A DNA stretch of 64,000 nt, from the NCBI RefSeq assembly GCF_000316665.1, contig NC_019678.1, positions 2,108,001 through 2,172,000 of the forward strand. Reading direction: 5' to 3'. The notes below the pieces were generated by a model. The model searched no databases. It had not been told where the DNA came from and was given only the letters and a program-made list of their open reading frames with translations. Made by a program: the position numbers and the translations under genes. This document shows, one piece after another, positions 1 to 64,000 of the stretch. Source of the DNA: Rivularia sp. PCC 7116. GTDB lineage: Bacteria > Cyanobacteriota > Cyanobacteriia > Cyanobacteriales > Nostocaceae. Each line of letters opens with the position of its first letter. Within the stretch, counting starts at the first letter, position 1.

Positions 1-1
1 A

Positions 2-181
2 ATTACAAAACAATTTAGCCAAGATATTGATGCAATTATTGGAGAAGAATCAATATCTATAGGTGTTGTAAATATAAATGGTGCCCCTAATCGTGGTAAC
101 TTAAAATCAGGCATTACAACAGCGGAAGATAAGGTTACGATTAAATTACCTCCATTTATATATAGAAATCGTAGTCGATAA
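2..181 (+). CDS. 3' end of an unidentified gene (partial)
   Basis: An open frame of 59 codons runs from the window edge to a TAA at 179-181, so only the C-terminus is present. The tail is moderately charged and ends in a basic run (PPFIYRNRSR). A good intrinsic terminator lies 30 bp beyond the stop, which supports this being a real gene end. I do not recognise the family and assign no function. Confidence 0.55.
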   Translation: MTKQFSQDIDAIIGEESISIGVVNINGAPNRGNLKSGITTAEDKVTIKLPPFIYRNRSR

Positions 182-210
182 GTATTCTTTGATTCCTAAA
201 CACCAATTTT

Positions 211-245
211 CTCCCAAACTAACTATAGCTTTGGGAGTTTTATTA
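211..245 (+). terminator. Rho-independent terminator
   Basis: CTCCCAAA (211-218) pairs with TTTGGGAG (230-237) around an 11-nt loop, and TTTTATT follows. It ends the partial gene that stops at 181. Confidence 0.75.
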
Positions 246-717
246 TTTCTCCATATCTCCATAACCTCAATCAAAGCAAAAAATTAATCCGCGCCCCTCT
301 GCGTTCCAAAAACATCTAATTACGGTAAAATCACTGACAAACAAACCTCAACTTTCCCCTCAAAAAAATCCTTAAAACCTCTCCACAACAACAATTCTCA
401 AAATTCATACAATTAAATTTAAACAACCATTAACATTTTCCGGCTCAAATTTTTGTTTTTTTAATATATTTTGTGCTGTTTTCTTTATCTCAAATTCGCC
501 TATTTACTCAGGAAATTACTTATATTTTCGTTATGTCCTAATTAAAGGTAGCAATCTTTTACTTGCTATAAATATTCCTACCTAACAAAATTTGATATTA
601 ATATGCACCGACTAAAATGCTTGTTTAGTAATAATTCAGGATATAGGTTCTTGCAGGTGCTAGTCACATTTTTTGCCAAAGGATTCAATCCCTTCAACCT
701 TTCCCTACATCAATAAT
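246..717. other. Intergenic stretch, no gene seen
   Basis: About 470 AT-rich bases hold no convincing reading frame. A short CCCCTCTGCG piece near 294-303 resembles the CTCTGCG-type dispersed repeat also seen at 15479-15513. A TATAAA-like hexamer near 568 could serve the following gene, but no clear -35 element is visible. Confidence 0.4.
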
Positions 718-1464
718 ATGAAAACCAATATAAAACTTATCAGCATACTAACTTGGGCTAGTTTAATATTTTCTACCCCAGCAAAAGCATTTGATTCAGA
801 TTTCAATTCTCCTTCTTGGGAAAAATCCGGTGATGTTAGTGTTGTTAATCCCAACCAAGTTAATTTATCTACCGATGGTTTATTCTATGATGACTTTGAT
901 TTAGGTGCTGATAATGGTGATTTTAATTTCTCCGGTAATCCTGCTGCTATGGTTGGTTTTGGAGGATTAGAAGATTTCCTCGATATAGATGCGAGCGTAT
1001 TAGATGTAGGTGGTTATGCTTATGAAGGTTCTGCTATCAAACAGACTATTAACGTTAAAACTGGTGATGTACTCACATTTGAATGGAACTTTGGTACTAA
1101 CGAAACTTCCTTAGCAGCAGATCCCTGGAGAGGTTCGTTCATCGACTATACTTTTTTCAGTATTAATGGACAGTTGACAAAAGTTGCAGATATCAACAGC
1201 GCTAATACCGATTCTCCCAGCATTTTTGATAAAGAAACCGGAACTCAAATTTATCAACACACCTTTAATAATACCGGAACATATACAGTTGCTTTCGGTT
1301 TAGTAGATATTGACGATTACAACGTCACCTCCGCTCTTTCTATCAAAAATATCAACTTAGAAAGAATTCAATCTGTACCAGAACCAGTTTCTCAACCCAT
1401 AACTATTTTAGGAACAAGTATATTGCTGGGATTTAGTGCTTTATATAAGAAGAAAATTAGATAA
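718..1464 (+). CDS. PEP-CTERM sorting-domain protein (exported)
   Basis: This 248-residue protein has an N-terminal signal peptide (MKTNIKL followed by a hydrophobic stretch and an AKA cleavage-like motif). Its C-terminus has VPEP, a hydrophobic helix and a basic end (YKKKIR), the classic PEP-CTERM anchor arrangement. In that family the tail is recognised by an exosortase and the protein reaches the cell surface. The body is acidic and glycine/asparagine-rich and looks like a beta-sandwich. The open frame extends 15 codons upstream to a TTG at 673, but I chose the ATG at 718 because the signal peptide begins there. No strong ribosome-binding site is visible. The ligand or role is unknown. Confidence 0.8.
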   Translation: MKTNIKLISILTWASLIFSTPAKAFDSDFNSPSWEKSGDVSVVNPNQVNLSTDGLFYDDFDLGADNGDFNFSGNPAAMVGFGGLEDFLDIDASVLDVGGYAYEGSAIKQTINVKTGDVLTFEWNFGTNETSLAADPWRGSFIDYTFFSINGQLTKVADINSANTDSPSIFDKETGTQIYQHTFNNTGTYTVAFGLVDIDDYNVTSALSIKNINLERIQSVPEPVSQPITILGTSILLGFSALYKKKIR

Positions 1465-1662
1465 TGCTGATGATATTAAAGCTCTCTCGATTTTTTAAGG
1501 ATTAATTGACAAACAATTGCTAAAACAAGCGCCAAGTTTTACCTTTTCTTGAACCCTACTTCTTTGGTGACTCATTACCATTAGTTTATAGTTATTGATA
1601 ATAATTCTGTGTAAAAAGTAAAGTTTTTCGGTTGGTTCATAACTTAGCGTGAAAAGTCAGTT

Positions 1663-4053
1663 TTAATTACCCATTACATTTTGCCTTTTCAAAATCAAAA
1701 CCGCAACAATTCCACTCGTACTAAGTAAAGCTAATATTGAAGGAATTAATGGAAACCAACCACCTTTTGTAAAAGCAAACCAGCAAACTATATATATAAT
1801 AATTGCAGCGCTACTAATTGCTATTATTTGATATTTGGGATTTCGCCAGTACCAAATTATTATTCCACCTACGCAAGAGAAAAACAAAACTAAAATAGTA
1901 TCTCCCCATTGAGGTAGCCACCATATTAAAGCGCGGTTGTCTTCTACTGCACTCAAAATTTGGCTTATCCCATGAGCGTGAATAAATAATCCTCTAATTT
2001 CTCCGTATGGTGTATCGTGAATATCGCGAATACTTGTTGCTGTAACGCCAACTAATACTATTCTATCTTTTACCCAATCAGGATTAAAATAATTGCTATT
2101 TTCTAAAACGTCTCTAATAGTGACTTTTTGAGCAATTTTAGGAGTATTACGATAGTTAATTAATAGTTGATTTCCGCTTGCATCTAAGTTTTGATATCCA
2201 CCGCTTCTAGGCTGCAAGCGTTTTACAATCACATCGCCAAACTGCCAATTTTTATCTACAGTTCTAACCGGAATTCCTTTCGATTTAAAATACCTGTAAA
2301 TTAATTGCCAAGCAAAAGAATAAGCTGTGGAGCAGCGAGAAATTTGAGAAATAGGATTAGGAGTGCGGGATAATAGATAGCGACGAATTGTATCGTCTTG
2401 TTCTTGGGTTTGCGATTTATCGTCATACAAATCCACAAAGCCGACTTGTTGAGGTGAAATATTTTGCGGTGGTGCGGTGCTATTTTTTAAATTATTACCA
2501 GCACAAATCGCAATTATATTTTTATCTTTTTGCCATTGATTAAGTAGCGTTTGTTGGTTGTTATTGTTTTTTGGTACTTGTTGGTCTCTAAATATATCTA
2601 CTCCAATCGCTGCTGGTTGATAAGTCTGAATTTTTTCTAAGAGTTGATTTAAAGTTTTATCTGGTAAAGGATAACCGTATCTACTGCTGCTAATATCTTC
2701 TTCATCAGCACCAATAACTAAAATGCGTTTATCTGCTTTTTGAATAGGCATTTTTTGCATGAGAAAATCAAAGGCTTTTAATTCCCATGGCTGCATTACT
2801 CCCAACCATCTCAAACCCATTAATAATACTGTAATAATTACACTACTCAAAATTACTGTAGAAAATTTTGGTCGAATCGAAGCAGCTTGAGAAGCAGGAA
2901 TAAAATCAAGTTTATCTCGTAATTGTTGCCAGGTGGGCGGAATTTCTGCTGGATTTTGAAAAATTACGGGCAGCCAAGAAGCACCGGGAAATTGTGCTTC
3001 TATTCCTTGTAATCTTTCTCGTGCTTCTCTTACTGATAAATAAAACGATTCATCTTTAGCAAAAGCTGTTAAAAAATATTTTAAGAATTGCTGCGCTACG
3101 CTGTCGGGAACGGGTTCGCGCATGACAATAATTTGTGGTATATGTAACTCTGTTAACTGAGCGGCTAATCCCAAACCTTCACAGGAGTTAAAAATTGCTA
3201 GCTGCAAACCTGTTTCAATAGCTCTGCTCAAAGCATTTTTTAATTGGTTAATAGTTAAACTATCTGTTTTGTTAATATAAATATTACCACTATTGCCGTC
3301 ATCTTCAGTGTTGCTATGTCCGGCAAAAAATAAAATATCCCAACCTTTTTTATCCCAGATAAATTCATCTAATTCTTGCCGCTGGGGTTCTACTAAAAAA
3401 ACAGTTTCTGCATCGGTTAATCCGGCAATAAATTTCCTATCAGTTTCAATATCAATTTCAGTACTATCACCAATAATTGCTAAAATTCGGACTTTTTTAC
3501 CAGAAGTATGTTTAATTTTACCCGGTTCAAAATTGAGAGAACTTAAAGATATTTCAGCACGACGATAATCGTGACAAAATTGCCAAATATACCAAGGAAT
3601 TTTCCGTAATTGACTATCTTCAGTTTGAATAATAAATTGTATTTCATCTTGAGGATGCAATTCTTTACGTAACTGGCGCTCAATAAGGCGAAAACCTGGA
3701 GAATCCAGCCAGTTATCTAAACTCAATTTTAATTGCTTGCAAATATCGTCAAAATCGCTATCACTAACGTGAGTAATGTCTGCTTCATCAATAATTATGT
3801 CGTCGTCTTCGTCTTCGTCTTTATCTTGATTGATTGCTAAAGAGCTAAAGCTGCGAATATTAATTGAACGAGCTTTATATAATAACTCATAAAGTAATTG
3901 CCAGCGACGATAAAGTTCTAAAAGCTCGGGAAAAGCAGTTAAACTACCGGTAAACTGCATTACTTTACCAGATATATTTAATTGAGCAGTGACGAAGGGG
4001 AAGCCTGTTTGTAAATTGCCCTTTCCTAGATTTAATACGACTACTTTACTCAT
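1663..4053 (-). CDS. CHAT-CHASE2 domain membrane protein
   Basis: This 796-residue protein has an N-terminal caspase-like CHAT domain (about 185-370) with the expected catalytic pair, His246 in FFAGHSN and Cys291 in FNSCEG. A transmembrane helix near 395-415 leads into a CHASE2 extracytoplasmic sensor domain (about 425-690). Two or three C-terminal transmembrane helices finish the protein. CHAT domains are caspase-related peptidases and CHASE2 is a sensory module, so an input-controlled protease is a reasonable inference, with unknown ligand and substrate. There is an acidic run (DKDEDEDDD) near residue 80. It overlaps the upstream DUF1822 gene by 8 bp, so the two are probably translationally coupled and co-transcribed with the sigma-like gene. 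Confidence 0.85.
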   Translation of the reverse strand: MSKVVVLNLGKGNLQTGFPFVTAQLNISGKVMQFTGSLTAFPELLELYRRWQLLYELLYKARSINIRSFSSLAINQDKDEDEDDDIIIDEADITHVSDSDFDDICKQLKLSLDNWLDSPGFRLIERQLRKELHPQDEIQFIIQTEDSQLRKIPWYIWQFCHDYRRAEISLSSLNFEPGKIKHTSGKKVRILAIIGDSTEIDIETDRKFIAGLTDAETVFLVEPQRQELDEFIWDKKGWDILFFAGHSNTEDDGNSGNIYINKTDSLTINQLKNALSRAIETGLQLAIFNSCEGLGLAAQLTELHIPQIIVMREPVPDSVAQQFLKYFLTAFAKDESFYLSVREARERLQGIEAQFPGASWLPVIFQNPAEIPPTWQQLRDKLDFIPASQAASIRPKFSTVILSSVIITVLLMGLRWLGVMQPWELKAFDFLMQKMPIQKADKRILVIGADEEDISSSRYGYPLPDKTLNQLLEKIQTYQPAAIGVDIFRDQQVPKNNNNQQTLLNQWQKDKNIIAICAGNNLKNSTAPPQNISPQQVGFVDLYDDKSQTQEQDDTIRRYLLSRTPNPISQISRCSTAYSFAWQLIYRYFKSKGIPVRTVDKNWQFGDVIVKRLQPRSGGYQNLDASGNQLLINYRNTPKIAQKVTIRDVLENSNYFNPDWVKDRIVLVGVTATSIRDIHDTPYGEIRGLFIHAHGISQILSAVEDNRALIWWLPQWGDTILVLFFSCVGGIIIWYWRNPKYQIIAISSAAIIIYIVCWFAFTKGGWFPLIPSILALLSTSGIVAVLILKRQNVMGN

Positions 4054-5296
4054 GATTTACTGGCATTGTAATGACAAAGTTTTCAGTAATACTAAAATCA
4101 TTTAAAGAAACTTGAATGCTAAATTTTTTTCCTATTGGACAGGTAAATCTTTTTAATTGAATTAAATTATCTTGAGTACGCGATTCTAGTTGCTGCAAGG
4201 TTTTACCGGAGCGCGAAAATAAAGCCAACTTAATTTTTGTAGGTAAATAATTTTGTTCGCTAGCAGGATGTAGCTGGATACGAACGCCAATTTTATCATC
4301 ATTTTCTCGCGTCAAACCAATTAATAATGCAACCGATTGATTGCCCAGTTGTATTCCTAAATCAATTATTTTTGCAGCTTCAACAGTCAATTCTCTGTTA
4401 GTATTGCCTTGTCTGAAAGCAAAAGCTAAGTTTCCGACTTGTGGATTGATTAATGCATCCAAAGACTGCCAGCCAGCTTCAAATACTGAATCAAACCATT
4501 GTCCCAAATTAATAGTAGTATCTGTAATCAACTGGGTAATTTGTGTTACTGCATTTTCAGCTTGTTGTGGTTGATATAGCCTTTTTCTTAATCTATGTTC
4601 GTTAATTAATGCACCCCATTGAGTGAAAGGTAGCTCTAAACGTGGTGAATAAAGATTTGATTGCTCAAGAACTTTTAATAAATAATTTATTTCAGCTTCA
4701 GACAAAACAGGTAAGACTTCTACAACAGGTTTTTGAATTGAAAAAAGTTCTATTCCAGCTAGCATTGTGGTTAAATCTTCAGTTAATTCTTCAACTGCAA
4801 GCGAATAAGTTTCGTCGGTAAAGTCATGTTTACCAACTTCTTTTAATTGCTGATGAGTTGAATATCCGCATATCCGCAGCCAGCACTGTTCTACATTTAT
4901 TTCTACTGCAAGATAATAGTTACCTACCCATTGCGGTAAATCTATCCATTCTTTGGGAACTCGTAGCTCGGAAATATCGTTTTCTTCGTGAGGAACTAAT
5001 ATCACCCGAGTTGAATTTAATTCTAAAGCTGTACCATTGACTAAATTCCAAATACTAGGTAAATCATTTTCTTGCCAAATTCTATAATTATTTGTTTGTA
5101 TATCAGCTTCGCTTTGCAGATATTGGAAAAAAGTATTTGTGCAAAGTAGGTTTATGTAACTTATCCAACGTGCGGTAGCATTAGAATAATTATGATTTTG
5201 AGTTTCTTGCCATGCTTTCTCTCGCTCCGATTGAGAAAATTCTAGGAAAACTTGTTCTGGATAAATTAATGCTAGATCGTTGATACTTAAATTCAT
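4046..5296 (-). CDS. DUF1822 family protein
   Basis: This 416-residue soluble protein starts like the cyanobacterial DUF1822 family (a conserved opening followed by FSQSEREKAW). The second half resembles a beta-rich domain with a DKIGVRIQLHP segment, typical of the family. The function is not known. It lies 11 bp after the sigma-like gene and overlaps the CHAT-CHASE2 gene. This gene order recurs in cyanobacteria from memory, which suggests that the three products work in one signalling unit. Confidence 0.75.
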   Translation of the reverse strand: MNLSINDLALIYPEQVFLEFSQSEREKAWQETQNHNYSNATARWISYINLLCTNTFFQYLQSEADIQTNNYRIWQENDLPSIWNLVNGTALELNSTRVILVPHEENDISELRVPKEWIDLPQWVGNYYLAVEINVEQCWLRICGYSTHQQLKEVGKHDFTDETYSLAVEELTEDLTTMLAGIELFSIQKPVVEVLPVLSEAEINYLLKVLEQSNLYSPRLELPFTQWGALINEHRLRKRLYQPQQAENAVTQITQLITDTTINLGQWFDSVFEAGWQSLDALINPQVGNLAFAFRQGNTNRELTVEAAKIIDLGIQLGNQSVALLIGLTRENDDKIGVRIQLHPASEQNYLPTKIKLALFSRSGKTLQQLESRTQDNLIQLKRFTCPIGKKFSIQVSLNDFSITENFVITMPVNHE

Positions 5297-5307
5297 TTTT
5301 TTATCCT

Positions 5308-6906
5308 TTACTTATATAAAATAGCTTGATTTACGACTAACCAATTTTCGATAAAACTTTCTATTCTTTCGACAGCAGAACTAAATTGTTGCAATTGTAT
5401 TTCTAGCTGATTTTCAATTTCTACTGAAAAAGGTTGTTGAATTTTGATAATAGAGTCTCTAGTTTGTACATAAGCATTATTTAGTGACTGTTTAATATCA
5501 GGATTTTTGATTCTTTGTTGGTTATACTCAGTTAAGATATCTAAATATTGACTTAGTAGTAATTTATCTGATTTATTAATTGTTTGAGGAGCTATTTTTG
5601 TTAAAATTTGACGAAAAAAGTTTTTGCTATACATTGTCAAATATTCTTTCACGTCGTTAAGTTTGTCCTTACAAAGCTGGTCAACTTCTCGGACTGTCAG
5701 ATTTTGATTCATAAAATTTTGACTATAATGCTTAATAAAAGCTTTCAATATAGTTTTAATATTTTTTTGAAAATGACGAGCTACTTGATATTGCTTTGCT
5801 AGATTGAAAACTTTTAAAAAATCATTTTGATTGATTTCTAAACCCAACCAAAGCAGTAATGATTTTTGAGCAGATGTATCTAAGGATTTAAATTCTTGTA
5901 AGATAATATTTTTCACATCTTTTAATTTCTGTTGAGTTTCTGCTTCAATTAATTCATTTGTAGATTCAGACGCGATTTCATTAATGTAGTTATTGTCTTC
6001 TATGGATACCAGTCGTTTATTTTGTAAATTTCGTACCGACTGCACGCAGGTTGCTAACATTTGTTTGATAGTTTGACTGTTGCTGTTAGTTTCATCAATT
6101 TGCAAACGTTGTAGTTGTTTGTTATATCGGATTGAAATTTGATTGAGTTGTTTATCAGTTAATGGTGTTGTCGGTGCTTTCCGATGATGGCTGCCATCAC
6201 TGCTAGTAGGTGGATAAAGTTCTAAAAACAACTCATTAAAAGCTTGCCAAGCCAGACAATATTTGATAATGCTACTTTCAGAAATACCGAAATTATTTAA
6301 AGCTGCTTCTAATTTACTTTTGGTTATATTTCGCAGTAAACCATTATCGGAAAATTTTAAAGACCTTGTTTTCAACTCCCTAACAATTGTATTTTTGATA
6401 GTCCGATTCAGAGCGACGCTGGCATAAGTTTGTAAAGATGTCTGGGAACTAAAAGAAAATCGACGCAGTAAAGGAACCGGAGCTAAAGCTATTTCTATGC
6501 CAATAATAAAACAATCTTCTAAAGCATAATGCGAACTGAAATTTGAAGTTTGTTTTAACTTTTTATTAACATCTCTAGCTGAATAGAAACAAATAAGCTG
6601 CAAATAGTTGAATAAAAATAATTTTGCTAGTTTATAACAGACGGTATAGCTGAAAGTTACCGGTATTTTTGCTTTATTTCTCCACAGAAAATGATAAATA
6701 TTTTTAGCTTCTACTAAGAACTGCAAAAAATAGCGTGCTAAATCATCTTCACTACTAATTAAATTGTCTTCAGTGAGATTTTCTAAAAAAGGTTTTAATC
6801 CCCGGTAAGTTTCCTGTTGGGAAAGCGTGTATGTGCTGCCTCTCGAACTATCTTTGAAAGATATACCCTTTAAAAATCTATTAAAAATCGGTTGAGAATT
6901 AAACAT
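5308..6906 (-). CDS. Divergent sigma-70-like regulatory protein
   Basis: This 532-residue protein has a central helical segment (about 165-225; YASVALNRTIKNTI followed by a basic stretch) that resembles the region-2-like part of cyanobacterial proteins usually annotated as sigma-70 family factors. The rest is long and helical, with few recognisable region-4 features, so activity as a true sigma factor is unproven. It is the first gene of the operon with DUF1822 and CHAT-CHASE2. A copy of the repeated CTGCATAYTRC-N11-KACCAA element lies upstream on the same strand at 7009-7036, about 100 bp before the start. The same element precedes several exported-protein genes nearby, which makes autoregulation plausible but untested. 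Confidence 0.5.
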   Translation of the reverse strand: MFNSQPIFNRFLKGISFKDSSRGSTYTLSQQETYRGLKPFLENLTEDNLISSEDDLARYFLQFLVEAKNIYHFLWRNKAKIPVTFSYTVCYKLAKLFLFNYLQLICFYSARDVNKKLKQTSNFSSHYALEDCFIIGIEIALAPVPLLRRFSFSSQTSLQTYASVALNRTIKNTIVRELKTRSLKFSDNGLLRNITKSKLEAALNNFGISESSIIKYCLAWQAFNELFLELYPPTSSDGSHHRKAPTTPLTDKQLNQISIRYNKQLQRLQIDETNSNSQTIKQMLATCVQSVRNLQNKRLVSIEDNNYINEIASESTNELIEAETQQKLKDVKNIILQEFKSLDTSAQKSLLLWLGLEINQNDFLKVFNLAKQYQVARHFQKNIKTILKAFIKHYSQNFMNQNLTVREVDQLCKDKLNDVKEYLTMYSKNFFRQILTKIAPQTINKSDKLLLSQYLDILTEYNQQRIKNPDIKQSLNNAYVQTRDSIIKIQQPFSVEIENQLEIQLQQFSSAVERIESFIENWLVVNQAILYK

Positions 6907-7008
6907 ATTTTTTGCTTTTTATCATCGGTGTTTTAGCCTAGATGTACTTCAAACAATGGCAAATTGAAGCATCTTAATTTCAGTTATAAAGGCTGCTTTA
7001 TTCATTCA

Positions 7009-7036
7009 TTGGTACTGCCAGATTAATAGTATGCAG
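7009..7036 (-). promoter_or_regulatory. Repeated upstream element, copy 1
   Basis: On the minus strand this reads CTGCATACTAT, 11 bases, TACCAA. It lies about 100 bp before the start of the sigma-like gene at 6906. Confidence 0.55.
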
Positions 7037-7155
7037 TGTTTTACACCTTTAGATCAAATAAAACACATAATTTTTATCAAACCTTTGTTGAATAGCGGAT
7101 TTCACTCCCCTGTAAATTACTTTCGTGCAATTATCTCAAAAAATAATTTGCATAC

Positions 7156-7183
7156 CTGCATATCAGTTATAACCTAAGACCAA
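7156..7183 (+). promoter_or_regulatory. Repeated upstream element, copy 2
   Basis: It reads CTGCATATCAG, 11 bases, GACCAA. It is the distal member of a tandem pair upstream of the gene at 7312. Confidence 0.5.
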
Positions 7184-7241
7184 GTGACAAATAGATGATT
7201 TAAGCAGTTAGCACTGTGACTTAAAAAAATAATTTACACCC

Positions 7242-7269
7242 CTGCATACTGCTTTCACCTTAAGACCAA
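7242..7269 (+). promoter_or_regulatory. Repeated upstream element, copy 3
   Basis: It reads CTGCATACTGC, 11 bases, GACCAA, and its end is 42 bp before the ATG at 7312. A TATATAT run lies between the element and the start codon. Confidence 0.65.
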
Positions 7270-7311
7270 ATCAATTCATAGAAAGCAATTGAACTATATA
7301 TATTCAGAGAA

Positions 7312-7923
7312 ATGAAAAACTATAAATTTGTAGCCTTTACTTTAGCATCACTTTCTACCTTAGCTTGTGCATCATTTGCGATGACTACAGATATTAAAGT
7401 AGGGGATAAGGGAATTCAAATTGTACAAGCACAAGCAGCAGCAAAATCGAGCAACCGCAATCAAATCCGCAAACATTTACACAGGAATGGTTGGAATGTC
7501 GTCTGGGGACACAACTTTACTGAAGGTGACTGAGTGGAAGGTACAACTGCGATCGCAGCTTCTGTTGCTTCAGAAAATCCGGGACCATTTATGAAATGGT
7601 TTGATTACAAGTTAGAACATAATTTACACAAGCTTGCTCTTAATTCGACTCAATTAACAACCAGCAGATTAAAAAATATTGTTCTTCAGTCATTGAAGTC
7701 AAAGCGAATCGTCCAAAACAATCAATTACAACTTCAAGCAGGATTTGCTACTTACAAACGCTGGAAACGTGTAGTTTATCACGAGCCTAGAACATATAAA
7801 TGTAAAAAGCATTTTCCTTGGGGAGGTTGGACTTGGGTTGTCTGTACAACGATGAAAAAAGTAGAGAAGACTATGCCGCTACCAAATTGGCATCAATTTT
7901 ATGTGCGCTACAGGCTGCGTTAG
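7312..7923 (+). pseudogene. Secreted protein gene interrupted by an in-frame TGA
   Basis: Two open segments lie in the same frame, 7312-7533 and 7534-7923, separated only by a TGA at 7531-7533. Joined, they encode about 203 residues: a signal peptide (MKNYKF followed by a hydrophobic stretch) and a basic, tryptophan-rich mature part with a Cys pair in YKCKKHFPWGGWTWVVCTT. The second half has no signal peptide or strong start of its own (only a GTG directly after the stop). One gene with a nonsense mutation, or a sequencing error, is therefore the best reading. It follows two copies of the repeated upstream element. Selenocysteine or readthrough decoding has no support here. The function is unknown. 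Confidence 0.65.
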
Positions 7924-7947
7924 TTTTTTCAAAACAAATATCAACAC

Positions 7948-7975
7948 CTGCATACTGCGAATACTAATAGACCAA
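7948..7975 (+). promoter_or_regulatory. Repeated upstream element, copy 4
   Basis: It reads CTGCATACTGC, 11 bases, GACCAA, and ends 44 bp before the RTX gene start at 8020. The following leader (ATTAACAGACAA) is also shared with the leader near 9460. Confidence 0.65.
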
Positions 7976-8019
7976 TTAACAGACAAGAAGATTAAAATAT
8001 TTCAATAAGGAGAAAAATT

Positions 8020-9402
8020 ATGTCTCACATTAAATATGCATTCGGAACCAAATACAATGATGTCTTGAACTATACAGGAGCAAAAAGATACTTTGCCTAT
8101 GGTCGAGACGGTAATGACTATATCTATGGCAACAGCAACAACGACATACTATTTGGTGAAAATGGTCGCGATCGGCTGTATGGCAGAGGTGGTAATGACA
8201 AGCTATATGGCGGCGATCGCAATGATGGGCTGTATGGAGGTGCTGGTAATGACAGTCTCTACGGTGGTAGTGGAAATGACTATCTTGTAGGTAATGGTGG
8301 AAAAGACTATTTTGATGGTGGAAGTGGTGTTGATACTGTTTCTTACTCTTACTATACCGGCAATGTTTATGGGGATTTGATCAAAAATGTTGCCAGTTTC
8401 TCGACTTCTCCATACACCGAAACTCTTAAAAGTATTGAAAATTTAACTGGAGGTTCGGGAAATGATTGGCTCAGGGGAGATAATAGTAAAAATTCTTTGA
8501 CTGGTAATGCGGGAAATGATTTCCTGTTCGGCAGAGATGGTAATGACAACCTATATGGTGGTTCCGGCAATGACTATTTATATGGTGGAAATCATGACGA
8601 TTTGCTTGTAGGACAAGGTGGAAAAGACTATTTTGATGGGGGAAGTGGTTCAGATACTGTCTCTTACTACGATCATACCGGAAACATCACTGCGGATTTG
8701 AAAAAAGATGTCGCTAGTTTTTCCAATTTAAGCTACACCGAGACTCTGAGAAATATTGAGAATTTAAATGGAGGTTTGGGGAACGATACGCTCAAGGGCG
8801 ATGATGGTAAAAATATTTTAAGAGGTGGTGTAGGTAACGATTGGGTTTATGGAGAAAATGGCAAGGATACGATCTGGGGTGATAGCGGGAATGATTATCT
8901 CTTTGGTGGTTGGGGAGATGATGTGCTTTACGGTGGTTTCGGAAATGATGTTGTTTACGGAAATGAAGGAAATGATTGGCTCTACGGTCAACAAAACGAT
9001 GACATAATCCTTGGCTGGAAAGGTAATGATAAGTTGTTTGGTGGTTCTGGAAACGACCGTTTAGATGGTTCTAGTCCTTTTGAAAGAAATGCTTCGAGAA
9101 GAAGTGAATACGACGATTTGACGGGGAATGGAGGAGCAGATGTATTTATCTTAGGCTGGAGAAATTCTTCTGTTCAACAATCTTACTATCTAGGTTTAGG
9201 CTATGCAACCATCACCGATTTCGACCATTATGAAGGCGATAAAATCCAACTCTTTGGTAGCAGCAGTGATTACACCCTCACTTATGGCAACTGGGAAGGT
9301 GGTTCGGCATTGGACACCGTAATTAGAAGAAACGGGGATGCGATCGGTGTTGTTCAGGATACTACTAGCGTTCTCTTCTCCCGAGACTTTACTTTCGTTT
9401 AA
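8020..9402 (+). CDS. RTX (hemolysin-type) calcium-binding repeat protein
   Basis: This 460-residue protein is built largely of GGxGNDxLYGG nonapeptides, the calcium-binding parallel beta-roll motif of RTX proteins. The repeats fall in blocks at about residues 25-95, 145-195 and 250-345. The blocks are separated by two homologous spacers (YFDGGSGxDTVSYxxxTGN through TETLxxIENL), which shows an internal duplication. The C-terminal 80 residues form the usual RTX cap with a DFDHYEGDKIQLFG motif. There is no Sec signal peptide, as expected for proteins exported by type I secretion through a C-terminal signal, although no transporter genes are nearby. An AGGAG ribosome-binding site precedes the ATG. 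Copy 4 of the repeated element lies upstream. Confidence 0.9.
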   Translation: MSHIKYAFGTKYNDVLNYTGAKRYFAYGRDGNDYIYGNSNNDILFGENGRDRLYGRGGNDKLYGGDRNDGLYGGAGNDSLYGGSGNDYLVGNGGKDYFDGGSGVDTVSYSYYTGNVYGDLIKNVASFSTSPYTETLKSIENLTGGSGNDWLRGDNSKNSLTGNAGNDFLFGRDGNDNLYGGSGNDYLYGGNHDDLLVGQGGKDYFDGGSGSDTVSYYDHTGNITADLKKDVASFSNLSYTETLRNIENLNGGLGNDTLKGDDGKNILRGGVGNDWVYGENGKDTIWGDSGNDYLFGGWGDDVLYGGFGNDVVYGNEGNDWLYGQQNDDIILGWKGNDKLFGGSGNDRLDGSSPFERNASRRSEYDDLTGNGGADVFILGWRNSSVQQSYYLGLGYATITDFDHYEGDKIQLFGSSSDYTLTYGNWEGGSALDTVIRRNGDAIGVVQDTTSVLFSRDFTFV

Positions 9403-9458
9403 TTAGATGGTGGTAAAGAAGTTAGGTTGGGTTTCTCTTCGCTCAACCCAGCACTAAA

Positions 9459-9548
9459 CCATTAACAGACAACATAATTGAAAACTGAATTTAGGAGAAA
9501 TGATTATGATTGTTTATGGTCTATTTATTTCCGCCATGCTGTACTAGT
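9459..9548 (+). other. Duplicated leader with a 15-codon open frame
   Basis: The bases from about 9459 repeat the leader of neighbouring genes (CCATTAACAGACAAC, then GAATTTAGGAGAAATG). The leader leads into a tiny open frame, ATG 9501 to TAG 9548, encoding MIMIVYGLFISAMLY. The strong TAGGAG site makes translation possible. A leader left behind after loss of its gene is equally likely. An imperfect GGTTGGGTT/AACCCAGC inverted repeat at about 9424-9453 could be the RTX gene terminator. Confidence 0.35.
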
Positions 9549-9568
9549 GTTCAAAAAAATTCAATTAT

Positions 9569-9596
9569 CTGCATATTGCTTGTACAACTAGACCAA
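9569..9596 (+). promoter_or_regulatory. Repeated upstream element, copy 5
   Basis: It reads CTGCATATTGC, 11 bases, GACCAA, and ends 51 bp before the start at 9648. The intervening leader carries CTACAGACAA and TTAGGAG, as in the neighbouring leaders. Confidence 0.65.
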
Positions 9597-9647
9597 ATGA
9601 TCTACAGACAACAAAAATAGAAAACTTAAATTAGGAGCAATTTACAT

Positions 9648-10148
9648 ATGTTTAATTATTCAAAAGCACTTATTAGTATAGCTGCATTCGCTGCAACTAT
9701 ATTGCCAGCAGTCACATTTTCATCACCAGCTAGAGCTATTCCAGAAAATGGTACTCCCAATTTTATGATTCAAACATCTGGATATCCTGCTGTGGCTGTA
9801 TTTGCAGATAGAAAAGAATCCTTTGCACTCGGTTGTCCTGGAATTCGTAATATGTGGAGCAAGATTCCACTACAACAGGTTAGTTCTCGTAAATACAATA
9901 CCATTCAAGCGAATAATCCAGTAGTTGCAGATTTACGCTGTGATGGCAGTATCGAGGCTTATAAACTTTCAGATGAAGGTCCTGGTCTTCTTCTTATTAA
10001 ACACAGAAATGGTGTCTATCACAGACATTATATTGATAGTCCCGGATTTATTAGTGCTTTGCGTTCTGGAAATTTGATTTCTATACGTGGTGTTTCTTTT
10101 AGACGTGTATTTCCGCAAAGAGGTACTGATTTCAAAATGTATAAATAA
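9648..10148 (+). CDS. Small secreted protein of unknown function
   Basis: This 166-residue protein has a clear signal peptide (MFNYSKALISIAAFAATILPA followed by SPARA and cleavage near residue 30). The mature part holds two cysteines (in LGCPG and LRCDG), likely a disulfide outside the cytoplasm, and a basic C-terminus. I do not recognise the family. An AGGAG site lies 11 bp before the ATG. Copy 5 of the repeated element is upstream, so it probably shares regulation with the RTX gene. Confidence 0.7.
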   Translation: MFNYSKALISIAAFAATILPAVTFSSPARAIPENGTPNFMIQTSGYPAVAVFADRKESFALGCPGIRNMWSKIPLQQVSSRKYNTIQANNPVVADLRCDGSIEAYKLSDEGPGLLLIKHRNGVYHRHYIDSPGFISALRSGNLISIRGVSFRRVFPQRGTDFKMYK

Positions 10149-10220
10149 GCTTTGTAAACTGAAATGAAAGTCTAGTAAGTCCAGGAAATTTCGCAAAATC
10201 AGGGTGTATACATTACAAGC

Positions 10221-10472
10221 CTAGTACTCTGGCAAGCCACAATTGCCGGGTAAGGGCAGGCAGGGGGAGCAGGGGAAGCGGAGGGAGCAGGGGGAGAAAA
10301 AACTTTTTATTTCCACGCTAAACCCAGCAAAGTTCGCTTGGCGAACCACTAGTACTCGAACAAGCCTACATTGCGGGGTGAGGCGAGGGAGGGGGAAGAG
10401 GGGGAAGAGGGGGAAGAAAACATTTTCTTTCCCAACGATACACCCCGCAAAGTTTCCTTGGTGGAGTACTAG
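10221..10472. repeat. Tandem fold-back (MITE-like) intergenic repeat
   Basis: Two related units of about 125 bp (10221-10348 and 10349-10472) each start with CTAGTACTC. The pair ends in GAGTACTAG, so the block has terminal inverted repeats (CTAGTACTCTGGCAAG against CTAGTACTCCACCAAG on the other strand). Each unit holds a GGGGGAAG/GGGGAGCAG-type purine run, a GAAAA/TTTC core and a pyrimidine-poor tail with GCAAAGTT. Apparent reading frames across it on both strands are by-products of the repeat. It fills most of the 404-bp gap before the next gene. Confidence 0.6.
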
Positions 10473-10552
10473 AAAAATCATCAATTTTGCATCAACATTA
10501 GATTTATCAACGCTAAAAAAAATAAAACATAAGATTACTAAAAATTTTAGAG

Positions 10553-11338
10553 ATGGCAAAAATTTATTTGTTAAAAACAATCAAATCATTAAGAATAGCT
10601 ATAACTTTGACTTGCTTGAATACAGTTATATTCGCTTACCTTCAACCTAGCAATGCCCGTATTATAAGTTATAGCCAAACTTCTACTGCTTTTCCTATTA
10701 AAGTCAAATTAGGTGACAAAAATATTGTTAGTCTCAAGAAAGATTGCTGTAATCGTAAACGAAGCAAAAAAAGTCACTGGTGGATTCTCAATCAATATTC
10801 AATTTTAAAATTTGATATTCCTTTAAAAATTCATGAATTAAAAATGGGTAGTAATAGTATATCAGGGGTTCCTACTAATACCACAATACTAGCAGCAGCT
10901 AATACTAATGTACGTCATGTGAACTATCTACCTCCAGGGCTTAAAGTTCTTGATGTTTCTGGTACTAAGGTACGTCATGTGAACTATCTACCTCCAGGGC
11001 TTAAAGTTCTTGATGTTTCTGGTACTAATGTACGTCACGTGAACTATCTACCTCCAGGGCTTAAAGTTCTTGATGTTTCTGGTACTAATGTACGTCACGT
11101 GAACTATCTACCTCCAGGGCTTAAAGTTCTTGATGTTTCTGGCACTAAGGTACGTCATGTGAACTATCTACCTCCAGGGCTTAAAGTTCTTGATGTTCGT
11201 AATAGTCAAATTAATAGTCTAAGCTACATACCTTCTAGTGTTGAATGCGTTATTACAGATAGAAATTTTAGAGATAGTCGAGTAGTAAAAAGCCCTAGTC
11301 TTTGTCCAATACAAATATTTGAGATTAAAACTCGGTAA
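10553..11338 (+). CDS. Leucine-rich repeat protein, YopM/IpaH-like 20-residue repeats
   Basis: This 261-residue protein has an N-terminal basic/hydrophobic segment (residues 1-38) that may be a signal peptide. A globular part follows (about 40-115). Five near-perfect copies of a 20-residue repeat with the core LPPGLKVLDVSGT (about 119-215) come next, and then a degenerate sixth repeat (SYIPSSVECV). The LPxxLxxLxVxxT pattern matches the short bacterial LRR type found in YopM/IpaH-like proteins, which bind protein partners. The recognition surface is almost invariant between repeats, suggesting very recent expansion. No E3 ligase domain is present. The substrate or partner is unknown. Confidence 0.7.
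   Translation: MAKIYLLKTIKSLRIAITLTCLNTVIFAYLQPSNARIISYSQTSTAFPIKVKLGDKNIVSLKKDCCNRKRSKKSHWWILNQYSILKFDIPLKIHELKMGSNSISGVPTNTTILAAANTNVRHVNYLPPGLKVLDVSGTKVRHVNYLPPGLKVLDVSGTNVRHVNYLPPGLKVLDVSGTNVRHVNYLPPGLKVLDVSGTKVRHVNYLPPGLKVLDVRNSQINSLSYIPSSVECVITDRNFRDSRVVKSPSLCPIQIFEIKTR
10910..11197 (+). repeat. 60-bp tandem coding repeat (about 4.8 copies)
   Basis: Units begin at 10910, 10970, 11030, 11090 and 11150 and differ at only a few positions (TCATGT/TCACGT, AATG/AAGG, GGTACT/GGCACT). The fifth diverges after 11197. The period is 20 codons, so copy-number change keeps the reading frame. Confidence 0.95.
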
Positions 11339-11428
11339 CAATTTGCTGGTTTTTAACGATATTGTTCCATTGTCTCTCGCCAAAAAAAAGGGAATTAAAG
11401 TTCATCAGTTAATCGGATAATTTTGTAG

Positions 11429-11708
11429 GCTGATGGCAAAGACTTTATCCAAGGAATGAACGGTGACGATATCTTAAACGGAGATGGCTCGAATGACTAT
11501 TTAGAAGGAAATTAAGGTAACGATACTCTTAATGGTGGAGCGGGAAATAACAACTTATTTGGTGGTGATGGGCGAGATGAAATACTTGGCGGTCAATGGC
11601 AACTTGTTCTTCAACGGCAGCGATACAATTCTTGATGGCTATCAGGCTGCAACTTTAGAAAATAAGCCGATTGAATTCGATGTTAATCAACATATTGTTG
11701 TTGTATAA
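11429..11708 (+). pseudogene. RTX repeat protein remnant
   Basis: Reading from 11429 gives DGKDFIQGMNGDDILNGD and further RTX-type nonapeptides, a TAA at about 11513 and then more nonapeptides (GNDTLNGGAGNNNLFGG). A frameshift near 11590 passes to a second frame that ends ENKPIEFDVNQHIVVV and TAA at 11706-11708. The relic therefore has at least one nonsense codon and one frameshift, and probably lost its middle. It fills most of the 523-bp gap between the LRR and DUF928 genes. Confidence 0.75.
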
Positions 11709-11724
11709 AGATAACAAGGGGTTC

Positions 11725-11758
11725 AGATATCCGAATTGTGATAATAGTTTGGATATCT
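11725..11758. terminator. Hairpin after the RTX relic
   Basis: AGATATCC (11725-11732) pairs perfectly with GGATATCT (11751-11758). Only a weak T-rich tract follows, so this is terminator-like rather than certain. Confidence 0.4.
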
Positions 11759-11861
11759 ATAATTTCAAATTAAATCATATCGAAAATTAGCGAAATGATA
11801 AAATAAAAACATAAGTTAAAAGTAGTTGTTTATCAAGTAAAAATAATTTTTATTAACAATT

Positions 11862-12602
11862 ATGAAAATTATCAACCTTCAAAATAAAATAATATTTACT
11901 ATTAGTGTAATTCTAGTAAATATTATCTTATCCCCGGTTTTAGTCGCAGCCCAAACTAATTCCCAAGAGGATGATTTTCCAGCAGCGCCAGATACTGGTA
12001 CTCCCGTAGGTACTTCAACTCCAGGGGGTTCTCGTCCCAATACAAACTGTCCCGAAACTAAGTTACCTTTGAGAGCTTTGATAGCTAACAATGGTAAAGA
12101 TTTTACTGTTGCCGAATATCCAAATTTATTATTTAATGTTCCCTATGCTTCTAATCAAATTAGTAACATTGAATTTGCTTTAAAAGACCCCGCAGAATTA
12201 AAAACAGTTTACCGAACCGCTATTAAGTTGACTGGAAAACCGGGCATTGTTAAAGTGTCAATTCCTCAAAAATCAGAATATGCATTGAAATCGAATAAAG
12301 ACTACCGCTGGAACCTGATTTTATATTGTCGTGGCAATAAAACTGACGAACCAGACCAAGTTTTAACAGGTTGGATAAAAAGCGTACCAATGAAAACTCA
12401 ATTAAATAATCAAGAATACCAAAGTTATATTGAAAATAATATTTGGTATGACGGTATTAGTTTACTGGCGGATAAATACTTTGCCGATCCAAATAATAGT
12501 AAATTAAAAGCGGATTGGCAAAATTTATCTAAGTCGTTGAAGTGGGATAATTTAGATAATAAAGGTTTTGCTGAAATTGTATTGGTAGAACCAGCAGAAT
12601 AA
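11862..12602 (+). CDS. DUF928 family exported protein
   Basis: This 246-residue protein has a signal peptide (about 1-30, ending VAAQ), a Pro/Gly/Thr-rich linker with TPGGSRPNTNC, and a beta-sandwich-like domain with LPLRALIANN, FNVPY and LILYCRGN. This matches the cyanobacterial DUF928 family as I remember it. The function is unknown, but DUF928 genes commonly sit with CHAT/TPR, ShlB-like and hemagglutinin-like genes, as here. It is convergent with the CHAT-TPR gene and separated from it by a strong terminator. Confidence 0.75.
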   Translation: MKIINLQNKIIFTISVILVNIILSPVLVAAQTNSQEDDFPAAPDTGTPVGTSTPGGSRPNTNCPETKLPLRALIANNGKDFTVAEYPNLLFNVPYASNQISNIEFALKDPAELKTVYRTAIKLTGKPGIVKVSIPQKSEYALKSNKDYRWNLILYCRGNKTDEPDQVLTGWIKSVPMKTQLNNQEYQSYIENNIWYDGISLLADKYFADPNNSKLKADWQNLSKSLKWDNLDNKGFAEIVLVEPAE

Positions 12603-12656
12603 ATTGTTGCTATTAACTACAGAAAATTAATATACGTACATTCCAACGACTTGTAG

Positions 12657-12684
12657 AGACGTAGCAATGCTACGTCTTTTTTTA
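12657..12684 (+). terminator. Rho-independent terminator
   Basis: AGACGTAGC (12657-12665) and GCTACGTCT (12669-12677) form a perfect 9-bp stem with a 3-nt loop, followed by a run of T. It ends the DUF928 transcript and lies between convergent genes. Confidence 0.85.
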
Positions 12685-12729
12685 ATTTGGGAATCATACA
12701 AACCATTCACAGCAAATATAATCAATGTC

Positions 12730-15432
12730 CTACAACCAATTCCCCACCAAAACATAAGCACCCCAATCATAAGGTTCATTACGATATTTTTGTCCGTATA
12801 CTAATGCTTTCTGCGCTCGATGTAGGGCTTCGGATTTGCTAACTCCCGCACTCAATTCTTGATAAAATTTCTTAATCAATTTGATTGTAAATTCATCGTT
12901 TACTTTCCACAAAGTCGCTAAGGTACTGTCAGCACCCGCACGTACTGCTAAACCTGCTAATCCTAGTGTGGCTCGGTTATCACCTTCAGCAGTTTGACAA
13001 GCACTTAAAACTAGTAATTCTATACGGTTCGGCGTTTGTTGATTTTGACCACCTAGCAGCTTATTTATATCATTTGGTCGCAGTAGTTCATCATAAGCAA
13101 GTATATAGGTTTGTTCGGGGTCGGAACTAAAGTTACCGTGAGTTGCGAGATGAAGCACAGAAAAGTCTTGATTTTGTAGTTTTTCTTGCAGAGCTTTTTG
13201 ATTGAATTCTTGATTTAACAGTCTTTGAGTAGATGCTAATTCGGCTATCTGTGCTAATTCGTCTTTGGCATTTATTGCTTCAAATTTCCGGTTTTCTACT
13301 TCCAATGATTCGCTGATTCCTCCGGCTAAAATTTTCAGTTTTTCAGAGGAAGGACGTAAATTAAATAGTTGGGAGGTTGGTAAAATACTTAAAGCGTATT
13401 TTTTCTCAATTAAATATTCCTTATTTTTTTGGTCGTACAAAACAGCCATGGGAATATTACGTAATTCGGTATCGAGGACAAATACTAAAGTTTCTACAGC
13501 TTGATTTGTTTCTAATTCTGTCTCAAAAGGTTTGATTAACCATTGATAAACTGTTTGAGAGTATTTTATTGCTGTTTCTGTGTCGCGTTTCGCTATGGCT
13601 TTTCGCAACTTTTGAGCGGTATTTACAACTTGTTCGCTGCTTACGGAATTGCTGTAAGATTTGAAAGATTTTCCTGGTAATTTATAAACAACTTCTAATC
13701 TATCTTTTAAAATAATTGGATAGATGAATGCTGCGTTTTGTTGTATTTGAGCAACATTTCGGTTATCTCTAGCTAAATAATCGAGATTGCAGCGTAAAAA
13801 GTTTTCTAATTCCGCAAGTTGCAGCGAGTCAATTAAGTTAATCGCTGATGTTAAATTCTGTTGTGGTAAAGAAGTATTTTCTGGATTTGTCAAAAGCAAA
13901 CTAACTAACTGTCGGTAAATTGGCTCGACGTTATCCCGGAAAGAAAATTGGACATCTGAATTAATGCTGAGTAAATCATCTCGGACTAATTCTAAAGTAT
14001 TGACAGCAGCTTGATAATTAGCAACAGCTTTTTCTTTGTCTCCTGCAAGATTTGCTAATCTTCCTAATTGCCATTGCCATTGATAAGCTATACTTGGCGC
14101 TTCCGAAGGTTGAGCAAGTAATAAAGCTTCTGCGGTTAATTTTTGGGCTGTTTTTAAGTTTCGTAAATTAAATTTATTTTGCTTTTGATTTCGGGAGTTT
14201 ATTTGATTTTGAATTGCTAAGTATTCATACAAACTGCCGCGATTACCTATTGCATAAGACTTTGCCTTATTATCTGCTAATTTTCCGGCAATTTCTACAG
14301 CATCTTTCAAGATTCCATCAATTTCTTGCCACGAAGAAATATTATTTACAAGCTGTGGTTGTTGATTTAGACAAGCTAATTCCCGAGCTAAATTAATTTG
14401 AGTGTAAACTTTGGTTCGACTGGGGGGTAAATTGGATAAGTTAAGATTTCGACTTGTTTGCAGTGCTGATGCAAAGTTTCCCGTATCTGTCAGCAGACTC
14501 AAACGGTTGATTTGTGCTTTTGTAAAAAATTCTTTGGTGTTGGATGCTAAATTTATTGTTTGTTGATAAGCTTTATCGGCTTGTTTGTAAAAAGGTAATG
14601 CCTCTGAAGGAACGGTATTTATATTACACTGCCAAGGAATAACTTGATTTTGTGGGGTTTTTTGATTTCTGTCTCGTTCCAAATTTCCCCTGGCGTAAAA
14701 AGTATTTCCCAAACTCAGCCAGGATTTAGCAGCAATACTGGGTGTATCTTTGGTTATAGCAAGAGCTTCTTCTAAAACCATTTGAGAACTTTTAAAATCC
14801 CCAGTTGCGCGTAAAATATCTCCTAAACTCAGCAAAGCTTGTATTTTTAAAGCTGCTGGTAATGTTTCTAGATTTTTCTCTATCTGCCCTATGTTAGCTT
14901 TTGCCTGTTGATATAATCCCAAAGATTGCAATGCTTGAACTTGGTTAATTTGATTTTGAATTAGTCCAGGATTAATATTTAATTTTTGGTAAATTTTAGC
15001 AGCAAGTCGCCAATAATTTAAAGCACGTTCGGGATTAGAGCGTTTATACCAAAGTTTTCCGTAAATATCTAAAGATGGCGCTAGTATTGTTAATTTTTGA
15101 TTTGAAAATCTGGTAATTTGTGGCTTTTGAATATCAAAACCAATAATTTCCAAACTTCTGGTAATACTTTTTTCTGCTTCTTGCCATTCTCCTAATTCTT
15201 GATGAGCTAGGGAAAGATTACTCAAAGTTACAGCTTGATTAAGTTTATCCCCCGAGGTAGAAAAATTATTAACTGCTTGTTGCAACTTCTCAATAGCTTG
15301 CTTATACTGTCCTTTTTCATAATACATTTTTCCCTGCTGCACTACTTGTACAGTAGATTGCGGAGTTTGAGAAAATACAGGAGATATTTCAAACGCAAAC
15401 AATAAACTAATCAAAAATAAAACTATTGCCAT
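12730..15432 (-). CDS. CHAT domain TPR protein (exported)
   Basis: From the ATG at 15432 the protein has 900 residues. It begins with a signal peptide (MAIVLFLISLLFAFEISPVFSQ), continues with TPR-type helical repeats (about 30-560) and ends with a CHAT domain (about 600-900). The catalytic pair is His765 in HLATHGNF and Cys812 in LSACQTAEG, and the usual AGLAVRAGADSTLATLW motif follows. The frame is open to 15564, but those 44 extra codons cross a GCGCAAAGGAGCGCAGAG-type dispersed repeat (about 15479-15513), so the downstream start with the signal peptide is better. It follows the TpsB-type transporter gene by about 80 bp. CHAT proteins are caspase-like peptidases, so processing of a secreted partner is possible but inferred. 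Confidence 0.85.
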   Translation of the reverse strand: MAIVLFLISLLFAFEISPVFSQTPQSTVQVVQQGKMYYEKGQYKQAIEKLQQAVNNFSTSGDKLNQAVTLSNLSLAHQELGEWQEAEKSITRSLEIIGFDIQKPQITRFSNQKLTILAPSLDIYGKLWYKRSNPERALNYWRLAAKIYQKLNINPGLIQNQINQVQALQSLGLYQQAKANIGQIEKNLETLPAALKIQALLSLGDILRATGDFKSSQMVLEEALAITKDTPSIAAKSWLSLGNTFYARGNLERDRNQKTPQNQVIPWQCNINTVPSEALPFYKQADKAYQQTINLASNTKEFFTKAQINRLSLLTDTGNFASALQTSRNLNLSNLPPSRTKVYTQINLARELACLNQQPQLVNNISSWQEIDGILKDAVEIAGKLADNKAKSYAIGNRGSLYEYLAIQNQINSRNQKQNKFNLRNLKTAQKLTAEALLLAQPSEAPSIAYQWQWQLGRLANLAGDKEKAVANYQAAVNTLELVRDDLLSINSDVQFSFRDNVEPIYRQLVSLLLTNPENTSLPQQNLTSAINLIDSLQLAELENFLRCNLDYLARDNRNVAQIQQNAAFIYPIILKDRLEVVYKLPGKSFKSYSNSVSSEQVVNTAQKLRKAIAKRDTETAIKYSQTVYQWLIKPFETELETNQAVETLVFVLDTELRNIPMAVLYDQKNKEYLIEKKYALSILPTSQLFNLRPSSEKLKILAGGISESLEVENRKFEAINAKDELAQIAELASTQRLLNQEFNQKALQEKLQNQDFSVLHLATHGNFSSDPEQTYILAYDELLRPNDINKLLGGQNQQTPNRIELLVLSACQTAEGDNRATLGLAGLAVRAGADSTLATLWKVNDEFTIKLIKKFYQELSAGVSKSEALHRAQKALVYGQKYRNEPYDWGAYVLVGNWL

Positions 15433-15515
15433 CCTGCGATGGAACCACTTATAAATTATCTTTTTTTCAAACGCACAGGAGCGTGGAGGTAAGCGCAAAG
15501 GAGCGCAGAGTTTTT

Positions 15516-17330
15516 TCAAAAAGCGTTCCACTGTAAGGAGAAAAGCAGACCATTTTCTTGCCATGTCCTGTCCCTCGAATCTACATTAGTTAAAGGAATA
15601 CCCCAGTCCAAACGAGCGATAAAATCATTATTATTTCGCCATTGCAACCCCATTCCTAAAGATATTAAAGTACTAGTATCGGCATTTTCGATACCGGAAT
15701 TATTCCAAGCGGTACCAATATCGAAGAAAGGTATTATCTGTAAAATCCCTGTAGGAGCCGATTTATTTTTACCTGTACGAAGAATTGGTAACTGTACCTC
15801 AGCAGAAGCAAAAACACCGTTGTCGGCAAGCAGTTGATTTTGGCGATAACCGCGCACGCTTCCTAATCCACCAATGGTAAACTGTTCCGATGATAAAAGT
15901 CCTTGATCTGATAATTGAGCGTTAGCACGGACTAATAATAGAGTCTGCGGTGCTAAAGTTCGTACCCATTGCCCTTGCCCTTGCCATGCAAAAAAGCGAC
16001 TGTCGGGAACGAATTCCCCGGTTTCGGGAATCCGTTTATTAACGGTTGAGTTAAAAGCATCTAAACCAAAGCTAACTTGAGAACGAAATGCAATTACTTC
16101 TTTTGCATTTTGCTGAGTCCAATCTTGAAAAAACCGCAGTGCAAAAACGCGAGTATCTCCCTCATCATCAGCACCGGGAGATAAAGGAAAAGGTTCGTCT
16201 AACAAAGAAGTTTCGCTATCACGTAAAGAACTGCTTACGCCAATGGCGAATTCTCGGAAAGTGCGGTTTTTAATCCGGCGACTCAAAGGTTGACGAAACG
16301 AGATTTCATAAAAACTAGATGCAGATTCAATATCGGAACCACGACCATCTTGATTTATATCATCAAAAGGTGGTTCGATAACATTGCTATCGGTTGTGTT
16401 GAAGCTAAAACGTAAAGTGCCATTTTGAGGATTGAGCGGTAAAGTATAGCTGGCATCCAAACTATTGCTACCATCGGTGTTGCTGTAACCCAAACTCAAA
16501 GCATCACCATTACCCGTAACATTAGCTTCCCTGGCAAAAAGCTGTCTTTGAAAACTTCCTACACTTGGCGATCGCCCATTATCCAAATTAACGGTAGTGT
16601 TGAAAGATTTCGCTTCCTTAAATTCTACATTTAATACGCTCAAACCCGGACGAGAACCAGCGCTGAGTTGTGCAGATATCTGCTCGATCGGAGGGTTGAG
16701 GCTGAGTAACTGTAAATTTTCCTGTAAGCGGTTAATATTTAAAGGTTTATCTGAATTAACCCTGAGCCGAGATTTAACATAGCTGCGGTTGAGTCTTCTC
16801 GAACCTGTAACGTTGATTTCTTCTAACTTACCTTCAATAACTTTAATATTGACAATTCCCCTTTGCTGGTTGCGAGTAGCTTCGGGAATCGAAATAATTG
16901 CACCAGAAGTACTGTAACCTTTTTCCGCATAGAAATTCGCTACCTCAGCAGCAATTTGCAGTAATTGTTGTAATGAAAAGGTTTTAGATAAATTATTTTC
17001 TATAAATTTAGTATTGATGCGTTGATTTAACTCAACAGAAGTTAGAACAGTATTTCCTATAAACTCAAATTCAGTAACAGTGATAGTTTCCGTTTCTGTT
17101 GCAGGAAGTCTATCCGACGGGGTTGGAGATGTTGGAGTTGGTAAAACATCTTCCGGCGGTGGAGGTAGTGACGGAGTCGCGTCGGGAATTGGAGTCGGTT
17201 GGGGAGTTGGGGGAATTACATCTTGGGGTGGTGGTGTATTGGTAGTTTGTGCTTTTACAGCAATAGTTGTTAAAGCAATGATTAACAGAGCTTTTGTAAT
17301 AATAATTATTTTAAGTATATATTGATTCAT
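15516..17330 (-). CDS. ShlB/FhaC/HecB-type outer-membrane transporter (TpsB)
   Basis: This 604-residue protein has a signal peptide (1-27), a proline-rich linker (about 30-75), POTRA domains (about 85-240; TEFEFIGNTVL and VNIKVIEGKLEEINVTGSRR) and a C-terminal 16-strand-type barrel. The barrel holds the characteristic VRGYRQN motif of Omp85/TpsB proteins near residue 490 and ends in a C-terminal aromatic residue (SLQWNAF). The family secretes large beta-helical exoproteins across the outer membrane by two-partner secretion. The probable substrate is the 1641-residue hemagglutinin-like protein encoded at 18919-23844 on the same strand. Confidence 0.9.
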   Translation of the reverse strand: MNQYILKIIIITKALLIIALTTIAVKAQTTNTPPPQDVIPPTPQPTPIPDATPSLPPPPEDVLPTPTSPTPSDRLPATETETITVTEFEFIGNTVLTSVELNQRINTKFIENNLSKTFSLQQLLQIAAEVANFYAEKGYSTSGAIISIPEATRNQQRGIVNIKVIEGKLEEINVTGSRRLNRSYVKSRLRVNSDKPLNINRLQENLQLLSLNPPIEQISAQLSAGSRPGLSVLNVEFKEAKSFNTTVNLDNGRSPSVGSFQRQLFAREANVTGNGDALSLGYSNTDGSNSLDASYTLPLNPQNGTLRFSFNTTDSNVIEPPFDDINQDGRGSDIESASSFYEISFRQPLSRRIKNRTFREFAIGVSSSLRDSETSLLDEPFPLSPGADDEGDTRVFALRFFQDWTQQNAKEVIAFRSQVSFGLDAFNSTVNKRIPETGEFVPDSRFFAWQGQGQWVRTLAPQTLLLVRANAQLSDQGLLSSEQFTIGGLGSVRGYRQNQLLADNGVFASAEVQLPILRTGKNKSAPTGILQIIPFFDIGTAWNNSGIENADTSTLISLGMGLQWRNNNDFIARLDWGIPLTNVDSRDRTWQENGLLFSLQWNAF

Positions 17331-17588
17331 TTGTTGTCAAAAATCGCAAAGGCGCGGAACATATAAAAATTAGTTTTTTCAAATATATTGTTAATTTATA
17401 GTCCTATATTTTAAGCAATATCACTGTAATTGTCCATTATTTTTTATAAAATGATACTTAATAAATAAAAATTAATTGAAACAAAACTACAGCATATTCA
17501 AACGCATAATTTAGTAGCGATAATTAAATTAATAAATTACCGCTACTTAGATGATATTTGAAACTAAATATTTAGTATTTTCAATTTC

Positions 17589-18545
17589 TTATTTCCTGGA
17601 ATTGATTAGTCTAGGATAGGCTAACTTAATTTCGCGATCGTGAGCAGCAGCCTGAACAATAGAATTTACAGTATTTCGACGAACCTGATTATATTTATTG
17701 GTAAACCAGTAGCGGAATGCTCCATGTACGGTGTCGCCAATAACTTTAGCAGAGTACCCACTTATACGTGAAATCCTGTCAACATATACATCTTCCAATT
17801 TTATTGTTGCTCCCGTTGAACGTACTCTCCATTTGAGACTACGACCATGTTGTGAAAAAGAGATTTCCATATTCACAGTAGTTTTGACTCTAGCACGACC
17901 TTTGACACGAGTACTTCCAAGAAAAACACCATGATTATAAGCTTTAAAATCAGTATTATTTCGCAGTAAACCAGAGACTACTGCTCTAAATCGCAACTTA
18001 TTACCCCTGAAAGAAAAGTTTCCTAGTTTAATATTTAGGTCATCTTCAAGACGAACCCAGCCTTTTGACCATAAACCGTGATTAACCTTTTTATAAACAG
18101 CTCTTGTTTGTGGTTCGTAATGGCATATTTTTTGACCTAAAACTCTTCTGCACTTTCTGACTTTAACGACTTTTACACCACTTTTAATGCGAATTTTATT
18201 TCCCCAGTTATTGCTATGAGGAAATTGTTCGGAACCTAATTGTCGCTCTACATAACGCTCTATTGCTCCACTCAATGCTCCTTCAACAATTTGTTCTGGT
18301 CTAACTATCGCAGTATTAAATCTTTTAGTAACAGCTCTGTTTTGAATACTTTGGACTAAAGATTCATTTTGAATTGTATTTTTATCAATCTGTATTGATA
18401 TTGTTTTAATAAGTTCGGGACGGAATATCTTCTGATTTTGTTGCTGGTTTAATTTAGCATTTGCAGGATTTTGAACAAAAGTCATTATTCCTGGTACTGC
18501 AATAATTGTAGACAATAATAATCTATTCAATTGACTAATAAACAT
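17589..18545 (-). CDS. Secreted basic protein of unknown function
   Basis: This 318-residue protein starts at the ATG at 18545, eight bases after an AAGGAG site; a TTG one codon upstream is less likely. It has a signal peptide (to about residue 30, PANA). The mature part is basic, with paired cysteines (VRKCRRVLGQKICHYEP), a beta-rich middle (about 150-260) and a helical C-terminus. I do not recognise the family. It lies between the exoprotein and transporter genes of the two-partner system. Two copies of the repeated upstream element precede it (18608-18634 and 18807-18834), linking it in regulation to the plus-strand secreted genes. Confidence 0.7.
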   Translation of the reverse strand: MFISQLNRLLLSTIIAVPGIMTFVQNPANAKLNQQQNQKIFRPELIKTISIQIDKNTIQNESLVQSIQNRAVTKRFNTAIVRPEQIVEGALSGAIERYVERQLGSEQFPHSNNWGNKIRIKSGVKVVKVRKCRRVLGQKICHYEPQTRAVYKKVNHGLWSKGWVRLEDDLNIKLGNFSFRGNKLRFRAVVSGLLRNNTDFKAYNHGVFLGSTRVKGRARVKTTVNMEISFSQHGRSLKWRVRSTGATIKLEDVYVDRISRISGYSAKVIGDTVHGAFRYWFTNKYNQVRRNTVNSIVQAAAHDREIKLAYPRLINSRK

Positions 18546-18607
18546 CAAAACTTCTCCTTTTTAATTATTTGATTTAGGAATGGATTTACGTATCTTCTAT
18601 TCATGTA

Positions 18608-18634
18608 TTGGTCAACTAATTTGGTAGTATGCAG
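18608..18634 (-). promoter_or_regulatory. Repeated upstream element, copy 6
   Basis: On the minus strand this reads CTGCATACTAC, 10 bases, GACCAA, and ends 62 bp before the start at 18545. Its spacer is one base shorter than in the other copies. Confidence 0.6.
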
Positions 18635-18806
18635 ATTTTTAGCAGTTTTAAAAAATAAATCAATGAAAAATTTAGGTTTTCCTGAGTAGAAGTATGATTT
18701 ATTCCCTAGATCCGTATAGAAAATTAGATTGGTACTCAAATTACAGAACAGTAAATCAATACTTCGATTTAGCAAAGTCTAAAATATTTATTTTTCTATA
18801 AATGTT

Positions 18807-18834
18807 TTGGTACTGCTGCTTTAGCAATATGCAA
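18807..18834 (-). promoter_or_regulatory. Repeated upstream element, copy 7
   Basis: On the minus strand this reads TTGCATATTGC, 11 bases, TACCAA. It is a second, more distal copy upstream of the secreted-protein gene. The rest of this 373-bp gap holds only copy 6 and the terminator below. Confidence 0.5.
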
Positions 18835-18859
18835 TCTTTTGATATTTAAAAGTAAATTT

Positions 18860-18896
18860 ATTAAAAATTCCCAACCTCTCAAAGAAGTCGGGAATC
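18860..18896 (-). terminator. Rho-independent terminator of the exoprotein gene
   Basis: Read on the minus strand, ATTCCCGACTTC pairs with GAGAGGTTGGGAAT (two wobble pairs and a short loop), and TTTTTAA follows. It lies just past the stop of the hemagglutinin-like gene. Confidence 0.7.
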
Positions 18897-18918
18897 TAAT
18901 TTATTAATTCAATCGTAT

Positions 18919-21900
18919 TCAACTACGACAACCAGAAAATAATAGTTTTGTATTTGCATTTCTTGCGGGAGCGACAATTTTTTTATCAACCTGACTTTCC
19001 CCTTCCATCACCAAAGGAATCCAAGCAGCAATAATATCTTCACTTCTCAAAGTTTCCCCCGGTTGTTGCGGTAAACCACCACGCCCAATATTGAAGAATG
19101 CCACCGCTGCTTCCCCGGATACCTGACATCCTTGCGCTACTTCCGTGGATTGAGCATCTTCTGGTAATTCTACCGTTTCCGGATTTGGCTCAATTCCAGG
19201 GGTTTCGATATTCACGTTGCCATCGAAACCTAATTCAGAACTTGCCGTAATATCGCTGAATGCTGTTAATTTATCGCGAAATTCTATACCAAAAATTCCA
19301 AAAGCCGTAATATCAACATTTCCGCCGTTACCAGAAAAAGCATTAGCTGTGATATCGCTGTTTTCGTTGGGGAAAGCCACGATAAAACCATCGGGAGTAT
19401 TAATTTTAATATTCCCACCATCACCACCAAATTTTTCTTCTCCTGCGGTGGTGGAAATTTGGCTTCTGTTGCGGAGTAATAATAAATCTTGAATATTTAA
19501 TTCGATATTGCCGCCTGTATTGCTGCGAGTTGTTGCTGAAATTCTACCGCGATCTAGATTGAGAGTACCTGCTGCAAGTTCGATATCACCACCGATGCCA
19601 GATCCTTGACTATCAACTGAAATTTGAGCGCCATCTTTGATATTTACAGTTTCCGGATCGATGATGATGCTGCCACCGTTGCCTGTAGATTCTTCTGTGG
19701 TGTTAGCGAAGATTCCGGTTTCTTCTCCGCTGAGGGTGAGGTTGTCTTTGATGTTTAGGGTGATGTTGCCTCCGTTTCCTTGATTTGATGTCAAAGCTGA
19801 TACTTTGGCTCCGTTTTGGATGGTAAGTTGAGGAGTATTAATTTTGATACCTCCTGCTTCCCCGATGTTTTCAGTTTGAGCAAATAAACCACTAGCATCA
19901 CTATTAGTTAGTATTCTACCCGCGATATTAGAAGTATCTAAAGAAGCTTGAAGCGTGTAATCTTTAGGAGTGCTGATTCCATCTGTATTAGGTAGCTCAA
20001 CTTGAATAAAGTATCTGCCGGGTTCTGTAAAAACAAAATTAAGGTAAGGATCGGAGTTAGTAAAACTACCACCTGCACCTCGTGCTGCTGAAGGTGCTTT
20101 TATATTTTCTGCTAACAAGCTACCTTTGCCATCAAACAAACGAAGTCTTCTATTAGCAAAGTCAGGAGTTCCTCCCCCAGCAATACCTCTATCGATATCA
20201 AAGGTAGCACGTGTACCAGGAGCTTCAACTTCAAATGAATAAATATCTGCTGTGCCAACTTCAGGACCAGTTCCTAAAATGGAAACATAAGGAATTCTGG
20301 TGGAAAACTCAATGTTAGTATTGAAGTTGTCAGGACTATCTAGGGAGAATAAAGTATCGATTCCCTGAGATTGAGCAAAAGAATTATTCGGTTCTACTTC
20401 ATTGATAATCTCAGGTTCTTTAGGCTCTGGAAGTTTCCTCGGTAATGATGAAACAGTATCTTTATTGCCTGAATTGGGATCATTGCCAGATATTATTATG
20501 TACTCAGTTGCATTTACGTCGATATTACCAGCTTTACCGCTACTAAGACTATTAGTTAGAAACTGTGCCCCATTCGTCAATTCTAAGATTCTTGCGTTGA
20601 CTTGAATATTACCGCCTTTTTGCTCACTTGCTGTTTGTGCATTTAATACAACCCCATTTGATAGACGCAATCTCCCACCAGTATTCAACGTAATATTACC
20701 ACCTTGACCGCGACTATTTTCTTCTGAAAGAGTAAATATACCACTAGAAAAACTATCCCCACTAATTCCAAAGATATTTATATCATTTGCCGTAGTGACT
20801 TTAATATTACCTGAGTTTCCTCCCCCCTGAGTTAATGCTTGTAGTTGAGAACGTCCACTTAAGGAAAGAGAATTTGCTTCAATTGTAATATTATTACCAG
20901 CACCTGTTGCTCTAGAATTCACTGCTGTGCTAATAATACTAAGCCCAGTAAGTGATATATCTTTCCCTGCTTGTAATTTTACCTGTCCAGCATTTCCTTC
21001 TCCGGCAGTAATACTGAAGATACTACTATTAGCAAGAGAGACAGAATCATCTGCCCTAATCAAAAGATTGCCAGCATCACCTTTACCATAAGTAGAAGTA
21101 TTAATACTCGAGAAGTTGGTTAAATTGACTGAATTAGCATCAATATCTATATCTCCTCCCCTACCAACTGCACCAGTCTCTAAAGCTGTTAAAAGGCGAC
21201 TGCGATTAAGTAAAACATCACCAGGTGTTGCAATTGTAATTTTACCAGCATTGCCTTCTCCAGTTTTTGTAGTAGTTATATCAGTATTAAAAAGGGAAAC
21301 TGACTCTCCCTCAATCAAAATATTACCGCCATCTCCTTGATTTGAACCGTTACTATTAACTGGAATATCGGAAATTGAAATATTTTCTGTTAATTGCCTC
21401 AGGATAATATCCCCGCCATTTTTACCAGAAGCGTTAAGCCTTGACAGACCTTTAGAATTTTCAATAGTAATTTTTTTGCCTGTAGTAATATTAATATTTC
21501 CTCCATCTCCGACACTACCAAAATTTTCAGAAGAGCCTGAGGAAAAGAAGTTTTCAGTTAAGTATCTTGGAGAAGAAAAAGATTCTACATTAATAATTAA
21601 AATTTCATCGCCAGCTGTTAGGGTTACCGCACCACCATTACCTGCGTCTCCTCCTCCATTAGTTACCGAACGGGAAAATATTCCTCCCCGGAAAATATTA
21701 CGACCAGCGTTAAGATTTATTTCCCCGCCGTTTGCTGCATTTCCTCCCCTACTGGAAGCAGAGTTAGACAATAAACTTCCAGCACTTCCATCTGTTGTAG
21801 TCAATATATCTCTACCAGCATTGAGAAAAATTGCTCCTCCATTACCTGCGAACTTTCCTGAAGAATAAGATTCTATGCTTTGCGTTGCAATATCTCTGTT

Positions 21901-23844
21901 TGCCAAAATAGTAACTTTTCCTCCGTCGCCAGCAGAACCTTCTGAAACACTGGAAGAAGAAACTATGAATCCTACTGAGATATCTTTACCACTACCAAGG
22001 GTTATATCTCCCCCATATCCGGAACTACCATTGTTAGATAACGATGAAGAATCCAAGTCTCCAGGAATTAACTTTCCTGATGAAGTCAAATCTACGAAAG
22101 TAGAAATATCTTCTCCAGCATTAAGTTGAATTTTTCCACCATTTCCTGAGATACCTGACCCACTATAAGAACTGGAATCTATATCACCTGCTATAAATAT
22201 TTTGCCACTGGTTGAAAAGGCTATACTACCACCATTACCTGAATTTCCTCGATTAGAACTGGAAGAAGAATCAATTTCTGTCGTAGATATATCTTTAGTC
22301 GCAATAAATTTTATTTCACCTCCGTTGCCGCTATTACCCAACCGATTTACAGAGCTAGAGTTTATTGTTGCAGTAGAAATATTACTTCTTGAATCAATAG
22401 TAATTTCACCTCCATTACCCCCAAAGCTAGTATAGATTCCATTTAAAGATGGTATTAGTTCTGCTCCATTGACATTAATATCTCCGCCTTGCAACGATAA
22501 ATTCGGCTCATACTGATTTGTTAACAAAACAGTCCCATTAGGAGCAGTAATAAAAACATCCCCAATCGTAATATCTGCACTCGTAGCTACGGAATTATTC
22601 CCAGGAGAAGCTACAGGAACAATTGAAGCATCAAAGAAAATCCCTGAATCGCCCAAAGTTCCTAAAGGATTACCAATAACTGCCGCATTTACACCAGCAC
22701 GAATATCAAGAGTCGGTTTCTTACTTCCATCAATTACTAAAGATGTACCATCTGATAAAGTTACGTTTGCAAGTTTAGGAGTTGAAACGGGATTAATACT
22801 TTCACCCGTCGTATCGGGATTGGTAATTATCGCGGTATTTATATCAACTTTTCCCCCAGCCAAAATATGTAATGACGCTCCTTGATATCCAAAAATGCTG
22901 ACATCTCCTTGGGAACGAATTATTGGATCGTAAAAGCTGAATAAATCTCCTTTAGTTTTATCTAATTTCTCAATCCCAAAATTTCCCCCACTCCAAAAAT
23001 GAATATCACCCATCACGGGATTAGCTGAACTCAAAGTCATATTTCCAGCAGAAAATAAACCGCTTCTAGGATTATTCAAAGCAAAAATATCTACACTTTC
23101 CTTACCTTGAACTAATAAATTACCATTAGCAGCAGCAATGAAAGGTTTTTCTACACTATCTCTTACGTTTACCGTCTCTGCTTTCAGCGTCAAATTTCTT
23201 CCCGCTTGCAATCTTCCCTGCAACTTCAAATTATTGGCATTCAAATTTAAATCTTTGCCGACAGTTAAATTCCCTTGACTGTTAATATCTCCTCCCATAC
23301 CTTCAAACTCTAAACCTATCGGTGGTTTGACGTTTACGCTCAACAAAGGAGGTGCGCTAGGATTTATAGCGCTATATTTATTATCATTGCCGAAATCAAG
23401 ACTGTTGGCTGTAGAAGCAAAAAACGAACCTTTAATATCTAAACTCGAGTTTTCACCAAAAATAATTCCGTTGGGATTAAGAAAATACAAGTTTGCATCA
23501 CCTAAAACTCCTAGCTTTCCAAATATTCGGGATGGATTGCTGCCGGTGACTCGACTAAAGATATTTTCAATCGCTGCGGGATTACTAAAATAGGCTTCTC
23601 TTCCTTCACCAATATTAAACTCTGTAAAACTATGGAAAAGATTATTATTACGAATTGCTCCACCATCAATTCTTTCAAGCTGGGTATTTACGGGTGTGAC
23701 GATAGAGCTTTCATTACCCAAAGTGTTATCTGGGACAATTTGAGCTTGAACTTGATTTTCCCCAACAATAGTTGGTATTCCAGATAAAAATAGCCAAAAA
23801 ATTACCCAAGTTTTAAATTGCCAATATTGCATTTTTTGAAACAT
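18919..23844 (-). CDS. Filamentous-hemagglutinin-type exoprotein (TpsA-like)
   Basis: This 1641-residue protein has a signal peptide (to about 35, VQAQ), a TPS/hemagglutination-activity domain (about 36-165, with FHSFTEFNIGEG, NPAAIENIFSRVTG and LYFLNPNGIIFG), and a long beta-helix of GNGGxI/xNLxAG repeats. Residues about 1130-1290 interrupt the helix with a separate beta domain resembling the PPC/DVUA0089 type (NEVEPNNSFAQSQ, ADIYSFEVEAPGT, GRYFIQVEL). The beta-helix then resumes. The C-terminus (GCQVSGEAAVAFFNIGRGGLPQQPGE) is typical of large cyanobacterial surface proteins. The family is exported by a TpsB transporter, here probably the product at 15516-17330, and acts in adhesion or matrix. 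The many plus-strand frames across it are artefacts of its repeats. Confidence 0.9.
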   Translation of the reverse strand: MFQKMQYWQFKTWVIFWLFLSGIPTIVGENQVQAQIVPDNTLGNESSIVTPVNTQLERIDGGAIRNNNLFHSFTEFNIGEGREAYFSNPAAIENIFSRVTGSNPSRIFGKLGVLGDANLYFLNPNGIIFGENSSLDIKGSFFASTANSLDFGNDNKYSAINPSAPPLLSVNVKPPIGLEFEGMGGDINSQGNLTVGKDLNLNANNLKLQGRLQAGRNLTLKAETVNVRDSVEKPFIAAANGNLLVQGKESVDIFALNNPRSGLFSAGNMTLSSANPVMGDIHFWSGGNFGIEKLDKTKGDLFSFYDPIIRSQGDVSIFGYQGASLHILAGGKVDINTAIITNPDTTGESINPVSTPKLANVTLSDGTSLVIDGSKKPTLDIRAGVNAAVIGNPLGTLGDSGIFFDASIVPVASPGNNSVATSADITIGDVFITAPNGTVLLTNQYEPNLSLQGGDINVNGAELIPSLNGIYTSFGGNGGEITIDSRSNISTATINSSSVNRLGNSGNGGEIKFIATKDISTTEIDSSSSSNRGNSGNGGSIAFSTSGKIFIAGDIDSSSYSGSGISGNGGKIQLNAGEDISTFVDLTSSGKLIPGDLDSSSLSNNGSSGYGGDITLGSGKDISVGFIVSSSSVSEGSAGDGGKVTILANRDIATQSIESYSSGKFAGNGGAIFLNAGRDILTTTDGSAGSLLSNSASSRGGNAANGGEINLNAGRNIFRGGIFSRSVTNGGGDAGNGGAVTLTAGDEILIINVESFSSPRYLTENFFSSGSSENFGSVGDGGNINITTGKKITIENSKGLSRLNASGKNGGDIILRQLTENISISDIPVNSNGSNQGDGGNILIEGESVSLFNTDITTTKTGEGNAGKITIATPGDVLLNRSRLLTALETGAVGRGGDIDIDANSVNLTNFSSINTSTYGKGDAGNLLIRADDSVSLANSSIFSITAGEGNAGQVKLQAGKDISLTGLSIISTAVNSRATGAGNNITIEANSLSLSGRSQLQALTQGGGNSGNIKVTTANDINIFGISGDSFSSGIFTLSEENSRGQGGNITLNTGGRLRLSNGVVLNAQTASEQKGGNIQVNARILELTNGAQFLTNSLSSGKAGNIDVNATEYIIISGNDPNSGNKDTVSSLPRKLPEPKEPEIINEVEPNNSFAQSQGIDTLFSLDSPDNFNTNIEFSTRIPYVSILGTGPEVGTADIYSFEVEAPGTRATFDIDRGIAGGGTPDFANRRLRLFDGKGSLLAENIKAPSAARGAGGSFTNSDPYLNFVFTEPGRYFIQVELPNTDGISTPKDYTLQASLDTSNIAGRILTNSDASGLFAQTENIGEAGGIKINTPQLTIQNGAKVSALTSNQGNGGNITLNIKDNLTLSGEETGIFANTTEESTGNGGSIIIDPETVNIKDGAQISVDSQGSGIGGDIELAAGTLNLDRGRISATTRSNTGGNIELNIQDLLLLRNRSQISTTAGEEKFGGDGGNIKINTPDGFIVAFPNENSDITANAFSGNGGNVDITAFGIFGIEFRDKLTAFSDITASSELGFDGNVNIETPGIEPNPETVELPEDAQSTEVAQGCQVSGEAAVAFFNIGRGGLPQQPGETLRSEDIIAAWIPLVMEGESQVDKKIVAPARNANTKLLFSGCRS

Positions 23845-24000
23845 TTATTTTAAATACAGCCGCTTAAGTTCCATTTCGATATATCAGGAAAACATAAAGC
23901 TTTGATAGATTTATTTTTATGCTATTATAAAAATTATTTTAAGGGAAAATACGTAATTTAACTATATTTTTTAACGAAAATACACGCTAATTATGATTTT

Positions 24001-24690
24001 TTAGCAATTGCGATCGCGGTTAATGTGTTTGCTATCTGGCTTTGATCGAAACAAAGGACGCATCAGGGCTACGTCTTCTACCTTTACCACCGCACTTGAT
24101 AAATCCTTACCTTCCAAACCGGCTTTATCAACCTTCACCACCAAAGTTGCTGCATTCCCACCAACATAAGCAACTTCCGAATATGTTTTCCCTCGCGTTT
24201 GCTCAATAACTTTAACCAACGATTCAATATCACCCACCATCCCCATTAACAAATCCAAAACCGCTTTCGTCAATGGCGATCGCCCAAAAGTATCCTTCAA
24301 TTTCTCCAACGGTTCGCTAGTAAATTTCCTTAGCGGAGATATTGCCAAAGTACACCCATTCTCATCCAACTGACGCTCAAAATAACCATTCGGGAAAATG
24401 TTCCGTGCGACAAGTTAAAATCACCTTGGCACCAGGAACAACCACTTTCGCTAATTCCCAAAAATTATTAATCATTTCTTGACGGTTTATCCGAGCAGCC
24501 ATCTCATCAAAACTGTCGAATATCAGCAATAATTTACCCATACGGTTGAGTTGTTCAAAAGCTGAATATCCGGGTATGGGAATTTCATATTGACGAAAGA
24601 AGAACTCGGAAAACAGCGACTCAACACTTACCGCTTTGGCATAATCTCGCAACGGAATCACCAAAGGTAAGCGGGGAAGTCTAAGCTCAC
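24001..24690 (-). pseudogene. NACHT-domain NTPase remnant
   Basis: Two frames joined by a +1 shift near 24375 encode a fragment of a cyanobacterial NACHT protein. The upstream part has RLPLVIPLRDYAK, the Walker B region LLLIFDSFDEMA and VILTCRTEHFP. The downstream part has QLDENGCTLAISPL and VGGNAATLVVKVDKAGLEGKDLS, the usual lead-in to a pentapeptide-repeat tail. The Walker A region and everything before it are missing (homology starts near 24690), and the tail is cut. NACHT proteins act as STAND NTPases in signalling or defence; this copy is dead. Confidence 0.75.
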
Positions 24691-24771
24691 GTGGGGACAA
24701 GAAGCTTCAAAGCCCACAGCCTAAGAGTTCATTCGGTTAGTGTTCTCAGCGTCTCTGCGGTTTTTTTTATC

Positions 24772-24790
24772 ATTCCGGTGCAACCGGAAT
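24772..24790. terminator. Hairpin at the end of the injection-system operon
   Basis: ATTCCGGT (24772-24779) and ACCGGAAT (24783-24790) form a perfect 8-bp stem with a 3-nt loop directly at the stop of the last minus-strand gene. The tail on the minus strand is A-rich rather than T-rich, so it may slow decay or terminate weakly. Confidence 0.4.
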
Positions 24791-24981
24791 CAATATGAAC
24801 TATTCTCTTCTTCTTCATCAGCTTTACTGATTTCTTCTTCCAGAATTTGAATTGCTCCACTAATTCGTAATAATGTATCCCGCAAATTGGCTTGTTTTGT
24901 CTCTAATTCTCTCATTGCTTTTTGTCCCGATGCAAATTCAGCTTTGAGTTCTGCAAGACGTTTCTCTAGTTGTTCTTTCAT
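24790..24981 (-). CDS. Small coiled-coil protein of the injection-system cluster
   Basis: This 63-residue protein is almost entirely a charged heptad-type helix (MKEQLEKRLAELKAEF, then ANLRDTLLRISGAIQILEEEI) with an acidic end. Its start overlaps the stop of the PAAR-like gene by 4 bp, so it is probably translationally coupled to it. I do not know its role. A chaperone for the tip protein or a connector is possible. Confidence 0.6.
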   Translation of the reverse strand: MKEQLEKRLAELKAEFASGQKAMRELETKQANLRDTLLRISGAIQILEEEISKADEEEENSSY

Positions 24982-25412
24982 TTACCTTTAACTATTTGAT
25001 TCATAGAAATAAATGTACCAGTACCGGAGTATTGGGGGGTAGAGTCAGGAATCGGACTTGGTGCTGAAGGTTGTTGAGCGGGAACCATGACTGTAAATTT
25101 AGCTTGAAATTGTCCTCCTTTGAGCAGTATGAGTTTTCTCCCAGATTTAGTTTTTTGGGCTTTTTGGTTTCCTGCAAGGGATTGTATGAATAGCATACCC
25201 GTTCCTGGAATACTATATTGAGGAGTAATGTAAGGACAACCGGGGACGGTAACTTTTTTCTCGTCACCTTCAACGCAGACTAATTTACCGTTAATTTTAT
25301 CTTTTCCGGTACCAATTAAATCTCCCGGACGAACAGTAATAATTGCTTGTCCGAAGTTGGGGTTAAACATGGCTTTATCGCCAGTGATGAGAATTAAGTC
25401 AGACATAATCAA
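24978..25412 (-). CDS. PAAR-like spike-tip protein of the injection system
   Basis: This 144-residue beta-rich protein opens with DLILITGDKAMFNPNFGQAI, continues with short beta-strands and turns (VCVEGDEKKVTVPGCPYI, IPGTGMLFIQSL), and has a proline/serine-rich linker before a short C-terminal segment. Its size, composition and place after the fibre gene fit the small PAAR-like tip proteins that sharpen the spike of contractile systems, though no textbook PAAR motif can be proven by eye. I took the TTG at 25412 because GGAG lies 8 bases upstream; an ATG two codons in is the alternative. Confidence 0.5.
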   Translation of the reverse strand: MIMSDLILITGDKAMFNPNFGQAIITVRPGDLIGTGKDKINGKLVCVEGDEKKVTVPGCPYITPQYSIPGTGMLFIQSLAGNQKAQKTKSGRKLILLKGGQFQAKFTVMVPAQQPSAPSPIPDSTPQYSGTGTFISMNQIVKGK

Positions 25413-25486
25413 ATAGACATCTCCAGAAATGAAGTTTTAGTCCAGTAATCACATGAAACGAGGATAATTATCGGAGAGGTCTGTTA

Positions 25487-26716
25487 TTAAAGACCAATAC
25501 ATAAAAAAGAAAAATATCGATCTGATGCGTCACCTTTGCTATTTCCGCACTTTATGATACAGTACCTTGGGTTAATATAGGAAACTACCGCATTATCTAA
25601 AGTATTCCCAGTAGTAGATGTAGAGGACGCTGGATAATCCTGAGTTGCAATAACGGCAGGATAGTCCGAAAATTCTTGGTCAAAAGTAATTTGATAAATA
25701 CCTTTTCCTTTCTTTTCGCTCTTAAACCCTTCTCCGGAGTAGGGTGAACCTGACGGTCGAATTAGTCCTCGAATGATTCGGAGATTGGAGTTTCCTTGCA
25801 TTGCAAATACTCCACCAGAGGTAATTTTATCAGCTGGCAAGTTAGGGATGCGTTGAACTGCTAATACTCCAGAGTTTATTTTATTAGCTGATAAATTAGG
25901 GATTCGTTCTACTGCTAATTCTCCAGAGGTAATTTTATCAGCTGGCAAGTTAGGGATGCGTTGAACTGTTAATACTCCAGAGTTTATTTTATTAGCTGAT
26001 AAATTAGGGATTCGTTCTACTGCTAATTCTCCAGAGTTAATATTTGTTGCACTAATGTTTCCGGAAATATCCCCGCTTACAGTTAAACTACCTTTAATAT
26101 ACTGATTTTCCTCTACAGTTAAATCCCCATCAATCTTTAAACTACCTGTCAAAACAGCTAAGTTTGGATTTGCATTTCCCCCAGCACGAAGAGTCAAAGT
26201 TTTACTATCAGAGTTTGGTAATGATATACCTGAATATTCCCTATGATTATCATCGAGAGTAATATTATCTTCAGAAATTGTTACTTTGACTAATATTACG
26301 CCATTGTCAGGGTTTTTTTCAGCAAATTCAATCACAGGCTTTTCAACTCTGCGAGTGTAGCTTTCATCTACATCATTTTGCTGTTGATTTTGTTTTTCTT
26401 CCTGATATTTTATATAAAGTTCGCCATTAGTAATATCATTAAAACCAGCAAAAGTAATATTCTCTTTTAAAATAATTAAATTGCCTTGACTATCTATAGC
26501 TGAACCAGGTTTAATTACTACCGCTTCTTGACCTTGAGTAACTTCAACTTCCAGCCCTTCAATAATTCCTGAAATATGAAGACTCTGGTTACGGTAACGT
26601 TGGCGATCGCTCAAATATTTGTGTTGAAGTTCAAAGTCTTCTTCTAATAGATATTGACCTGGGAAATAGTTAGGATGTTCGGTCGCAAAGTTAGTAAAAT
26701 CAGTAGTTTTAGCCAT
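25487..26716 (-). CDS. Putative injection-system fibre / receptor-binding protein
   Basis: This 409-residue protein has an N-terminal attachment-like domain (about 1-150; YFPGQYLLEEDFELQHKYLS). A beta region follows (160-225), then about four copies of a 19-residue repeat containing INSGELAVERIPNL (about 228-305), and a C-terminal beta domain (about 310-409; YPAVIATQDYP, YFSFLCIGL) like a lectin-type or fibre head. Repeats followed by a compact head are typical of trimeric tail fibres. Its place next to the TIGR02242-like gene corresponds to Afp13/Pvc13. A role in target recognition is inferred. Confidence 0.7.
   Translation of the reverse strand: MAKTTDFTNFATEHPNYFPGQYLLEEDFELQHKYLSDRQRYRNQSLHISGIIEGLEVEVTQGQEAVVIKPGSAIDSQGNLIILKENITFAGFNDITNGELYIKYQEEKQNQQQNDVDESYTRRVEKPVIEFAEKNPDNGVILVKVTISEDNITLDDNHREYSGISLPNSDSKTLTLRAGGNANPNLAVLTGSLKIDGDLTVEENQYIKGSLTVSGDISGNISATNINSGELAVERIPNLSANKINSGVLTVQRIPNLPADKITSGELAVERIPNLSANKINSGVLAVQRIPNLPADKITSGGVFAMQGNSNLRIIRGLIRPSGSPYSGEGFKSEKKGKGIYQITFDQEFSDYPAVIATQDYPASSTSTTGNTLDNAVVSYINPRYCIIKCGNSKGDASDRYFSFLCIGL
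25807..26040 (-). repeat. 57/114-bp coding repeats in the fibre gene
   Basis: A 114-bp pair (two alternating 57-bp, 19-codon units) occurs twice in near-identical form. The spans CCAGAGGTAATTTTATCAGC and CCAGAGTTTATTTTATTAGC alternate along this stretch. The repeats keep the reading frame and encode the fibre shaft. Confidence 0.8.
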
Positions 26717-26732
26717 TTTTCAGTTCTTTGAT

Positions 26733-28346
26733 TTAGTTTAATGATTGACTTGTTGTTCCTAAAATTGTAGGAATTGTTTCACCTATAATAATTTCTCCAG
26801 CTTCATTTCTACGGCAAATTTCTAAAATATTAAAGGGGCTAGTAGCTGGTATATTAAAGTTTTCTTCTAATAATTTATAACTAGATAAACGCTGATTAAT
26901 CTCTAAAGTAGCTTGGACAATTATTTGACCGACAATATCAATATTATTAATATTTTTGATGTTAACTGATAATTTATCTATACTTTGGATAATTCTTTGA
27001 TTATAAATGGTACGTTTAATTGTAATTTGATTATTTTCAATAGTAGCTTCTTGTGTAAATAAATGAACTTCAGACATATCATCTTTAAATCGAACTATGA
27101 TTTTGTTGAGTAAATCTTGAGTAACTGCTTGCGGTTGATTTACCTTCACAATCGCTTCTAGCTCAATTTTGTCAATAATTGCAGTTAAATCGGAATGCAA
27201 TTCTTGCTGAGGAGGTACTGCAAATGTTTGAAATTGATAAGGTTGAGTCCAGATATATTCGGTAATCCTCATTCCCGATTCTTGTAAATTACCTTGGAGT
27301 TGAATAATTGTATTTCCTTCAATAACTTCTTTGGCACCATTTAAACGACATATTTTCAATACAGTTGATAAGTTTATTGGTTGTTCTAGTACTGTATTAC
27401 TAAATTCTATTTGATTAATATAAAAATAAAATTTGATTGCTAAATCACCGATGAAAGTTTTATCTGTTCTATTAGATAACTTAACATTTAAGTCTGACAA
27501 ATTTTCAATGATATGCTGAGAATTTAATTTATATTTAACAGAAAAAGATTGATTATCGATAATTTTTTCAGATGAATCTGGGATAATTTCTTGTAAATTA
27601 CCTTGGAGTTGAATAATTAACTGGTTTGCTAATTGACTAACTGGGATAACATTATTTTCTGGGAAATTAATTTTAACTTCTATAAAAAATATTTGATTTT
27701 GAAGTGATTCAAACAATTTAAAAGGAAATATTACCTGCGATGGCTTAGTTAGCTGCATCGTAGGCACAAGAATTTTTAGGGAGTAAAATGTCTGTGCTGG
27801 CTTTGCTATATCAATAATTGATTTTGCAATTTTAGCTTGTCGCCAATATTTTTCAGGGTCGCGGTCATTTAATGTTAATTGTACTTGAAAATAATAGGGA
27901 AAGTTTTTAAATTGGTCGAATACCTCAACTTTTTCTCCAAATCCCGAACTTTTTAAATAAATACTCAATATTTTAATTAACCCTGCTTTTGTTCCTCGCA
28001 AACGATAGAGTCCGACAATTTGTTGAATAAATTCTCTTTTTACTTCTACTTTCCAATCATTCCTTAAGCTTAAAGCTACCCAATTTGCTAACCAAGGTAA
28101 AAAGTCTTCTGGTGTTTGCTGGGGATTAAAATAAAGATGAATATTGTCAATAATTTCTTCCAGCCCAGGTGGATTTTGAGTTTCTTTGGTAATTATTTGC
28201 TCTTGGCTAGAAGTTTTACTTGTTCCACTAAGTATTTTTTCAAATGCAAGCAAAAATTGACCAAGGAAATCATCTTCTTGGAGAACTGTAGGTAAATATT
28301 GTTGATAGCTACTAACTAATTTAGATTGGTTTTTGGTCATTATCAA
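26733..28346 (-). CDS. Phage tail protein I-like (TIGR02242-type) baseplate protein
   Basis: This 537-residue protein has an N-terminal domain (about 1-200) with the pattern of TIGR02242/tail-protein-I: YLPTVLQEDDFLGQFLLAFEK, PWLANWVALSLRNDW, and LYRLRGTKAGLIKILSIYL. The C-terminal 330 residues hold three related beta modules (each with an IIQLQGNLQE or IIVRF segment and a RIIQSIDKLSVNI-type segment), not obvious in phage relatives. It overlaps the upstream baseplate-J gene by 26 bp. A place in the baseplate periphery, joining fibres to the baseplate, is inferred. Confidence 0.75.
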   Translation of the reverse strand: MIMTKNQSKLVSSYQQYLPTVLQEDDFLGQFLLAFEKILSGTSKTSSQEQIITKETQNPPGLEEIIDNIHLYFNPQQTPEDFLPWLANWVALSLRNDWKVEVKREFIQQIVGLYRLRGTKAGLIKILSIYLKSSGFGEKVEVFDQFKNFPYYFQVQLTLNDRDPEKYWRQAKIAKSIIDIAKPAQTFYSLKILVPTMQLTKPSQVIFPFKLFESLQNQIFFIEVKINFPENNVIPVSQLANQLIIQLQGNLQEIIPDSSEKIIDNQSFSVKYKLNSQHIIENLSDLNVKLSNRTDKTFIGDLAIKFYFYINQIEFSNTVLEQPINLSTVLKICRLNGAKEVIEGNTIIQLQGNLQESGMRITEYIWTQPYQFQTFAVPPQQELHSDLTAIIDKIELEAIVKVNQPQAVTQDLLNKIIVRFKDDMSEVHLFTQEATIENNQITIKRTIYNQRIIQSIDKLSVNIKNINNIDIVGQIIVQATLEINQRLSSYKLLEENFNIPATSPFNILEICRRNEAGEIIIGETIPTILGTTSQSLN

Positions 28347-29259
28347 ATTCTACCAATATTGTAAACTGGCTATTTTTTATATCTAGGCTAACTAACTGGT
28401 TATATGCTAAATCAATATCTGATTCTGAATTATTAACTAGTAAATTTTCAACATAATCTACACCTTCTAAATCATCCAATATTTTATATAATTCGGATAG
28501 ATAAATACCTCTAGCAAATGGCCATCCTTTACCACCCCAATATTTTCCAGAGTGCAAGGGATGAAAGAACCAATTAACTTCATTTTTGGCATTTTCTTTA
28601 ATTTCTTCTGCTTTTGTGCCATCTTGAACTACTATTTCCGCTGTTACGGCTACCGATACATATAAAGGTTCTACAATATGTAAACGAGTAGTTAAAAGTT
28701 TTCGTTCGTTCAGAAAATCAAGTAATTCTTTATATTTGTTATTATTATTGTTCTCTTGACTATTCTGTTCCGGAACAACGATTAAACTAATATTACCTTT
28801 AGCAACTGTTTCAGTATTAGATTCAGATAAATTACGTTGTGCTAAACATTTAACTCGCGCAATTTTTAAAGTCGAATCTGACGATGTATTCCAGTCTTCA
28901 ATAATTAGTTGTTCGTAGTCTATCGTCGTAACAGCCCGATAACGTTGACGTAATTCTAATAAGGTTTTATTAATCTCCGACTGTAAACTTTGTTGTCTCT
29001 CTTTAGCAGGAATATTAGGTAAATTCCATTGTTCTCCTTTAAGTAAACTGATAAAACTGGCATAATTTTCATCACCAATTTGATTAACCCGGTAAAGAGT
29101 CATTTCGCTTAACCAAGCTAATAATTCAATCAGAATAATTCCCGTATCTGATGGGTTATAATCAGTCCATTCAGAATATTCAACCGAAATTTGAGAAATT
29201 GCTGATTCTACTAAGTCAGCATAGGTACGGTCATCGAGATTTGGTAATGGTAAGGGCAT
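28321..29259 (-). CDS. Baseplate assembly protein J-like (second copy)
   Basis: This 312-residue protein opens LDDRTYADLVESAISQI and WTDYNPSDTGIILIELLAWLSEM, the standard start of the putative baseplate assembly family (gp6/baseplate-J). It has the family's YEQLIIEDWN and ARVKCLA segments and a C-terminal WFFHPLHSGKYWGGKGWPFARGIYLSELYKILDDLEGVDYVENL. It is shorter than its neighbour, and the pair corresponds to Afp12 and Afp11. In contractile systems the two form the baseplate wedge. Confidence 0.85.
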   Translation of the reverse strand: MPLPLPNLDDRTYADLVESAISQISVEYSEWTDYNPSDTGIILIELLAWLSEMTLYRVNQIGDENYASFISLLKGEQWNLPNIPAKERQQSLQSEINKTLLELRQRYRAVTTIDYEQLIIEDWNTSSDSTLKIARVKCLAQRNLSESNTETVAKGNISLIVVPEQNSQENNNNNKYKELLDFLNERKLLTTRLHIVEPLYVSVAVTAEIVVQDGTKAEEIKENAKNEVNWFFHPLHSGKYWGGKGWPFARGIYLSELYKILDDLEGVDYVENLLVNNSESDIDLAYNQLVSLDIKNSQFTILVEFDNDQKPI

Positions 29260-29300
29260 AAGTTAAGATGGGAATAGGGCATTGGGAATTGTAAATTTAT

Positions 29301-32300
29301 TTATGACTTTAAATTAATAGTATGATTGCCAGAATATATTAAAGTGTCGGCATTTAGAGATGAGACATTATCTGTTAATGATGATATTTCTAATGAATCA
29401 ACATAATTAACTCCAGGAATAGATTGAATTATGGCGTAAAAATCAGATTTACGGGGATAGCGTCCAAATTGCCATCCTTCCCCTTTACCTCCAGTCAATG
29501 GATGAAGAAAAGCTTCTAAGCGTTGTTTGATATTGTTTAACAGCATATCTGCACCTTCGAGAGATACAGGACTTATAGTTGCATTAACGATGACTTCTTG
29601 CCATTGGGGAGCAGTGACTATTAAATCTACCGTAGGTTCACACCGGGAAAGAATATAGATTTCGACTTGCTTGAGTAAAGCTAAACTGGGAATTGGTTGA
29701 TTTTTGCTACTATAGGGCAGAATAATTAATTTAACTTGTCCTGCTCGATTGTTAATTTCCTCCACTAACTTTTCAAATTCGCTATATTTGGGAATTGATT
29801 TTTTTTCGTCAAGAAAATCTTGAAAAGAAATATCTGGGTTGCTGGGATCTAACCAAAGGTTTTCATTGAAGGAACTAAAGTTTGCCGTTGCCAAATCTGG
29901 TGTAACAACTTTTACTCTGGCAACATTAGTAGAAGCTTCATAAGCTAAATCTTCGATGTCTTCAAGGGTAACAGCGCGATCGCGATGACGGAGTTGTTTT
30001 GGTACGCGTTTTTTCAGTATTTCCAAGGTTTCTTGTTCCGCACCTCCTGCTGATGGTTCGAGGTTAATGACTCGATCAATATAGGGAATAGTAGTTTTGA
30101 GTTGAGTAATGGTTTCTGAAGAGATGTTTCCTTGTTTACCTCCTCCAGTACGGTAAAAATTTAATCGAATATTATTCTGTCCTCTGGGAGGAATCATCCC
30201 TGCTCTCCCATCACCAAAACGAATTTCTCCGGTTTGTCGGTCTAAAGTATAATGACGATGATTGGCACCAGAACCGTAAAAATCTGGTACTTCTTGCCAA
30301 ATTACCCAAATTTCTTCTATTTCCCCGACATCATCTTGAATTACTTTAACTCTATCTGCTTCTAGTTCAACAGGAATTTGTTGTTCTTGAACATCTAGCT
30401 GTTGTCCTAATAAAATCGGACTGTTATTGGCAATAAAAACTTGATTTGCTTCGGAGTTACTTGAACCTAAAATCTCTTCTTGAAGACTGATTGCTTGAAA
30501 TGCCCACGTGGTATTTGTTAATATACGACGCAGACGAGGTTTAACCCGAAAATCACCATCTTTCCAACGAACTCGCAACCAATATAATTGTTTATCAAAG
30601 ATTTGTATTTGGCTGAAATCTACGGGTGGAATAAATTGAATTAAACCCGATTGAGAAAATGCTTGGGTTTCATCTTGTACTCCTAATAGTTGCCAACCGT
30701 GATTACTTGAATATTCCCAAACTAATTCGGGTTTCACGGTTTCCGATGGAATATCAGCCGATAATTCTTCTGGTGATGGTGGTTCAACTTGAGCGTAAAG
30801 GGTGACTGTTTTATTGTCAAAAGATTTATCAAATCCGAGATAAAGTGTTGGTTGTTTATCTAAAGTGGGTGTAAAAGGTTGAAAGTTACCATTTCCCTCA
30901 GAATATTCATAATTGTTATTAGAAAGATAAATAGATTTTTCCTGTAGTTCAAATTTGTAACTTAATTTTAATGATTTAATCAGAGGGGGGTCGTAAGTTG
31001 GAGGAATTGTTTCTGTAATAGTGTCTCTACGGAAAATTTTGGTTCCCTTTTTTCTCGCTTCAGGATTTATATTTGATGATACTGTGAAGGTACTTCCTTG
31101 AATTGTTTCAATTTGGTATTCTTCTCGTTTCTCTGTATTATTTTCTATCCATACCATCCGCACAATATCATTTGTACTGAGAAAATCGCTAGCATTTCCG
31201 ATAATGTTTATTTCTTGATTACTAGGACTATTATTTACTATGGCAACTTCATTATAAATAGCATACTTTCTTGTTTTGCTTGGGCTACCAAAATTACCTT
31301 GATTAATTCTAGCTCTCAGCCAATAACGAGTTTCTCCATTTACAGTACCCGGAGATGGGATATTTTCTAAGTTGGGAAATTCTAATTCTGTTTGAATATT
31401 ATTTGACTCTTTAATTTTTCGCCATTCTTGACCGTTACTAATTTCCCATATTATTTGTAAATTATCTGTTACTACTGGTTGATGATTTAACTCCAAATTA
31501 ATGATGATATTCATATTTGGCTTAATAAAATCATCGTCTAAAGCTATATAAAATGTATCATTTAATTCTGGCTGTTCGCCAAAAGGATAAAAATCTTTTG
31601 TCAAGTCCAAAGGGCTATTATTAAATAAACAAATATCAGGTATTAATTCGGTTTCGTCAATTTCTATTTTGCCTTGAATATTGGTAACTAGAGGTAAATT
31701 ATTAGCTATAGCAGCATCAGTAATATTAGTTAAACTTGCTCTCAGCCATTTTGCTTGTTGTCCGTTTATTTCTAAAGCTGTGGAAATCGGTAAATCTGAA
31801 AATGTAAATTGATTATTGCTATCAAAATCAGGAGTTTCAATTTCTTCCCATTTATAACCATTCCAGTAAAACCAATTAAGTTGTGAATTAGAAAATTGAC
31901 TGACGTTATCCCCAGAAAAAATCAGTTTAAAATCAATTAATTCCGGTAAACTAAAGATTTCCGGACAATTTATATAAAGAGAATGTTTGATAGCTTGATT
32001 CCCTTCAAAAGCGAGGAAAGCAGCATCTTTCTGTCCTATTGCTTCTAAAGTGCGGTTACTATAGTTATCTTTGTTAGGTTCTATTACAAATACCGCTTGC
32101 AATTGTGCTGTTGTTACTATCAATTCCCTATCGGTTTCAAAGACAATTTCTTCGTCCGAACCCTCTACTGGTGGTGCAGAAACTTGGGTACGAGCGGGAA
32201 CTAAAGCATCTAGGGGACTTCCTTCTGCTAAATAGAAGTTTAAAGGTACTTTGGCTGCTTGGGGTGGTTTGAGTTGTCCCCCGATTAAATCGAGGAAAGC

Positions 32301-32501
32301 TAAGAAATTTTTTTCAGGTACTTGATTGAGACGATTACCAATTAACTTTACCATCCGAGCAAAGATGCGAATTAATGCATCTCCTGCATCAACTTTTTCT
32401 ATAGCAGGTTTCCAATGGGTAAATTGTTGGGCTAATTTTTCAGTTTGCTCAACAATTTCCTCATAGGTACGCTGGTCAATTTTTGGAGGTAAAGAAGTCA
32501 T
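29301..32501 (-). CDS. Large baseplate assembly protein (gp6/Afp11-like)
   Basis: This 1066-residue protein begins LPPKIDQRTYEEIVEQTEKLAQQFTHW and DAGDALIRIFARM. It has long beta-rich inserts (about 200-640) and a baseplate-J core (about 740-1040) with RHYTLDRQTGEIRFGDGRAGM, RHRDRAVTLEDIEDLAYEA and TGGKGEGWQFGRYPRKSDFYAIIQSIPGVNYVDSLEI. It is the largest structural protein of the set. A baseplate wedge role is established for the family. It lies about 40 bp before the shorter J-like gene. Confidence 0.88.
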   Translation of the reverse strand: MTSLPPKIDQRTYEEIVEQTEKLAQQFTHWKPAIEKVDAGDALIRIFARMVKLIGNRLNQVPEKNFLAFLDLIGGQLKPPQAAKVPLNFYLAEGSPLDALVPARTQVSAPPVEGSDEEIVFETDRELIVTTAQLQAVFVIEPNKDNYSNRTLEAIGQKDAAFLAFEGNQAIKHSLYINCPEIFSLPELIDFKLIFSGDNVSQFSNSQLNWFYWNGYKWEEIETPDFDSNNQFTFSDLPISTALEINGQQAKWLRASLTNITDAAIANNLPLVTNIQGKIEIDETELIPDICLFNNSPLDLTKDFYPFGEQPELNDTFYIALDDDFIKPNMNIIINLELNHQPVVTDNLQIIWEISNGQEWRKIKESNNIQTELEFPNLENIPSPGTVNGETRYWLRARINQGNFGSPSKTRKYAIYNEVAIVNNSPSNQEINIIGNASDFLSTNDIVRMVWIENNTEKREEYQIETIQGSTFTVSSNINPEARKKGTKIFRRDTITETIPPTYDPPLIKSLKLSYKFELQEKSIYLSNNNYEYSEGNGNFQPFTPTLDKQPTLYLGFDKSFDNKTVTLYAQVEPPSPEELSADIPSETVKPELVWEYSSNHGWQLLGVQDETQAFSQSGLIQFIPPVDFSQIQIFDKQLYWLRVRWKDGDFRVKPRLRRILTNTTWAFQAISLQEEILGSSNSEANQVFIANNSPILLGQQLDVQEQQIPVELEADRVKVIQDDVGEIEEIWVIWQEVPDFYGSGANHRHYTLDRQTGEIRFGDGRAGMIPPRGQNNIRLNFYRTGGGKQGNISSETITQLKTTIPYIDRVINLEPSAGGAEQETLEILKKRVPKQLRHRDRAVTLEDIEDLAYEASTNVARVKVVTPDLATANFSSFNENLWLDPSNPDISFQDFLDEKKSIPKYSEFEKLVEEINNRAGQVKLIILPYSSKNQPIPSLALLKQVEIYILSRCEPTVDLIVTAPQWQEVIVNATISPVSLEGADMLLNNIKQRLEAFLHPLTGGKGEGWQFGRYPRKSDFYAIIQSIPGVNYVDSLEISSLTDNVSSLNADTLIYSGNHTINLKS

Positions 32502-32544
32502 AATTAATTACCTTAATCAAATACTTTAATAAACTAAGTAAAAC

Positions 32545-32572
32545 GAGTAATGAGTAATGAGTAATGAGTAAC
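32545..32572. repeat. Heptanucleotide tandem repeat (GAGTAAT)
   Basis: Four copies of GAGTAAY lie in the gap between the large baseplate gene and the gp25-like gene. Confidence 0.8.
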
Positions 32573-32609
32573 AACTAATATCATTTCTTTATAAAGATGC
32601 GCCGAATTC

Positions 32610-32627
32610 AGCCTACGCAGGTAGGCT
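32610..32627. repeat. Dispersed hairpin repeat in the baseplate gene gap
   Basis: AGCCTAC and GTAGGCT pair across GCAG. A second small stem, CACTCT/AGAGTG, follows near 32643-32658. This resembles a dispersed cyanobacterial intergenic repeat; it splits the operon between gp25-like and baseplate-J genes. Confidence 0.55.
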
Positions 32628-32699
32628 TTGTATCAGTAGCTCCACTCTTTCAGAGTGAGAGCGATTGAGCGCAGCCTCATACAGAATTGGTATAACAAA

Positions 32700-33086
32700 T
32701 TACTGTAAATAAAAAGGATAAACTAAATTAAAAATATTATTTGTTGTGCGAATTTGATAATTAACTTGAATTAAAATTAAATTTGGTTGACTTGAATCGG
32801 GAATTGTATCTACATCTAAAACATCAATTCGAGGTTCCCATTCAATTAAAGCGTCTCGGACATCACTAACAATTTGTCCCACCGTTCCTAAGCTATTGGG
32901 AGCAAAAACTTTCTCGTGAATATTACAGCCAAAATTGGGACGCATGACTCGTTCTCCTTTGGATGTACTCAAAATCATCCAAATCGATTGACGGACGCAA
33001 TCTTCATATTTTGCTACCTTTATTTGACCGTTTTCATCAAGTTCAACCGGTGAAGTCCATCCCACCCCTAAAAAATCAACATCCAC
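32700..33086 (-). CDS. GPW/gp25 family baseplate wedge protein
   Basis: This 128-residue protein has the gp25 signature: GERVMRPNFGCNIHEKVFAPNS, then a helix (VSDVRDALIEWEPRI) and paired beta strands (LILIQVNYQIRTTNN). Members initiate sheath polymerisation from the baseplate (equivalent to Afp9). The length is normal for the family. Its start overlaps the stop of the VgrG-like gene by one base. Confidence 0.92.
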   Translation of the reverse strand: MDVDFLGVGWTSPVELDENGQIKVAKYEDCVRQSIWMILSTSKGERVMRPNFGCNIHEKVFAPNSLGTVGQIVSDVRDALIEWEPRIDVLDVDTIPDSSQPNLILIQVNYQIRTTNNIFNLVYPFYLQ

Positions 33087-33769
33087 TACATCACCTCCAA
33101 GGAACCATCATTAACTTTCACCCCAGCAGAACATTTAATTCCTAAACCAGATTTTGCTGTAATATTACAATTGTTACCGGCTTCTAATTGATAATTTTCT
33201 TTAGTTTTTATTGATAAATTGTTACATTCAATCGCAACATCATCATCGCTACTTTTTAAAGTAATTTTTCCTTTTGTTTCAATAGTTAAATCTTTTTCAA
33301 CTGTAATATTCATTTTATTATCTTTGGAATCAATCAAAATTTGATTATTACCAGTTTTATCTTGAATCACAATTTTTTCTTCTCCATCAGTATCATCTAA
33401 AATAATCTGATGACCGCTACGAGATTTAATCACTCGTTGATTATTTTTACCATCATCATTTTTTACAGGTGGTTTATCTTTACCGTTCCACAAAGCTCCC
33501 AAAATATAAGGAACATTCATATTACCTTGTTCAAAAGCAACTAAAACCTCATCGTCAATTTCTGGTAAAAAGTAAATCCCCCGGTCATTTCCTGCCATTG
33601 GGGTTAAAACTCTAGCCCAATAGCTTTCTTCTGTTTGAGAAAGCCAAGGGAATTTTACTTTCACCCTTCCTAATCCATCTGGGTCTTTATTATTAGTAAC
33701 TATGCCAATTGTGACACCTGGGAAATGATTATTTTGTTTATTATCAAGTAATAAATCGTATCCGTTCAT
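33086..33769 (-). CDS. VgrG/gp5-like spike protein (baseplate V family)
   Basis: This 227-residue protein has an OB-fold (about 15-100; GVTIGIVTNNKDPDGLGRVKVKFPWL, WARVLTPMAG, EIDDEVLVAFEQGN) followed by a triple-stranded beta-helix needle (about 115-227) with alternating strands. It lacks the gp27-like part, which the neighbouring gpD-like gene supplies, so the VgrG architecture is split into two genes as in Afp8 relatives. It forms the central puncturing spike. Confidence 0.9.
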   Translation of the reverse strand: MNGYDLLLDNKQNNHFPGVTIGIVTNNKDPDGLGRVKVKFPWLSQTEESYWARVLTPMAGNDRGIYFLPEIDDEVLVAFEQGNMNVPYILGALWNGKDKPPVKNDDGKNNQRVIKSRSGHQIILDDTDGEEKIVIQDKTGNNQILIDSKDNKMNITVEKDLTIETKGKITLKSSDDDVAIECNNLSIKTKENYQLEAGNNCNITAKSGLGIKCSAGVKVNDGSLEVM

Positions 33770-34830
33770 ATCGCATTCCTCTTGACAGTAAACGAAGTTT
33801 GATAACCTTGATTTCTCGAATAAATATGTTTTGCACTGGTGATATAATAAATACCGCTAAATCTTGTCCCGACTCCAGCAATTTCAATTACCTTCCCAGC
33901 ACGTAAATCGGGATTACCTTGACAACTTCCTTCACCAGTAATGTAAGAAAGCAGCCCATTTTGAAACTGTCCTAATGCCATGCCATCAGCTTCAGCTTTA
34001 CTCGATACAGCTTGATTAACTATCGTATAACTCGATTCTCCAAAGGCTTTTTTAACGGTTTTTGCACCAGAAGTTGAACCTCCCATTAATCCAGCTTCTT
34101 TTCCTACACTAGCATTTCCTACTATCTCTTTCTTTTCTTGAGGAATCCAACCTCTGACTTCAAATTTATGTACTTGGCTCAGAGTACTTAAACGAGGTAA
34201 AAATTCTTGTAAACCTTCTCCATAAGTCAAAGTTGAAATTTTAGATTTACTATTATTATGAGGACGAAAAAAAAGAGTTTTATTGTCTACCATCACTTCG
34301 TAACCAATACGTCCCGCTCGCTCTTGTAAAAATTCCCAATCTGTTTGATTGTGCTGTAAAATATATTCTAATTTAACTTTACTATCAGTAACTTTTGGTG
34401 TCAGTCCTCTGCTTCTAGCAATTTGACTAACAACATCACTATCTTTCATTTGTAAAAATGATTTTGTATGATGACCTCTCAACAAACGATGACGTAAATC
34501 GTGACCTCTTACTACTAATATTGGATTTGCATCTTGGGTATATTCTGGTTCTAATCCTGTAATTTCTCCCACCATTACAGTTTTAATTTCTTGCTCGTAT
34601 CCCATTTGAATTTCGACTTCATTGCCAATATCAAATGTTTTGTCATCAACCCAGGTCATTTCTTGTTTTACCAAATCCCAAGTAACTAATTGCAATTCAA
34701 ACATACTCGGAGCTTCTAAATCCTCGGATACCGTAACCGAAACTAGATCGGCTTTTATTCCCGAACTAAGGGATTTACCTTGAATCAAAATTTGTAAATT
34801 AGGGTTTAATAAAGAAGCATCATTTGGCAT
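33766..34830 (-). CDS. Phage late control D (gpD/gp27-like) hub protein
   Basis: This 354-residue protein has the features of the gpD/VgrG N-terminal half: SSGIKADLVSVTVSEDLEAPSMFEL, VMVGEITGLEPEY, GHDLRHRLLRGHHTKSF, and ILQHNQTDWEFLQERAGRIGYEV. It forms the hub ring that holds the spike. It overlaps the spike gene by 4 bp. Confidence 0.9.
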   Translation of the reverse strand: MPNDASLLNPNLQILIQGKSLSSGIKADLVSVTVSEDLEAPSMFELQLVTWDLVKQEMTWVDDKTFDIGNEVEIQMGYEQEIKTVMVGEITGLEPEYTQDANPILVVRGHDLRHRLLRGHHTKSFLQMKDSDVVSQIARSRGLTPKVTDSKVKLEYILQHNQTDWEFLQERAGRIGYEVMVDNKTLFFRPHNNSKSKISTLTYGEGLQEFLPRLSTLSQVHKFEVRGWIPQEKKEIVGNASVGKEAGLMGGSTSGAKTVKKAFGESSYTIVNQAVSSKAEADGMALGQFQNGLLSYITGEGSCQGNPDLRAGKVIEIAGVGTRFSGIYYITSAKHIYSRNQGYQTSFTVKRNAI

Positions 34831-34842
34831 GATTTAATTCCT

Positions 34843-35496
34843 CTAAGTTAAACTATTAATTCGTAAAGGAGGAATTGTTAAAACCATTCCGGGATTTAAT
34901 TTTCGGGGATTAATGAGACGATTTTCTTCAGCGATTATACGCCATAAAGAAGGGTCGTTATATTCTTCAGTGGCAATACTACTTAAAGTTTCTCCTCGTT
35001 TGACAATTCTTACAGGATCATCAATTGGATTCTCAATTTTCGCATTTTTTTGCGGTTCTCTCCACTCTTTAAATGTACAGTTTAAAGTTGCTCTCACGGG
35101 TGTAGCATCTTCTAGAAAATGGGTAAGTCTTTTAGTGACACTTTCTAAAAAACCATCGGGTAATAACACGCTATCTTTACCGGAAATAGTCCCCCAAATT
35201 AACTGACAGCGAGGAGGACGTTTAGAATTTTTTCCAATCCGGGGTTGAGTCAAACTAAAAATTTTGCGGGTATAGTTTTGGACGTTTTCAGGTGGAATTC
35301 CTGTAAGTGTGGTGTCAAAAAATAATTCCAGGCTGAGTCTAGTTAATTCTTTGGAAGTTACCGGATTGTTTTTGTCCATTATCCACCCAGTTTTGCTTAT
35401 TTCCACTTGGTTTGGGTTAAATAAAACTTTGAATTCATCCGCAAAATCTCCGGGATTATTTTTTTCAGCTTTGATAGTTAATTTTTCTAATGTCAT
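34843..35496 (-). CDS. LysM-containing tube-baseplate connector
   Basis: This 217-residue protein has an N-terminal contractile-system domain (about 1-150; FADEFKVLFNPNQVEISKTGWI) and a C-terminal LysM module (about 165-213; VKRGETLSSIATEEYNDPSLWRIIAEENR). In contractile systems this LysM protein joins inner tube and hub (Afp7/gp53-like) rather than binding peptidoglycan. It overlaps the gene upstream by 4 bp. Confidence 0.9.
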   Translation of the reverse strand: MTLEKLTIKAEKNNPGDFADEFKVLFNPNQVEISKTGWIMDKNNPVTSKELTRLSLELFFDTTLTGIPPENVQNYTRKIFSLTQPRIGKNSKRPPRCQLIWGTISGKDSVLLPDGFLESVTKRLTHFLEDATPVRATLNCTFKEWREPQKNAKIENPIDDPVRIVKRGETLSSIATEEYNDPSLWRIIAEENRLINPRKLNPGMVLTIPPLRINSLT

Positions 35497-36806
35497 CGAG
35501 TTTTCCCTCTACGTTCGCTTTCAATTACTAAACGTCGCATTAGTTTGCGCTCAACTTGATTAACTATGGTATCTACATCTATCTTTTTTAAATTGTTGGA
35601 ATTTGATTGATTAGCCAAGGGAGAAACAATAGTTTCTGCTGGTGGTGAAGGTAATGGTAATACTTTAGGAAGTGAAGAAGAATTATTATTCGATAAGTTG
35701 GGTTGAGAATTATTAGTTATTTGCGATGAGGAATAATTTTTTGTTAAAGGTAAAGATTGATTTCTTTCAGGGGTATTAATAGATGGAGTAATAGTGACTA
35801 CGGGAAGATGATGATTCTTTTGAGAATTTGAATAATTTCTATTTAATGATGTTTCTTTTTTTATTGAATTATTTTTATCAGTTGAAGGTTGAGTAGTTAC
35901 TATGGGTAGATTTGTTAAATTAATTTCAGTCCCTAAGTTTTCTTGTTTGCTATAAATAATATTTTCGGAATTATTTTCTAGTTGAGTTTGTTTGGAATTA
36001 GTGAAAGTATTTAAAGGATTAGTAACTGGGAGTTGGGATGAGAATAAATCTGAATTTTGTTGTTTGATTTGAACAATAGGAAGTTGTTGAGAAGCACTTA
36101 TAAAACTTTGTAATAATGGCATCTCTCCGGTTTCTGTTATTTGTTCGGATATTGCTTGGGATGAAACAACCGGAATTTGTGGAGAAGATATAGAAGTTTG
36201 ATTAATTTGATTATTGTGATTTTCTAAACCAAGAGCAGGGGTAATATTTTCTGAGTTTTTGATGTTATCAACTGATTTAATTGTCGAAGATTGAGAATTA
36301 TCTGACTTTCGTTGAATTAAAGGTACAGAATTATTCTCTTTTTTGGTATTCGATTGTAACGGCATTTCTTCGCTTTCTGTTAGTTGTTCAGATATTGCTT
36401 GGGATGAAACAACCGGAATTTGTGAAGAAGAGATAGAAGTTTGGTTAATTTGATTTTCTAAATTAAGAGAAGGGGTAATATTATCAATTGGCTTTTCTTT
36501 TCGTTGAATTACAGGAGATGTTGATGTAAATTTATTTTCTCCGCTTTCTATTCCCGATTGATTGGTTGCTGAAACAGGTTGTGCATAAACAATAGGAACA
36601 TCGTTAGATACACCAGTATTAACATTACCCCAACGTTGTATTTGTTGACCTAGAAGAGGTAAACGATTTAAAAGGCGATCGCAACGATTTATGATACGCT
36701 GACTCATAGATATTTTCATCATCCCCGGTTGATTTAAGGGACGATTCAGCCGATTGAGTAAACCAGTATTTAAGGAATCTTGCCAATTTGAGGAAACATC
36801 TGTCAT
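35493..36806 (-). CDS. Repetitive, probably disordered injection-system protein
   Basis: This 437-residue protein is not recognised as a family. Residues 1-60 are basic and helical, the middle (60-400) is low-complexity Ser/Gln/Asn/Thr/Pro, and the last 28 residues form a charged helix (VDTIVNQVERKLMRRLVIES). A 40-residue block, with TSISSSQIPVVSSQAISEQ, is present twice. Short IQRK motifs at 99-103 and 163-167 resemble those of the DUF4157 protein encoded across the divergent promoter. Its position between tube and LysM genes matches the slot of the much smaller Afp6 (DUF5908). It could be a chaperone, ruler or cargo linker. Confidence 0.5.
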   Translation of the reverse strand: MTDVSSNWQDSLNTGLLNRLNRPLNQPGMMKISMSQRIINRCDRLLNRLPLLGQQIQRWGNVNTGVSNDVPIVYAQPVSATNQSGIESGENKFTSTSPVIQRKEKPIDNITPSLNLENQINQTSISSSQIPVVSSQAISEQLTESEEMPLQSNTKKENNSVPLIQRKSDNSQSSTIKSVDNIKNSENITPALGLENHNNQINQTSISSPQIPVVSSQAISEQITETGEMPLLQSFISASQQLPIVQIKQQNSDLFSSQLPVTNPLNTFTNSKQTQLENNSENIIYSKQENLGTEINLTNLPIVTTQPSTDKNNSIKKETSLNRNYSNSQKNHHLPVVTITPSINTPERNQSLPLTKNYSSSQITNNSQPNLSNNNSSSLPKVLPLPSPPAETIVSPLANQSNSNNLKKIDVDTIVNQVERKLMRRLVIESERRGKTR

Positions 36807-36896
36807 TTTTTTATCGCTTCATTTTATCAATTATTTTTCTAAACCAATTTCATCTTGATTTTTTTCAGGGATATTAAAAGCAATGTTATGTAAAAA

Positions 36897-37388
36897 TCAA
36901 AATCTACCAAATTTAGAAATTCCTTGATGAACCAGTTCAATTTTTTCCACAGCAATTTCATCATTACTAGCATTCAATTGTGGACCGTCCCATTTAACTG
37001 GATATGCATTTTTAAAACTCCACCACATCACGGGAATTTGCTGATTATTTAGTAAAATAACCGTACCATTTAACTGTTGAATTAATCCTTGATTTGTTGC
37101 TTCGTACCAAAGATAAAATAAATCAATATTAATTAATCCTCTATTTAAAACCAAATTCGGATAAGTCGTATGTTTGGGAAATTTATGTACAAAGCCATTT
37201 AATCCCCCCTCTTGATAACTTTCCAACTCAATTTCGCTACTTAAACCGCTAACTTCACTAAAACCACCAATAACAACCCCACCAATTTCAACCAAAAAGT
37301 TATAACCCATAAAGGGATCGTGTCCCAGAAAACTCGCTGTAGAACCAGCCGCTAAAACTGCATTCAGTCCGATAAGTTTAGGATTCAT
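36897..37388 (-). CDS. Inner tube protein 2 (gp19-like tail tube)
   Basis: This 163-residue protein has the tube fold signature: DPFMGYNFLVEIGGVVIGGFSEVSGL and a C-terminal DEIAVEKIELVHQGISKFGRF. It resembles the other tube gene (37969-38409). It corresponds to the initiator-type second tube (Afp5-like) rather than the main tube. Confidence 0.88.
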   Translation of the reverse strand: MNPKLIGLNAVLAAGSTASFLGHDPFMGYNFLVEIGGVVIGGFSEVSGLSSEIELESYQEGGLNGFVHKFPKHTTYPNLVLNRGLINIDLFYLWYEATNQGLIQQLNGTVILLNNQQIPVMWWSFKNAYPVKWDGPQLNASNDEIAVEKIELVHQGISKFGRF

Positions 37389-37405
37389 ACCACCTCCGGT
37401 TAAAT

Positions 37406-37582
37406 TTAGGAATTGTTGTTTTGCTCGTTTAGTCGCTGATTAATCTGCGCTACTTGAGCAACCCACTGCTGACGCTCTTGATGTTCCATTATCATTATCT
37501 GTTCGTAAGACCAATGAAAATGATAAGCAAGATAAGCTACCTCCTCCCTGAGTCTTTCTGGTGGGTAGCAAACTACTCCCCC
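37406..37582 (-). CDS. DUF6760-like small protein, in -1 frame with the upstream gene
   Basis: An open frame of 58 codons ends at TAA 37406-37408 and carries YPPERLREEVAYLAYHFHW and IMEHQERQQWVAQVAQINQR, which I recognise as the small DUF6760 protein found in cyanobacterial injection clusters. No ATG, GTG or TTG occurs in this frame between the preceding in-frame TGA (near 37600) and the conserved part. The upstream chaperone-like gene ends in the other frame at GTG GGG GAG TAG (37573-37584). A -1 shift on the G5 run (37578-37582) would fuse the two proteins. Alternatives are a homopolymer sequencing error or a non-standard start. Confidence 0.65.
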   Translation of the reverse strand, partial: GGVVCYPPERLREEVAYLAYHFHWSYEQIMIMEHQERQQWVAQVAQINQRLNEQNNNS

Positions 37583-37935
37583 ACCGGAATAGTTTCTACC
37601 TCAAATTCACCTTCACAATGGGGACAAGCTACCCGCAGACGGCTATGACCATTTTGGTTAATTCTTTGATAAAAATCCTGCAAATAAACCAAATCTCCTG
37701 AAAATAAACCCTCAATTATTTTGGTATTAATTTGGTCTAAAGTTCCCAATTTAGTAATCACTCTTGCTAACAGAATAATCACTAAATAACCAGGATTTCT
37801 CTGCACTCTTGGGTCTTTAAGTGGGGTAATTTCATCATAAGCAGTAGAAAGTCTCATAATACCTTCTTGATGACTGTTACCTTCCGAATCAAGATACCCT
37901 TGAGGCAATATAAAAGGAAATTCAGTTTGCTGCAT
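37573..37935 (-). CDS. Phage tail assembly chaperone-like protein
   Basis: This 120-residue protein begins FPFILPQGYLDSEGNSHQEG, has a helical core (DPRVQRNPGYLVIILLARVITKL and LFSGDLVYLQDFYQRIN), and ends with a Cys-x-x-Cys segment (CPHCEGEFEVE). It lies between the two tube genes, the slot of tail-assembly chaperones in phages, and resembles the small helical chaperone/gp41-type families. The CPHC pair might bind metal with partners. Its stop sits on a G-run that could allow a -1 frameshift into the DUF6760-like frame (see findings). Confidence 0.6.
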   Translation of the reverse strand: MQQTEFPFILPQGYLDSEGNSHQEGIMRLSTAYDEITPLKDPRVQRNPGYLVIILLARVITKLGTLDQINTKIIEGLFSGDLVYLQDFYQRINQNGHSRLRVACPHCEGEFEVETIPVGE

Positions 37936-37968
37936 GATTTTACTTCAAAAAAACTAATCAAAAAAATA

Positions 37969-38409
37969 CTAACCAACAGTAATACCTTCGTGAACTAATT
38001 CCAAAGTTTCTATGGCAATTTCATCAGAAGTACCATTCAAATCCGGAGCATTCCAAGTAGTTGGCCAACAATTTTCTAAATTCCAGCGAAGCTTTTCTTC
38101 TCCCCTATCATCAGCCAAAATAATTGAAAGATTACGTCTATCTGTATCCCCACTTTGTAATTTTTTGTGCCATTCCCAAAGTTCTTGATTATCAGTAATT
38201 CCCCGTTTTAAGGTGATATTTCCGAAAGAATTTAATGCAGGAATTTGACGCTGATTTAATGCTCTATCGGTACCTTCTCTATAGGTTGTTGCATTGCGAG
38301 TAGCTGTTAAGCCGCTGCATTCACGAAAACCAGCATGAACGATACCATCCCATTCAACCCAAAAATTATAACCAAAGTAGGGGTCATGGGGGTTAGAAAT
38401 TGTCGGCAT
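37969..38409 (-). CDS. Inner tube protein 1 (gp19-like, main tube)
   Basis: This 146-residue protein has the standard tail-tube features: DPYFGYNFWVEWDGIVHAGFRECSGLTA, GNITLKRGITDNQELWEWH, and DEIAIETLELVHEGI. It is probably the main tube subunit. It lies directly downstream of the sheath gene and a heptamer repeat. Confidence 0.9.
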   Translation of the reverse strand: MPTISNPHDPYFGYNFWVEWDGIVHAGFRECSGLTATRNATTYREGTDRALNQRQIPALNSFGNITLKRGITDNQELWEWHKKLQSGDTDRRNLSIILADDRGEEKLRWNLENCWPTTWNAPDLNGTSDEIAIETLELVHEGITVG

Positions 38410-38430
38410 AATCAGATTATCTCCTTAAAT

Positions 38431-38515
38431 TGGTAATAGGTAATAGGTAATTGGTAATAGGTAATTGGTAATTGGTAATGGGTAATTGGTAATTGGTAAT
38501 TGGTAATTGGTAATA
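38431..38515. repeat. Heptamer tandem repeat (TTGGTAA)
   Basis: About eleven copies of TTGGTAA and its variants TAGGTAA and TGGGTAA lie in the gap between the tube and sheath genes. The period is seven bases throughout. Confidence 0.85.
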
Positions 38516-38591
38516 ATAAATTATTGACTTTTGACTTTTGAAGCCCCTTGTTTAAATCCCCATAGATATTCCAGCCTTCTTCTTTCTTCCT

Positions 38592-39728
38592 TCATTTAAT
38601 GCTAATTCCGCTACTACTTTGAACTAGTAAAAGTTGAATAAATTCCCCCGGAACTGTAGGAGCTAAACCAACTTCTGCTACTACCTGTCCCATTTCTCTA
38701 TTTTCAGGAGGGTTAGTTTCTTCGTCGCATTTAACATAAAATGCCTCTTGCCCAAGAGTACCTTTAAGCGCACCTTGTAGCCATAAAGATTCACAATAAA
38801 CGCTTAATTCTCTTTCTAATCGTATCCACAAAGAGAAAGTATTTGCTTCAAAAACTGTATCTGCTAAATTAAAATTTGCCCAGCGTCCAAAAGTTATAAA
38901 TAAGCGACGCACGTTGACATATTGCCATTCAGGTAAAGGACTTAAAGTACGTACCCCCCAAACCCGCATTCCCCTTCCCCGAAAGCTACGAATACAATTG
39001 ATTCCCGGTTGATTTTTAGGGTTCAATTGTTCTTGCTCTGTGGGAGTTAAGGAAATACTCAGATTTATTACATCTTCAAGCTCTATATTGGCAGGTGCAT
39101 GATGTACTCCTCCCGTAGTATCAGAATTTGCATAGATTCCAGCAACATGACCGCAAGGAGGAATAAAATCTGGACGATTTTCGACTTTTAGCCAAGGGGC
39201 ATATAATGCACCATAGTGACTCGAAAATTCCTTTCTTTGCCAATCTAATTTTTCCACATCATTGACATTCAAAGCATCAAGAATTGCAAAGCGATTTCCC
39301 ACATATTCACAATGTTCTAAAACTGCTTGCTGCATTTTGATAATTTCATCAGCATTGCTTGCAAGCATGATATCGGGAACGCAAATTAAATCAGTATTTT
39401 CTAGTAATTCGCTTGCTTCTAAAGCTTGTTTCAAAGTATCAAGACTATTATTTTCTAAAGCTACGACATAACAAAGACGACCTCCATTTTCAAAAAAACC
39501 TTTGATGGCATTTTTTAAATATCCCTGACTCTGACTTCCCTTGATCTGACTAAAATACTGGTCAAACTGAGTTCTTAAAGTTAGCTTTTTTGGTTCATTA
39601 TTATCTGAAGAAGCCAAACCAAAAAAAACTGGAACTCCCGTCAACAATTCAGATTCCGGTGTCGGAACAATATGATTGAGAGAAACACCTGGGATTTTTG
39701 GCTTTAAATTCTGCATCAAATTCACCAC
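38592..39728 (-). CDS. Tail sheath protein (short)
   Basis: This 378-residue sheath protein carries the conserved SYLKNAIKGFFENGGRLCYVVAL-type core (QGYLKNAIKGFF), the HVAGIYANSDTTGGVHHAPAN motif, RGMRVWGVRTL, and a C-terminal EEAFYVKCDEETNPPENREMGQVVAEVGLAP. Sheath subunits contract and drive the tube out. Next to a longer paralogue, it matches the Afp2-4 arrangement with several sheath types. The start is the GTG at 39728; an ATG four codons in is possible. Confidence 0.92.
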   Translation of the reverse strand: MVNLMQNLKPKIPGVSLNHIVPTPESELLTGVPVFFGLASSDNNEPKKLTLRTQFDQYFSQIKGSQSQGYLKNAIKGFFENGGRLCYVVALENNSLDTLKQALEASELLENTDLICVPDIMLASNADEIIKMQQAVLEHCEYVGNRFAILDALNVNDVEKLDWQRKEFSSHYGALYAPWLKVENRPDFIPPCGHVAGIYANSDTTGGVHHAPANIELEDVINLSISLTPTEQEQLNPKNQPGINCIRSFRGRGMRVWGVRTLSPLPEWQYVNVRRLFITFGRWANFNLADTVFEANTFSLWIRLERELSVYCESLWLQGALKGTLGQEAFYVKCDEETNPPENREMGQVVAEVGLAPTVPGEFIQLLLVQSSSGISIK

Positions 39729-39810
39729 GAAGATTATTTAATAGAGGGAGGGAGGGAGTGAGGGAGTGAGGGAGAGAGGGAGACAAGGGGACAAGGAGAA
39801 ATAATTATTA

Positions 39811-39870
39811 ACTTGCTACTTGCTACTTGCTACTTGCTACTTGCTACTTGCTACTTACTACTTGCTACTT
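39811..39870. repeat. Heptamer tandem repeat (ACTTGCT)
   Basis: Eight and a half copies of the heptamer ACTTGCT (one variant ACTTACT) fill the gap between the two sheath genes. A purine-rich AGGGAGGGAGTG tract precedes it (39741-39800). This is a short tandem repeat of the type found in heterocystous cyanobacteria, not a CRISPR. Confidence 0.9.
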
Positions 39871-39878
39871 CCAAAACT

Positions 39879-41324
39879 CTACTGTCCCGAACCATCCCAC
39901 TGACTGATACGGAAAATTACGAATTCTGCGGGTTTAACTACTGCTACACCAATTTCAGTAACCACTTGACCCAAATCCCGGACTTCTGGAGGGTTGGTTT
40001 CTGCATCGCATTTTACGTAAAAAGCTTCTTCTGGTGTTGTACCAAATAATGCTCCTTGTCGCCATTCGTTTACTAAAAATGCACTGATATTGCGGCGAAT
40101 GTTTGCCCAAAGTTCTGGGGTATTCGGTTCAAAAACCACCCACTGAGTTCCTTTATCAATGGAATCTCTCAAGTAGTTAAAATGACGGCGAATATTTACA
40201 TACTTAAATTCTGTATTTGCATCACCACCCAAAGTCCTCGCACCCCAAACCCGAATATTACCGTTTAATTTACGAATGCAGTTGATTCCGTCAGGGTTGA
40301 GTCCATCCTGTTTGGATTTGCTGAGATTATATTTTAAATCTAAGGCTCCCAAAATAGTTTCATTCCCAGGAGCTTTATGTACTCCCCTTTGTCCATCAAC
40401 CCTTGCATAAATTCCTGCAATATGACCGCTGGGAGGAACATAAATATTACTATTGCTACCAGGGTCAAACACTTGAATCCAAGGAAAATACAAAGCTGCA
40501 TATTCTGAGTTGAAAGGTTTGAGAGTGTCAACAACTCCCGTACTGCCCAGATCGATAGTTTCATCACTATCTAAAACAGCAATGCGATCGCCCATTTTTT
40601 CGCAATGGTCTTTGATATCATCTCTTAAGCTCAAATTTCCTGGAGCAGCGACGATGGTAATCTCATCAATAGCTTCAAATTTATCCAAAACCTCGCTAAC
40701 TTCGCTTTCCCCAGTTATCCAGGTGATATAGCAGCGAGTTCCTCCATTCCTGAAAAACCCGTAAACCGCATGAGCTAAAGTATTTTGACCTTTAGTATCA
40801 TCAGTTGGAAGCAGAAAATCACCAAAGAATTTCTTAAATTCAGTAAAATTCGTACAAAGTTTAATTTCCCCTTCTTGAGCAATATTTGGATCTATTGGAT
40901 TTGGTTGTACGGGTATTTCAACTTGATAATATCCGGTGATTTCTGCCCCTGAAGCTACAGGTTCGCTAAACTTTATTGTTGTAGATTTATCTGTATCATT
41001 ATTGGTAATTGGATTTTCATCATCTAATTCGACAGAATTTCCACCAACAAAAAAACCGTAAGTTCCCTCATTCAGAACTACTGGATAATCTCCTGGAGGT
41101 AGCGGATAATTTTTTCGATTTCCACCTTCACCTTCCCCAATTTCAACGGGAGTTCTTGCGCTACCGACAGACCTTGTTGATGTAGTCGCAGCGTTATTTG
41201 ACGACCAAGCATTAGCATTAATCGTACCAATAAAAGCCGCAATACTAGTACCAACCCCTACAATTGGAGCAGAACCAGAAGCAATTTCTTCTACATAAAC
41301 ACCGGGAGAAAGATAAGTTGGCAT
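39879..41324 (-). CDS. Tail sheath protein (long, main)
   Basis: This 481-residue sheath protein starts PTYLSPGVYVEEIASGSAPI, has an inserted domain (about 40-160), then AVYGFFRNGGTRCYITWITG, GHIAGIYARVDGQRGVHKAPGN, IRVWGARTLGGD, and a C-terminus EEAFYVKCDAETNPPEVRDLGQVVTEIG. It is probably the main contractile sheath. It is separated from the carboxypeptidase-regulatory-like gene by 71 bp. Confidence 0.93.
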   Translation of the reverse strand: MPTYLSPGVYVEEIASGSAPIVGVGTSIAAFIGTINANAWSSNNAATTSTRSVGSARTPVEIGEGEGGNRKNYPLPPGDYPVVLNEGTYGFFVGGNSVELDDENPITNNDTDKSTTIKFSEPVASGAEITGYYQVEIPVQPNPIDPNIAQEGEIKLCTNFTEFKKFFGDFLLPTDDTKGQNTLAHAVYGFFRNGGTRCYITWITGESEVSEVLDKFEAIDEITIVAAPGNLSLRDDIKDHCEKMGDRIAVLDSDETIDLGSTGVVDTLKPFNSEYAALYFPWIQVFDPGSNSNIYVPPSGHIAGIYARVDGQRGVHKAPGNETILGALDLKYNLSKSKQDGLNPDGINCIRKLNGNIRVWGARTLGGDANTEFKYVNIRRHFNYLRDSIDKGTQWVVFEPNTPELWANIRRNISAFLVNEWRQGALFGTTPEEAFYVKCDAETNPPEVRDLGQVVTEIGVAVVKPAEFVIFRISQWDGSGQ

Positions 41325-41395
41325 TTAGATTAACTCCTAAGTTTTAGCTAGCTATTTCTACTTTCAAGGAAACTTATATTTACCAGATTTTCAAT

Positions 41396-41788
41396 TTATT
41401 TTTGTGTTTTCTTAAATGAAAGAACAATATCATCCATCATCGTCGTGGGAATTTTATTATCAATAGGATTAGCAACTTTTACTTTGCTTTCAACTTTATC
41501 GTAGCGAGATACATTTGTAGGTAAAAATGTTTCTAAAACATAATCCCCTGGAGGTAAATTTACAAAGTAAAAATAACCATCAATAGCTGTGATTTTGCGG
41601 TCAATTCTTTCGGGCATTTTTTCCCATTTTTCACCGTATTGTAATGCCTTCAAAGATAATTTAGTTTGAAAAAAATCGGGCATTTCAATAATTTTGACCA
41701 TAGCACCAGCAACAACCTTTCCCGTTTTTTCCTCCACAACTCGACCTGCAATAGCAACCAGTGGACTAGTAAAAGTAGTTTTCAACAT
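41396..41788 (-). CDS. Carboxypeptidase-regulatory-like domain protein
   Basis: This 130-residue protein has an Ig-like fold of the carboxypeptidase regulatory type: VAIAGRVVEEKTGKVVAGAMVKI, ITAIDGYFYFVNLPPGDYVLETFLP. Such small domains occur in cyanobacterial injection clusters between the cap-like and sheath genes. Its exact role is unknown; a decoration of the sheath or the baseplate is possible. Confidence 0.7.
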   Translation of the reverse strand: MLKTTFTSPLVAIAGRVVEEKTGKVVAGAMVKIIEMPDFFQTKLSLKALQYGEKWEKMPERIDRKITAIDGYFYFVNLPPGDYVLETFLPTNVSRYDKVESKVKVANPIDNKIPTTMMDDIVLSFKKTQK

Positions 41789-41805
41789 TACCCGTTACCC
41801 ATACA

Positions 41806-42396
41806 TTACTCACTGACCTCTGGCTGATAAACACCAACTAATCCCACTTCTTCTTCAGCCTCATACACAGGAACAGAAATTGTCACCGTACAATGCAATA
41901 CAACCTTGGGTTTAGTTCCATTCTTTCCCCCCATAGCTTGCCAGAATTCCCCAAAACTCTGTAAATTACTGGGACGCAAACTAAGAACCCTTAAAGGAAC
42001 TTCTTGTCCTTCAAAATTAGGAGCAACGAAATTTTCTGGAAGCCTGCGATAACGAAGTAACACCTTCATTACCTCTCCTAACAGTTGATGTTCTGTCTGG
42101 ATATCATCTTCATTTTGAGGCCAAACAGTAATTAAATAAGAACAATCAACCCTAGCAGGAGGACGTTTTTTAACTGCTTTACCATTACTTTGACGCTCCA
42201 CAGACCAGGTCCCGAGACGTAACTCTAAATTCTCCTGTACGTCATAAAGAAAACAATTAATCGCTGGTTTCTGCTTAATAGCTCCTTGATAGGGTGTATC
42301 AAAACTGATAAAAACCTCCGTGTCCTCTGACGGAATATCAGATGGAAGCTCTTGCTTTAATAACAATTCTAAAGTCGCGTCTAAAGCATCAAGCAT
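41806..42396 (-). CDS. DUF4255 family cap/terminator protein (Pvc16/Afp16-like)
   Basis: This 196-residue protein matches DUF4255: MLDALDATLELLLKQELP, VDCSYLITVWPQNEDDIQTEHQLLGEVMKVLLRYRRLP, PSNLQSFGEFWQAMGG, and VVLHCTVTISVPVY. In Afp the homologue caps the tube-sheath end. It is the first gene of the minus-strand operon and divergent from the effector-like gene. Confidence 0.88.
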   Translation of the reverse strand: MLDALDATLELLLKQELPSDIPSEDTEVFISFDTPYQGAIKQKPAINCFLYDVQENLELRLGTWSVERQSNGKAVKKRPPARVDCSYLITVWPQNEDDIQTEHQLLGEVMKVLLRYRRLPENFVAPNFEGQEVPLRVLSLRPSNLQSFGEFWQAMGGKNGTKPKVVLHCTVTISVPVYEAEEEVGLVGVYQPEVSE

Positions 42397-42775
42397 TTTC
42401 TAAGTATTTTTAAAAATACAGTTGTGAATTATTAGGAAGAATTAGCAATTTTTCAAAAGACTACAGTTAGTTTAATATAAGAATAAGCTTTTGAGACATA
42501 AATAATTATCAATAAATATTGCGAATGATTGCACTTGTTACAGATATTATAATTATTGAATTATCTTTTCAGAATGCTGCTAGCCGTTCTTATAAGACAC
42601 CATGTTAGTAAAAATTAAGTTGAGCCTTAACTCATCAGTATAAACAATCTATTTAATAAGCTACAGTACAAATTACGTTATAGAATAGATACGTAAAATC
42701 TTTTCCTAACAGAGTTCAATATACTCAAGTAGCGCTTTTCGATTTAAATTCCCAATCGAATACAGGAGATAACCC
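42397..42775. promoter_or_regulatory. Divergent promoter region of the injection system
   Basis: This 379-bp AT-rich gap lies between the divergent structural operon and the DUF4157/ATPase genes. It contains a TATAAT at 42548-42553, and AGGAGA at 42764-42769 is the ribosome-binding site for the gene at 42776. No operator or repeat is obvious. Confidence 0.45.
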
Positions 42776-44113
42776 ATGTACCGTCAAGAAATATCCCAGA
42801 AAACTTCACCTCCGATTAATTCACACTCAGAAAGTAAAGATATTAATCCCAGTCGTAATTATGGTTCCTTATCTTCCGTGGTACAAAGAGCGCAACAAGA
42901 TGTAAATAGCATCAATGCGGATGAAAAACAGCAATTAGAAAGTGCTATTGGGACGAAAGCAACAGGGGAAGTGTTGACGGGTAAGCAGTGGGTACCTGAA
43001 TTTAAGGGAATTTCCGGTCAGCTTTGGGGAGATGCAGCGATACAGATGAAGGGGAAAGATAATAATGTATCTGAGGTGGAGCTAGAAAATAAAACTGGCT
43101 TACCAGATAACTTGAAAGCAGGAATTGAAAATATCTCTGGGATAGCGATGGATGATGTGAAGGTTCACTACAATTCCTCTGAGCCTAGTAAATTCCAGGC
43201 TTTGGCATATACACAAGGAACTGATATTCACGTTGGACGGGGACAGGAACGGCATTTACCCCATGAAGCATGGCATGTGGTGCAGCAAAAGCAAGGAAGG
43301 GTAAAGCCGACTTTACAGATGAAGGGAGCCGCGATTAACAATGATTCCTCCTTGGAAAGAGAAGCTGATGTAATGGGTGCTAAAGCATTACAATCGAGCC
43401 TTCCAACCACCCAACTGCAAAAACACTATGGTTCAGCTTCCGTACTACAGCGCCAAGAAACCAGCTTTCCAGAAGATTCTGAAGAAAAACTCAAGGAAAT
43501 GGGAGTATTACAAAGGAAAGAGCAATCGGGAGCAATTCAGTTCAGAGGTGGGCCTACTGTTGGAATATTGAAGATTAAAAGTAGTGATATTGGCTCTTCC
43601 CTGTTAGCCGGACATGCCTGGTTGTCCTATACCCCTACAGGAGGAGGAGAAGTGACTCATGGAACTTGGGGAAACACAGATCACATCGGTTATAATCGTA
43701 ACTTTGAATGTGGAAGAAACGCTAGAGCCGAAAGAGCCACTGATGTCGATAATACTGACTTAGGTAATCTAAATAACTTTATTGCAGCTAATGATAAATG
43801 GACATACCTCAATAATTGTTCTTCTTTTGCAGCGCGGGGATGGAGAGCAGTTACAAAGGAAAGGCTTGCGTACAAATCTTTAGGATTTATTCCGAATCCC
43901 AGTGCATTGGGTGTAGGTATAGTAGCAGCAAACGGCGGCACAACCGGGGTGCTTCCCGCGAATCGAGGAAGTAGCGCCAACAGTGCTAGTAGCACATCTA
44001 GCAGCAGTGCCGGTTTTTCCAGTAACAGTGTAAACAGTGCCCTCGGTAGCGGTCTCGTAGGTAGCAGCGTAGGTAGCAGCGTAAGTAAGAGTTCTGGAAG
44101 TTCAAGTATATAA
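42776..44113 (+). CDS. DUF4157 (eCIS core) protein with a putative permuted papain-like effector domain
   Basis: This 445-residue protein has a variable N-terminus, then a DUF4157 domain (about 120-205) with a HEAWH zinc-peptidase-type motif at 163-167, the hallmark of cargo proteins of extracellular contractile systems. Short VVQR/VLQR motifs lie around residues 35, 222 and 244. The C-terminal part (about 260-400) has a His in GHAWLSY (His280), a second His in NTDHIGY, and a Cys in NNCSSFAARGW (Cys348). His before Cys fits circularly permuted NlpC/P60 or LRAT-like hydrolases; the family call is inferred. A Ser/Gly-rich tail (about 400-445) follows. It is divergent from the structural genes and upstream of a small gene and the ATPase. 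Confidence 0.7.
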   Translation: MYRQEISQKTSPPINSHSESKDINPSRNYGSLSSVVQRAQQDVNSINADEKQQLESAIGTKATGEVLTGKQWVPEFKGISGQLWGDAAIQMKGKDNNVSEVELENKTGLPDNLKAGIENISGIAMDDVKVHYNSSEPSKFQALAYTQGTDIHVGRGQERHLPHEAWHVVQQKQGRVKPTLQMKGAAINNDSSLEREADVMGAKALQSSLPTTQLQKHYGSASVLQRQETSFPEDSEEKLKEMGVLQRKEQSGAIQFRGGPTVGILKIKSSDIGSSLLAGHAWLSYTPTGGGEVTHGTWGNTDHIGYNRNFECGRNARAERATDVDNTDLGNLNNFIAANDKWTYLNNCSSFAARGWRAVTKERLAYKSLGFIPNPSALGVGIVAANGGTTGVLPANRGSSANSASSTSSSSAGFSSNSVNSALGSGLVGSSVGSSVSKSSGSSSI

Positions 44114-44135
44114 TTATCCAGGTAGATTTTTAGTT

Positions 44136-44510
44136 ATGGATAACCTTATAGGAATATTGCTCGGAACTTTAGAGAGTGCTGGTATCTTTTTAGGGAAGGA
44201 ACCAGTTCAACTCGATGAGTTAAAACACAAACCAAGGCTAGAATTGGAAGCTAATCTTCTCAAGATTGAAACTACACATAGCTTAAGAAACTCTGCAAAA
44301 GAAGTTTATAAATTTGAGTTGGAATTCAAGGAAGGCAAATTTTTAATCAGAGCATTTCAAAAATTGGTTAGTCCACCCTTAAGTAACAACTATCAGCAAG
44401 AATTTTTAATATCGGAACAGTTGGAACAACTAGCTTCCCCTGATTTAGAGTTTTATTGGGTAGATCCAGATAATACATTACACGCGCTCCCAGTGCATAG
44501 GTTGAATTGA
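44136..44510 (+). CDS. Small protein downstream of the DUF4157 effector
   Basis: This 124-residue acidic protein has no recognised domain. It looks like an alpha/beta protein with an ELELEANLLKIETTHSLR-like middle (LELEANLLKIETTH). It lies 22 bp after the DUF4157 gene and 43 bp before the ATPase gene, so it is probably co-transcribed. By position, an immunity protein, a loading chaperone or an adaptor for the effector are the candidates; the sequence alone does not choose between them. Confidence 0.55.
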   Translation: MDNLIGILLGTLESAGIFLGKEPVQLDELKHKPRLELEANLLKIETTHSLRNSAKEVYKFELEFKEGKFLIRAFQKLVSPPLSNNYQQEFLISEQLEQLASPDLEFYWVDPDNTLHALPVHRLN

Positions 44511-44553
44511 AGCATGAAACCCAGCTAAAAACTGAAAATTAATCTATTAATCT

Positions 44554-46602
44554 TTGAACAAACATTACCCAAACTTGAATAAAAAAGCAGAAGTAATCCT
44601 AGATTTAAACGGTTTACAACCTTTCCTAGAAATATTAGACCAACTCATCATCCAAGCAAAAGAAAAAACACAATCACCTGAAACATGCCCAAAACTAACA
44701 TCAATCAAAATACGTGAAGATTCCCTCTTAGCTTGGTTACAAAACACTTTTAATTTATCAACTTTCGACCTATATATATTAACAATTGCCCTGGCTCCTG
44801 AATTAGATAAACAATACGAAAGAGTTTATGTTTATCTTCAAGATGATATCAACCACAAAAGACCAACTGTAGATTTAGTATTTAGTTTACTTTGTTCTAG
44901 CATTCCCGAAAAATTATCCAGACGAAAGCATTTTTCTACTAATTCTCCCTTAATTCACCATAAATTACTCCATCTCTCCTCAGAAGCAACTTTACTTGCT
45001 CAACACCTCATCCTTGATGGTCAAGTAATTCGATTATTGCTAAACCAACACGATTTAGATTCCCGACTCGTTTCTTGCTGTCAACTGTTAGAACAAAACC
45101 CCTCTGCTGAATTTATTGATAATTTATATCTCAAGGCAGATTTACAAAATCAATTACAAACCATCGTCAAAGAAGATTGGCAAAAACAACCTTTACTGCT
45201 TTATTTTCAAGGAATTGACAGTTTAGGGAAACGCCGTACCGCTCAAATGCTGGCTCAAACTTTAGAAATTCCTTTATTAGTTGCAGACCTAGGAAAAATA
45301 TTAGAAGATAAACCCAATTTTGAATTAAATTTACAGCTTTTATTCCGAGAAGCTTGGTTTTTTAATCGTTTACTATATATAGATAACTTCGATATTCTTT
45401 ATATCCCAGAAAATAAAGTTTATTATCAATCCTTTCTCAAACAATTAGAAAATAATCGCAGTATTACAATCCTTGCAGGAATAGAAAATTGGATTCCCAC
45501 AGCAACAGATATCAAAGGTGTAATAACTATTCCCTTTACTATTCCGGAATCGGAACAGAGACGAAAATGTTGGGTAAATCAACTAAGAGCAGCAGAAATA
45601 ATCCTTGAAGATAAAGAATTAGAAATAATCAGCAATCGCTTTCGTCTCACCCCGAAACAAATAGCTGATGCTGTTGCTACTGCTAGTAATACCGCTCGTT
45701 TGCGATTAGACAATCAATTTAATAATCAAATTTTTAATAGTTTATGTAGTGCAGCTCGTTCTCAATCCGGTCACGAATTAACAACCCTCGCTCGTAAAAT
45801 TGAACCGAAATACAGTTGGAACGATATCGTACTCCCCCAAAATCAACTCACGCAATTACAAGATATTTGCAAAGAAGCAGAATATCAAAACTTAGTTCAT
45901 CAACAATGGGGATTTGCAGAAAAATTATCTCTAGGCAAAGGATTAAACGTTTTATTTTCTGGAACTCCGGGTACCGGAAAAACAATGGCAGCCGAAGTAA
46001 TTGCTGCTCATTTACAGCTAGACTTATATAAAATTGATTTGTCGCAAATAGTGAGTAAATACATCGGCGATACGGAGAAGAATCTCAACCGCATTTTTAC
46101 CGCAGCAGCAAATTCAAATGCCATTCTTTTATTCGATGAAGCAGATGCTTTATTTGGCAAGCGTTCCGAAGTTCAAGACGCTAGAGACCGTTACGCCAAT
46201 ATCGAAGTGGGTTATCTGCTGCAAAAAATGGAAGAATACGAAGGGATTGCAATATTAACTACAAATGCTCGTAGTAATATGGACGAAGCTTTTGAACGAA
46301 GACTGCGGTTTATTATCGAGTTTCAGCTACCCGATACAAACCATCGTCACTTAATTTGGCAGAGAACTTTCCCAGAAAACGCACCATGTAGCCCCGATTT
46401 AGATTTAGAATTTCTAGCACAAAATTTTGAAATCACAGGGGCTAATATTCGTAATATTGCATTAAGTGCAGCTTTTTTCGCAGCAGATGATGGTGGAGTA
46501 ATTGAAATGGTGCATTTAGTCCGAGCAATGCGTCGGGAATATCAGAAAATGGGGCAAATTCTGCGGGATAAGGATTTGGGTAAATATTTAGGGTTGCGTT
46601 GA
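44554..46602 (+). CDS. AAA+ ATPase of the injection system (Afp15/Pvc15-like)
   Basis: This 682-residue protein has an N-terminal helical domain (about 20-215), a degenerate first AAA module (about 215-330) without a good Walker A (QGIDSLGKRR), and a complete C-terminal AAA+ module. That module has Walker A GTPGTGKT at 470-477, Walker B LLFDEADALF with Asp528-Glu529, and Arg fingers in ERRLRFIIEF. This two-module layout is that of ATPases encoded with extracellular injection systems, thought to load cargo or aid assembly. The start is a TTG; no clear ribosome-binding site is visible. Confidence 0.9.
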   Translation: MNKHYPNLNKKAEVILDLNGLQPFLEILDQLIIQAKEKTQSPETCPKLTSIKIREDSLLAWLQNTFNLSTFDLYILTIALAPELDKQYERVYVYLQDDINHKRPTVDLVFSLLCSSIPEKLSRRKHFSTNSPLIHHKLLHLSSEATLLAQHLILDGQVIRLLLNQHDLDSRLVSCCQLLEQNPSAEFIDNLYLKADLQNQLQTIVKEDWQKQPLLLYFQGIDSLGKRRTAQMLAQTLEIPLLVADLGKILEDKPNFELNLQLLFREAWFFNRLLYIDNFDILYIPENKVYYQSFLKQLENNRSITILAGIENWIPTATDIKGVITIPFTIPESEQRRKCWVNQLRAAEIILEDKELEIISNRFRLTPKQIADAVATASNTARLRLDNQFNNQIFNSLCSAARSQSGHELTTLARKIEPKYSWNDIVLPQNQLTQLQDICKEAEYQNLVHQQWGFAEKLSLGKGLNVLFSGTPGTGKTMAAEVIAAHLQLDLYKIDLSQIVSKYIGDTEKNLNRIFTAAANSNAILLFDEADALFGKRSEVQDARDRYANIEVGYLLQKMEEYEGIAILTTNARSNMDEAFERRLRFIIEFQLPDTNHRHLIWQRTFPENAPCSPDLDLEFLAQNFEITGANIRNIALSAAFFAADDGGVIEMVHLVRAMRREYQKMGQILRDKDLGKYLGLR

Positions 46603-47091
46603 CGTTCTCTCACGGATAGAATCTGTGAGCATAATTCGTAATTCGTAATTCGTAATTAGGGCTTGCTGAATAAAATTATAAGTCTTGTCAGATAATGCTT
46701 TCAGACCTTTCCCTCCTTTTCTTGTGCAAGCTTATATGATGTACTAATTCCTCGTTTCATCATTGAATATTCCGAATACACCTTCTAGATGTGCGCTACC
46801 TCTCGGTATGATTCATATCGGAACCTATACATCCGGTTATATCCTTGTGGACTTTCCCGTTGAATTTCGTCGTGATGCCATTTGCTTTTTCTAGAATCCT
46901 CTTCCCTGTTGACTATCGGTTTTCGCTTACGCTAAACTTTGCTAATAGTATTTGACCTCTAATAGCAGTCAAAATATCAGGGGTTCCCGTGTTCATCTGG
47001 TTGGTGTTTGCAGAAGAATGAAGGTTCGTCCCATACCCCGGAGTTCTTCGTCATACCAAATTTGGGAAGTTCCCCCCAAATTTATTGAATA
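46603..47091. other. Non-coding stretch, possible IS relic
   Basis: This stretch holds an ATTCGTA heptamer repeat (46633-46657), a GGGCTTGCTGAATAA sequence (46658-46672) like the ends of some cyanobacterial insertion sequences, and about 370 bases with no sound reading frame. A strong hairpin (AAATTTGGG 47058-47066 with CCCAAATTT 47075-47083) closes it. I cannot identify the middle. Confidence 0.35.
46633..46657. repeat. Heptamer tandem repeat (AATTCGT)
   Basis: Three and a half copies of AATTCGT lie directly after the ATPase gene. Confidence 0.8.
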
Positions 47092-47244
47092 GTGAAATTA
47101 AATAGTCGTTGTATTCGATATAATTTAGAACTTATTCAAGATTGGTTTCATAATCGTCAAGACCCAATTGCCCATCACCGAGCAATTGAAAAATATCATG
47201 CAAGTTTAGCGAGCAATCAAAAGTCTACAAAGGGAAAAGCTTGA
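47092..47244 (+). CDS. Short open frame, possible gene fragment
   Basis: GTG at 47092 opens a 50-codon frame (LELIQDWFHNRQDPIAHHRAIEKYHASLAS) with a basic tail and stop at 47242-47244. The residue pattern looks protein-like, but no start signal or domain is recognised. It may be the remnant of a longer gene. An ACTCCATTGC/GCAATGGAGT inverted repeat follows (47266-47302). Confidence 0.3.
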   Translation: MKLNSRCIRYNLELIQDWFHNRQDPIAHHRAIEKYHASLASNQKSTKGKA

Positions 47245-47265
47245 TTATAATTAAAAGAAACGAAT

Positions 47266-47302
47266 ACTCCATTGCTTTTTATTACCTTCGGTGCAATGGA
47301 GT
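47266..47302. terminator. Inverted repeat, possible terminator
   Basis: ACTCCATTGC (47266-47275) and GCAATGGAGT (47293-47302) pair over 10 bp with a 17-base loop. No strong T-run follows. Confidence 0.4.
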
Positions 47303-47349
47303 CACAAAATAAATTAATAATTTTATTGTACTTATCAAAACACTATTGT

Positions 47350-47676
47350 TTAATCAATACAAACTTTGGTTTTAGCCTCAGAATTTGATTGTTTATTCTT
47401 AACTACAATTTCCACATCACAACCTAAAGCATTTAAAAAACGGAAAAGTCTTTCGGTTGAAAAACCTGATAATTTACCTTTCATCAAAGCAGAAATTTTT
47501 GGTTGGTCAATTCCTAATAATTGTGCGGCTTCTACTTGAGTGATGTTTCGTTGAGTTATGATTTTGCTAATTTGACGTGCTAATTCTGCTTTAACAAGTA
47601 ATTCATCTGGATTGGCTAAACCTAAATCAGCAAATACATTTCCACTACTTTTTTGAACCTTTATTTCTTCAGTCAT
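47350..47676 (-). CDS. XRE/HigA-type antitoxin
   Basis: This 108-residue protein has a helix-turn-helix (about 40-95; ITQVEAAQLLGIDQPKISALMKGKLSGFSTERLFRFLNALG), typical of HigA-like antitoxins that bind the toxin and repress their own operon. It lies 6 bp after the toxin-type gene, in the toxin-first order of higBA. The gene is intact. Confidence 0.85.
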   Translation of the reverse strand: MTEEIKVQKSSGNVFADLGLANPDELLVKAELARQISKIITQRNITQVEAAQLLGIDQPKISALMKGKLSGFSTERLFRFLNALGCDVEIVVKNKQSNSEAKTKVCID

Positions 47677-47682
47677 AATTAT

Positions 47683-48068
47683 TTAACTTTTATTTTTACT
47701 ATAGTTTTTTGCATGATATTCTTTGGCTCGCTTTAAGCGTGCTTCGATTAGTTCAATATCTTGTTTTGGTGTTGAAATACCACGTTTCGATTTCTTTTGA
47801 AAAGTATGTAAAACATAAATTACATCTGCGAGTTTTACTGTATACACAGCCCATACACAGCCCTGTAAGTATTGCTATCGAAATCTTCTACAATTTCTAA
47901 CATCCCTGCACCCTTAAAACCTTTAAGTGGTTTAGCGTTCTCATGCTTTTCTCCGCATTAAGCCAAGTACAAAGCATAACCCACTACTTGCTGTACTTCC
48001 TCTGGGAACTCTTTCAAATCATTAAGGGAGCTTCCAATCCATTCAACTGGTTTCAACACATCACTCAT
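47683..48068 (-). pseudogene. HigB/RelE-like toxin gene, inactivated
   Basis: Starting at ATG 48068 the frame encodes a HigB/Gp49-like toxin (start MSDVLKPVEWIGSSLNDLKEF) but meets TAA at 47958-47960, where the family expects QCGEKHENAKPLKGF (a CAA to TAA change). Farther on, ATACACAGCCC is duplicated in tandem (47842-47863), an 11-bp insertion that shifts the frame. Removing one copy restores YRAVYTVKLADVIYVLHTFQKKSKRG and the end at 47683. Two independent lesions mean the toxin is dead, while the antitoxin remains intact. Confidence 0.8.
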
Positions 48069-48907
48069 ATTTTCAATATGCTAGTTTTGGCATATTTTGT
48101 CAATGATATCTGAAATTTGTTGTGTATGAGTTTAATAAGCAATAAAAAGCAATACTCACTACTAACTGTAATAGCCACTGGAGCAAGGTGAGTATCGCCT
48201 AAACTATAAAATCCTAAAACTCCGGTAAGAAAAGCTCTCGACTCTGCCCAGCATAATGTCGAGATGATACAATCGCGCTCTTCAACACTGAAAGGATTGA
48301 TATCCGTTTCCTGAGAATCTCCCTTGGGTAGTTTAATATCACTCGCCATACCTTCAAAGGGGTTTTCTTCAATTAATTGAGACTTCACAGCCCAATTACA
48401 ACAAGCACAAAACTGAGTAAGGATTTTTTTGGCAGATAACGGGCTTCTATTTGCAATTAACCAATCGCGAATCCCCACAGCTTTATCCAGAGTCTTCACG
48501 GGAAGATGCACGTTAATACAGCGATAGATTTTCTTGTAATCCTTCGCCAAAGTGCTGGGGGATAAACTCGACTTTTTATATTCGGTGTAACTATCCCACA
48601 AATCAGCTAAAGAAACACTACTTTCTGGGGAAGTCTCCTCGTCAGAAGCCGATGATTTAAAGATATCTTGCTGGGATTGAGGCTTGTACCGAACCAAAGT
48701 GATATCAAAATTGTTGCAGAGTATATCCAACTCAATTTGTTTGGCTTTCATCTCCGCCAGCTTGCGATTGGCTTTAGTATCGGTAAAACCCGTTGATAAA
48801 TAATGACGTTTACCCCCAAAACTAAAAACGAGTTGTAAACGCTCATTTGAAGTTTTGATTTGGACAGTACCTTTACTTGCTTTCTTGTTAGATTTTTGGG
48901 AACCCAC
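48065..48907 (-). pseudogene. Truncated site-specific integrase (tyrosine recombinase)
   Basis: The 280-residue product has a cyanobacterial tyrosine-recombinase N-terminal arm (GTVQIKTSNERLQLVFSFGGKRHYLSTGF) and a SAM-like core-binding domain (about 100-200; SLADLWDSYTEYKKSSLSPSTLAKDYKKI). After about residue 230 it runs into unrelated sequence, so the catalytic domain with the Arg-His-x-x-Arg and Tyr motifs is missing. It is probably a relic. It lies beside the tRNA-type attachment site. Confidence 0.75.
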
Positions 48908-49114
48908 AATTGACTCCTGGACTTACAAACGAAGACAAAGAGAAATTGCTAGCTTATTTCTCCATTGCCTTGCTGGACTTGGAATCAGCGCGCTCTGATT
49001 TACCCCAACTTTACCCCAATAAATTGTCCAAACCCGTCTAAAAATGTCCAACGTGGGGGTAAATTTACACCCAATTTACACCCCTCGAATCGCTGAAACG
49101 GGGTTTTTGGGGCA

Positions 49115-49154
49115 TTAAAAAACCCCCAGAAGCGTTAGCTGGAGGGGGTTTTGT
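49115..49154. terminator. Strong hairpin next to the tRNA fragment
   Basis: AAAACCCCC and GGGGGTTTT pair around a 16-base loop. A T-run follows on each strand. It lies directly past the 3' end of the tRNA fragment (minus strand), as a tRNA terminator would. Confidence 0.7.
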
Positions 49155-49160
49155 TTGTAA

Positions 49161-49208
49161 TGCCGAGAAGCAGATTTGAACTGCTGACACGAGGATTTTC
49201 AGTCCGAG
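49161..49208 (-). pseudogene. tRNA-Phe (GAA) 3'-half fragment
   Basis: On the minus strand, 49206 back to 49161 reads GGACTGAAAATCC (anticodon stem-loop with anticodon GAA), a variable loop TCGTGTC, the T arm AGCAGTTCAAATCTGCT and an acceptor strand ending TCTCGGCA. The 5' half (D arm and acceptor) does not follow in 49209-49260. This is the usual identity segment of elements that integrate into a tRNA 3' end. Confidence 0.8.
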
Positions 49209-49579
49209 TAAATTCATTGCTATATAATACTTTCAGCCTCTAAAATCTATTTTACACCATCTTTACACCATTTGATATCTAGCGAGTTTCTCAATGCAAT
49301 AAAAACTCGTGTTCCTTTTATAGAAGGCTTTTTGCGATAATTACTTAGACTTTTTTACGGCGTTAAATTAGGCTAACGGATTTAACGAAGTAAATATAGT
49401 GACTTGTTACTTTTGTGTACTGACAGTAATTACTAATTTATTGCTAAATCTAAATTAAAATTGGCTTTGATAATTATTTCTTCGCAACCGAATCAGTTAA
49501 GGGTACTGAAACCGTGATATTAGTTGAAAATGCTGGATGCTTTTCAATAAGTAAATACTGAAATATATCAATTAATCTC

Positions 49580-50380
49580 ATGAGTTATGATAATTCGTGT
49601 AAGTTTTTGGCTGAAGAGTATCCAACAGACTTTGTACGCTGGTTACTCGGAATTGAAACAGAAGATGTTAATGTACTTAAAACGGAGCTTTTTTTAGAAC
49701 CAATTCGTGCTGATTCCGTTACCTTTCTACAAACAAAAAATCGGATTTTACATATAGAATTTCAGACCGAACCTATTTCAAAACCTCCGATTCCCTTTAG
49801 GATGGGGGACTATTCCTTCAGGTTAAAACGGAAATACAAATGTCCTGTTACACAAGTAGTAATATTTTTGCAGGAAACTACCAACGAAATTGCATTTACT
49901 GAAGAATATCGTGACGAAACAACAATCCACCGCTATCGTGTAATCCGTCTATGGGAGCAGGATTCGGCATTATTTCTCAATAAACGTGGACTTTTACCCC
50001 TAGCACCTTTAACAAAAACTGATTCACCCACAGCATTACTAAACCAAGTTGCCCAAACAGTAGCTACAATTTCAGATATAAGAGAGCAGCAAAATATTAC
50101 CGGGTGTTTAGGAATTTTAGCTGGTTTACGATTTGATAAAGATTTAATTCGTCAATTTTTTCGGGAGGATATTATGAGACAATCTGTAATTTATCAAGAT
50201 ATTGTACAAAAAGAAGCATTAAAATGGGTAAGGCTTATTATTAATAGTCGTTTTGGCGAAATTGATGCTTCATTGATGAAAAGGATTGAAAATTTGTCAC
50301 CAGAACAATTAGAAGCTTTAGGTGAAGTGTTCTTCAGTTTTTCTAATATCAACGATTTACAAGCATACTTAGATAGATAA
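49580..50380 (+). CDS. Rpn-family recombination-promoting nuclease / PD-(D/E)XK-type
   Basis: This 266-residue protein opens MSYDNSCKFLAEEYPTDFVRWLLG and has LHIEFQTEP within the first 80 residues, the PD-(D/E)XK-type core of Rpn/transposase-like nucleases (with E and Q in the IEFQ strand). A C-terminal DUF4351-like helical part follows (ASLMKRIENLSPEQLEALGEVFFSF). Rpn proteins promote recombination in RecA-independent ways in Escherichia coli. It is a solitary gene, not obviously coupled to its neighbours. Confidence 0.85.
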   Translation: MSYDNSCKFLAEEYPTDFVRWLLGIETEDVNVLKTELFLEPIRADSVTFLQTKNRILHIEFQTEPISKPPIPFRMGDYSFRLKRKYKCPVTQVVIFLQETTNEIAFTEEYRDETTIHRYRVIRLWEQDSALFLNKRGLLPLAPLTKTDSPTALLNQVAQTVATISDIREQQNITGCLGILAGLRFDKDLIRQFFREDIMRQSVIYQDIVQKEALKWVRLIINSRFGEIDASLMKRIENLSPEQLEALGEVFFSFSNINDLQAYLDR

Positions 50381-50472
50381 AACCGATAAAAATGTACTGA
50401 AAAACTTGCTTTCCTGATTTGAGAACGCCTGAATTCGGCTCAGAACACGGAAAGCACACCTCTATAAAAGAA

Positions 50473-50868
50473 ATGAGTCAAATTCAAGAAAAACATACCA
50501 CAGCGATGGATTTGGCGGAAGCAGGCTTTACCGCTAAACTTCAAGGTAATTTAGAACAAGCCTCACAACTTATTCGAGAAGCATTTGAGAACGAGCAAGC
50601 AGCCGCAGAATTAATTGCTCATCAATTAGATGCAGAACCGAGCCGTTCAATTTTACATCGCAGCGCAGCAACTCTTGCTGTGGATTGTGGGGAATTCAAA
50701 GCAGCAGAACGTTTAATAGCAACAGCTTTATCGGGCAATCCTCCTGAACAAATTGCTGAAGAATTAAAAGATTTGTTTATTAAAATTAATTTACGCCCAT
50801 ACTTAGAACGTAATGGTATAAATATTGATAATGAAAAAATTAATGCTTTAATTTTGAAGAGTAAATAA
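50473..50868 (+). CDS. TPR-like small helical protein
   Basis: From the ATG at 50473 the protein has 131 residues, with helical repeats (AMDLAEAGFTAKLQGNLEQASQLIREAFENEQAA and LAVDCGEFKAAERLIATALSG). The frame is open to a TTG at 50419, but the added codons are unlike the rest. The function is unknown. Confidence 0.6.
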   Translation: MSQIQEKHTTAMDLAEAGFTAKLQGNLEQASQLIREAFENEQAAAELIAHQLDAEPSRSILHRSAATLAVDCGEFKAAERLIATALSGNPPEQIAEELKDLFIKINLRPYLERNGINIDNEKINALILKSK

Positions 50869-50885
50869 TTTATAAAAACAAACAT

Positions 50886-51302
50886 TTATGATGGCGGATG
50901 CCAATTACTCTCAATCCATAACGCTCTTGCCTCTGTTAAATAATCATTATTTAATCGCAAGGCAATTACAGTTGCTCTGCCTGTAGGAGTTATACCAGCA
51001 ACATGGGTCCCACCATTCACCCAGTTAAAATGTTCTTGCCAGGATTGCTTTCTTGGATTAAACAACCCAACTAATTGACTTGTCTGTGGATCAATTGCGT
51101 GGGTTTTTGCGCCTTTAAATTCGTTACATCTATAACAAGAAGCTGCCAAATTCTCGAATTCATCTCCACCACCAGCAGCTTTAGGCAAAATATGTTCCAT
51201 AAATAATGGCATTCCAATTAATCGGGAGTTGGTTTGGCAATACTCACACCTATAATTAGCCCGAGTTATAACTTCAGAACGAATTTTTTCGGAAATAGCC
51301 AT
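50886..51302 (-). CDS. HNH endonuclease
   Basis: This 138-residue protein has two CxxC pairs and an HNH core: YRCEYCQTNS, MEHILPKAAGGGDEFENLAASCYRCNEFKG. This is the McrA-like HNH fold with a zinc-binding Cys4 set. It lies 3 bp after a ribbon-helix-helix-like partner gene and is paralogous to the HNH at 52342-52755. It could be a defence or toxin-type nuclease, or simply a mobile nuclease. Confidence 0.85.
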   Translation of the reverse strand: MAISEKIRSEVITRANYRCEYCQTNSRLIGMPLFMEHILPKAAGGGDEFENLAASCYRCNEFKGAKTHAIDPQTSQLVGLFNPRKQSWQEHFNWVNGGTHVAGITPTGRATVIALRLNNDYLTEARALWIESNWHPPS

Positions 51303-51305
51303 GAG

Positions 51306-51728
51306 TTAGAGTGGCATTTCATTCAAATTTGGTATTTTGTGTCCTCGCCAGCGGAGAACTGACCAAGCATAAGCTTTTTGTAACATTAAACGGTCTGCTT
51401 TTATTCTTAATTCACTAAGTTCTTGACGTTCGCTTTTGTTTAGCTCCTCGACTGTGCTATTTTTCTCCAATAATTCTGTGTGGCGTTTTTGCTGCTCCGA
51501 GGTGATTTGACTGTTGGCGATCGCCAATAATTCCTCATCATTCCAAATTTGCATTTGTAGAAGTTCTTCTTGAATTTCTACTGGTGCATTGTCGGGTGTG
51601 GGGGGTAAGTTGCTGACGATGCTTTGAGCTACCAAAGTTTCCAAAGGTTGCTGAGTTGCTTGAGCAATACGAGCCAATTGCTGAAAAATAGCTTGTGGGA
51701 GTTCAACCGTGACTTTTTGCGTTGCCAT
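51306..51728 (-). CDS. RHH-like partner of the HNH gene
   Basis: This 140-residue protein has an N-terminal strand-helix-helix (QKVTVELPQAIFQQLARIAQATQQPLETLVAQSIVSNL) resembling a ribbon-helix-helix DNA-binding domain. A helical part (about 50-125) with ELLAIANSQI and ERQELSELR follows. It precedes the HNH gene and is spaced 3 bp from it, like a toxin-antitoxin operon; whether it inhibits the nuclease is not shown. Confidence 0.65.
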   Translation of the reverse strand: MATQKVTVELPQAIFQQLARIAQATQQPLETLVAQSIVSNLPPTPDNAPVEIQEELLQMQIWNDEELLAIANSQITSEQQKRHTELLEKNSTVEELNKSERQELSELRIKADRLMLQKAYAWSVLRWRGHKIPNLNEMPL

Positions 51729-51958
51729 TGGTTGTTAGATGTTGCTTGTTTTTATTACTTTTAATACTAACATTGCCAAAACTATCTGTTCTTCTTAAGA
51801 ATAGTTTATCTTATTAAAAAGTGAATTATAGAAGAATAATTTAACGTAACGCGCTTTGATGGAGTTTCTACGCGGGATTAACTTTAGATAGCGCTCTATG
51901 TAAAAGCTAAAGCTATAATTAGCATATAAGATAAGCTGACAGGACGAAACCCCAGGCA

Positions 51959-52339
51959 ATGGCAGAATTAACAATTCAAGTTTCCGATGAACTAGCTCAG
52001 CGTCTAGAACCTTTGCAAAATCGTTTACCCGAATTGCTATGGCAATTGTTAGATTTTGCAAATTTACCGACAAACATAAGTAAGACAGTTCAAACTGAGC
52101 CTACAGATATTCCTTTAGTTTATCAAGAAGTTCTTGATTTTTTAATTAAGCGCCCAACACCAGAAGAAATAATTGCTTTTAAAGTTTCACCTCAAGCTCA
52201 GTCGAGATTAGAAGAATTATTGTCAAGAAATCGCTCCGCTACACTTAATTCAATGGAATTAGCTGAACTAGATGTTTACGAACAGTTAGAACATATGATG
52301 ATTTTATTAAAAGCAAGAGCTTTCAAACGCAATGAGTAA
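51959..52339 (+). CDS. RHH-like partner of the second HNH gene
   Basis: This 126-residue protein opens AELTIQVSDELAQRLEPLQNRLPELLWQLLDFANLP, the same strand-helix-helix layout as the protein encoded at 51306-51728. A helical C-terminus (VSPQAQSRLEELLSRNRSATLNSMELAELDVYEQLEHMM) follows. It directly precedes an HNH gene (2-bp gap) and is divergent from the first module, 230 bp away. The ATG at 51959 is used. Confidence 0.65.
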   Translation: MAELTIQVSDELAQRLEPLQNRLPELLWQLLDFANLPTNISKTVQTEPTDIPLVYQEVLDFLIKRPTPEEIIAFKVSPQAQSRLEELLSRNRSATLNSMELAELDVYEQLEHMMILLKARAFKRNE

Positions 52340-52341
52340 AC

Positions 52342-52755
52342 ATGACTTCTGATTATATTTCTACGAAATTACGTAAACTTGTTCAAGAAAGAGCGAATAA
52401 ACGATGTGAATATTGTTTGCTTCTTCAAGATTTTTCTATTTACACACATGAGGTAGATCACATTATTGCAATCAAGCATGGCGGTGAAAGCAGTCTAGAT
52501 AATTTGGCACTTTCATGTTTATCTTGTAATCGTCATAAAGGTTCTGATTTTGCCACATTAGACCAAACTACTAAAGAAATTGTTCCTTTGTTTAATCCAC
52601 GTCGTCAGATATGGGATGAACATTTTTATATTAAAAATGCGAATATTGAAGGTAAAACTCAAATTGGTCAAGCAACTGCAAGACTACTTCAATTTAATCT
52701 TCCTAATCGCGTACTTCAAAGACAAGCATTGATTAATCAAGGACAGTATCCATAA
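52342..52755 (+). CDS. HNH endonuclease (second copy)
   Basis: This 137-residue protein has CEYCLLLQDFSIYTHEVDHIIAIKHGGESSLDNLALSCLSCNRHKGSDFATL, with the HNH core (VDHIIAIKHGG, NLALSCLSCNRHKG) and CxxC pairs. It is a diverged paralogue of the HNH at 50886-51302 and has the same C-terminal pattern (VPLFNPRRQIWDEHF). Confidence 0.85.
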   Translation: MTSDYISTKLRKLVQERANKRCEYCLLLQDFSIYTHEVDHIIAIKHGGESSLDNLALSCLSCNRHKGSDFATLDQTTKEIVPLFNPRRQIWDEHFYIKNANIEGKTQIGQATARLLQFNLPNRVLQRQALINQGQYP

Positions 52756-52907
52756 ATATCAAAATCAAATAATTTATTATCAATAATTCTGCTAAATTAT
52801 GCTGGGCAATGCTCCGGTGCGTTTTTATATTTTGATTACAGTTTCCGAAGCGCTCTAAGTAGCAAGAAAAGTAAATTTGATAAGCAACTTATTGAAACAG
52901 CTGAATT

Positions 52908-53717
52908 TTATACACTAGCCAATGTTTGCATCAGCAGTTTACCTTCTTTAAACATTTTACTATTAGATAAAAGTTGATACCATTCACGTAATTGTTGCCG
53001 AACTACAGCGCAGTGTGGATGATTATCATCTAAAACATTGAGTTCCATAATTGCTGCTCGTTGAGTTGGTCCGCGTCCTAGAAGTCTGAGCCAGAGTGTT
53101 GAAATATTTTGGGGAAGTTCGCTAGTTACAACGATAGTTGTGCAAAAAGCTGGTGCGAAATGGTAAATTCCTGAAATATTCATGTCCCGACTAGCAGCAA
53201 ATCCTTGGAGGTGTTGAGACGCAATTGAAGGCACAATAATAAGTAAAGTTTTGTCAATTTCTTCCCTTACATCGCTGCGCGCTTCTGAAGTCTCGACACT
53301 CGTCTCATTTGCATTCATAATGCTTTTACTGGCTTCACTTTTCCAGGTTAACCAATGGCGCAAACAATCCTCTAGCTCCAATGCATTTGGTGCCCAACGC
53401 AGAATTTCAATAATGCATGGAACTGATAAGTACTCTCCTAATAGTCCTAAAGATGTTCGAGATTTTTGGGAGTTGGGTTCAAACAGAATATCTACCAATT
53501 CCGCTTCTCCAATCACCTCTGGGCTAATCATCACCCGATTATCACCGTGAGTAATTTCCTTCAAATACTCAGTTCCCCAGTTGAATCGAGATGGGAGTTT
53601 AAAAATTCTCAAATTCGCATCTCGGGGGATTGGTTCGTTTAGGTAAACAGTTCCAAAACCATTAAGTAGAGCCAAGAGATATTGTTGAGCAAAAATAGAA
53701 AAAGCTGGACGAGACAT
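52908..53717 (-). CDS. Uncharacterised protein
   Basis: This 269-residue protein has mixed alpha/beta composition and no domain that I recognise. There is a hydrophobic N-terminus (AFSIFAQQYLLALLNGFGTVYL), a middle with GEYLSVPCIIEILRWAPNALELEDCLRHW, and a C-terminus ending MQTLASV. The sequence is protein-like throughout, so it is likely real. The neighbourhood suggests accessory rather than core function. Confidence 0.55.
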   Translation of the reverse strand: MSRPAFSIFAQQYLLALLNGFGTVYLNEPIPRDANLRIFKLPSRFNWGTEYLKEITHGDNRVMISPEVIGEAELVDILFEPNSQKSRTSLGLLGEYLSVPCIIEILRWAPNALELEDCLRHWLTWKSEASKSIMNANETSVETSEARSDVREEIDKTLLIIVPSIASQHLQGFAASRDMNISGIYHFAPAFCTTIVVTSELPQNISTLWLRLLGRGPTQRAAIMELNVLDDNHPHCAVVRQQLREWYQLLSNSKMFKEGKLLMQTLASV

Positions 53718-53769
53718 ACTGGCAGTTTTACGACTATCTATATAATTATTGATTCTTTAAGTCAATATT

Positions 53770-54066
53770 TCAACGTTTTTTTCGTGAATTATTTTGTGCA
53801 GATGGAAGAGAAGATAAATAGTTTTCTATTGCTTTTATATGTGCTTGAGGATTGGTATCTTTGTTTTGCATCCAATCAAGTATAAGTGAAATGTTATATC
53901 TAATCACTCTTGAATTAATCATTACCCAATAGATATCTTTTTCAAGTATTCCTTCAAGTCTATACTTTTTCAAAGTTTGGGGAGATAAGCCAGTCATTTC
54001 TGCTGCTACTTGTTTATTAACTAGCTGATAATGTTGCGCTACTATTTTCTTTGGAGCATTTTTCAT
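53770..54066 (-). CDS. Helix-turn-helix (excisionase-like) protein
   Basis: From the ATG at 54066, six to eight bases after AAAGGAG, the protein has 98 residues. It has a MerR/excisionase-like HTH (about 20-70; VNKQVAAEMTGLSPQTLKKYRLEGILEKDIYWVMINSR) and a basic tail. The frame is open to 54153, but the ribosome-binding site decides for the shorter form. It may control the element that follows. Confidence 0.6.
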   Translation of the reverse strand: MKNAPKKIVAQHYQLVNKQVAAEMTGLSPQTLKKYRLEGILEKDIYWVMINSRVIRYNISLILDWMQNKDTNPQAHIKAIENYLSSLPSAQNNSRKKR

Positions 54067-55100
54067 GTTGATAATCTCCTTTGAAGTAAGTTTGATTGAT
54101 AAAAATAAAGGCAAGACAAAAGTTGCCCTCATAAATTTGGAAAGAGAATTCACAAGCCTAAACTGGAGCTTGTCACCATAAAATAATTTGTTACCTATGG
54201 TGAGCTAAGAATACAAAAAATTGACAAAAAATCTAAATATAAAGTCTTTACGACCGGCAAATACTTCTCGCTCATTAACTAATTCCTTCAGTGTATTTGG
54301 CGCGATTCATGAAGGAACATTTTTGGAGATTTTGAACTTAAAAAGCGAACTTTGGGGCTAAATCCAACACATTGAACTATTTATACATATTTATCCATAT
54401 TTTGACAATTTTTCATCCTAAAAAGAATTAATAGCTAATATCAAGCTGTATAATATTTTTCTGAAGTGATTTAATTAGATACTTATTATTTATACAAAGC
54501 ATATAGTGAAAAAAGTTTTTCCAAATATAGGTTAGAGAGAATATAGCTATTGATAATTTGAATAAATATTATGTATAAAAATATTGTTATTCCCTAAGTA
54601 CTGAATTTTCATAAATTTGCAACTTTATAAATAGCCAAGCTAGCAAAATAACCATTTTTAGAAATTTTACAATCAATTTTCGAGAATTTTATTAGTTCTG
54701 ATTATTAAGGAAATACAGCTATCATTCTTAAGTGGTAGGTTGTTTTTTCAAAGATTTTCGTTTAGCTTTAGAAAAGTATTTGTATACTCGAAGATAATTA
54801 GCTGTGCGTTCTCTCTTTCTACCGAAGTTCGCTGTATAAAAATATGAGCGGTAGTAACATCATTGATTTCAAGTGATTTTTATCTTTGTAAATGTCACGT
54901 AATTAAGTGCTTATGGTTGGTTTGAAGTACTTAAAAATAAGCACTTGATTATTAGAAAACGGTATTCATCTTCAGGTTAATATGACAATTTATAAGCATC
55001 ACCAAGCGTATCCTGAGTTATAAAACACTTCAAACTCACCTCTATTTTCAAACGAATTAATTTGCACCTTTCTTGTTCTAATGACGGAGAAAGTAAAGTC
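54067..55100. other. Long AT-rich intergenic region with an inverted repeat
   Basis: About 1030 AT-rich bases without a sound gene lie upstream of the initiator-like gene. A 10-bp inverted repeat, AAGTGCTTAT (54905-54914) and ATAAGCACTT (54937-54946), surrounds a smaller palindrome AAGTACTT (54924-54931). This could be an operator or part of an origin. Elsewhere I see only AT-rich sequence and a few short Ts. Confidence 0.4.
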
Positions 55101-55871
55101 ATGATACCCAAACCCATAAGAGACAAGCGAGGTAAAGTAATGGGAGAATTTTATCCTTTACAAAAACATGAGTTGATTGCTTTGCGTAAAGCTAAGTTAA
55201 TTAACAACACAGCTTTCGTTCATTTAGCGCTTAGATATGAGAATCCATTTTGCGATCGCGCTCTTACAATTATCCCCAAAGAGTTTGCGAAACGGTGGTT
55301 TCTTCCAGAAAGTAGTGTCTATGAAGCTATTGGCAAACTCAAAGGAAGTAAGGCAATTCATATAAACTCAGGAAGATTTACTATCGAATGGGTCGATTCT
55401 CAACAACAAGAGGATTCTGACAATCCAGAAAATTTCTGGGAATCCAGAAAAAATTCTGAGAATTCAGAAAATAATCTGGAATCTCAGAAAAAATTACGGA
55501 ATCCCAGAAAAAATTCTGGAAACCCAGAAAATCGAACTCCGAAATGCGCTCCAGATAAAGATGACAGCACCCCTCAGACTATTCAGACTTATTCAAACTT
55601 TATTCAAACTCTCTCAGATAATGAGCGAGCGAATTTTTTAGAATATTGTCAAGATAAGACGAAGAATCTTAGCCAAGAAATAAATGACCTAGAAGCATGG
55701 TTGGCACATAAAAATAAAGCTGGACAGAACAGATGGGAAGTTTATTATCAGAATTTTCTAGATAGTACATCTAACAAGTCCACTAAAGTTGAGTACCAAA
55801 AGGCAGTTGAAGAATGGCAAGAAGAATTAAGAACTAAACAGAAACTTGCCGAAAACCTTATTCAGCAATAA
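55101..55871 (+). CDS. Winged-helix replication initiator-like protein (O-like)
   Basis: From the ATG at 55101 the protein has 256 residues. The N-terminal 90 residues form a winged-helix-like domain (FYPLQKHELIALRKAKLINNTAFVHLAL, FAKRWFLPESSVYEAIGKLKGSKAIHINSGRF). A polar middle (about 100-150, rich in NPEN, ESQKK) is encoded by a 20-bp tandem repeat. The C-terminus is charged and helical. It lies 14 bp before a DnaB-type helicase gene. Initiator with iterons inside the gene, followed by helicase or loader, is the arrangement of lambda O-P, so a replication-initiator role is inferred. A TTG at 55062 is a less likely start. Confidence 0.6.
   Translation: MIPKPIRDKRGKVMGEFYPLQKHELIALRKAKLINNTAFVHLALRYENPFCDRALTIIPKEFAKRWFLPESSVYEAIGKLKGSKAIHINSGRFTIEWVDSQQQEDSDNPENFWESRKNSENSENNLESQKKLRNPRKNSGNPENRTPKCAPDKDDSTPQTIQTYSNFIQTLSDNERANFLEYCQDKTKNLSQEINDLEAWLAHKNKAGQNRWEVYYQNFLDSTSNKSTKVEYQKAVEEWQEELRTKQKLAENLIQQ
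55426..55530 (+). repeat. 20-bp iterons inside the initiator-like gene
   Basis: CAGAAA starts at 55426, 55445, 55465, 55485, 55505 and 55525, spacings 19, 20, 20, 20 and 20. The consensus unit is CAGAAAAAATTCTGGAATCC. Twenty is not a multiple of three, so the repeat does not arise from protein-level repetition. Each unit holds a TTCTGG/CCAGAA dyad. Confidence 0.8.
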
Positions 55872-55885
55872 CCGTAGGAGCAATT

Positions 55886-57232
55886 ATGATAGACAAACTA
55901 CCACCAACGAATCTTGAAGCAGAAGAAGCAATACTCGGAGGAATTCTACTTGACCCCTTAGCTATAAGTCGGGTGTGTGATTATTTAGTACCTGATGCTT
56001 TTTATATTTCTTCACACAATGAAATCTATCAAGCCTTACTAAGACTGCATCATAACGGGAAGCCTACAGATTTGCTTACAGTTATAGACTGGCTAAAAGA
56101 CCGTGACTTACTCATGAAAATTGGCGGCAGGAATAAACTGGTATCGCTAATTGAACGCACGGTATCTGCCGTAAACATAGATGCACTTGCAGAACTGGTA
56201 ATGCAAAAATACATTCGACGTAGGTTGATTAGCGTAAGTTATGAAATAAATGAACTAGCTCACCAAACACAGATAGATTTACCTGAAATTATTGAAGCTT
56301 CACAGCAAAAGCTGTATCAAGTATCCAACGAGCAATTTCACACAAATACCGAACATAATAGCGCCATAGCATATTATGCATATACGGACTTAGAATCAAA
56401 CAAACCAATTTACCCAACAGGATTAAAAGAACTTGATAAATTAATTATTGGGTTTGAACCAGGTACATTAAACATTGTTGCTGGTCGCCCATCAATGGGA
56501 AAGTCAATGATTGCAATGAATTTGGCTTTGGGAACGATACAGAATTACAACTTGCCAGTAGTTATCTTCTCCCTAGAAATGTCAAAAATACAGCTTGAAT
56601 ATCGACTATGGAGTACGATTAGTGTTCATAAAGAATACGAATCATTATTAACAAAACCTATACGGGGTGATAGAGTTCGTCGTCATCGTTCTGGCTTCAA
56701 TCCCCTATCTGACAAAGAATTCGCAAGTATTGCGAAAATTGCTAGCGTTTCAGGTGATTTACCACTTTACATTAATGACAGTCGAGGAATTACAGTTGCA
56801 GGAATTACTTCAGAATGTCGTCAGATTCAGGCTAGAGAAGGAAGCTTAGGGTTAGTAATTGTTGATTATTTACAAATGATGGCTCCCGATACCCAAGGAA
56901 ATCGTAGCTACGAACTTGGTGATGTTGCACGAGGATTATACAAAATGGCAAGTGAGTTAGATGTGCCAGTTTTAGCGCTGTCGCAGATTTCGAGGGGAGT
57001 AGAAGGAAGGAATAATAAACGTCCAATAATGAGTGACCTAAGCCAATCAGGAGTTTTGGAAATGGTCGCAGACAACGTTATTCTTCTTTATCGAGATGAG
57101 TATTATCATCGGGAAACAGTTGATAAAGGCATTTTAGAATTAATCGTTGCTAAAGCGCGACATGGTGAAACGGGAAGCGCAGTCCTTCTAATGGATACAG
57201 CTTATTCTATTGTCAGGAATATAAAACAATAA
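55886..57232 (+). CDS. dnaB: Replicative DNA helicase DnaB-like
   Basis: This 448-residue protein has the DnaB N-terminal domain (about 1-100; LPPTNLEAEEAILGGILLDPLAI) and a RecA-like helicase core (about 170-440). Walker A is GRPSMGKS at 200-207, Walker B is LVIVDYLQMM, and the DnaB/SF4 motifs VPVLALSQISRGVEGR and DLSQSGVLEMVADNVILLYRDEYY are present. This is the replicative hexameric helicase that unwinds origins. The pairing with an initiator-like gene indicates an element with its own replication. It is not the chromosomal dnaB copy by context. Confidence 0.93.
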   Translation: MIDKLPPTNLEAEEAILGGILLDPLAISRVCDYLVPDAFYISSHNEIYQALLRLHHNGKPTDLLTVIDWLKDRDLLMKIGGRNKLVSLIERTVSAVNIDALAELVMQKYIRRRLISVSYEINELAHQTQIDLPEIIEASQQKLYQVSNEQFHTNTEHNSAIAYYAYTDLESNKPIYPTGLKELDKLIIGFEPGTLNIVAGRPSMGKSMIAMNLALGTIQNYNLPVVIFSLEMSKIQLEYRLWSTISVHKEYESLLTKPIRGDRVRRHRSGFNPLSDKEFASIAKIASVSGDLPLYINDSRGITVAGITSECRQIQAREGSLGLVIVDYLQMMAPDTQGNRSYELGDVARGLYKMASELDVPVLALSQISRGVEGRNNKRPIMSDLSQSGVLEMVADNVILLYRDEYYHRETVDKGILELIVAKARHGETGSAVLLMDTAYSIVRNIKQ

Positions 57233-57258
57233 TTACAGCGCGAAGTCAAATAGATAAA

Positions 57259-57312
57259 GGTGCTAGGGGAAATTCATCACCATTTATTCCCCTAGCACCT
57301 AATTTTTTTGAT
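57259..57312 (+). terminator. Rho-independent terminator
   Basis: GGTGCTAGGGGAA (57259-57271) pairs with TTCCCCTAGCACC (57287-57299) over 13 bp, and TAATTTTTTT follows. It ends the initiator/helicase transcript. Confidence 0.9.
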
Positions 57313-57611
57313 GTATGAAAGTAAAAATTATCAACATATAAAATTCAATTATTTTCTAAGTGTACCACGGAAGTTAAATTGTAATTTATAATCTCAAAAT
57401 TACACATTAATACGCTGATTAAAGAAAGAATATATACACAATAAAGATTTTTTAGTTATCTATACACAAAATAGAAGTTATTAATTAGACCAAAAAATAT
57501 ATTATTTTCATAAATAAAAATACGAGTAACATCTCTAACAATCGGATGATGAAATTACGATAGAGGTCGAGTTATCAAGTAAATAGAAAACGATGTAATT
57601 CTATATTTTCT
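57313..57611. other. Intergenic, promoter of the conjugation genes
   Basis: This 299-bp AT-rich gap follows the terminator and precedes the VirB2-like gene. It should hold its promoter, but no confident -10/-35 pair is visible. Confidence 0.35.
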
Positions 57612-58193
57612 ATGCTTTATAAAGCGTCTAAATTTTCTGAATCGCGCCAAGGAGACTATTGTTCCAAACATTTAATTAGTGCATCTACTTTAATGCGAAC
57701 TGGCTTATTTGTGGCATTGCTAGACTGCTATGTCTATCCGAGTTTAGTCAGCTTTATCACGTCAGCATTTTTGATATCTGGAGTAGTTGTAATTAATTGG
57801 CGACAACATTTAGATGCCTTATTTAAAGTCATTACAAAGTTTTCTAAAAAATATAAAATAACTTCTTCTGCACTAATAGTTTTAGGCACATTTTTACTGT
57901 TAGACGCTCTCTCAACTCCGGTGCAAGCGCAGTTTTTCCAAAATGCAGAAACCTGGATGAGCGGTCAGTTTGCAGGTGCGGATGAAGCAATTGTTTTATC
58001 GTTCAATGTACTCAGAGGCTTGTTCATCCTTTATCTAGGAATCTCTTTGGTAAAGGTGATTCAGGCCGCCAGAAATGATGAAGATTGGCAAAATTTAGCG
58101 AGAACACCAATGATTATTTTGATTGCAGTAACAGTAGGGGATATTTTAACCAACTTAATTATTGGAGGAGGAGGTGGAGGTGCTGGAGGATAA
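57612..58193 (+). CDS. VirB2/TrbC-like pilin precursor
   Basis: This 193-residue membrane protein has transmembrane helices near 20-45 and 85-105. The latter is followed by an Ala-rich cleavage-like site (VQAQFFQNAE). The mature part then has two more transmembrane helices (about 130-150 and 165-185) and a Gly-rich end. Two hydrophobic helices after a cleavable leader match VirB2/TrbC pilins. It opens the conjugative operon. The odd N-terminal soluble-plus-membrane portion is longer than in most VirB2 proteins. Confidence 0.6.
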   Translation: MLYKASKFSESRQGDYCSKHLISASTLMRTGLFVALLDCYVYPSLVSFITSAFLISGVVVINWRQHLDALFKVITKFSKKYKITSSALIVLGTFLLLDALSTPVQAQFFQNAETWMSGQFAGADEAIVLSFNVLRGLFILYLGISLVKVIQAARNDEDWQNLARTPMIILIAVTVGDILTNLIIGGGGGGAGG

Positions 58194-58195
58194 AG

Positions 58196-58339
58196 AGGCA
58201 AGGGAGCAGGGGGCAGGGAGCAAGGGGGAAAAGAAATATTTTTTATCTGTGTTCTTCGCCCTCCTGCGGCATCTAATAAAAGTCTGCTTTCATCTTCTTT
58301 TTCTCCCTGCTCCCTGCACCCTGCCCCCTGCCCCCTGCC
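58196..58339. repeat. Fold-back intergenic repeat inside the conjugation operon
   Basis: The purine-rich arm AGGCAAGGGAGCAGGGGGCA (58196-58215, extending to 58224) is complementary to the pyrimidine-rich arm near 58302-58339. They form a long imperfect hairpin between the VirB2- and VirB3-like genes. It is a typical MITE-like dispersed repeat and probably a recent insertion. Confidence 0.6.
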
Positions 58340-58376
58340 TAACGGGCATTAGATTTTAAAGGAGAATAGATAAGAC

Positions 58377-58700
58377 ATGGGGGATAAAAAGTATCGTAAA
58401 GTAAATGCGACTTTAGGGAAACAACCATCAATCGGACCGTTTCCCGCAGATCAATTAATTCCTTGGGCAATTATTAGTGGTATTTCCTATTATCTTGCTC
58501 ACGGTTTATTGAGATTAAATTGGGTTTGGACTTGTGCAATAGCAGCTTGGGGAATTGCAACGTGGTGGATTCTTACTGCCAATGGCGCTTGGCGGATTTT
58601 ATCAAAGTTTGTTGCGACTCCAAATTGGACAAGAGTCCGTTGTTTGTACAAACCAGTTATGAACCCTAAACAAGCAAAAAATAGTAAGTTCCACAGGTGA
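58377..58700 (+). CDS. VirB3/TrbD-like membrane protein
   Basis: This 107-residue protein has two transmembrane helices (about 24-44 and 50-70) after a polar N-terminus, and a basic C-terminus (KPVMNPKQAKNSKFHR). Size, topology and position directly before the VirB4-like ATPase match VirB3/TrbD. AAAGGAG precedes the ATG. The stop overlaps the next start (GTGA). Confidence 0.6.
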   Translation: MGDKKYRKVNATLGKQPSIGPFPADQLIPWAIISGISYYLAHGLLRLNWVWTCAIAAWGIATWWILTANGAWRILSKFVATPNWTRVRCLYKPVMNPKQAKNSKFHR

Positions 58701-61405
58701 ATTTCAAATCAAAAATTGGTAAACGAATTGTTGACAATGGAGAAAGTAAACTTCGTCTAACACCTTTAGAAGATTCTTTTGCACTAGTTACCATGTTGCA
58801 AATAAATCTACAAGGAAAATCAATTGGGGCTTATGTTTTACGCAAAGGAGTTGACAATTATTTAATTCAATTTGGTTTTGAATGTACGGGTGTTCATTCC
58901 ACTTTGCGGACAGAACAAATAGACCCGGTTTTCAATGCAATTGAATCAGGATTAAAAGATTTACCACCTGGGGAACGTTTAACTATTCGTCTGAGTTCTT
59001 TTACTGACGACACCACCAGACAGCAGCAGCTAAAAAATTTAAGTGAAACCTCACCAAACAAAGAACTACAATTTCTCTTAATGGGAGAGCGATGCAGAAC
59101 ACAACAGTTAACACAAAAAGGAGTACGAAAACCTAAAAAACTACGTCTCTACTGCACCTACACTGTAGAAACTTCTAGCACGGGTACAACCGATGCAATA
59201 GAGAAAATCCTTTCCAAGTTAGAACGTTCTTGGAAATCTTTTGCCGGAGAAATCAACGAACTTCAATTCATCGCCATCGAACGGTTAATCCACACATCAT
59301 TTACTGACGGATTCCAATTATGGGAACAGTTGATATCAAACAAAATGGGGCTAGATATCCGCCCTTTGGACGCAAATCAACTTTGGTCTGAACTTTGGCA
59401 GCGATTTAACAACACACCATCACGTCGAATACCACAACTTTTAATTTATGACGAAAACGGACTCCGAGAAGAAATTTATTCGGATATAGCTCCAACATCT
59501 TTACTCATGGAGTCTTCTTCCTCAATTCCCATCGCTGATAAACGTTGGGTGCATCTCAAAGATAAATATATTGCGGCTCTAACGTTTGCGGATAAACCCG
59601 GTGGTTGGGTTGATAAACAACAACAACTTCGTTATTTATGGGAGGTTTTATCAAGGGAGCGAGTTTACGATACCGAGATATATTGTCAGCTGATGCGGGC
59701 TAATGAAACACTTGTTAAAACCAATATGCAGCGCTTAACTAAACAATCAAATACGTCCGCTGCACTAGCTCAAGACAAAAATTCGGTTGATGTAAAGTCT
59801 TTACTCAACATCAAAAAGTCGATAGCTGCCCAAGAGGAGCTTTATGAAGGTTCTGTTCCAATTCACGTAGCAACGATATTTTTGGTATATCGTCAAACTC
59901 GCGAACAGTTAGATGAAGCTTGTCGTTACTTACAATCTTGCTTTCTACGTCCGGCTTGGGTTGTAAGAGAAACGGAATACCCCTGGCGAATCTGGTTACA
60001 AACTTTGCCTATTGTTTGGGAACGCTTAATGACCGCACCTTTTAATCGAAGGTTAGTTTATTTGAGTGGTGAAGTACCAGGATTAGTACCATTAGTAAAA
60101 ACCAAAACTGGAGATGGTAACGGGTTTAGCTTGTTAGCAGAAGAAGGAGGAACACCCGTTGAACTAGACTTATATACCCAACACAAAAATTTAGGACTAT
60201 TTGCTACAACCCGTGCTGGGAAAAGTGTTTTGGCTTCTGGAATTCTAACTCAAGCACTAGCACATGGAATGCCAGTTGTAGCAATGGATTATCCTAAACC
60301 AGACGGAACCAGCACCTTTACAGATTACACTCAGTTCATGGAGAAGGATGGAGCGTATTTTGACATTGGTAAAGAATCAAGTAATTTGTTTGAGTTACCA
60401 AACTTACGTTCCCTTCCCCAGAAGTTGCAGCAAGAGCGTTTTGAAGACTATAAAGATTTCCTCGCTACCGCAATTATGGCAATGGTTATTGGTAGTGGCG
60501 GAAATACACAAACTAAACAACAAGTTGATGCAGTACGTTCAATAATTGCTTTAGCTTTGAGAGCATTTTTTGGAGATGATTTAATTCGCGACCGTTACGC
60601 TGCTGCTTATACCAATGGGTTTGGTTCGGATGAATGGTTTGCAATGCCTACATTGCATGACTTTCTAAGTTTTTGCTCTCACGAACGTTTGCAGCTTGAA
60701 GATAATAGTGGTGATAGTAAAGCAGCCCTAGAAACAATAAAGCTGCGTCTGCGATTCTGGCTTTCATCAAGAGTTGGACAAGCTTTAGCGAAACCTTCAA
60801 CCTTCCGTAGCGATGCTCGACTTTTAATTTTTGCATTACGAAACCTATCAAATGATGAAGATGCTGCTGTTTTAAGCTTAAGTGCTTATAGTGCAGCATT
60901 GCGTAGAGCTTTGGCTGCACCAGCGAGCATCTTCTTTATTGATGAAAGTCCGATTTTGTTTGAATACGATTCAATTGCAGCTTTGGTTGGTCGATTATGT
61001 GCGAATGGTGCAAAGGCAGGGATTAGAGTAATTTTATCGGCTCAAGACCCGGATACGATTGCACAATCTCCATCTGGAGCAAAGATATTTCAAAATTTAA
61101 CTACTCGGTTAATTGGGCGAATTCAACCCACTGCTGTTGATAGTTTTACAACGATTTTGAAATATCCTCAAGAGATTATTTCTCGTAATGCCACAGAAAG
61201 TTTTTTTCCGAAAAAGGAGGATTTGTACTCGCAATGGTTGCTTGATGATAATGGGATATTTACTTTTTGTCGTTATTATCCAGCACCTATTTTATTAGCT
61301 GTAGTAGGTAATAATCCAAAAGAACAAGAACAGAGAACATTTTATCTATCAAAGTATTCCTCAAAATTTGTTGCAATAACTGAGCTTTCTAAGCAATTGA
61401 TTTAA
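58697..61405 (+). CDS. VirB4/TraC-like conjugation ATPase
   Basis: This 902-residue protein has an N-terminal VirB4-type domain (about 1-480) and a C-terminal RecA-like ATPase. Walker A is ATTRAGKS at 503-510, Walker B is ASIFFIDESP, and there is a following Gln-containing sensor (VILSAQDPDT). VirB4 powers pilus assembly and substrate transfer in type IV secretion. The start is a GTG overlapping the previous stop by 4 bp. Confidence 0.88.
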   Translation: MNFKSKIGKRIVDNGESKLRLTPLEDSFALVTMLQINLQGKSIGAYVLRKGVDNYLIQFGFECTGVHSTLRTEQIDPVFNAIESGLKDLPPGERLTIRLSSFTDDTTRQQQLKNLSETSPNKELQFLLMGERCRTQQLTQKGVRKPKKLRLYCTYTVETSSTGTTDAIEKILSKLERSWKSFAGEINELQFIAIERLIHTSFTDGFQLWEQLISNKMGLDIRPLDANQLWSELWQRFNNTPSRRIPQLLIYDENGLREEIYSDIAPTSLLMESSSSIPIADKRWVHLKDKYIAALTFADKPGGWVDKQQQLRYLWEVLSRERVYDTEIYCQLMRANETLVKTNMQRLTKQSNTSAALAQDKNSVDVKSLLNIKKSIAAQEELYEGSVPIHVATIFLVYRQTREQLDEACRYLQSCFLRPAWVVRETEYPWRIWLQTLPIVWERLMTAPFNRRLVYLSGEVPGLVPLVKTKTGDGNGFSLLAEEGGTPVELDLYTQHKNLGLFATTRAGKSVLASGILTQALAHGMPVVAMDYPKPDGTSTFTDYTQFMEKDGAYFDIGKESSNLFELPNLRSLPQKLQQERFEDYKDFLATAIMAMVIGSGGNTQTKQQVDAVRSIIALALRAFFGDDLIRDRYAAAYTNGFGSDEWFAMPTLHDFLSFCSHERLQLEDNSGDSKAALETIKLRLRFWLSSRVGQALAKPSTFRSDARLLIFALRNLSNDEDAAVLSLSAYSAALRRALAAPASIFFIDESPILFEYDSIAALVGRLCANGAKAGIRVILSAQDPDTIAQSPSGAKIFQNLTTRLIGRIQPTAVDSFTTILKYPQEIISRNATESFFPKKEDLYSQWLLDDNGIFTFCRYYPAPILLAVVGNNPKEQEQRTFYLSKYSSKFVAITELSKQLI

Positions 61406-61432
61406 ACTCAATATTTACATCATGATAATAGT

Positions 61433-62143
61433 ATGAAAAAAAATAATAAATTGACCATAAGCTTAATTGGAATTAGCACAATATCATTAATTAGTATTAA
61501 CCGAGCCTATGCTTTAGAAATAAAAAATCCCTTGGTAACAGTAATTGAGCAATTGCAAGAACAAACTGGTTCTGTGAATAAATATATTTCCTCAACCATC
61601 TCCCGAAAATTAGATAATCTATCAGAATCTTTAGAGGGAGATTTACAAGCAGTAGTACAAGAAGCTGCTGGTGTTTTAGGCTTACCGGATGCATCTAAAG
61701 TTAGACAGGAAATTGAGGAGATAGCATCTGATAGCAACAATGCTGTAAATAGTGTTGACAGAGCAAGCAATGAACTAGACCGCCAAATAACTCGTGCTTC
61801 AGGTTTTACTTTGACTAAAGAGGGGCAAGAAAATATGAAAGCAGAAGTTGAAAAAACCCAAACCTCAATTGAGACAGTTTCCATATTTTCTGATGCTGCT
61901 CAAAATGATGTAGTAACCCAGAATGTGATGAAACGTATTGCTCAACAGAACACTCAAATCTCAGGAATTTTAGGTGAAATGCGAAGTGATGGGTTGAAAT
62001 CTAAACAATCTCAGGATTTAGCAAATCTCAATTTGACTAATATATCCCGGTCTGTAGATGGGCAAAATCAGGCAAGACAAAAAGAAGTTGTTGGTCAGGG
62101 TTTTAGTAACTTAAGAACTGCATCTCAAGCTAGATTGTTTTAA
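61433..62143 (+). CDS. VirB5/TrbJ-like exported coiled-coil protein
   Basis: This 236-residue protein has a signal peptide (about 1-27, ending AYALE) and then a long helical region. The C-terminal part (about 150-215) is Gln/Asn-rich with QNVMKRIAQQNTQISGILGEM. TrbJ/VirB5-like minor pilus components have this helical build. The position between VirB4- and VirB6-like genes supports the call. Confidence 0.55.
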   Translation: MKKNNKLTISLIGISTISLISINRAYALEIKNPLVTVIEQLQEQTGSVNKYISSTISRKLDNLSESLEGDLQAVVQEAAGVLGLPDASKVRQEIEEIASDSNNAVNSVDRASNELDRQITRASGFTLTKEGQENMKAEVEKTQTSIETVSIFSDAAQNDVVTQNVMKRIAQQNTQISGILGEMRSDGLKSKQSQDLANLNLTNISRSVDGQNQARQKEVVGQGFSNLRTASQARLF

Positions 62144-62167
62144 TTAAAAATATTTCCTTCCTCCCGT

Positions 62168-63196
62168 ATGTTCTACTCAGTATTGAAGTACGGGCTAATC
62201 CTTTCTCAAGCCCAGCCACAAAATCTTAACCCTGGACAAGCTGCTTCCACAATTACGGAAGATGGAATTGCTGCGAGCGAAGCTGTTGCACAGTCAATTG
62301 ATAATCTTTGGGATGATGTTTTGGGTGGAGGACTTTATAGTGCGATCGCCAACTTAGGAATATTTTTCGCTGTTGGAACATTATTGATTTTCATAGTCCA
62401 ATGGACAAAGGAAATGATTGACGGTGATAGTTCCAAAGGATTTACCGAATTAATCTGGACAATCGTTGTCATAGTCCTACTTGCAAACAACGGTCAACAA
62501 TTAATAGCTGTAACTAAAGGTTTAAGAGGAATCATCAACCAAACGAATCAAACCCTGTTAGTTTCCACCTCTGCTTCTATCCAACTCCAAGAAGCTTATC
62601 AACAAGTAATGCTCAAAACTGGTAAAACAGATGCAATTGAGTCGCTGATTAATCAATGCAATACCATTGCTGACCCAACGCAACAAACCGAATGTTTACA
62701 AAATGCAGCCCGACAAGCAAAAGAAATTGAAGCAGAAGCCGAGCAAGATAATCGTCCTTCTTGGCTCCAAAATGCTAGTGATTTTTTCAATACAAATATT
62801 TTTCAGTTAACAGTTCGTGGTTGGCTTCTCGCACTTGCAGCTGCTTTTCAATGGATAATCGAGATTTGTATGCTACTAACTGCATTATTAGGACCGCTAG
62901 CTGTTGGAGGTTCATTACTTCCCGTTGGTCAAAAAGCTATTTTTGCATGGTTAACGGGTTTCTTCTCGGTAGGAATGATAAAAATTTGTTTCAATATTAT
63001 TTCCGGTTTGGTTGCCACGATGGTGCTAAATGCTGACAATAATGACCCAATGATTTTTGCATTTGCAATTGGTATTCTTGCCCCAATTTTATCTATAGCT
63101 TTAGCAGCAGGTGGTGGATTAGCAGTTTTTAGAAGTTTTTCGAGTATTGCTAGTTTTGGTCTTTCTACTTTTGTAACAAGAATTGTTAGTAAATAA
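62168..63196 (+). CDS. VirB6/TrbL-like polytopic membrane protein
   Basis: This 342-residue protein has about five to six transmembrane helices (about 55-80, 95-115, 215-240, 250-270, 285-310 and 315-335) around a polar loop (about 130-205). This is the topology of VirB6/TrbL channel proteins. It starts 24 bp after the VirB5-like gene. Confidence 0.65.
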   Translation: MFYSVLKYGLILSQAQPQNLNPGQAASTITEDGIAASEAVAQSIDNLWDDVLGGGLYSAIANLGIFFAVGTLLIFIVQWTKEMIDGDSSKGFTELIWTIVVIVLLANNGQQLIAVTKGLRGIINQTNQTLLVSTSASIQLQEAYQQVMLKTGKTDAIESLINQCNTIADPTQQTECLQNAARQAKEIEAEAEQDNRPSWLQNASDFFNTNIFQLTVRGWLLALAAAFQWIIEICMLLTALLGPLAVGGSLLPVGQKAIFAWLTGFFSVGMIKICFNIISGLVATMVLNADNNDPMIFAFAIGILAPILSIALAAGGGLAVFRSFSSIASFGLSTFVTRIVSK

Positions 63197-63203
63197 AATT
63201 CAG

Positions 63204-64000
63204 ATGACTAACTTAGATAACAACCATTATTCAGAATCAACTGATAATAAAAGATTAAAGTTTTTAAATCGTGCATCCAAAAAATTCTCTACTGGCGATA
63301 CTTTAGCATTGTTTGCTGTTGGGACTTTTGGATTACATTTAATCACATTTTTTCTACTTATATTACTCTATGGTTCCTATGCCCAATTGAATAAAAAACC
63401 ACCTCCTTCATTGGTTCAATTAGAAACAGGTAAAGGAATTAAAGTTACACCGTTAGGAAATAGTGAAAGAACTCCCCAAGTAATATCTCGCTTTGTTTCC
63501 GATACCATGACCTTGATGATGAATTGGTCTGGAACACTACCACCTACAACTGTTGAAGAAAACGCAAAACCAATCAAGGACAAAGGTATAGATATTAGAG
63601 AGCGAGGATTAAGGGGCAGCAAAATTACTTCAGGAGCATGGCAAGCGTCTTATGCATTATCAGAAGATTTTCGTCAAGAGTTTCTAAAAAAGCTTGCGTC
63701 AATGACACCTCAAGGAGTTTTTAAAGGTACTACTCAAGTTGTTTTAATACCGCTATCAATTCAATCCCCTATCAAAATTAGTGAAGGTAAATGGAAAGTA
63801 AAACTTATTGCTAATTTAAATGTTTTTGACCAAAGTAATACTACCGGAGAAGTTATTCCATTTAATAAAGAGATATTTGTGAGAGCAGTAGTTGCTCCAG
63901 AAGCTCCTGTTAATACAAGCGAATTAGCTGCTGTTATTTATCAAGTGCGTGCTAGTGGATTAGAAATTTATGCAATTCGTGATTTACAAGCGGAGAATTT
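63204..64000 (+). CDS. VirB8/TraE-like bitopic protein (partial, continues past the window)
   Basis: An ATG at 63204 opens a frame that stays open to the window end (265 codons). It has a polar N-terminus, one transmembrane helix (about 35-60; LALFAVGTFGLHLITFFLLI) and a periplasmic alpha/beta domain. The latter has VRAVVAPEAPVNTSELAAVIYQVRASGLEI. N-in bitopic topology and position after VirB6 suggest VirB8/TraE; the fold assignment is weak. Confidence 0.6.
   Translation, partial: MTNLDNNHYSESTDNKRLKFLNRASKKFSTGDTLALFAVGTFGLHLITFFLLILLYGSYAQLNKKPPPSLVQLETGKGIKVTPLGNSERTPQVISRFVSDTMTLMMNWSGTLPPTTVEENAKPIKDKGIDIRERGLRGSKITSGAWQASYALSEDFRQEFLKKLASMTPQGVFKGTTQVVLIPLSIQSPIKISEGKWKVKLIANLNVFDQSNTTGEVIPFNKEIFVRAVVAPEAPVNTSELAAVIYQVRASGLEIYAIRDLQAEN

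Follow-up and report, generated by a model that had tools for sequence, protein, structure and literature searches.

A probable programmed -1 frameshift site with a covarying stem-loop in the chaperone-like gene of a cyanobacterial contractile injection system and its relatives across bacterial phyla

Programmed -1 frameshifting of tail assembly chaperones is known from phages. The closest described system is the E/E+E' pair of P2, in which the tail tube gene, the chaperone gene and the -1 extension follow in this order, and the P2 record annotates the -1 shift, with the heptamer T_TTT_TTG. For T4, going by the title of a paper, a mechanism other than frameshifting is reportedly suggested. Bacterial -1 signals of the dnaX and IS3 type combine a Shine-Dalgarno-like stretch, a heptamer, a short spacer and a stem-loop; the junctions described below carry the same set of elements in unrelated genes, and differ in that the zero-frame stop usually lies within the spacer. 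Among actinophages, all of a thousand 'fivetwo' motifs in the SEA-PHAGES data were GGGGGAA, with G:U re-pairing on GGA (PRFect; PMC10885494). These chaperone sites share the main heptamer type of the present loci but belong to phage genes, and a stem is not mentioned in the part of that paper used here.

No report of a frameshifted chaperone in injection systems was found by a search that excluded subscription papers and preprints, and the same search found no paper on DUF6760 and no title or abstract on frameshifting in tailocins. The word 'frameshift' was absent from the papers and reviews on contractile injection systems (CIS) that were searched by word, or in one occurred only within a reference; an eCIS paper (PMC8528098) contains it once. 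The status of frameshifting in injection systems is 'not found', which is weaker than 'not known'.

The stretch analyzed here (the window) comprises 64,000 nt of the Rivularia sp. PCC 7116 genome. An earlier note, made from its letters, had described an injection-system cluster with a possible frameshift, and the domain content identified by profile searches bears out a CIS: the window encodes Pvc16_N, AAA ATPase, eCIS core, gp25, baseplate J and tail P2 I domains, together with two sheath genes, two gp19-like tube genes and one CIS_tube/LysM protein. The whole CIS set was checked in the window and a few annotated relatives, and a Pvc16-type terminator, AAA ATPase, eCIS core domain, sheath and tube were all present in the window. 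The window tube protein resembles the solved AlgoCIS tube and All3324 of the thylakoid-anchored Anabaena system about equally, so that the system may be of either the extracellular or the thylakoid-anchored type.

Several other elements of the cluster were recorded. A Ser/Asn/Pro-rich protein of 437 aa without a Pfam match (35493-36806, minus strand) is flanked by the second tube gene and the CIS_tube/LysM gene and is a candidate tape measure by its position; relatives carry long unnamed proteins near this position. The protein encoded at 42776-44113 (plus strand) has an eCIS core domain (PF13699) followed by a C-terminal part without a match, and is a possible CIS cargo. Near-identical short direct repeats of the GGTAATTGGTAAT type were seen by eye between the tube and sheath genes (38430-38500). 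Rfam gave nothing at E up to 1 across window positions 36800-38500.

The chaperone-like gene was found between two tube genes, as had been proposed, both flanking genes encoding gp19-like tube proteins by profile. The features of the junction and its flanks are as follows.

37969..38409, minus strand: inner tube protein gene (gp19-like), 5' neighbor of the chaperone-like gene; profile match
37573..37935, minus strand: zero-frame gene of 120 aa, tail-assembly-chaperone-like (short form); ORF, profile of relatives, fold
37598..37602, minus strand: Shine-Dalgarno-like GAGGT 5' of the heptamer, possible stimulator; sequence
37576..37582, minus strand: putative slippery heptamer G GGG GAG (zero-frame codons GGG GAG); sequence, kept or replaced in 249 of 254 loci
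37573..37575, minus strand: zero-frame stop TAG, adjoining the heptamer, between it and the stem; sequence
37563..37569, minus strand: stem 5' arm, GCUACCC; covariation, synonymous re-draw
37536..37543, minus strand: stem 3' arm, GAGGUAGC, with one bulged A; covariation, synonymous re-draw, paired-cell count
37406..37600, minus strand: -1 frame, 64 codons from stop to stop, with DUF6760 (37582-37409) as extension; ORF, profile match
36897..37388, minus strand: second tube protein gene (Cis5-like), 3' neighbor; profile match

The reading of the junction itself was confirmed in each particular. The 120-aa ORF runs from 37935 to 37573 on the minus strand, a detail that the earlier note omits, and ends in CCG GTG GGG GAG TAG, and the G5 run at 37578-37582 is present as five C on the plus strand. 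The -1 frame, said to be DUF6760-like, continues for 58 codons counted from 37582 without ATG, GTG or TTG ahead of its conserved part, the first ATG codons coming 3' of the HFHW motif; its translation scores 55.7 bits against PF20546 DUF6760 (cut-off 27), with a weak match to the P2 GpE family as well (E 0.037). The chaperone-like protein (37573-37935) has near its C-terminus a CPHC motif, also present in most relatives, with weak zinc-ribbon matches.

Relatives of the chaperone-like protein match PHROG 508 (phage tail assembly chaperones), the window's own protein doing so at E 0.014. Modest fold matches were obtained to the HK97 chaperone and YqbN, and the viral model library gave likenesses to Mu gp41/FS-gp41 (FS-gp41, E 0.015) and to T4-type hub assembly proteins (gp26-like, down to 5e-6). 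The best Foldseek hit of this protein in the PDB had E 0.63, and its profile did not match P2 gpE (0.4%). No sequence match to lambda G/GT or HK97-type chaperones is shown, and unlike those the present pair belongs to a bacterial CIS rather than to a phage. The phage parallel drawn in the earlier note holds for P2, whose record marks the -1 shift at the same gene order and whose E' extension aligns with DUF6760 over 46 columns (94.5%; E 7.6e-8 for that single comparison), a profile relationship that we regard as established. P2 differs in two respects: the main heptamer of the CIS loci is G_GGG_GAR, and the CIS extension is followed by a second tube gene, not by the tape measure gene. For DUF6760, Foldseek against viral models gave a best E of 0.13 and the profile matched none of the CIS chains in the PDB at E up to 1. 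Its predicted model consists of three helices; the CIS plug protein (Afp6/Alg6) is described, in the part of the source used here, with one strand and one helix for Alg6 (PMC8894135).

To compare junctions, PF20546 was searched by profile in the window's class, where 106 of 388 genomes and 52 of 160 genera have it. All 117 cyanobacterial places listed were taken as loci; these rows include the window twice (again as L028), some near-duplicates, and L117, a DUF6760-like match of 25.9 bits (below the Pfam cut-off) inside a long open frame beside tube and sheath matches. Loci beyond the cyanobacteria came from plasmid records (17 of 35 taken before the main count, one after), genome contigs (the best 80 of 549 relatives), viral contigs (three matches) and four phylum-wide searches, in which PF20546 occurred in 9/348, 12/198, 16/201 and 22/199 genomes, the centre genome included in each. 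Seven of 253 phage-collection records and P2 were also taken; tblastn with the window's sequence gave no match in 50,697 phage records. The resulting 277 loci were reduced to 263 distinct ones by removing 13 duplicates and L112 (contig end), and nine without a chaperone frame of 85 codons were set apart (L062, L067, L080, L087, L092, L149, L117, L274, L277), the first six of these having a visible heptamer behind a short or broken upstream frame. P2 (L219), the second copy of the Haloferax locus (L220) and L280-L287 stood outside the main set.

Comparison established that the zero-frame gene is followed by a -1 extension in 254 of the 263 distinct loci, and 249 of these 254 carry an in-frame slippery heptamer in the overlap. 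A sequencing or assembly error that splits one plain gene could fuse or part the frames of any single genome by one base; the same relation in isolates, metagenome bins and plasmids refutes this explanation, whose probability we regard as negligible. A tube or sheath match was found in the flank of 219 of the 249 heptamer loci and of none of the eight phage-type records; related cyanobacterial loci are among the 30 without such a match. Two sets of records deserve mention on this point. In the Pseudanabaena plasmid L287, the chaperone and DUF6760 pair adjoins two DUF4157 genes and one for an AAA ATPase; the annotation within 9 kb shows neither a tube nor a sheath gene, and the CIS cluster may be split there. 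The viral-collection contigs L216-L218 also carry the junction; at it L217 equals L216 and L218 equals the cyanobacterial L026, so that these contigs may be bacterial CIS clusters filed as viral.

The heptamers of the 249 loci were chiefly of the G5 type (GGGGGAG 87, GGGGGAA 86, GGGGGGG 31, GGGGGGA 16, GGGGGGC 1), followed by T runs (TTTTTTG 10, TTTTTTA 6, TTTTTTT 2, TTTTTTC 2) and by GGAAAAG (3), GGGAAAG (2), AAATTTT (2) and GGGGAAG (1). Most loci thus read G_GGG_GAR or G_GGG_GGN, and those without the G run G_GAA_AAG, G_GGA_AAG, T_TTT_TTR or A_AAT_TTT. The set of heptamers was widened after variants had been seen, and the control was scored with the identical widened set: such heptamers occurred at 435 of 311,417 codons (0.14%) in other ORFs of the loci. 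GGGGG-type heptamers alone account for 221 of the 254 loci, and each of positions 0 to 5 (GGGGGA) is common to 109-115 of the 117 cyanobacterial rows. Three loci were scored as T-type though the heptamer lies 54-66 nt ahead of the domain (L273, L275, L276), and L238 was scored via GGGGGGC although its overlap holds an ATG; without these doubtful cases the count is 245 of 250. Two candidate heptamers each were present in L212 and L228. Among named records, 91 of 97 had the heptamer, across ten bacterial phyla as assigned from record titles; the remaining six were four duplicates, L149 with its broken chaperone frame, and the archaeon Haloferax without a heptamer. A similar rule applied to phage-type records as a control found the heptamer in 8/8 (P2, six other phages and a phage-like Zymomonas plasmid). 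The upstream stop of G-type loci lies 10 nt (137 loci), 7 (59), 22 (13), 43 (8), 31 (3) or 13 nt (1) from the heptamer start.

The replacements of the heptamer bear on whether slippage has been selected. A need for GGN GAR in one frame together with GGN GGN in the second would fix GGGGGAR almost fully, and the heptamer could in principle reflect only the need for Gly-Glu and Gly-Gly in the two frames. L083 reads TCG GGA AAG, L072, L077 and L089 read TCG GAA AAG (these four are related and may represent one event), and L113 reads TCG GGG AAG; the resulting GGGAAAG, GGAAAAG and GGGGAAG alter both proteins yet keep -1 re-pairing. Among named Bacillota, G5 is kept in 1 of 13 and absent in 12 of 13, and 11 Paenibacillus and Cohnella loci have T_TTT_TTG or T_TTT_TTA 18 nt upstream of the usual site, still within the overlap. 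Since the replacements change both proteins but stay slippery, slippage rather than the amino acids alone appears to be selected. Dual coding, which also leaves unexplained the second frame without a start and the synonymous constraint described below, is accordingly very improbable as the sole cause. The same variants weigh against transcriptional slippage at a homopolymer, which would yield an identical fusion and for which G or T runs are present: GGAAAAG and GGGAAAG are not homopolymers, and the frame-locked heptamer with a stem right after it points to the ribosome. Five G are also a short run for transcriptional slippage, and we give this explanation little more than a token chance.

A stem-loop was found downstream by comparison of the loci, starting about 5 nt 3' of the heptamer in G-type loci, with +9 to +18 pairing with +41 to +50, +19 to +22 with +36 to +39, and A40 left as a bulge. 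Among 103 cyanobacterial G-type loci, the six core pairs are each formed in 96-100%, and pair 12-47 occurs in all four Watson-Crick forms (GC 62, AT 8, CG 7, TA 3). TAC/GTA has changed jointly to TAT/ATA in L045, L047, L063, L161 and L271, and Treponema keeps the stem with different bases (GCCGCC/GGCGGC) and a different amino acid. In the DUF6760 frame, synonymous constraint beyond amino acid needs was detected at +12 to +18 and +39 to +45. Val at +42, present in 92% of 84 non-redundant cyanobacterial loci, is always GTA (expected 34%); Tyr at +15 is TAC in 97 of 103 cyanobacterial loci (elsewhere in the domain, TAC makes up 81 of 187 Tyr codons) and TAT in 12 of 14 T-type loci with Tyr there. 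Synonymous re-draws gave a median z of -3.47, with 76 of 84 loci below -2, compared with medians of -0.18, 0.11 and 0.21 and with 5, 4 and 2 of 84 loci in three control windows.

Covariation was measured in 85 sequences not picked for the stem. Paired cells amounted to 83.9%, against 30-51% when the register was slid, and cells with both sides changed to 52 against 26.9, with 0 of 500 shuffles as high; pairs with a double change (6 vs 6.4) and further pair types (20 vs 20.1) were not above the shuffles. In 74 other sequences, picked for having the core stem, all five measures exceeded all 500 shuffles. The register is shared by 82 of 118 non-cyanobacterial G-type loci, whereas 28 form a different perfect stem of at least 6 bp and 8 have neither; a 6-bp stem alone is uninformative, being found in 48 of 118 controls, and 19 of the 28 other stems reach 10-15 bp, chiefly in Actinomycetota and Chloroflexota. 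Stems of at least 8 bp occurred in 134 of 229 G- and A-type loci and 65 of 687 control windows, and those of at least 10 bp in 45 of 229 and 6 of 687, respectively. T-type loci, whose heptamer lies elsewhere, lack the G-type stem, and stems of at least 8 bp at the right distance were not enriched in them (3/20 vs 7/60 controls). A covariance model of the cyanobacterial loci matched the window at 37526-37585 with 60.5 bits, the window sequence being in the model's building set. Across 291 genomes of the class, the model gave 93 hits in 89 genomes, none of them farther than 250 nt from a DUF6760 match; as model and domain share sequence, the result says only that further copies, if any, score below the threshold. 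RNAalifold by default returned a GGGGG/CCCCU pairing (-6.1 kcal/mol) instead of the covarying stem. It was set aside on judgement, as the ribosome would enclose the G run and as GGAAAAG variants break this pairing while TACCC stays. The junction thus has a covarying stem a few nucleotides 3' of the heptamer, as in stem-loop-stimulated signals.

Upstream of the heptamer, a Shine-Dalgarno-like match of at least 4 bases occurs 20 to 11 nt ahead, with a frequency of 56% among the 103 cyanobacterial G-type loci and 58% among the 118 others, compared with 0-23% and 6-43%, respectively, in other upstream windows. Because part of this signal follows from the common Val-Glu there, the stretch is graded as a likely, putative stimulator.

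Start codons bear on a further alternative: ribosomes that terminate at the overlapping stop could reinitiate, at an ordinary or unusual start, and make DUF6760 as a protein of its own. Five divergent loci without a heptamer follow this second solution, with an ATG or GTG overlapping the chaperone stop: L119 (Haloferax) and the actinomycete loci L237, L239, L241 and L242. Streptomyces heptamer loci also have a GTG at +9, taken as the start by annotators. No ATG, GTG or TTG was present between -30 and +15 in 189 of the 249 heptamer loci, so that a start close to the site is possible in 60; counted from where the DUF6760 frame opens (at most 75 nt back) to +15, 135 of the 249, including the window, have none. 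As reinitiation also leaves the heptamer, its replacements and the stem unexplained, it is very unlikely for the heptamer loci. The earlier note had named a normal start or one plain gene in relatives as contrary findings: the former occurs only in the five loci above, the latter only in the planctomycete loci L274 and L277 (the phylum of G393), in which chaperone and DUF6760 share one frame across a T-run joint (TTC TTT TTT) and need no shift, and none of these loci is of the window's class. The alignment it had called for showed the G run, the overlap and a mostly missing -1 start to be conserved in the cyanobacterial clusters, and likewise in other phyla. An ordinary start, dual coding alone, transcriptional slippage and sequencing error were rejected on locus comparison.

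In summary, the junction is very probably a programmed -1 ribosomal frameshift site producing two forms of a CIS tail assembly chaperone (probability about 0.9), a reading supported by the conserved heptamer, the compensating replacements and the covarying stem-loop; that the site is conserved and hairpin-assisted is very likely from the same comparison. Most ribosomes would end at TAG and release the 120-aa short form. A fraction, paused on G_GGG_GAG by the hairpin and perhaps also by the Shine-Dalgarno-like stretch, would move back one base and continue through DUF6760, giving a 176-aa fusion. If the pair works like lambda gpG/gpGT and P2 E/E+E', a tape-measure-like protein would be bound by the N-terminal region common to both forms, and tube subunits would be recruited through DUF6760; we infer from this that slippage, and its efficiency in setting the ratio of the two forms, would matter for assembly. 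A chaperone role in CIS assembly is likely on this analogy.

The mechanism is known from phages; what seems new is its presence, with a covarying stem, in injection systems across phyla. This suggests that tails kept a hallmark of their phage-type assembly when they became injection machines, gives a likely role to DUF6760, an unnamed domain of many phyla, and accounts for annotators omitting the extension or assigning it a doubtful start. With only a heptamer, a spacer and a stem, and with natural replacements at hand, the signal is compact and easily testable, and rebuilding such a CIS from annotated genes alone may omit a needed product. The finding also bears on the control of machine length where a typical tape measure is unrecognized, as is stated for the Streptomyces CIS (PMC10066040). 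A wider reading is offered tentatively, and we consider it doubtful as a whole: the hairpin-assisted -1 shift may be ancestral and near-universal for the chaperone pair in a large branch of CIS, with DUF6760 recruiting the tube and a hidden tape measure. If so, the tape measure of these CIS, some of which are described as having no typical one, would have escaped notice and might be the variable protein encoded slightly downstream, and the slip rate would help to set the number and length of the injection machines.
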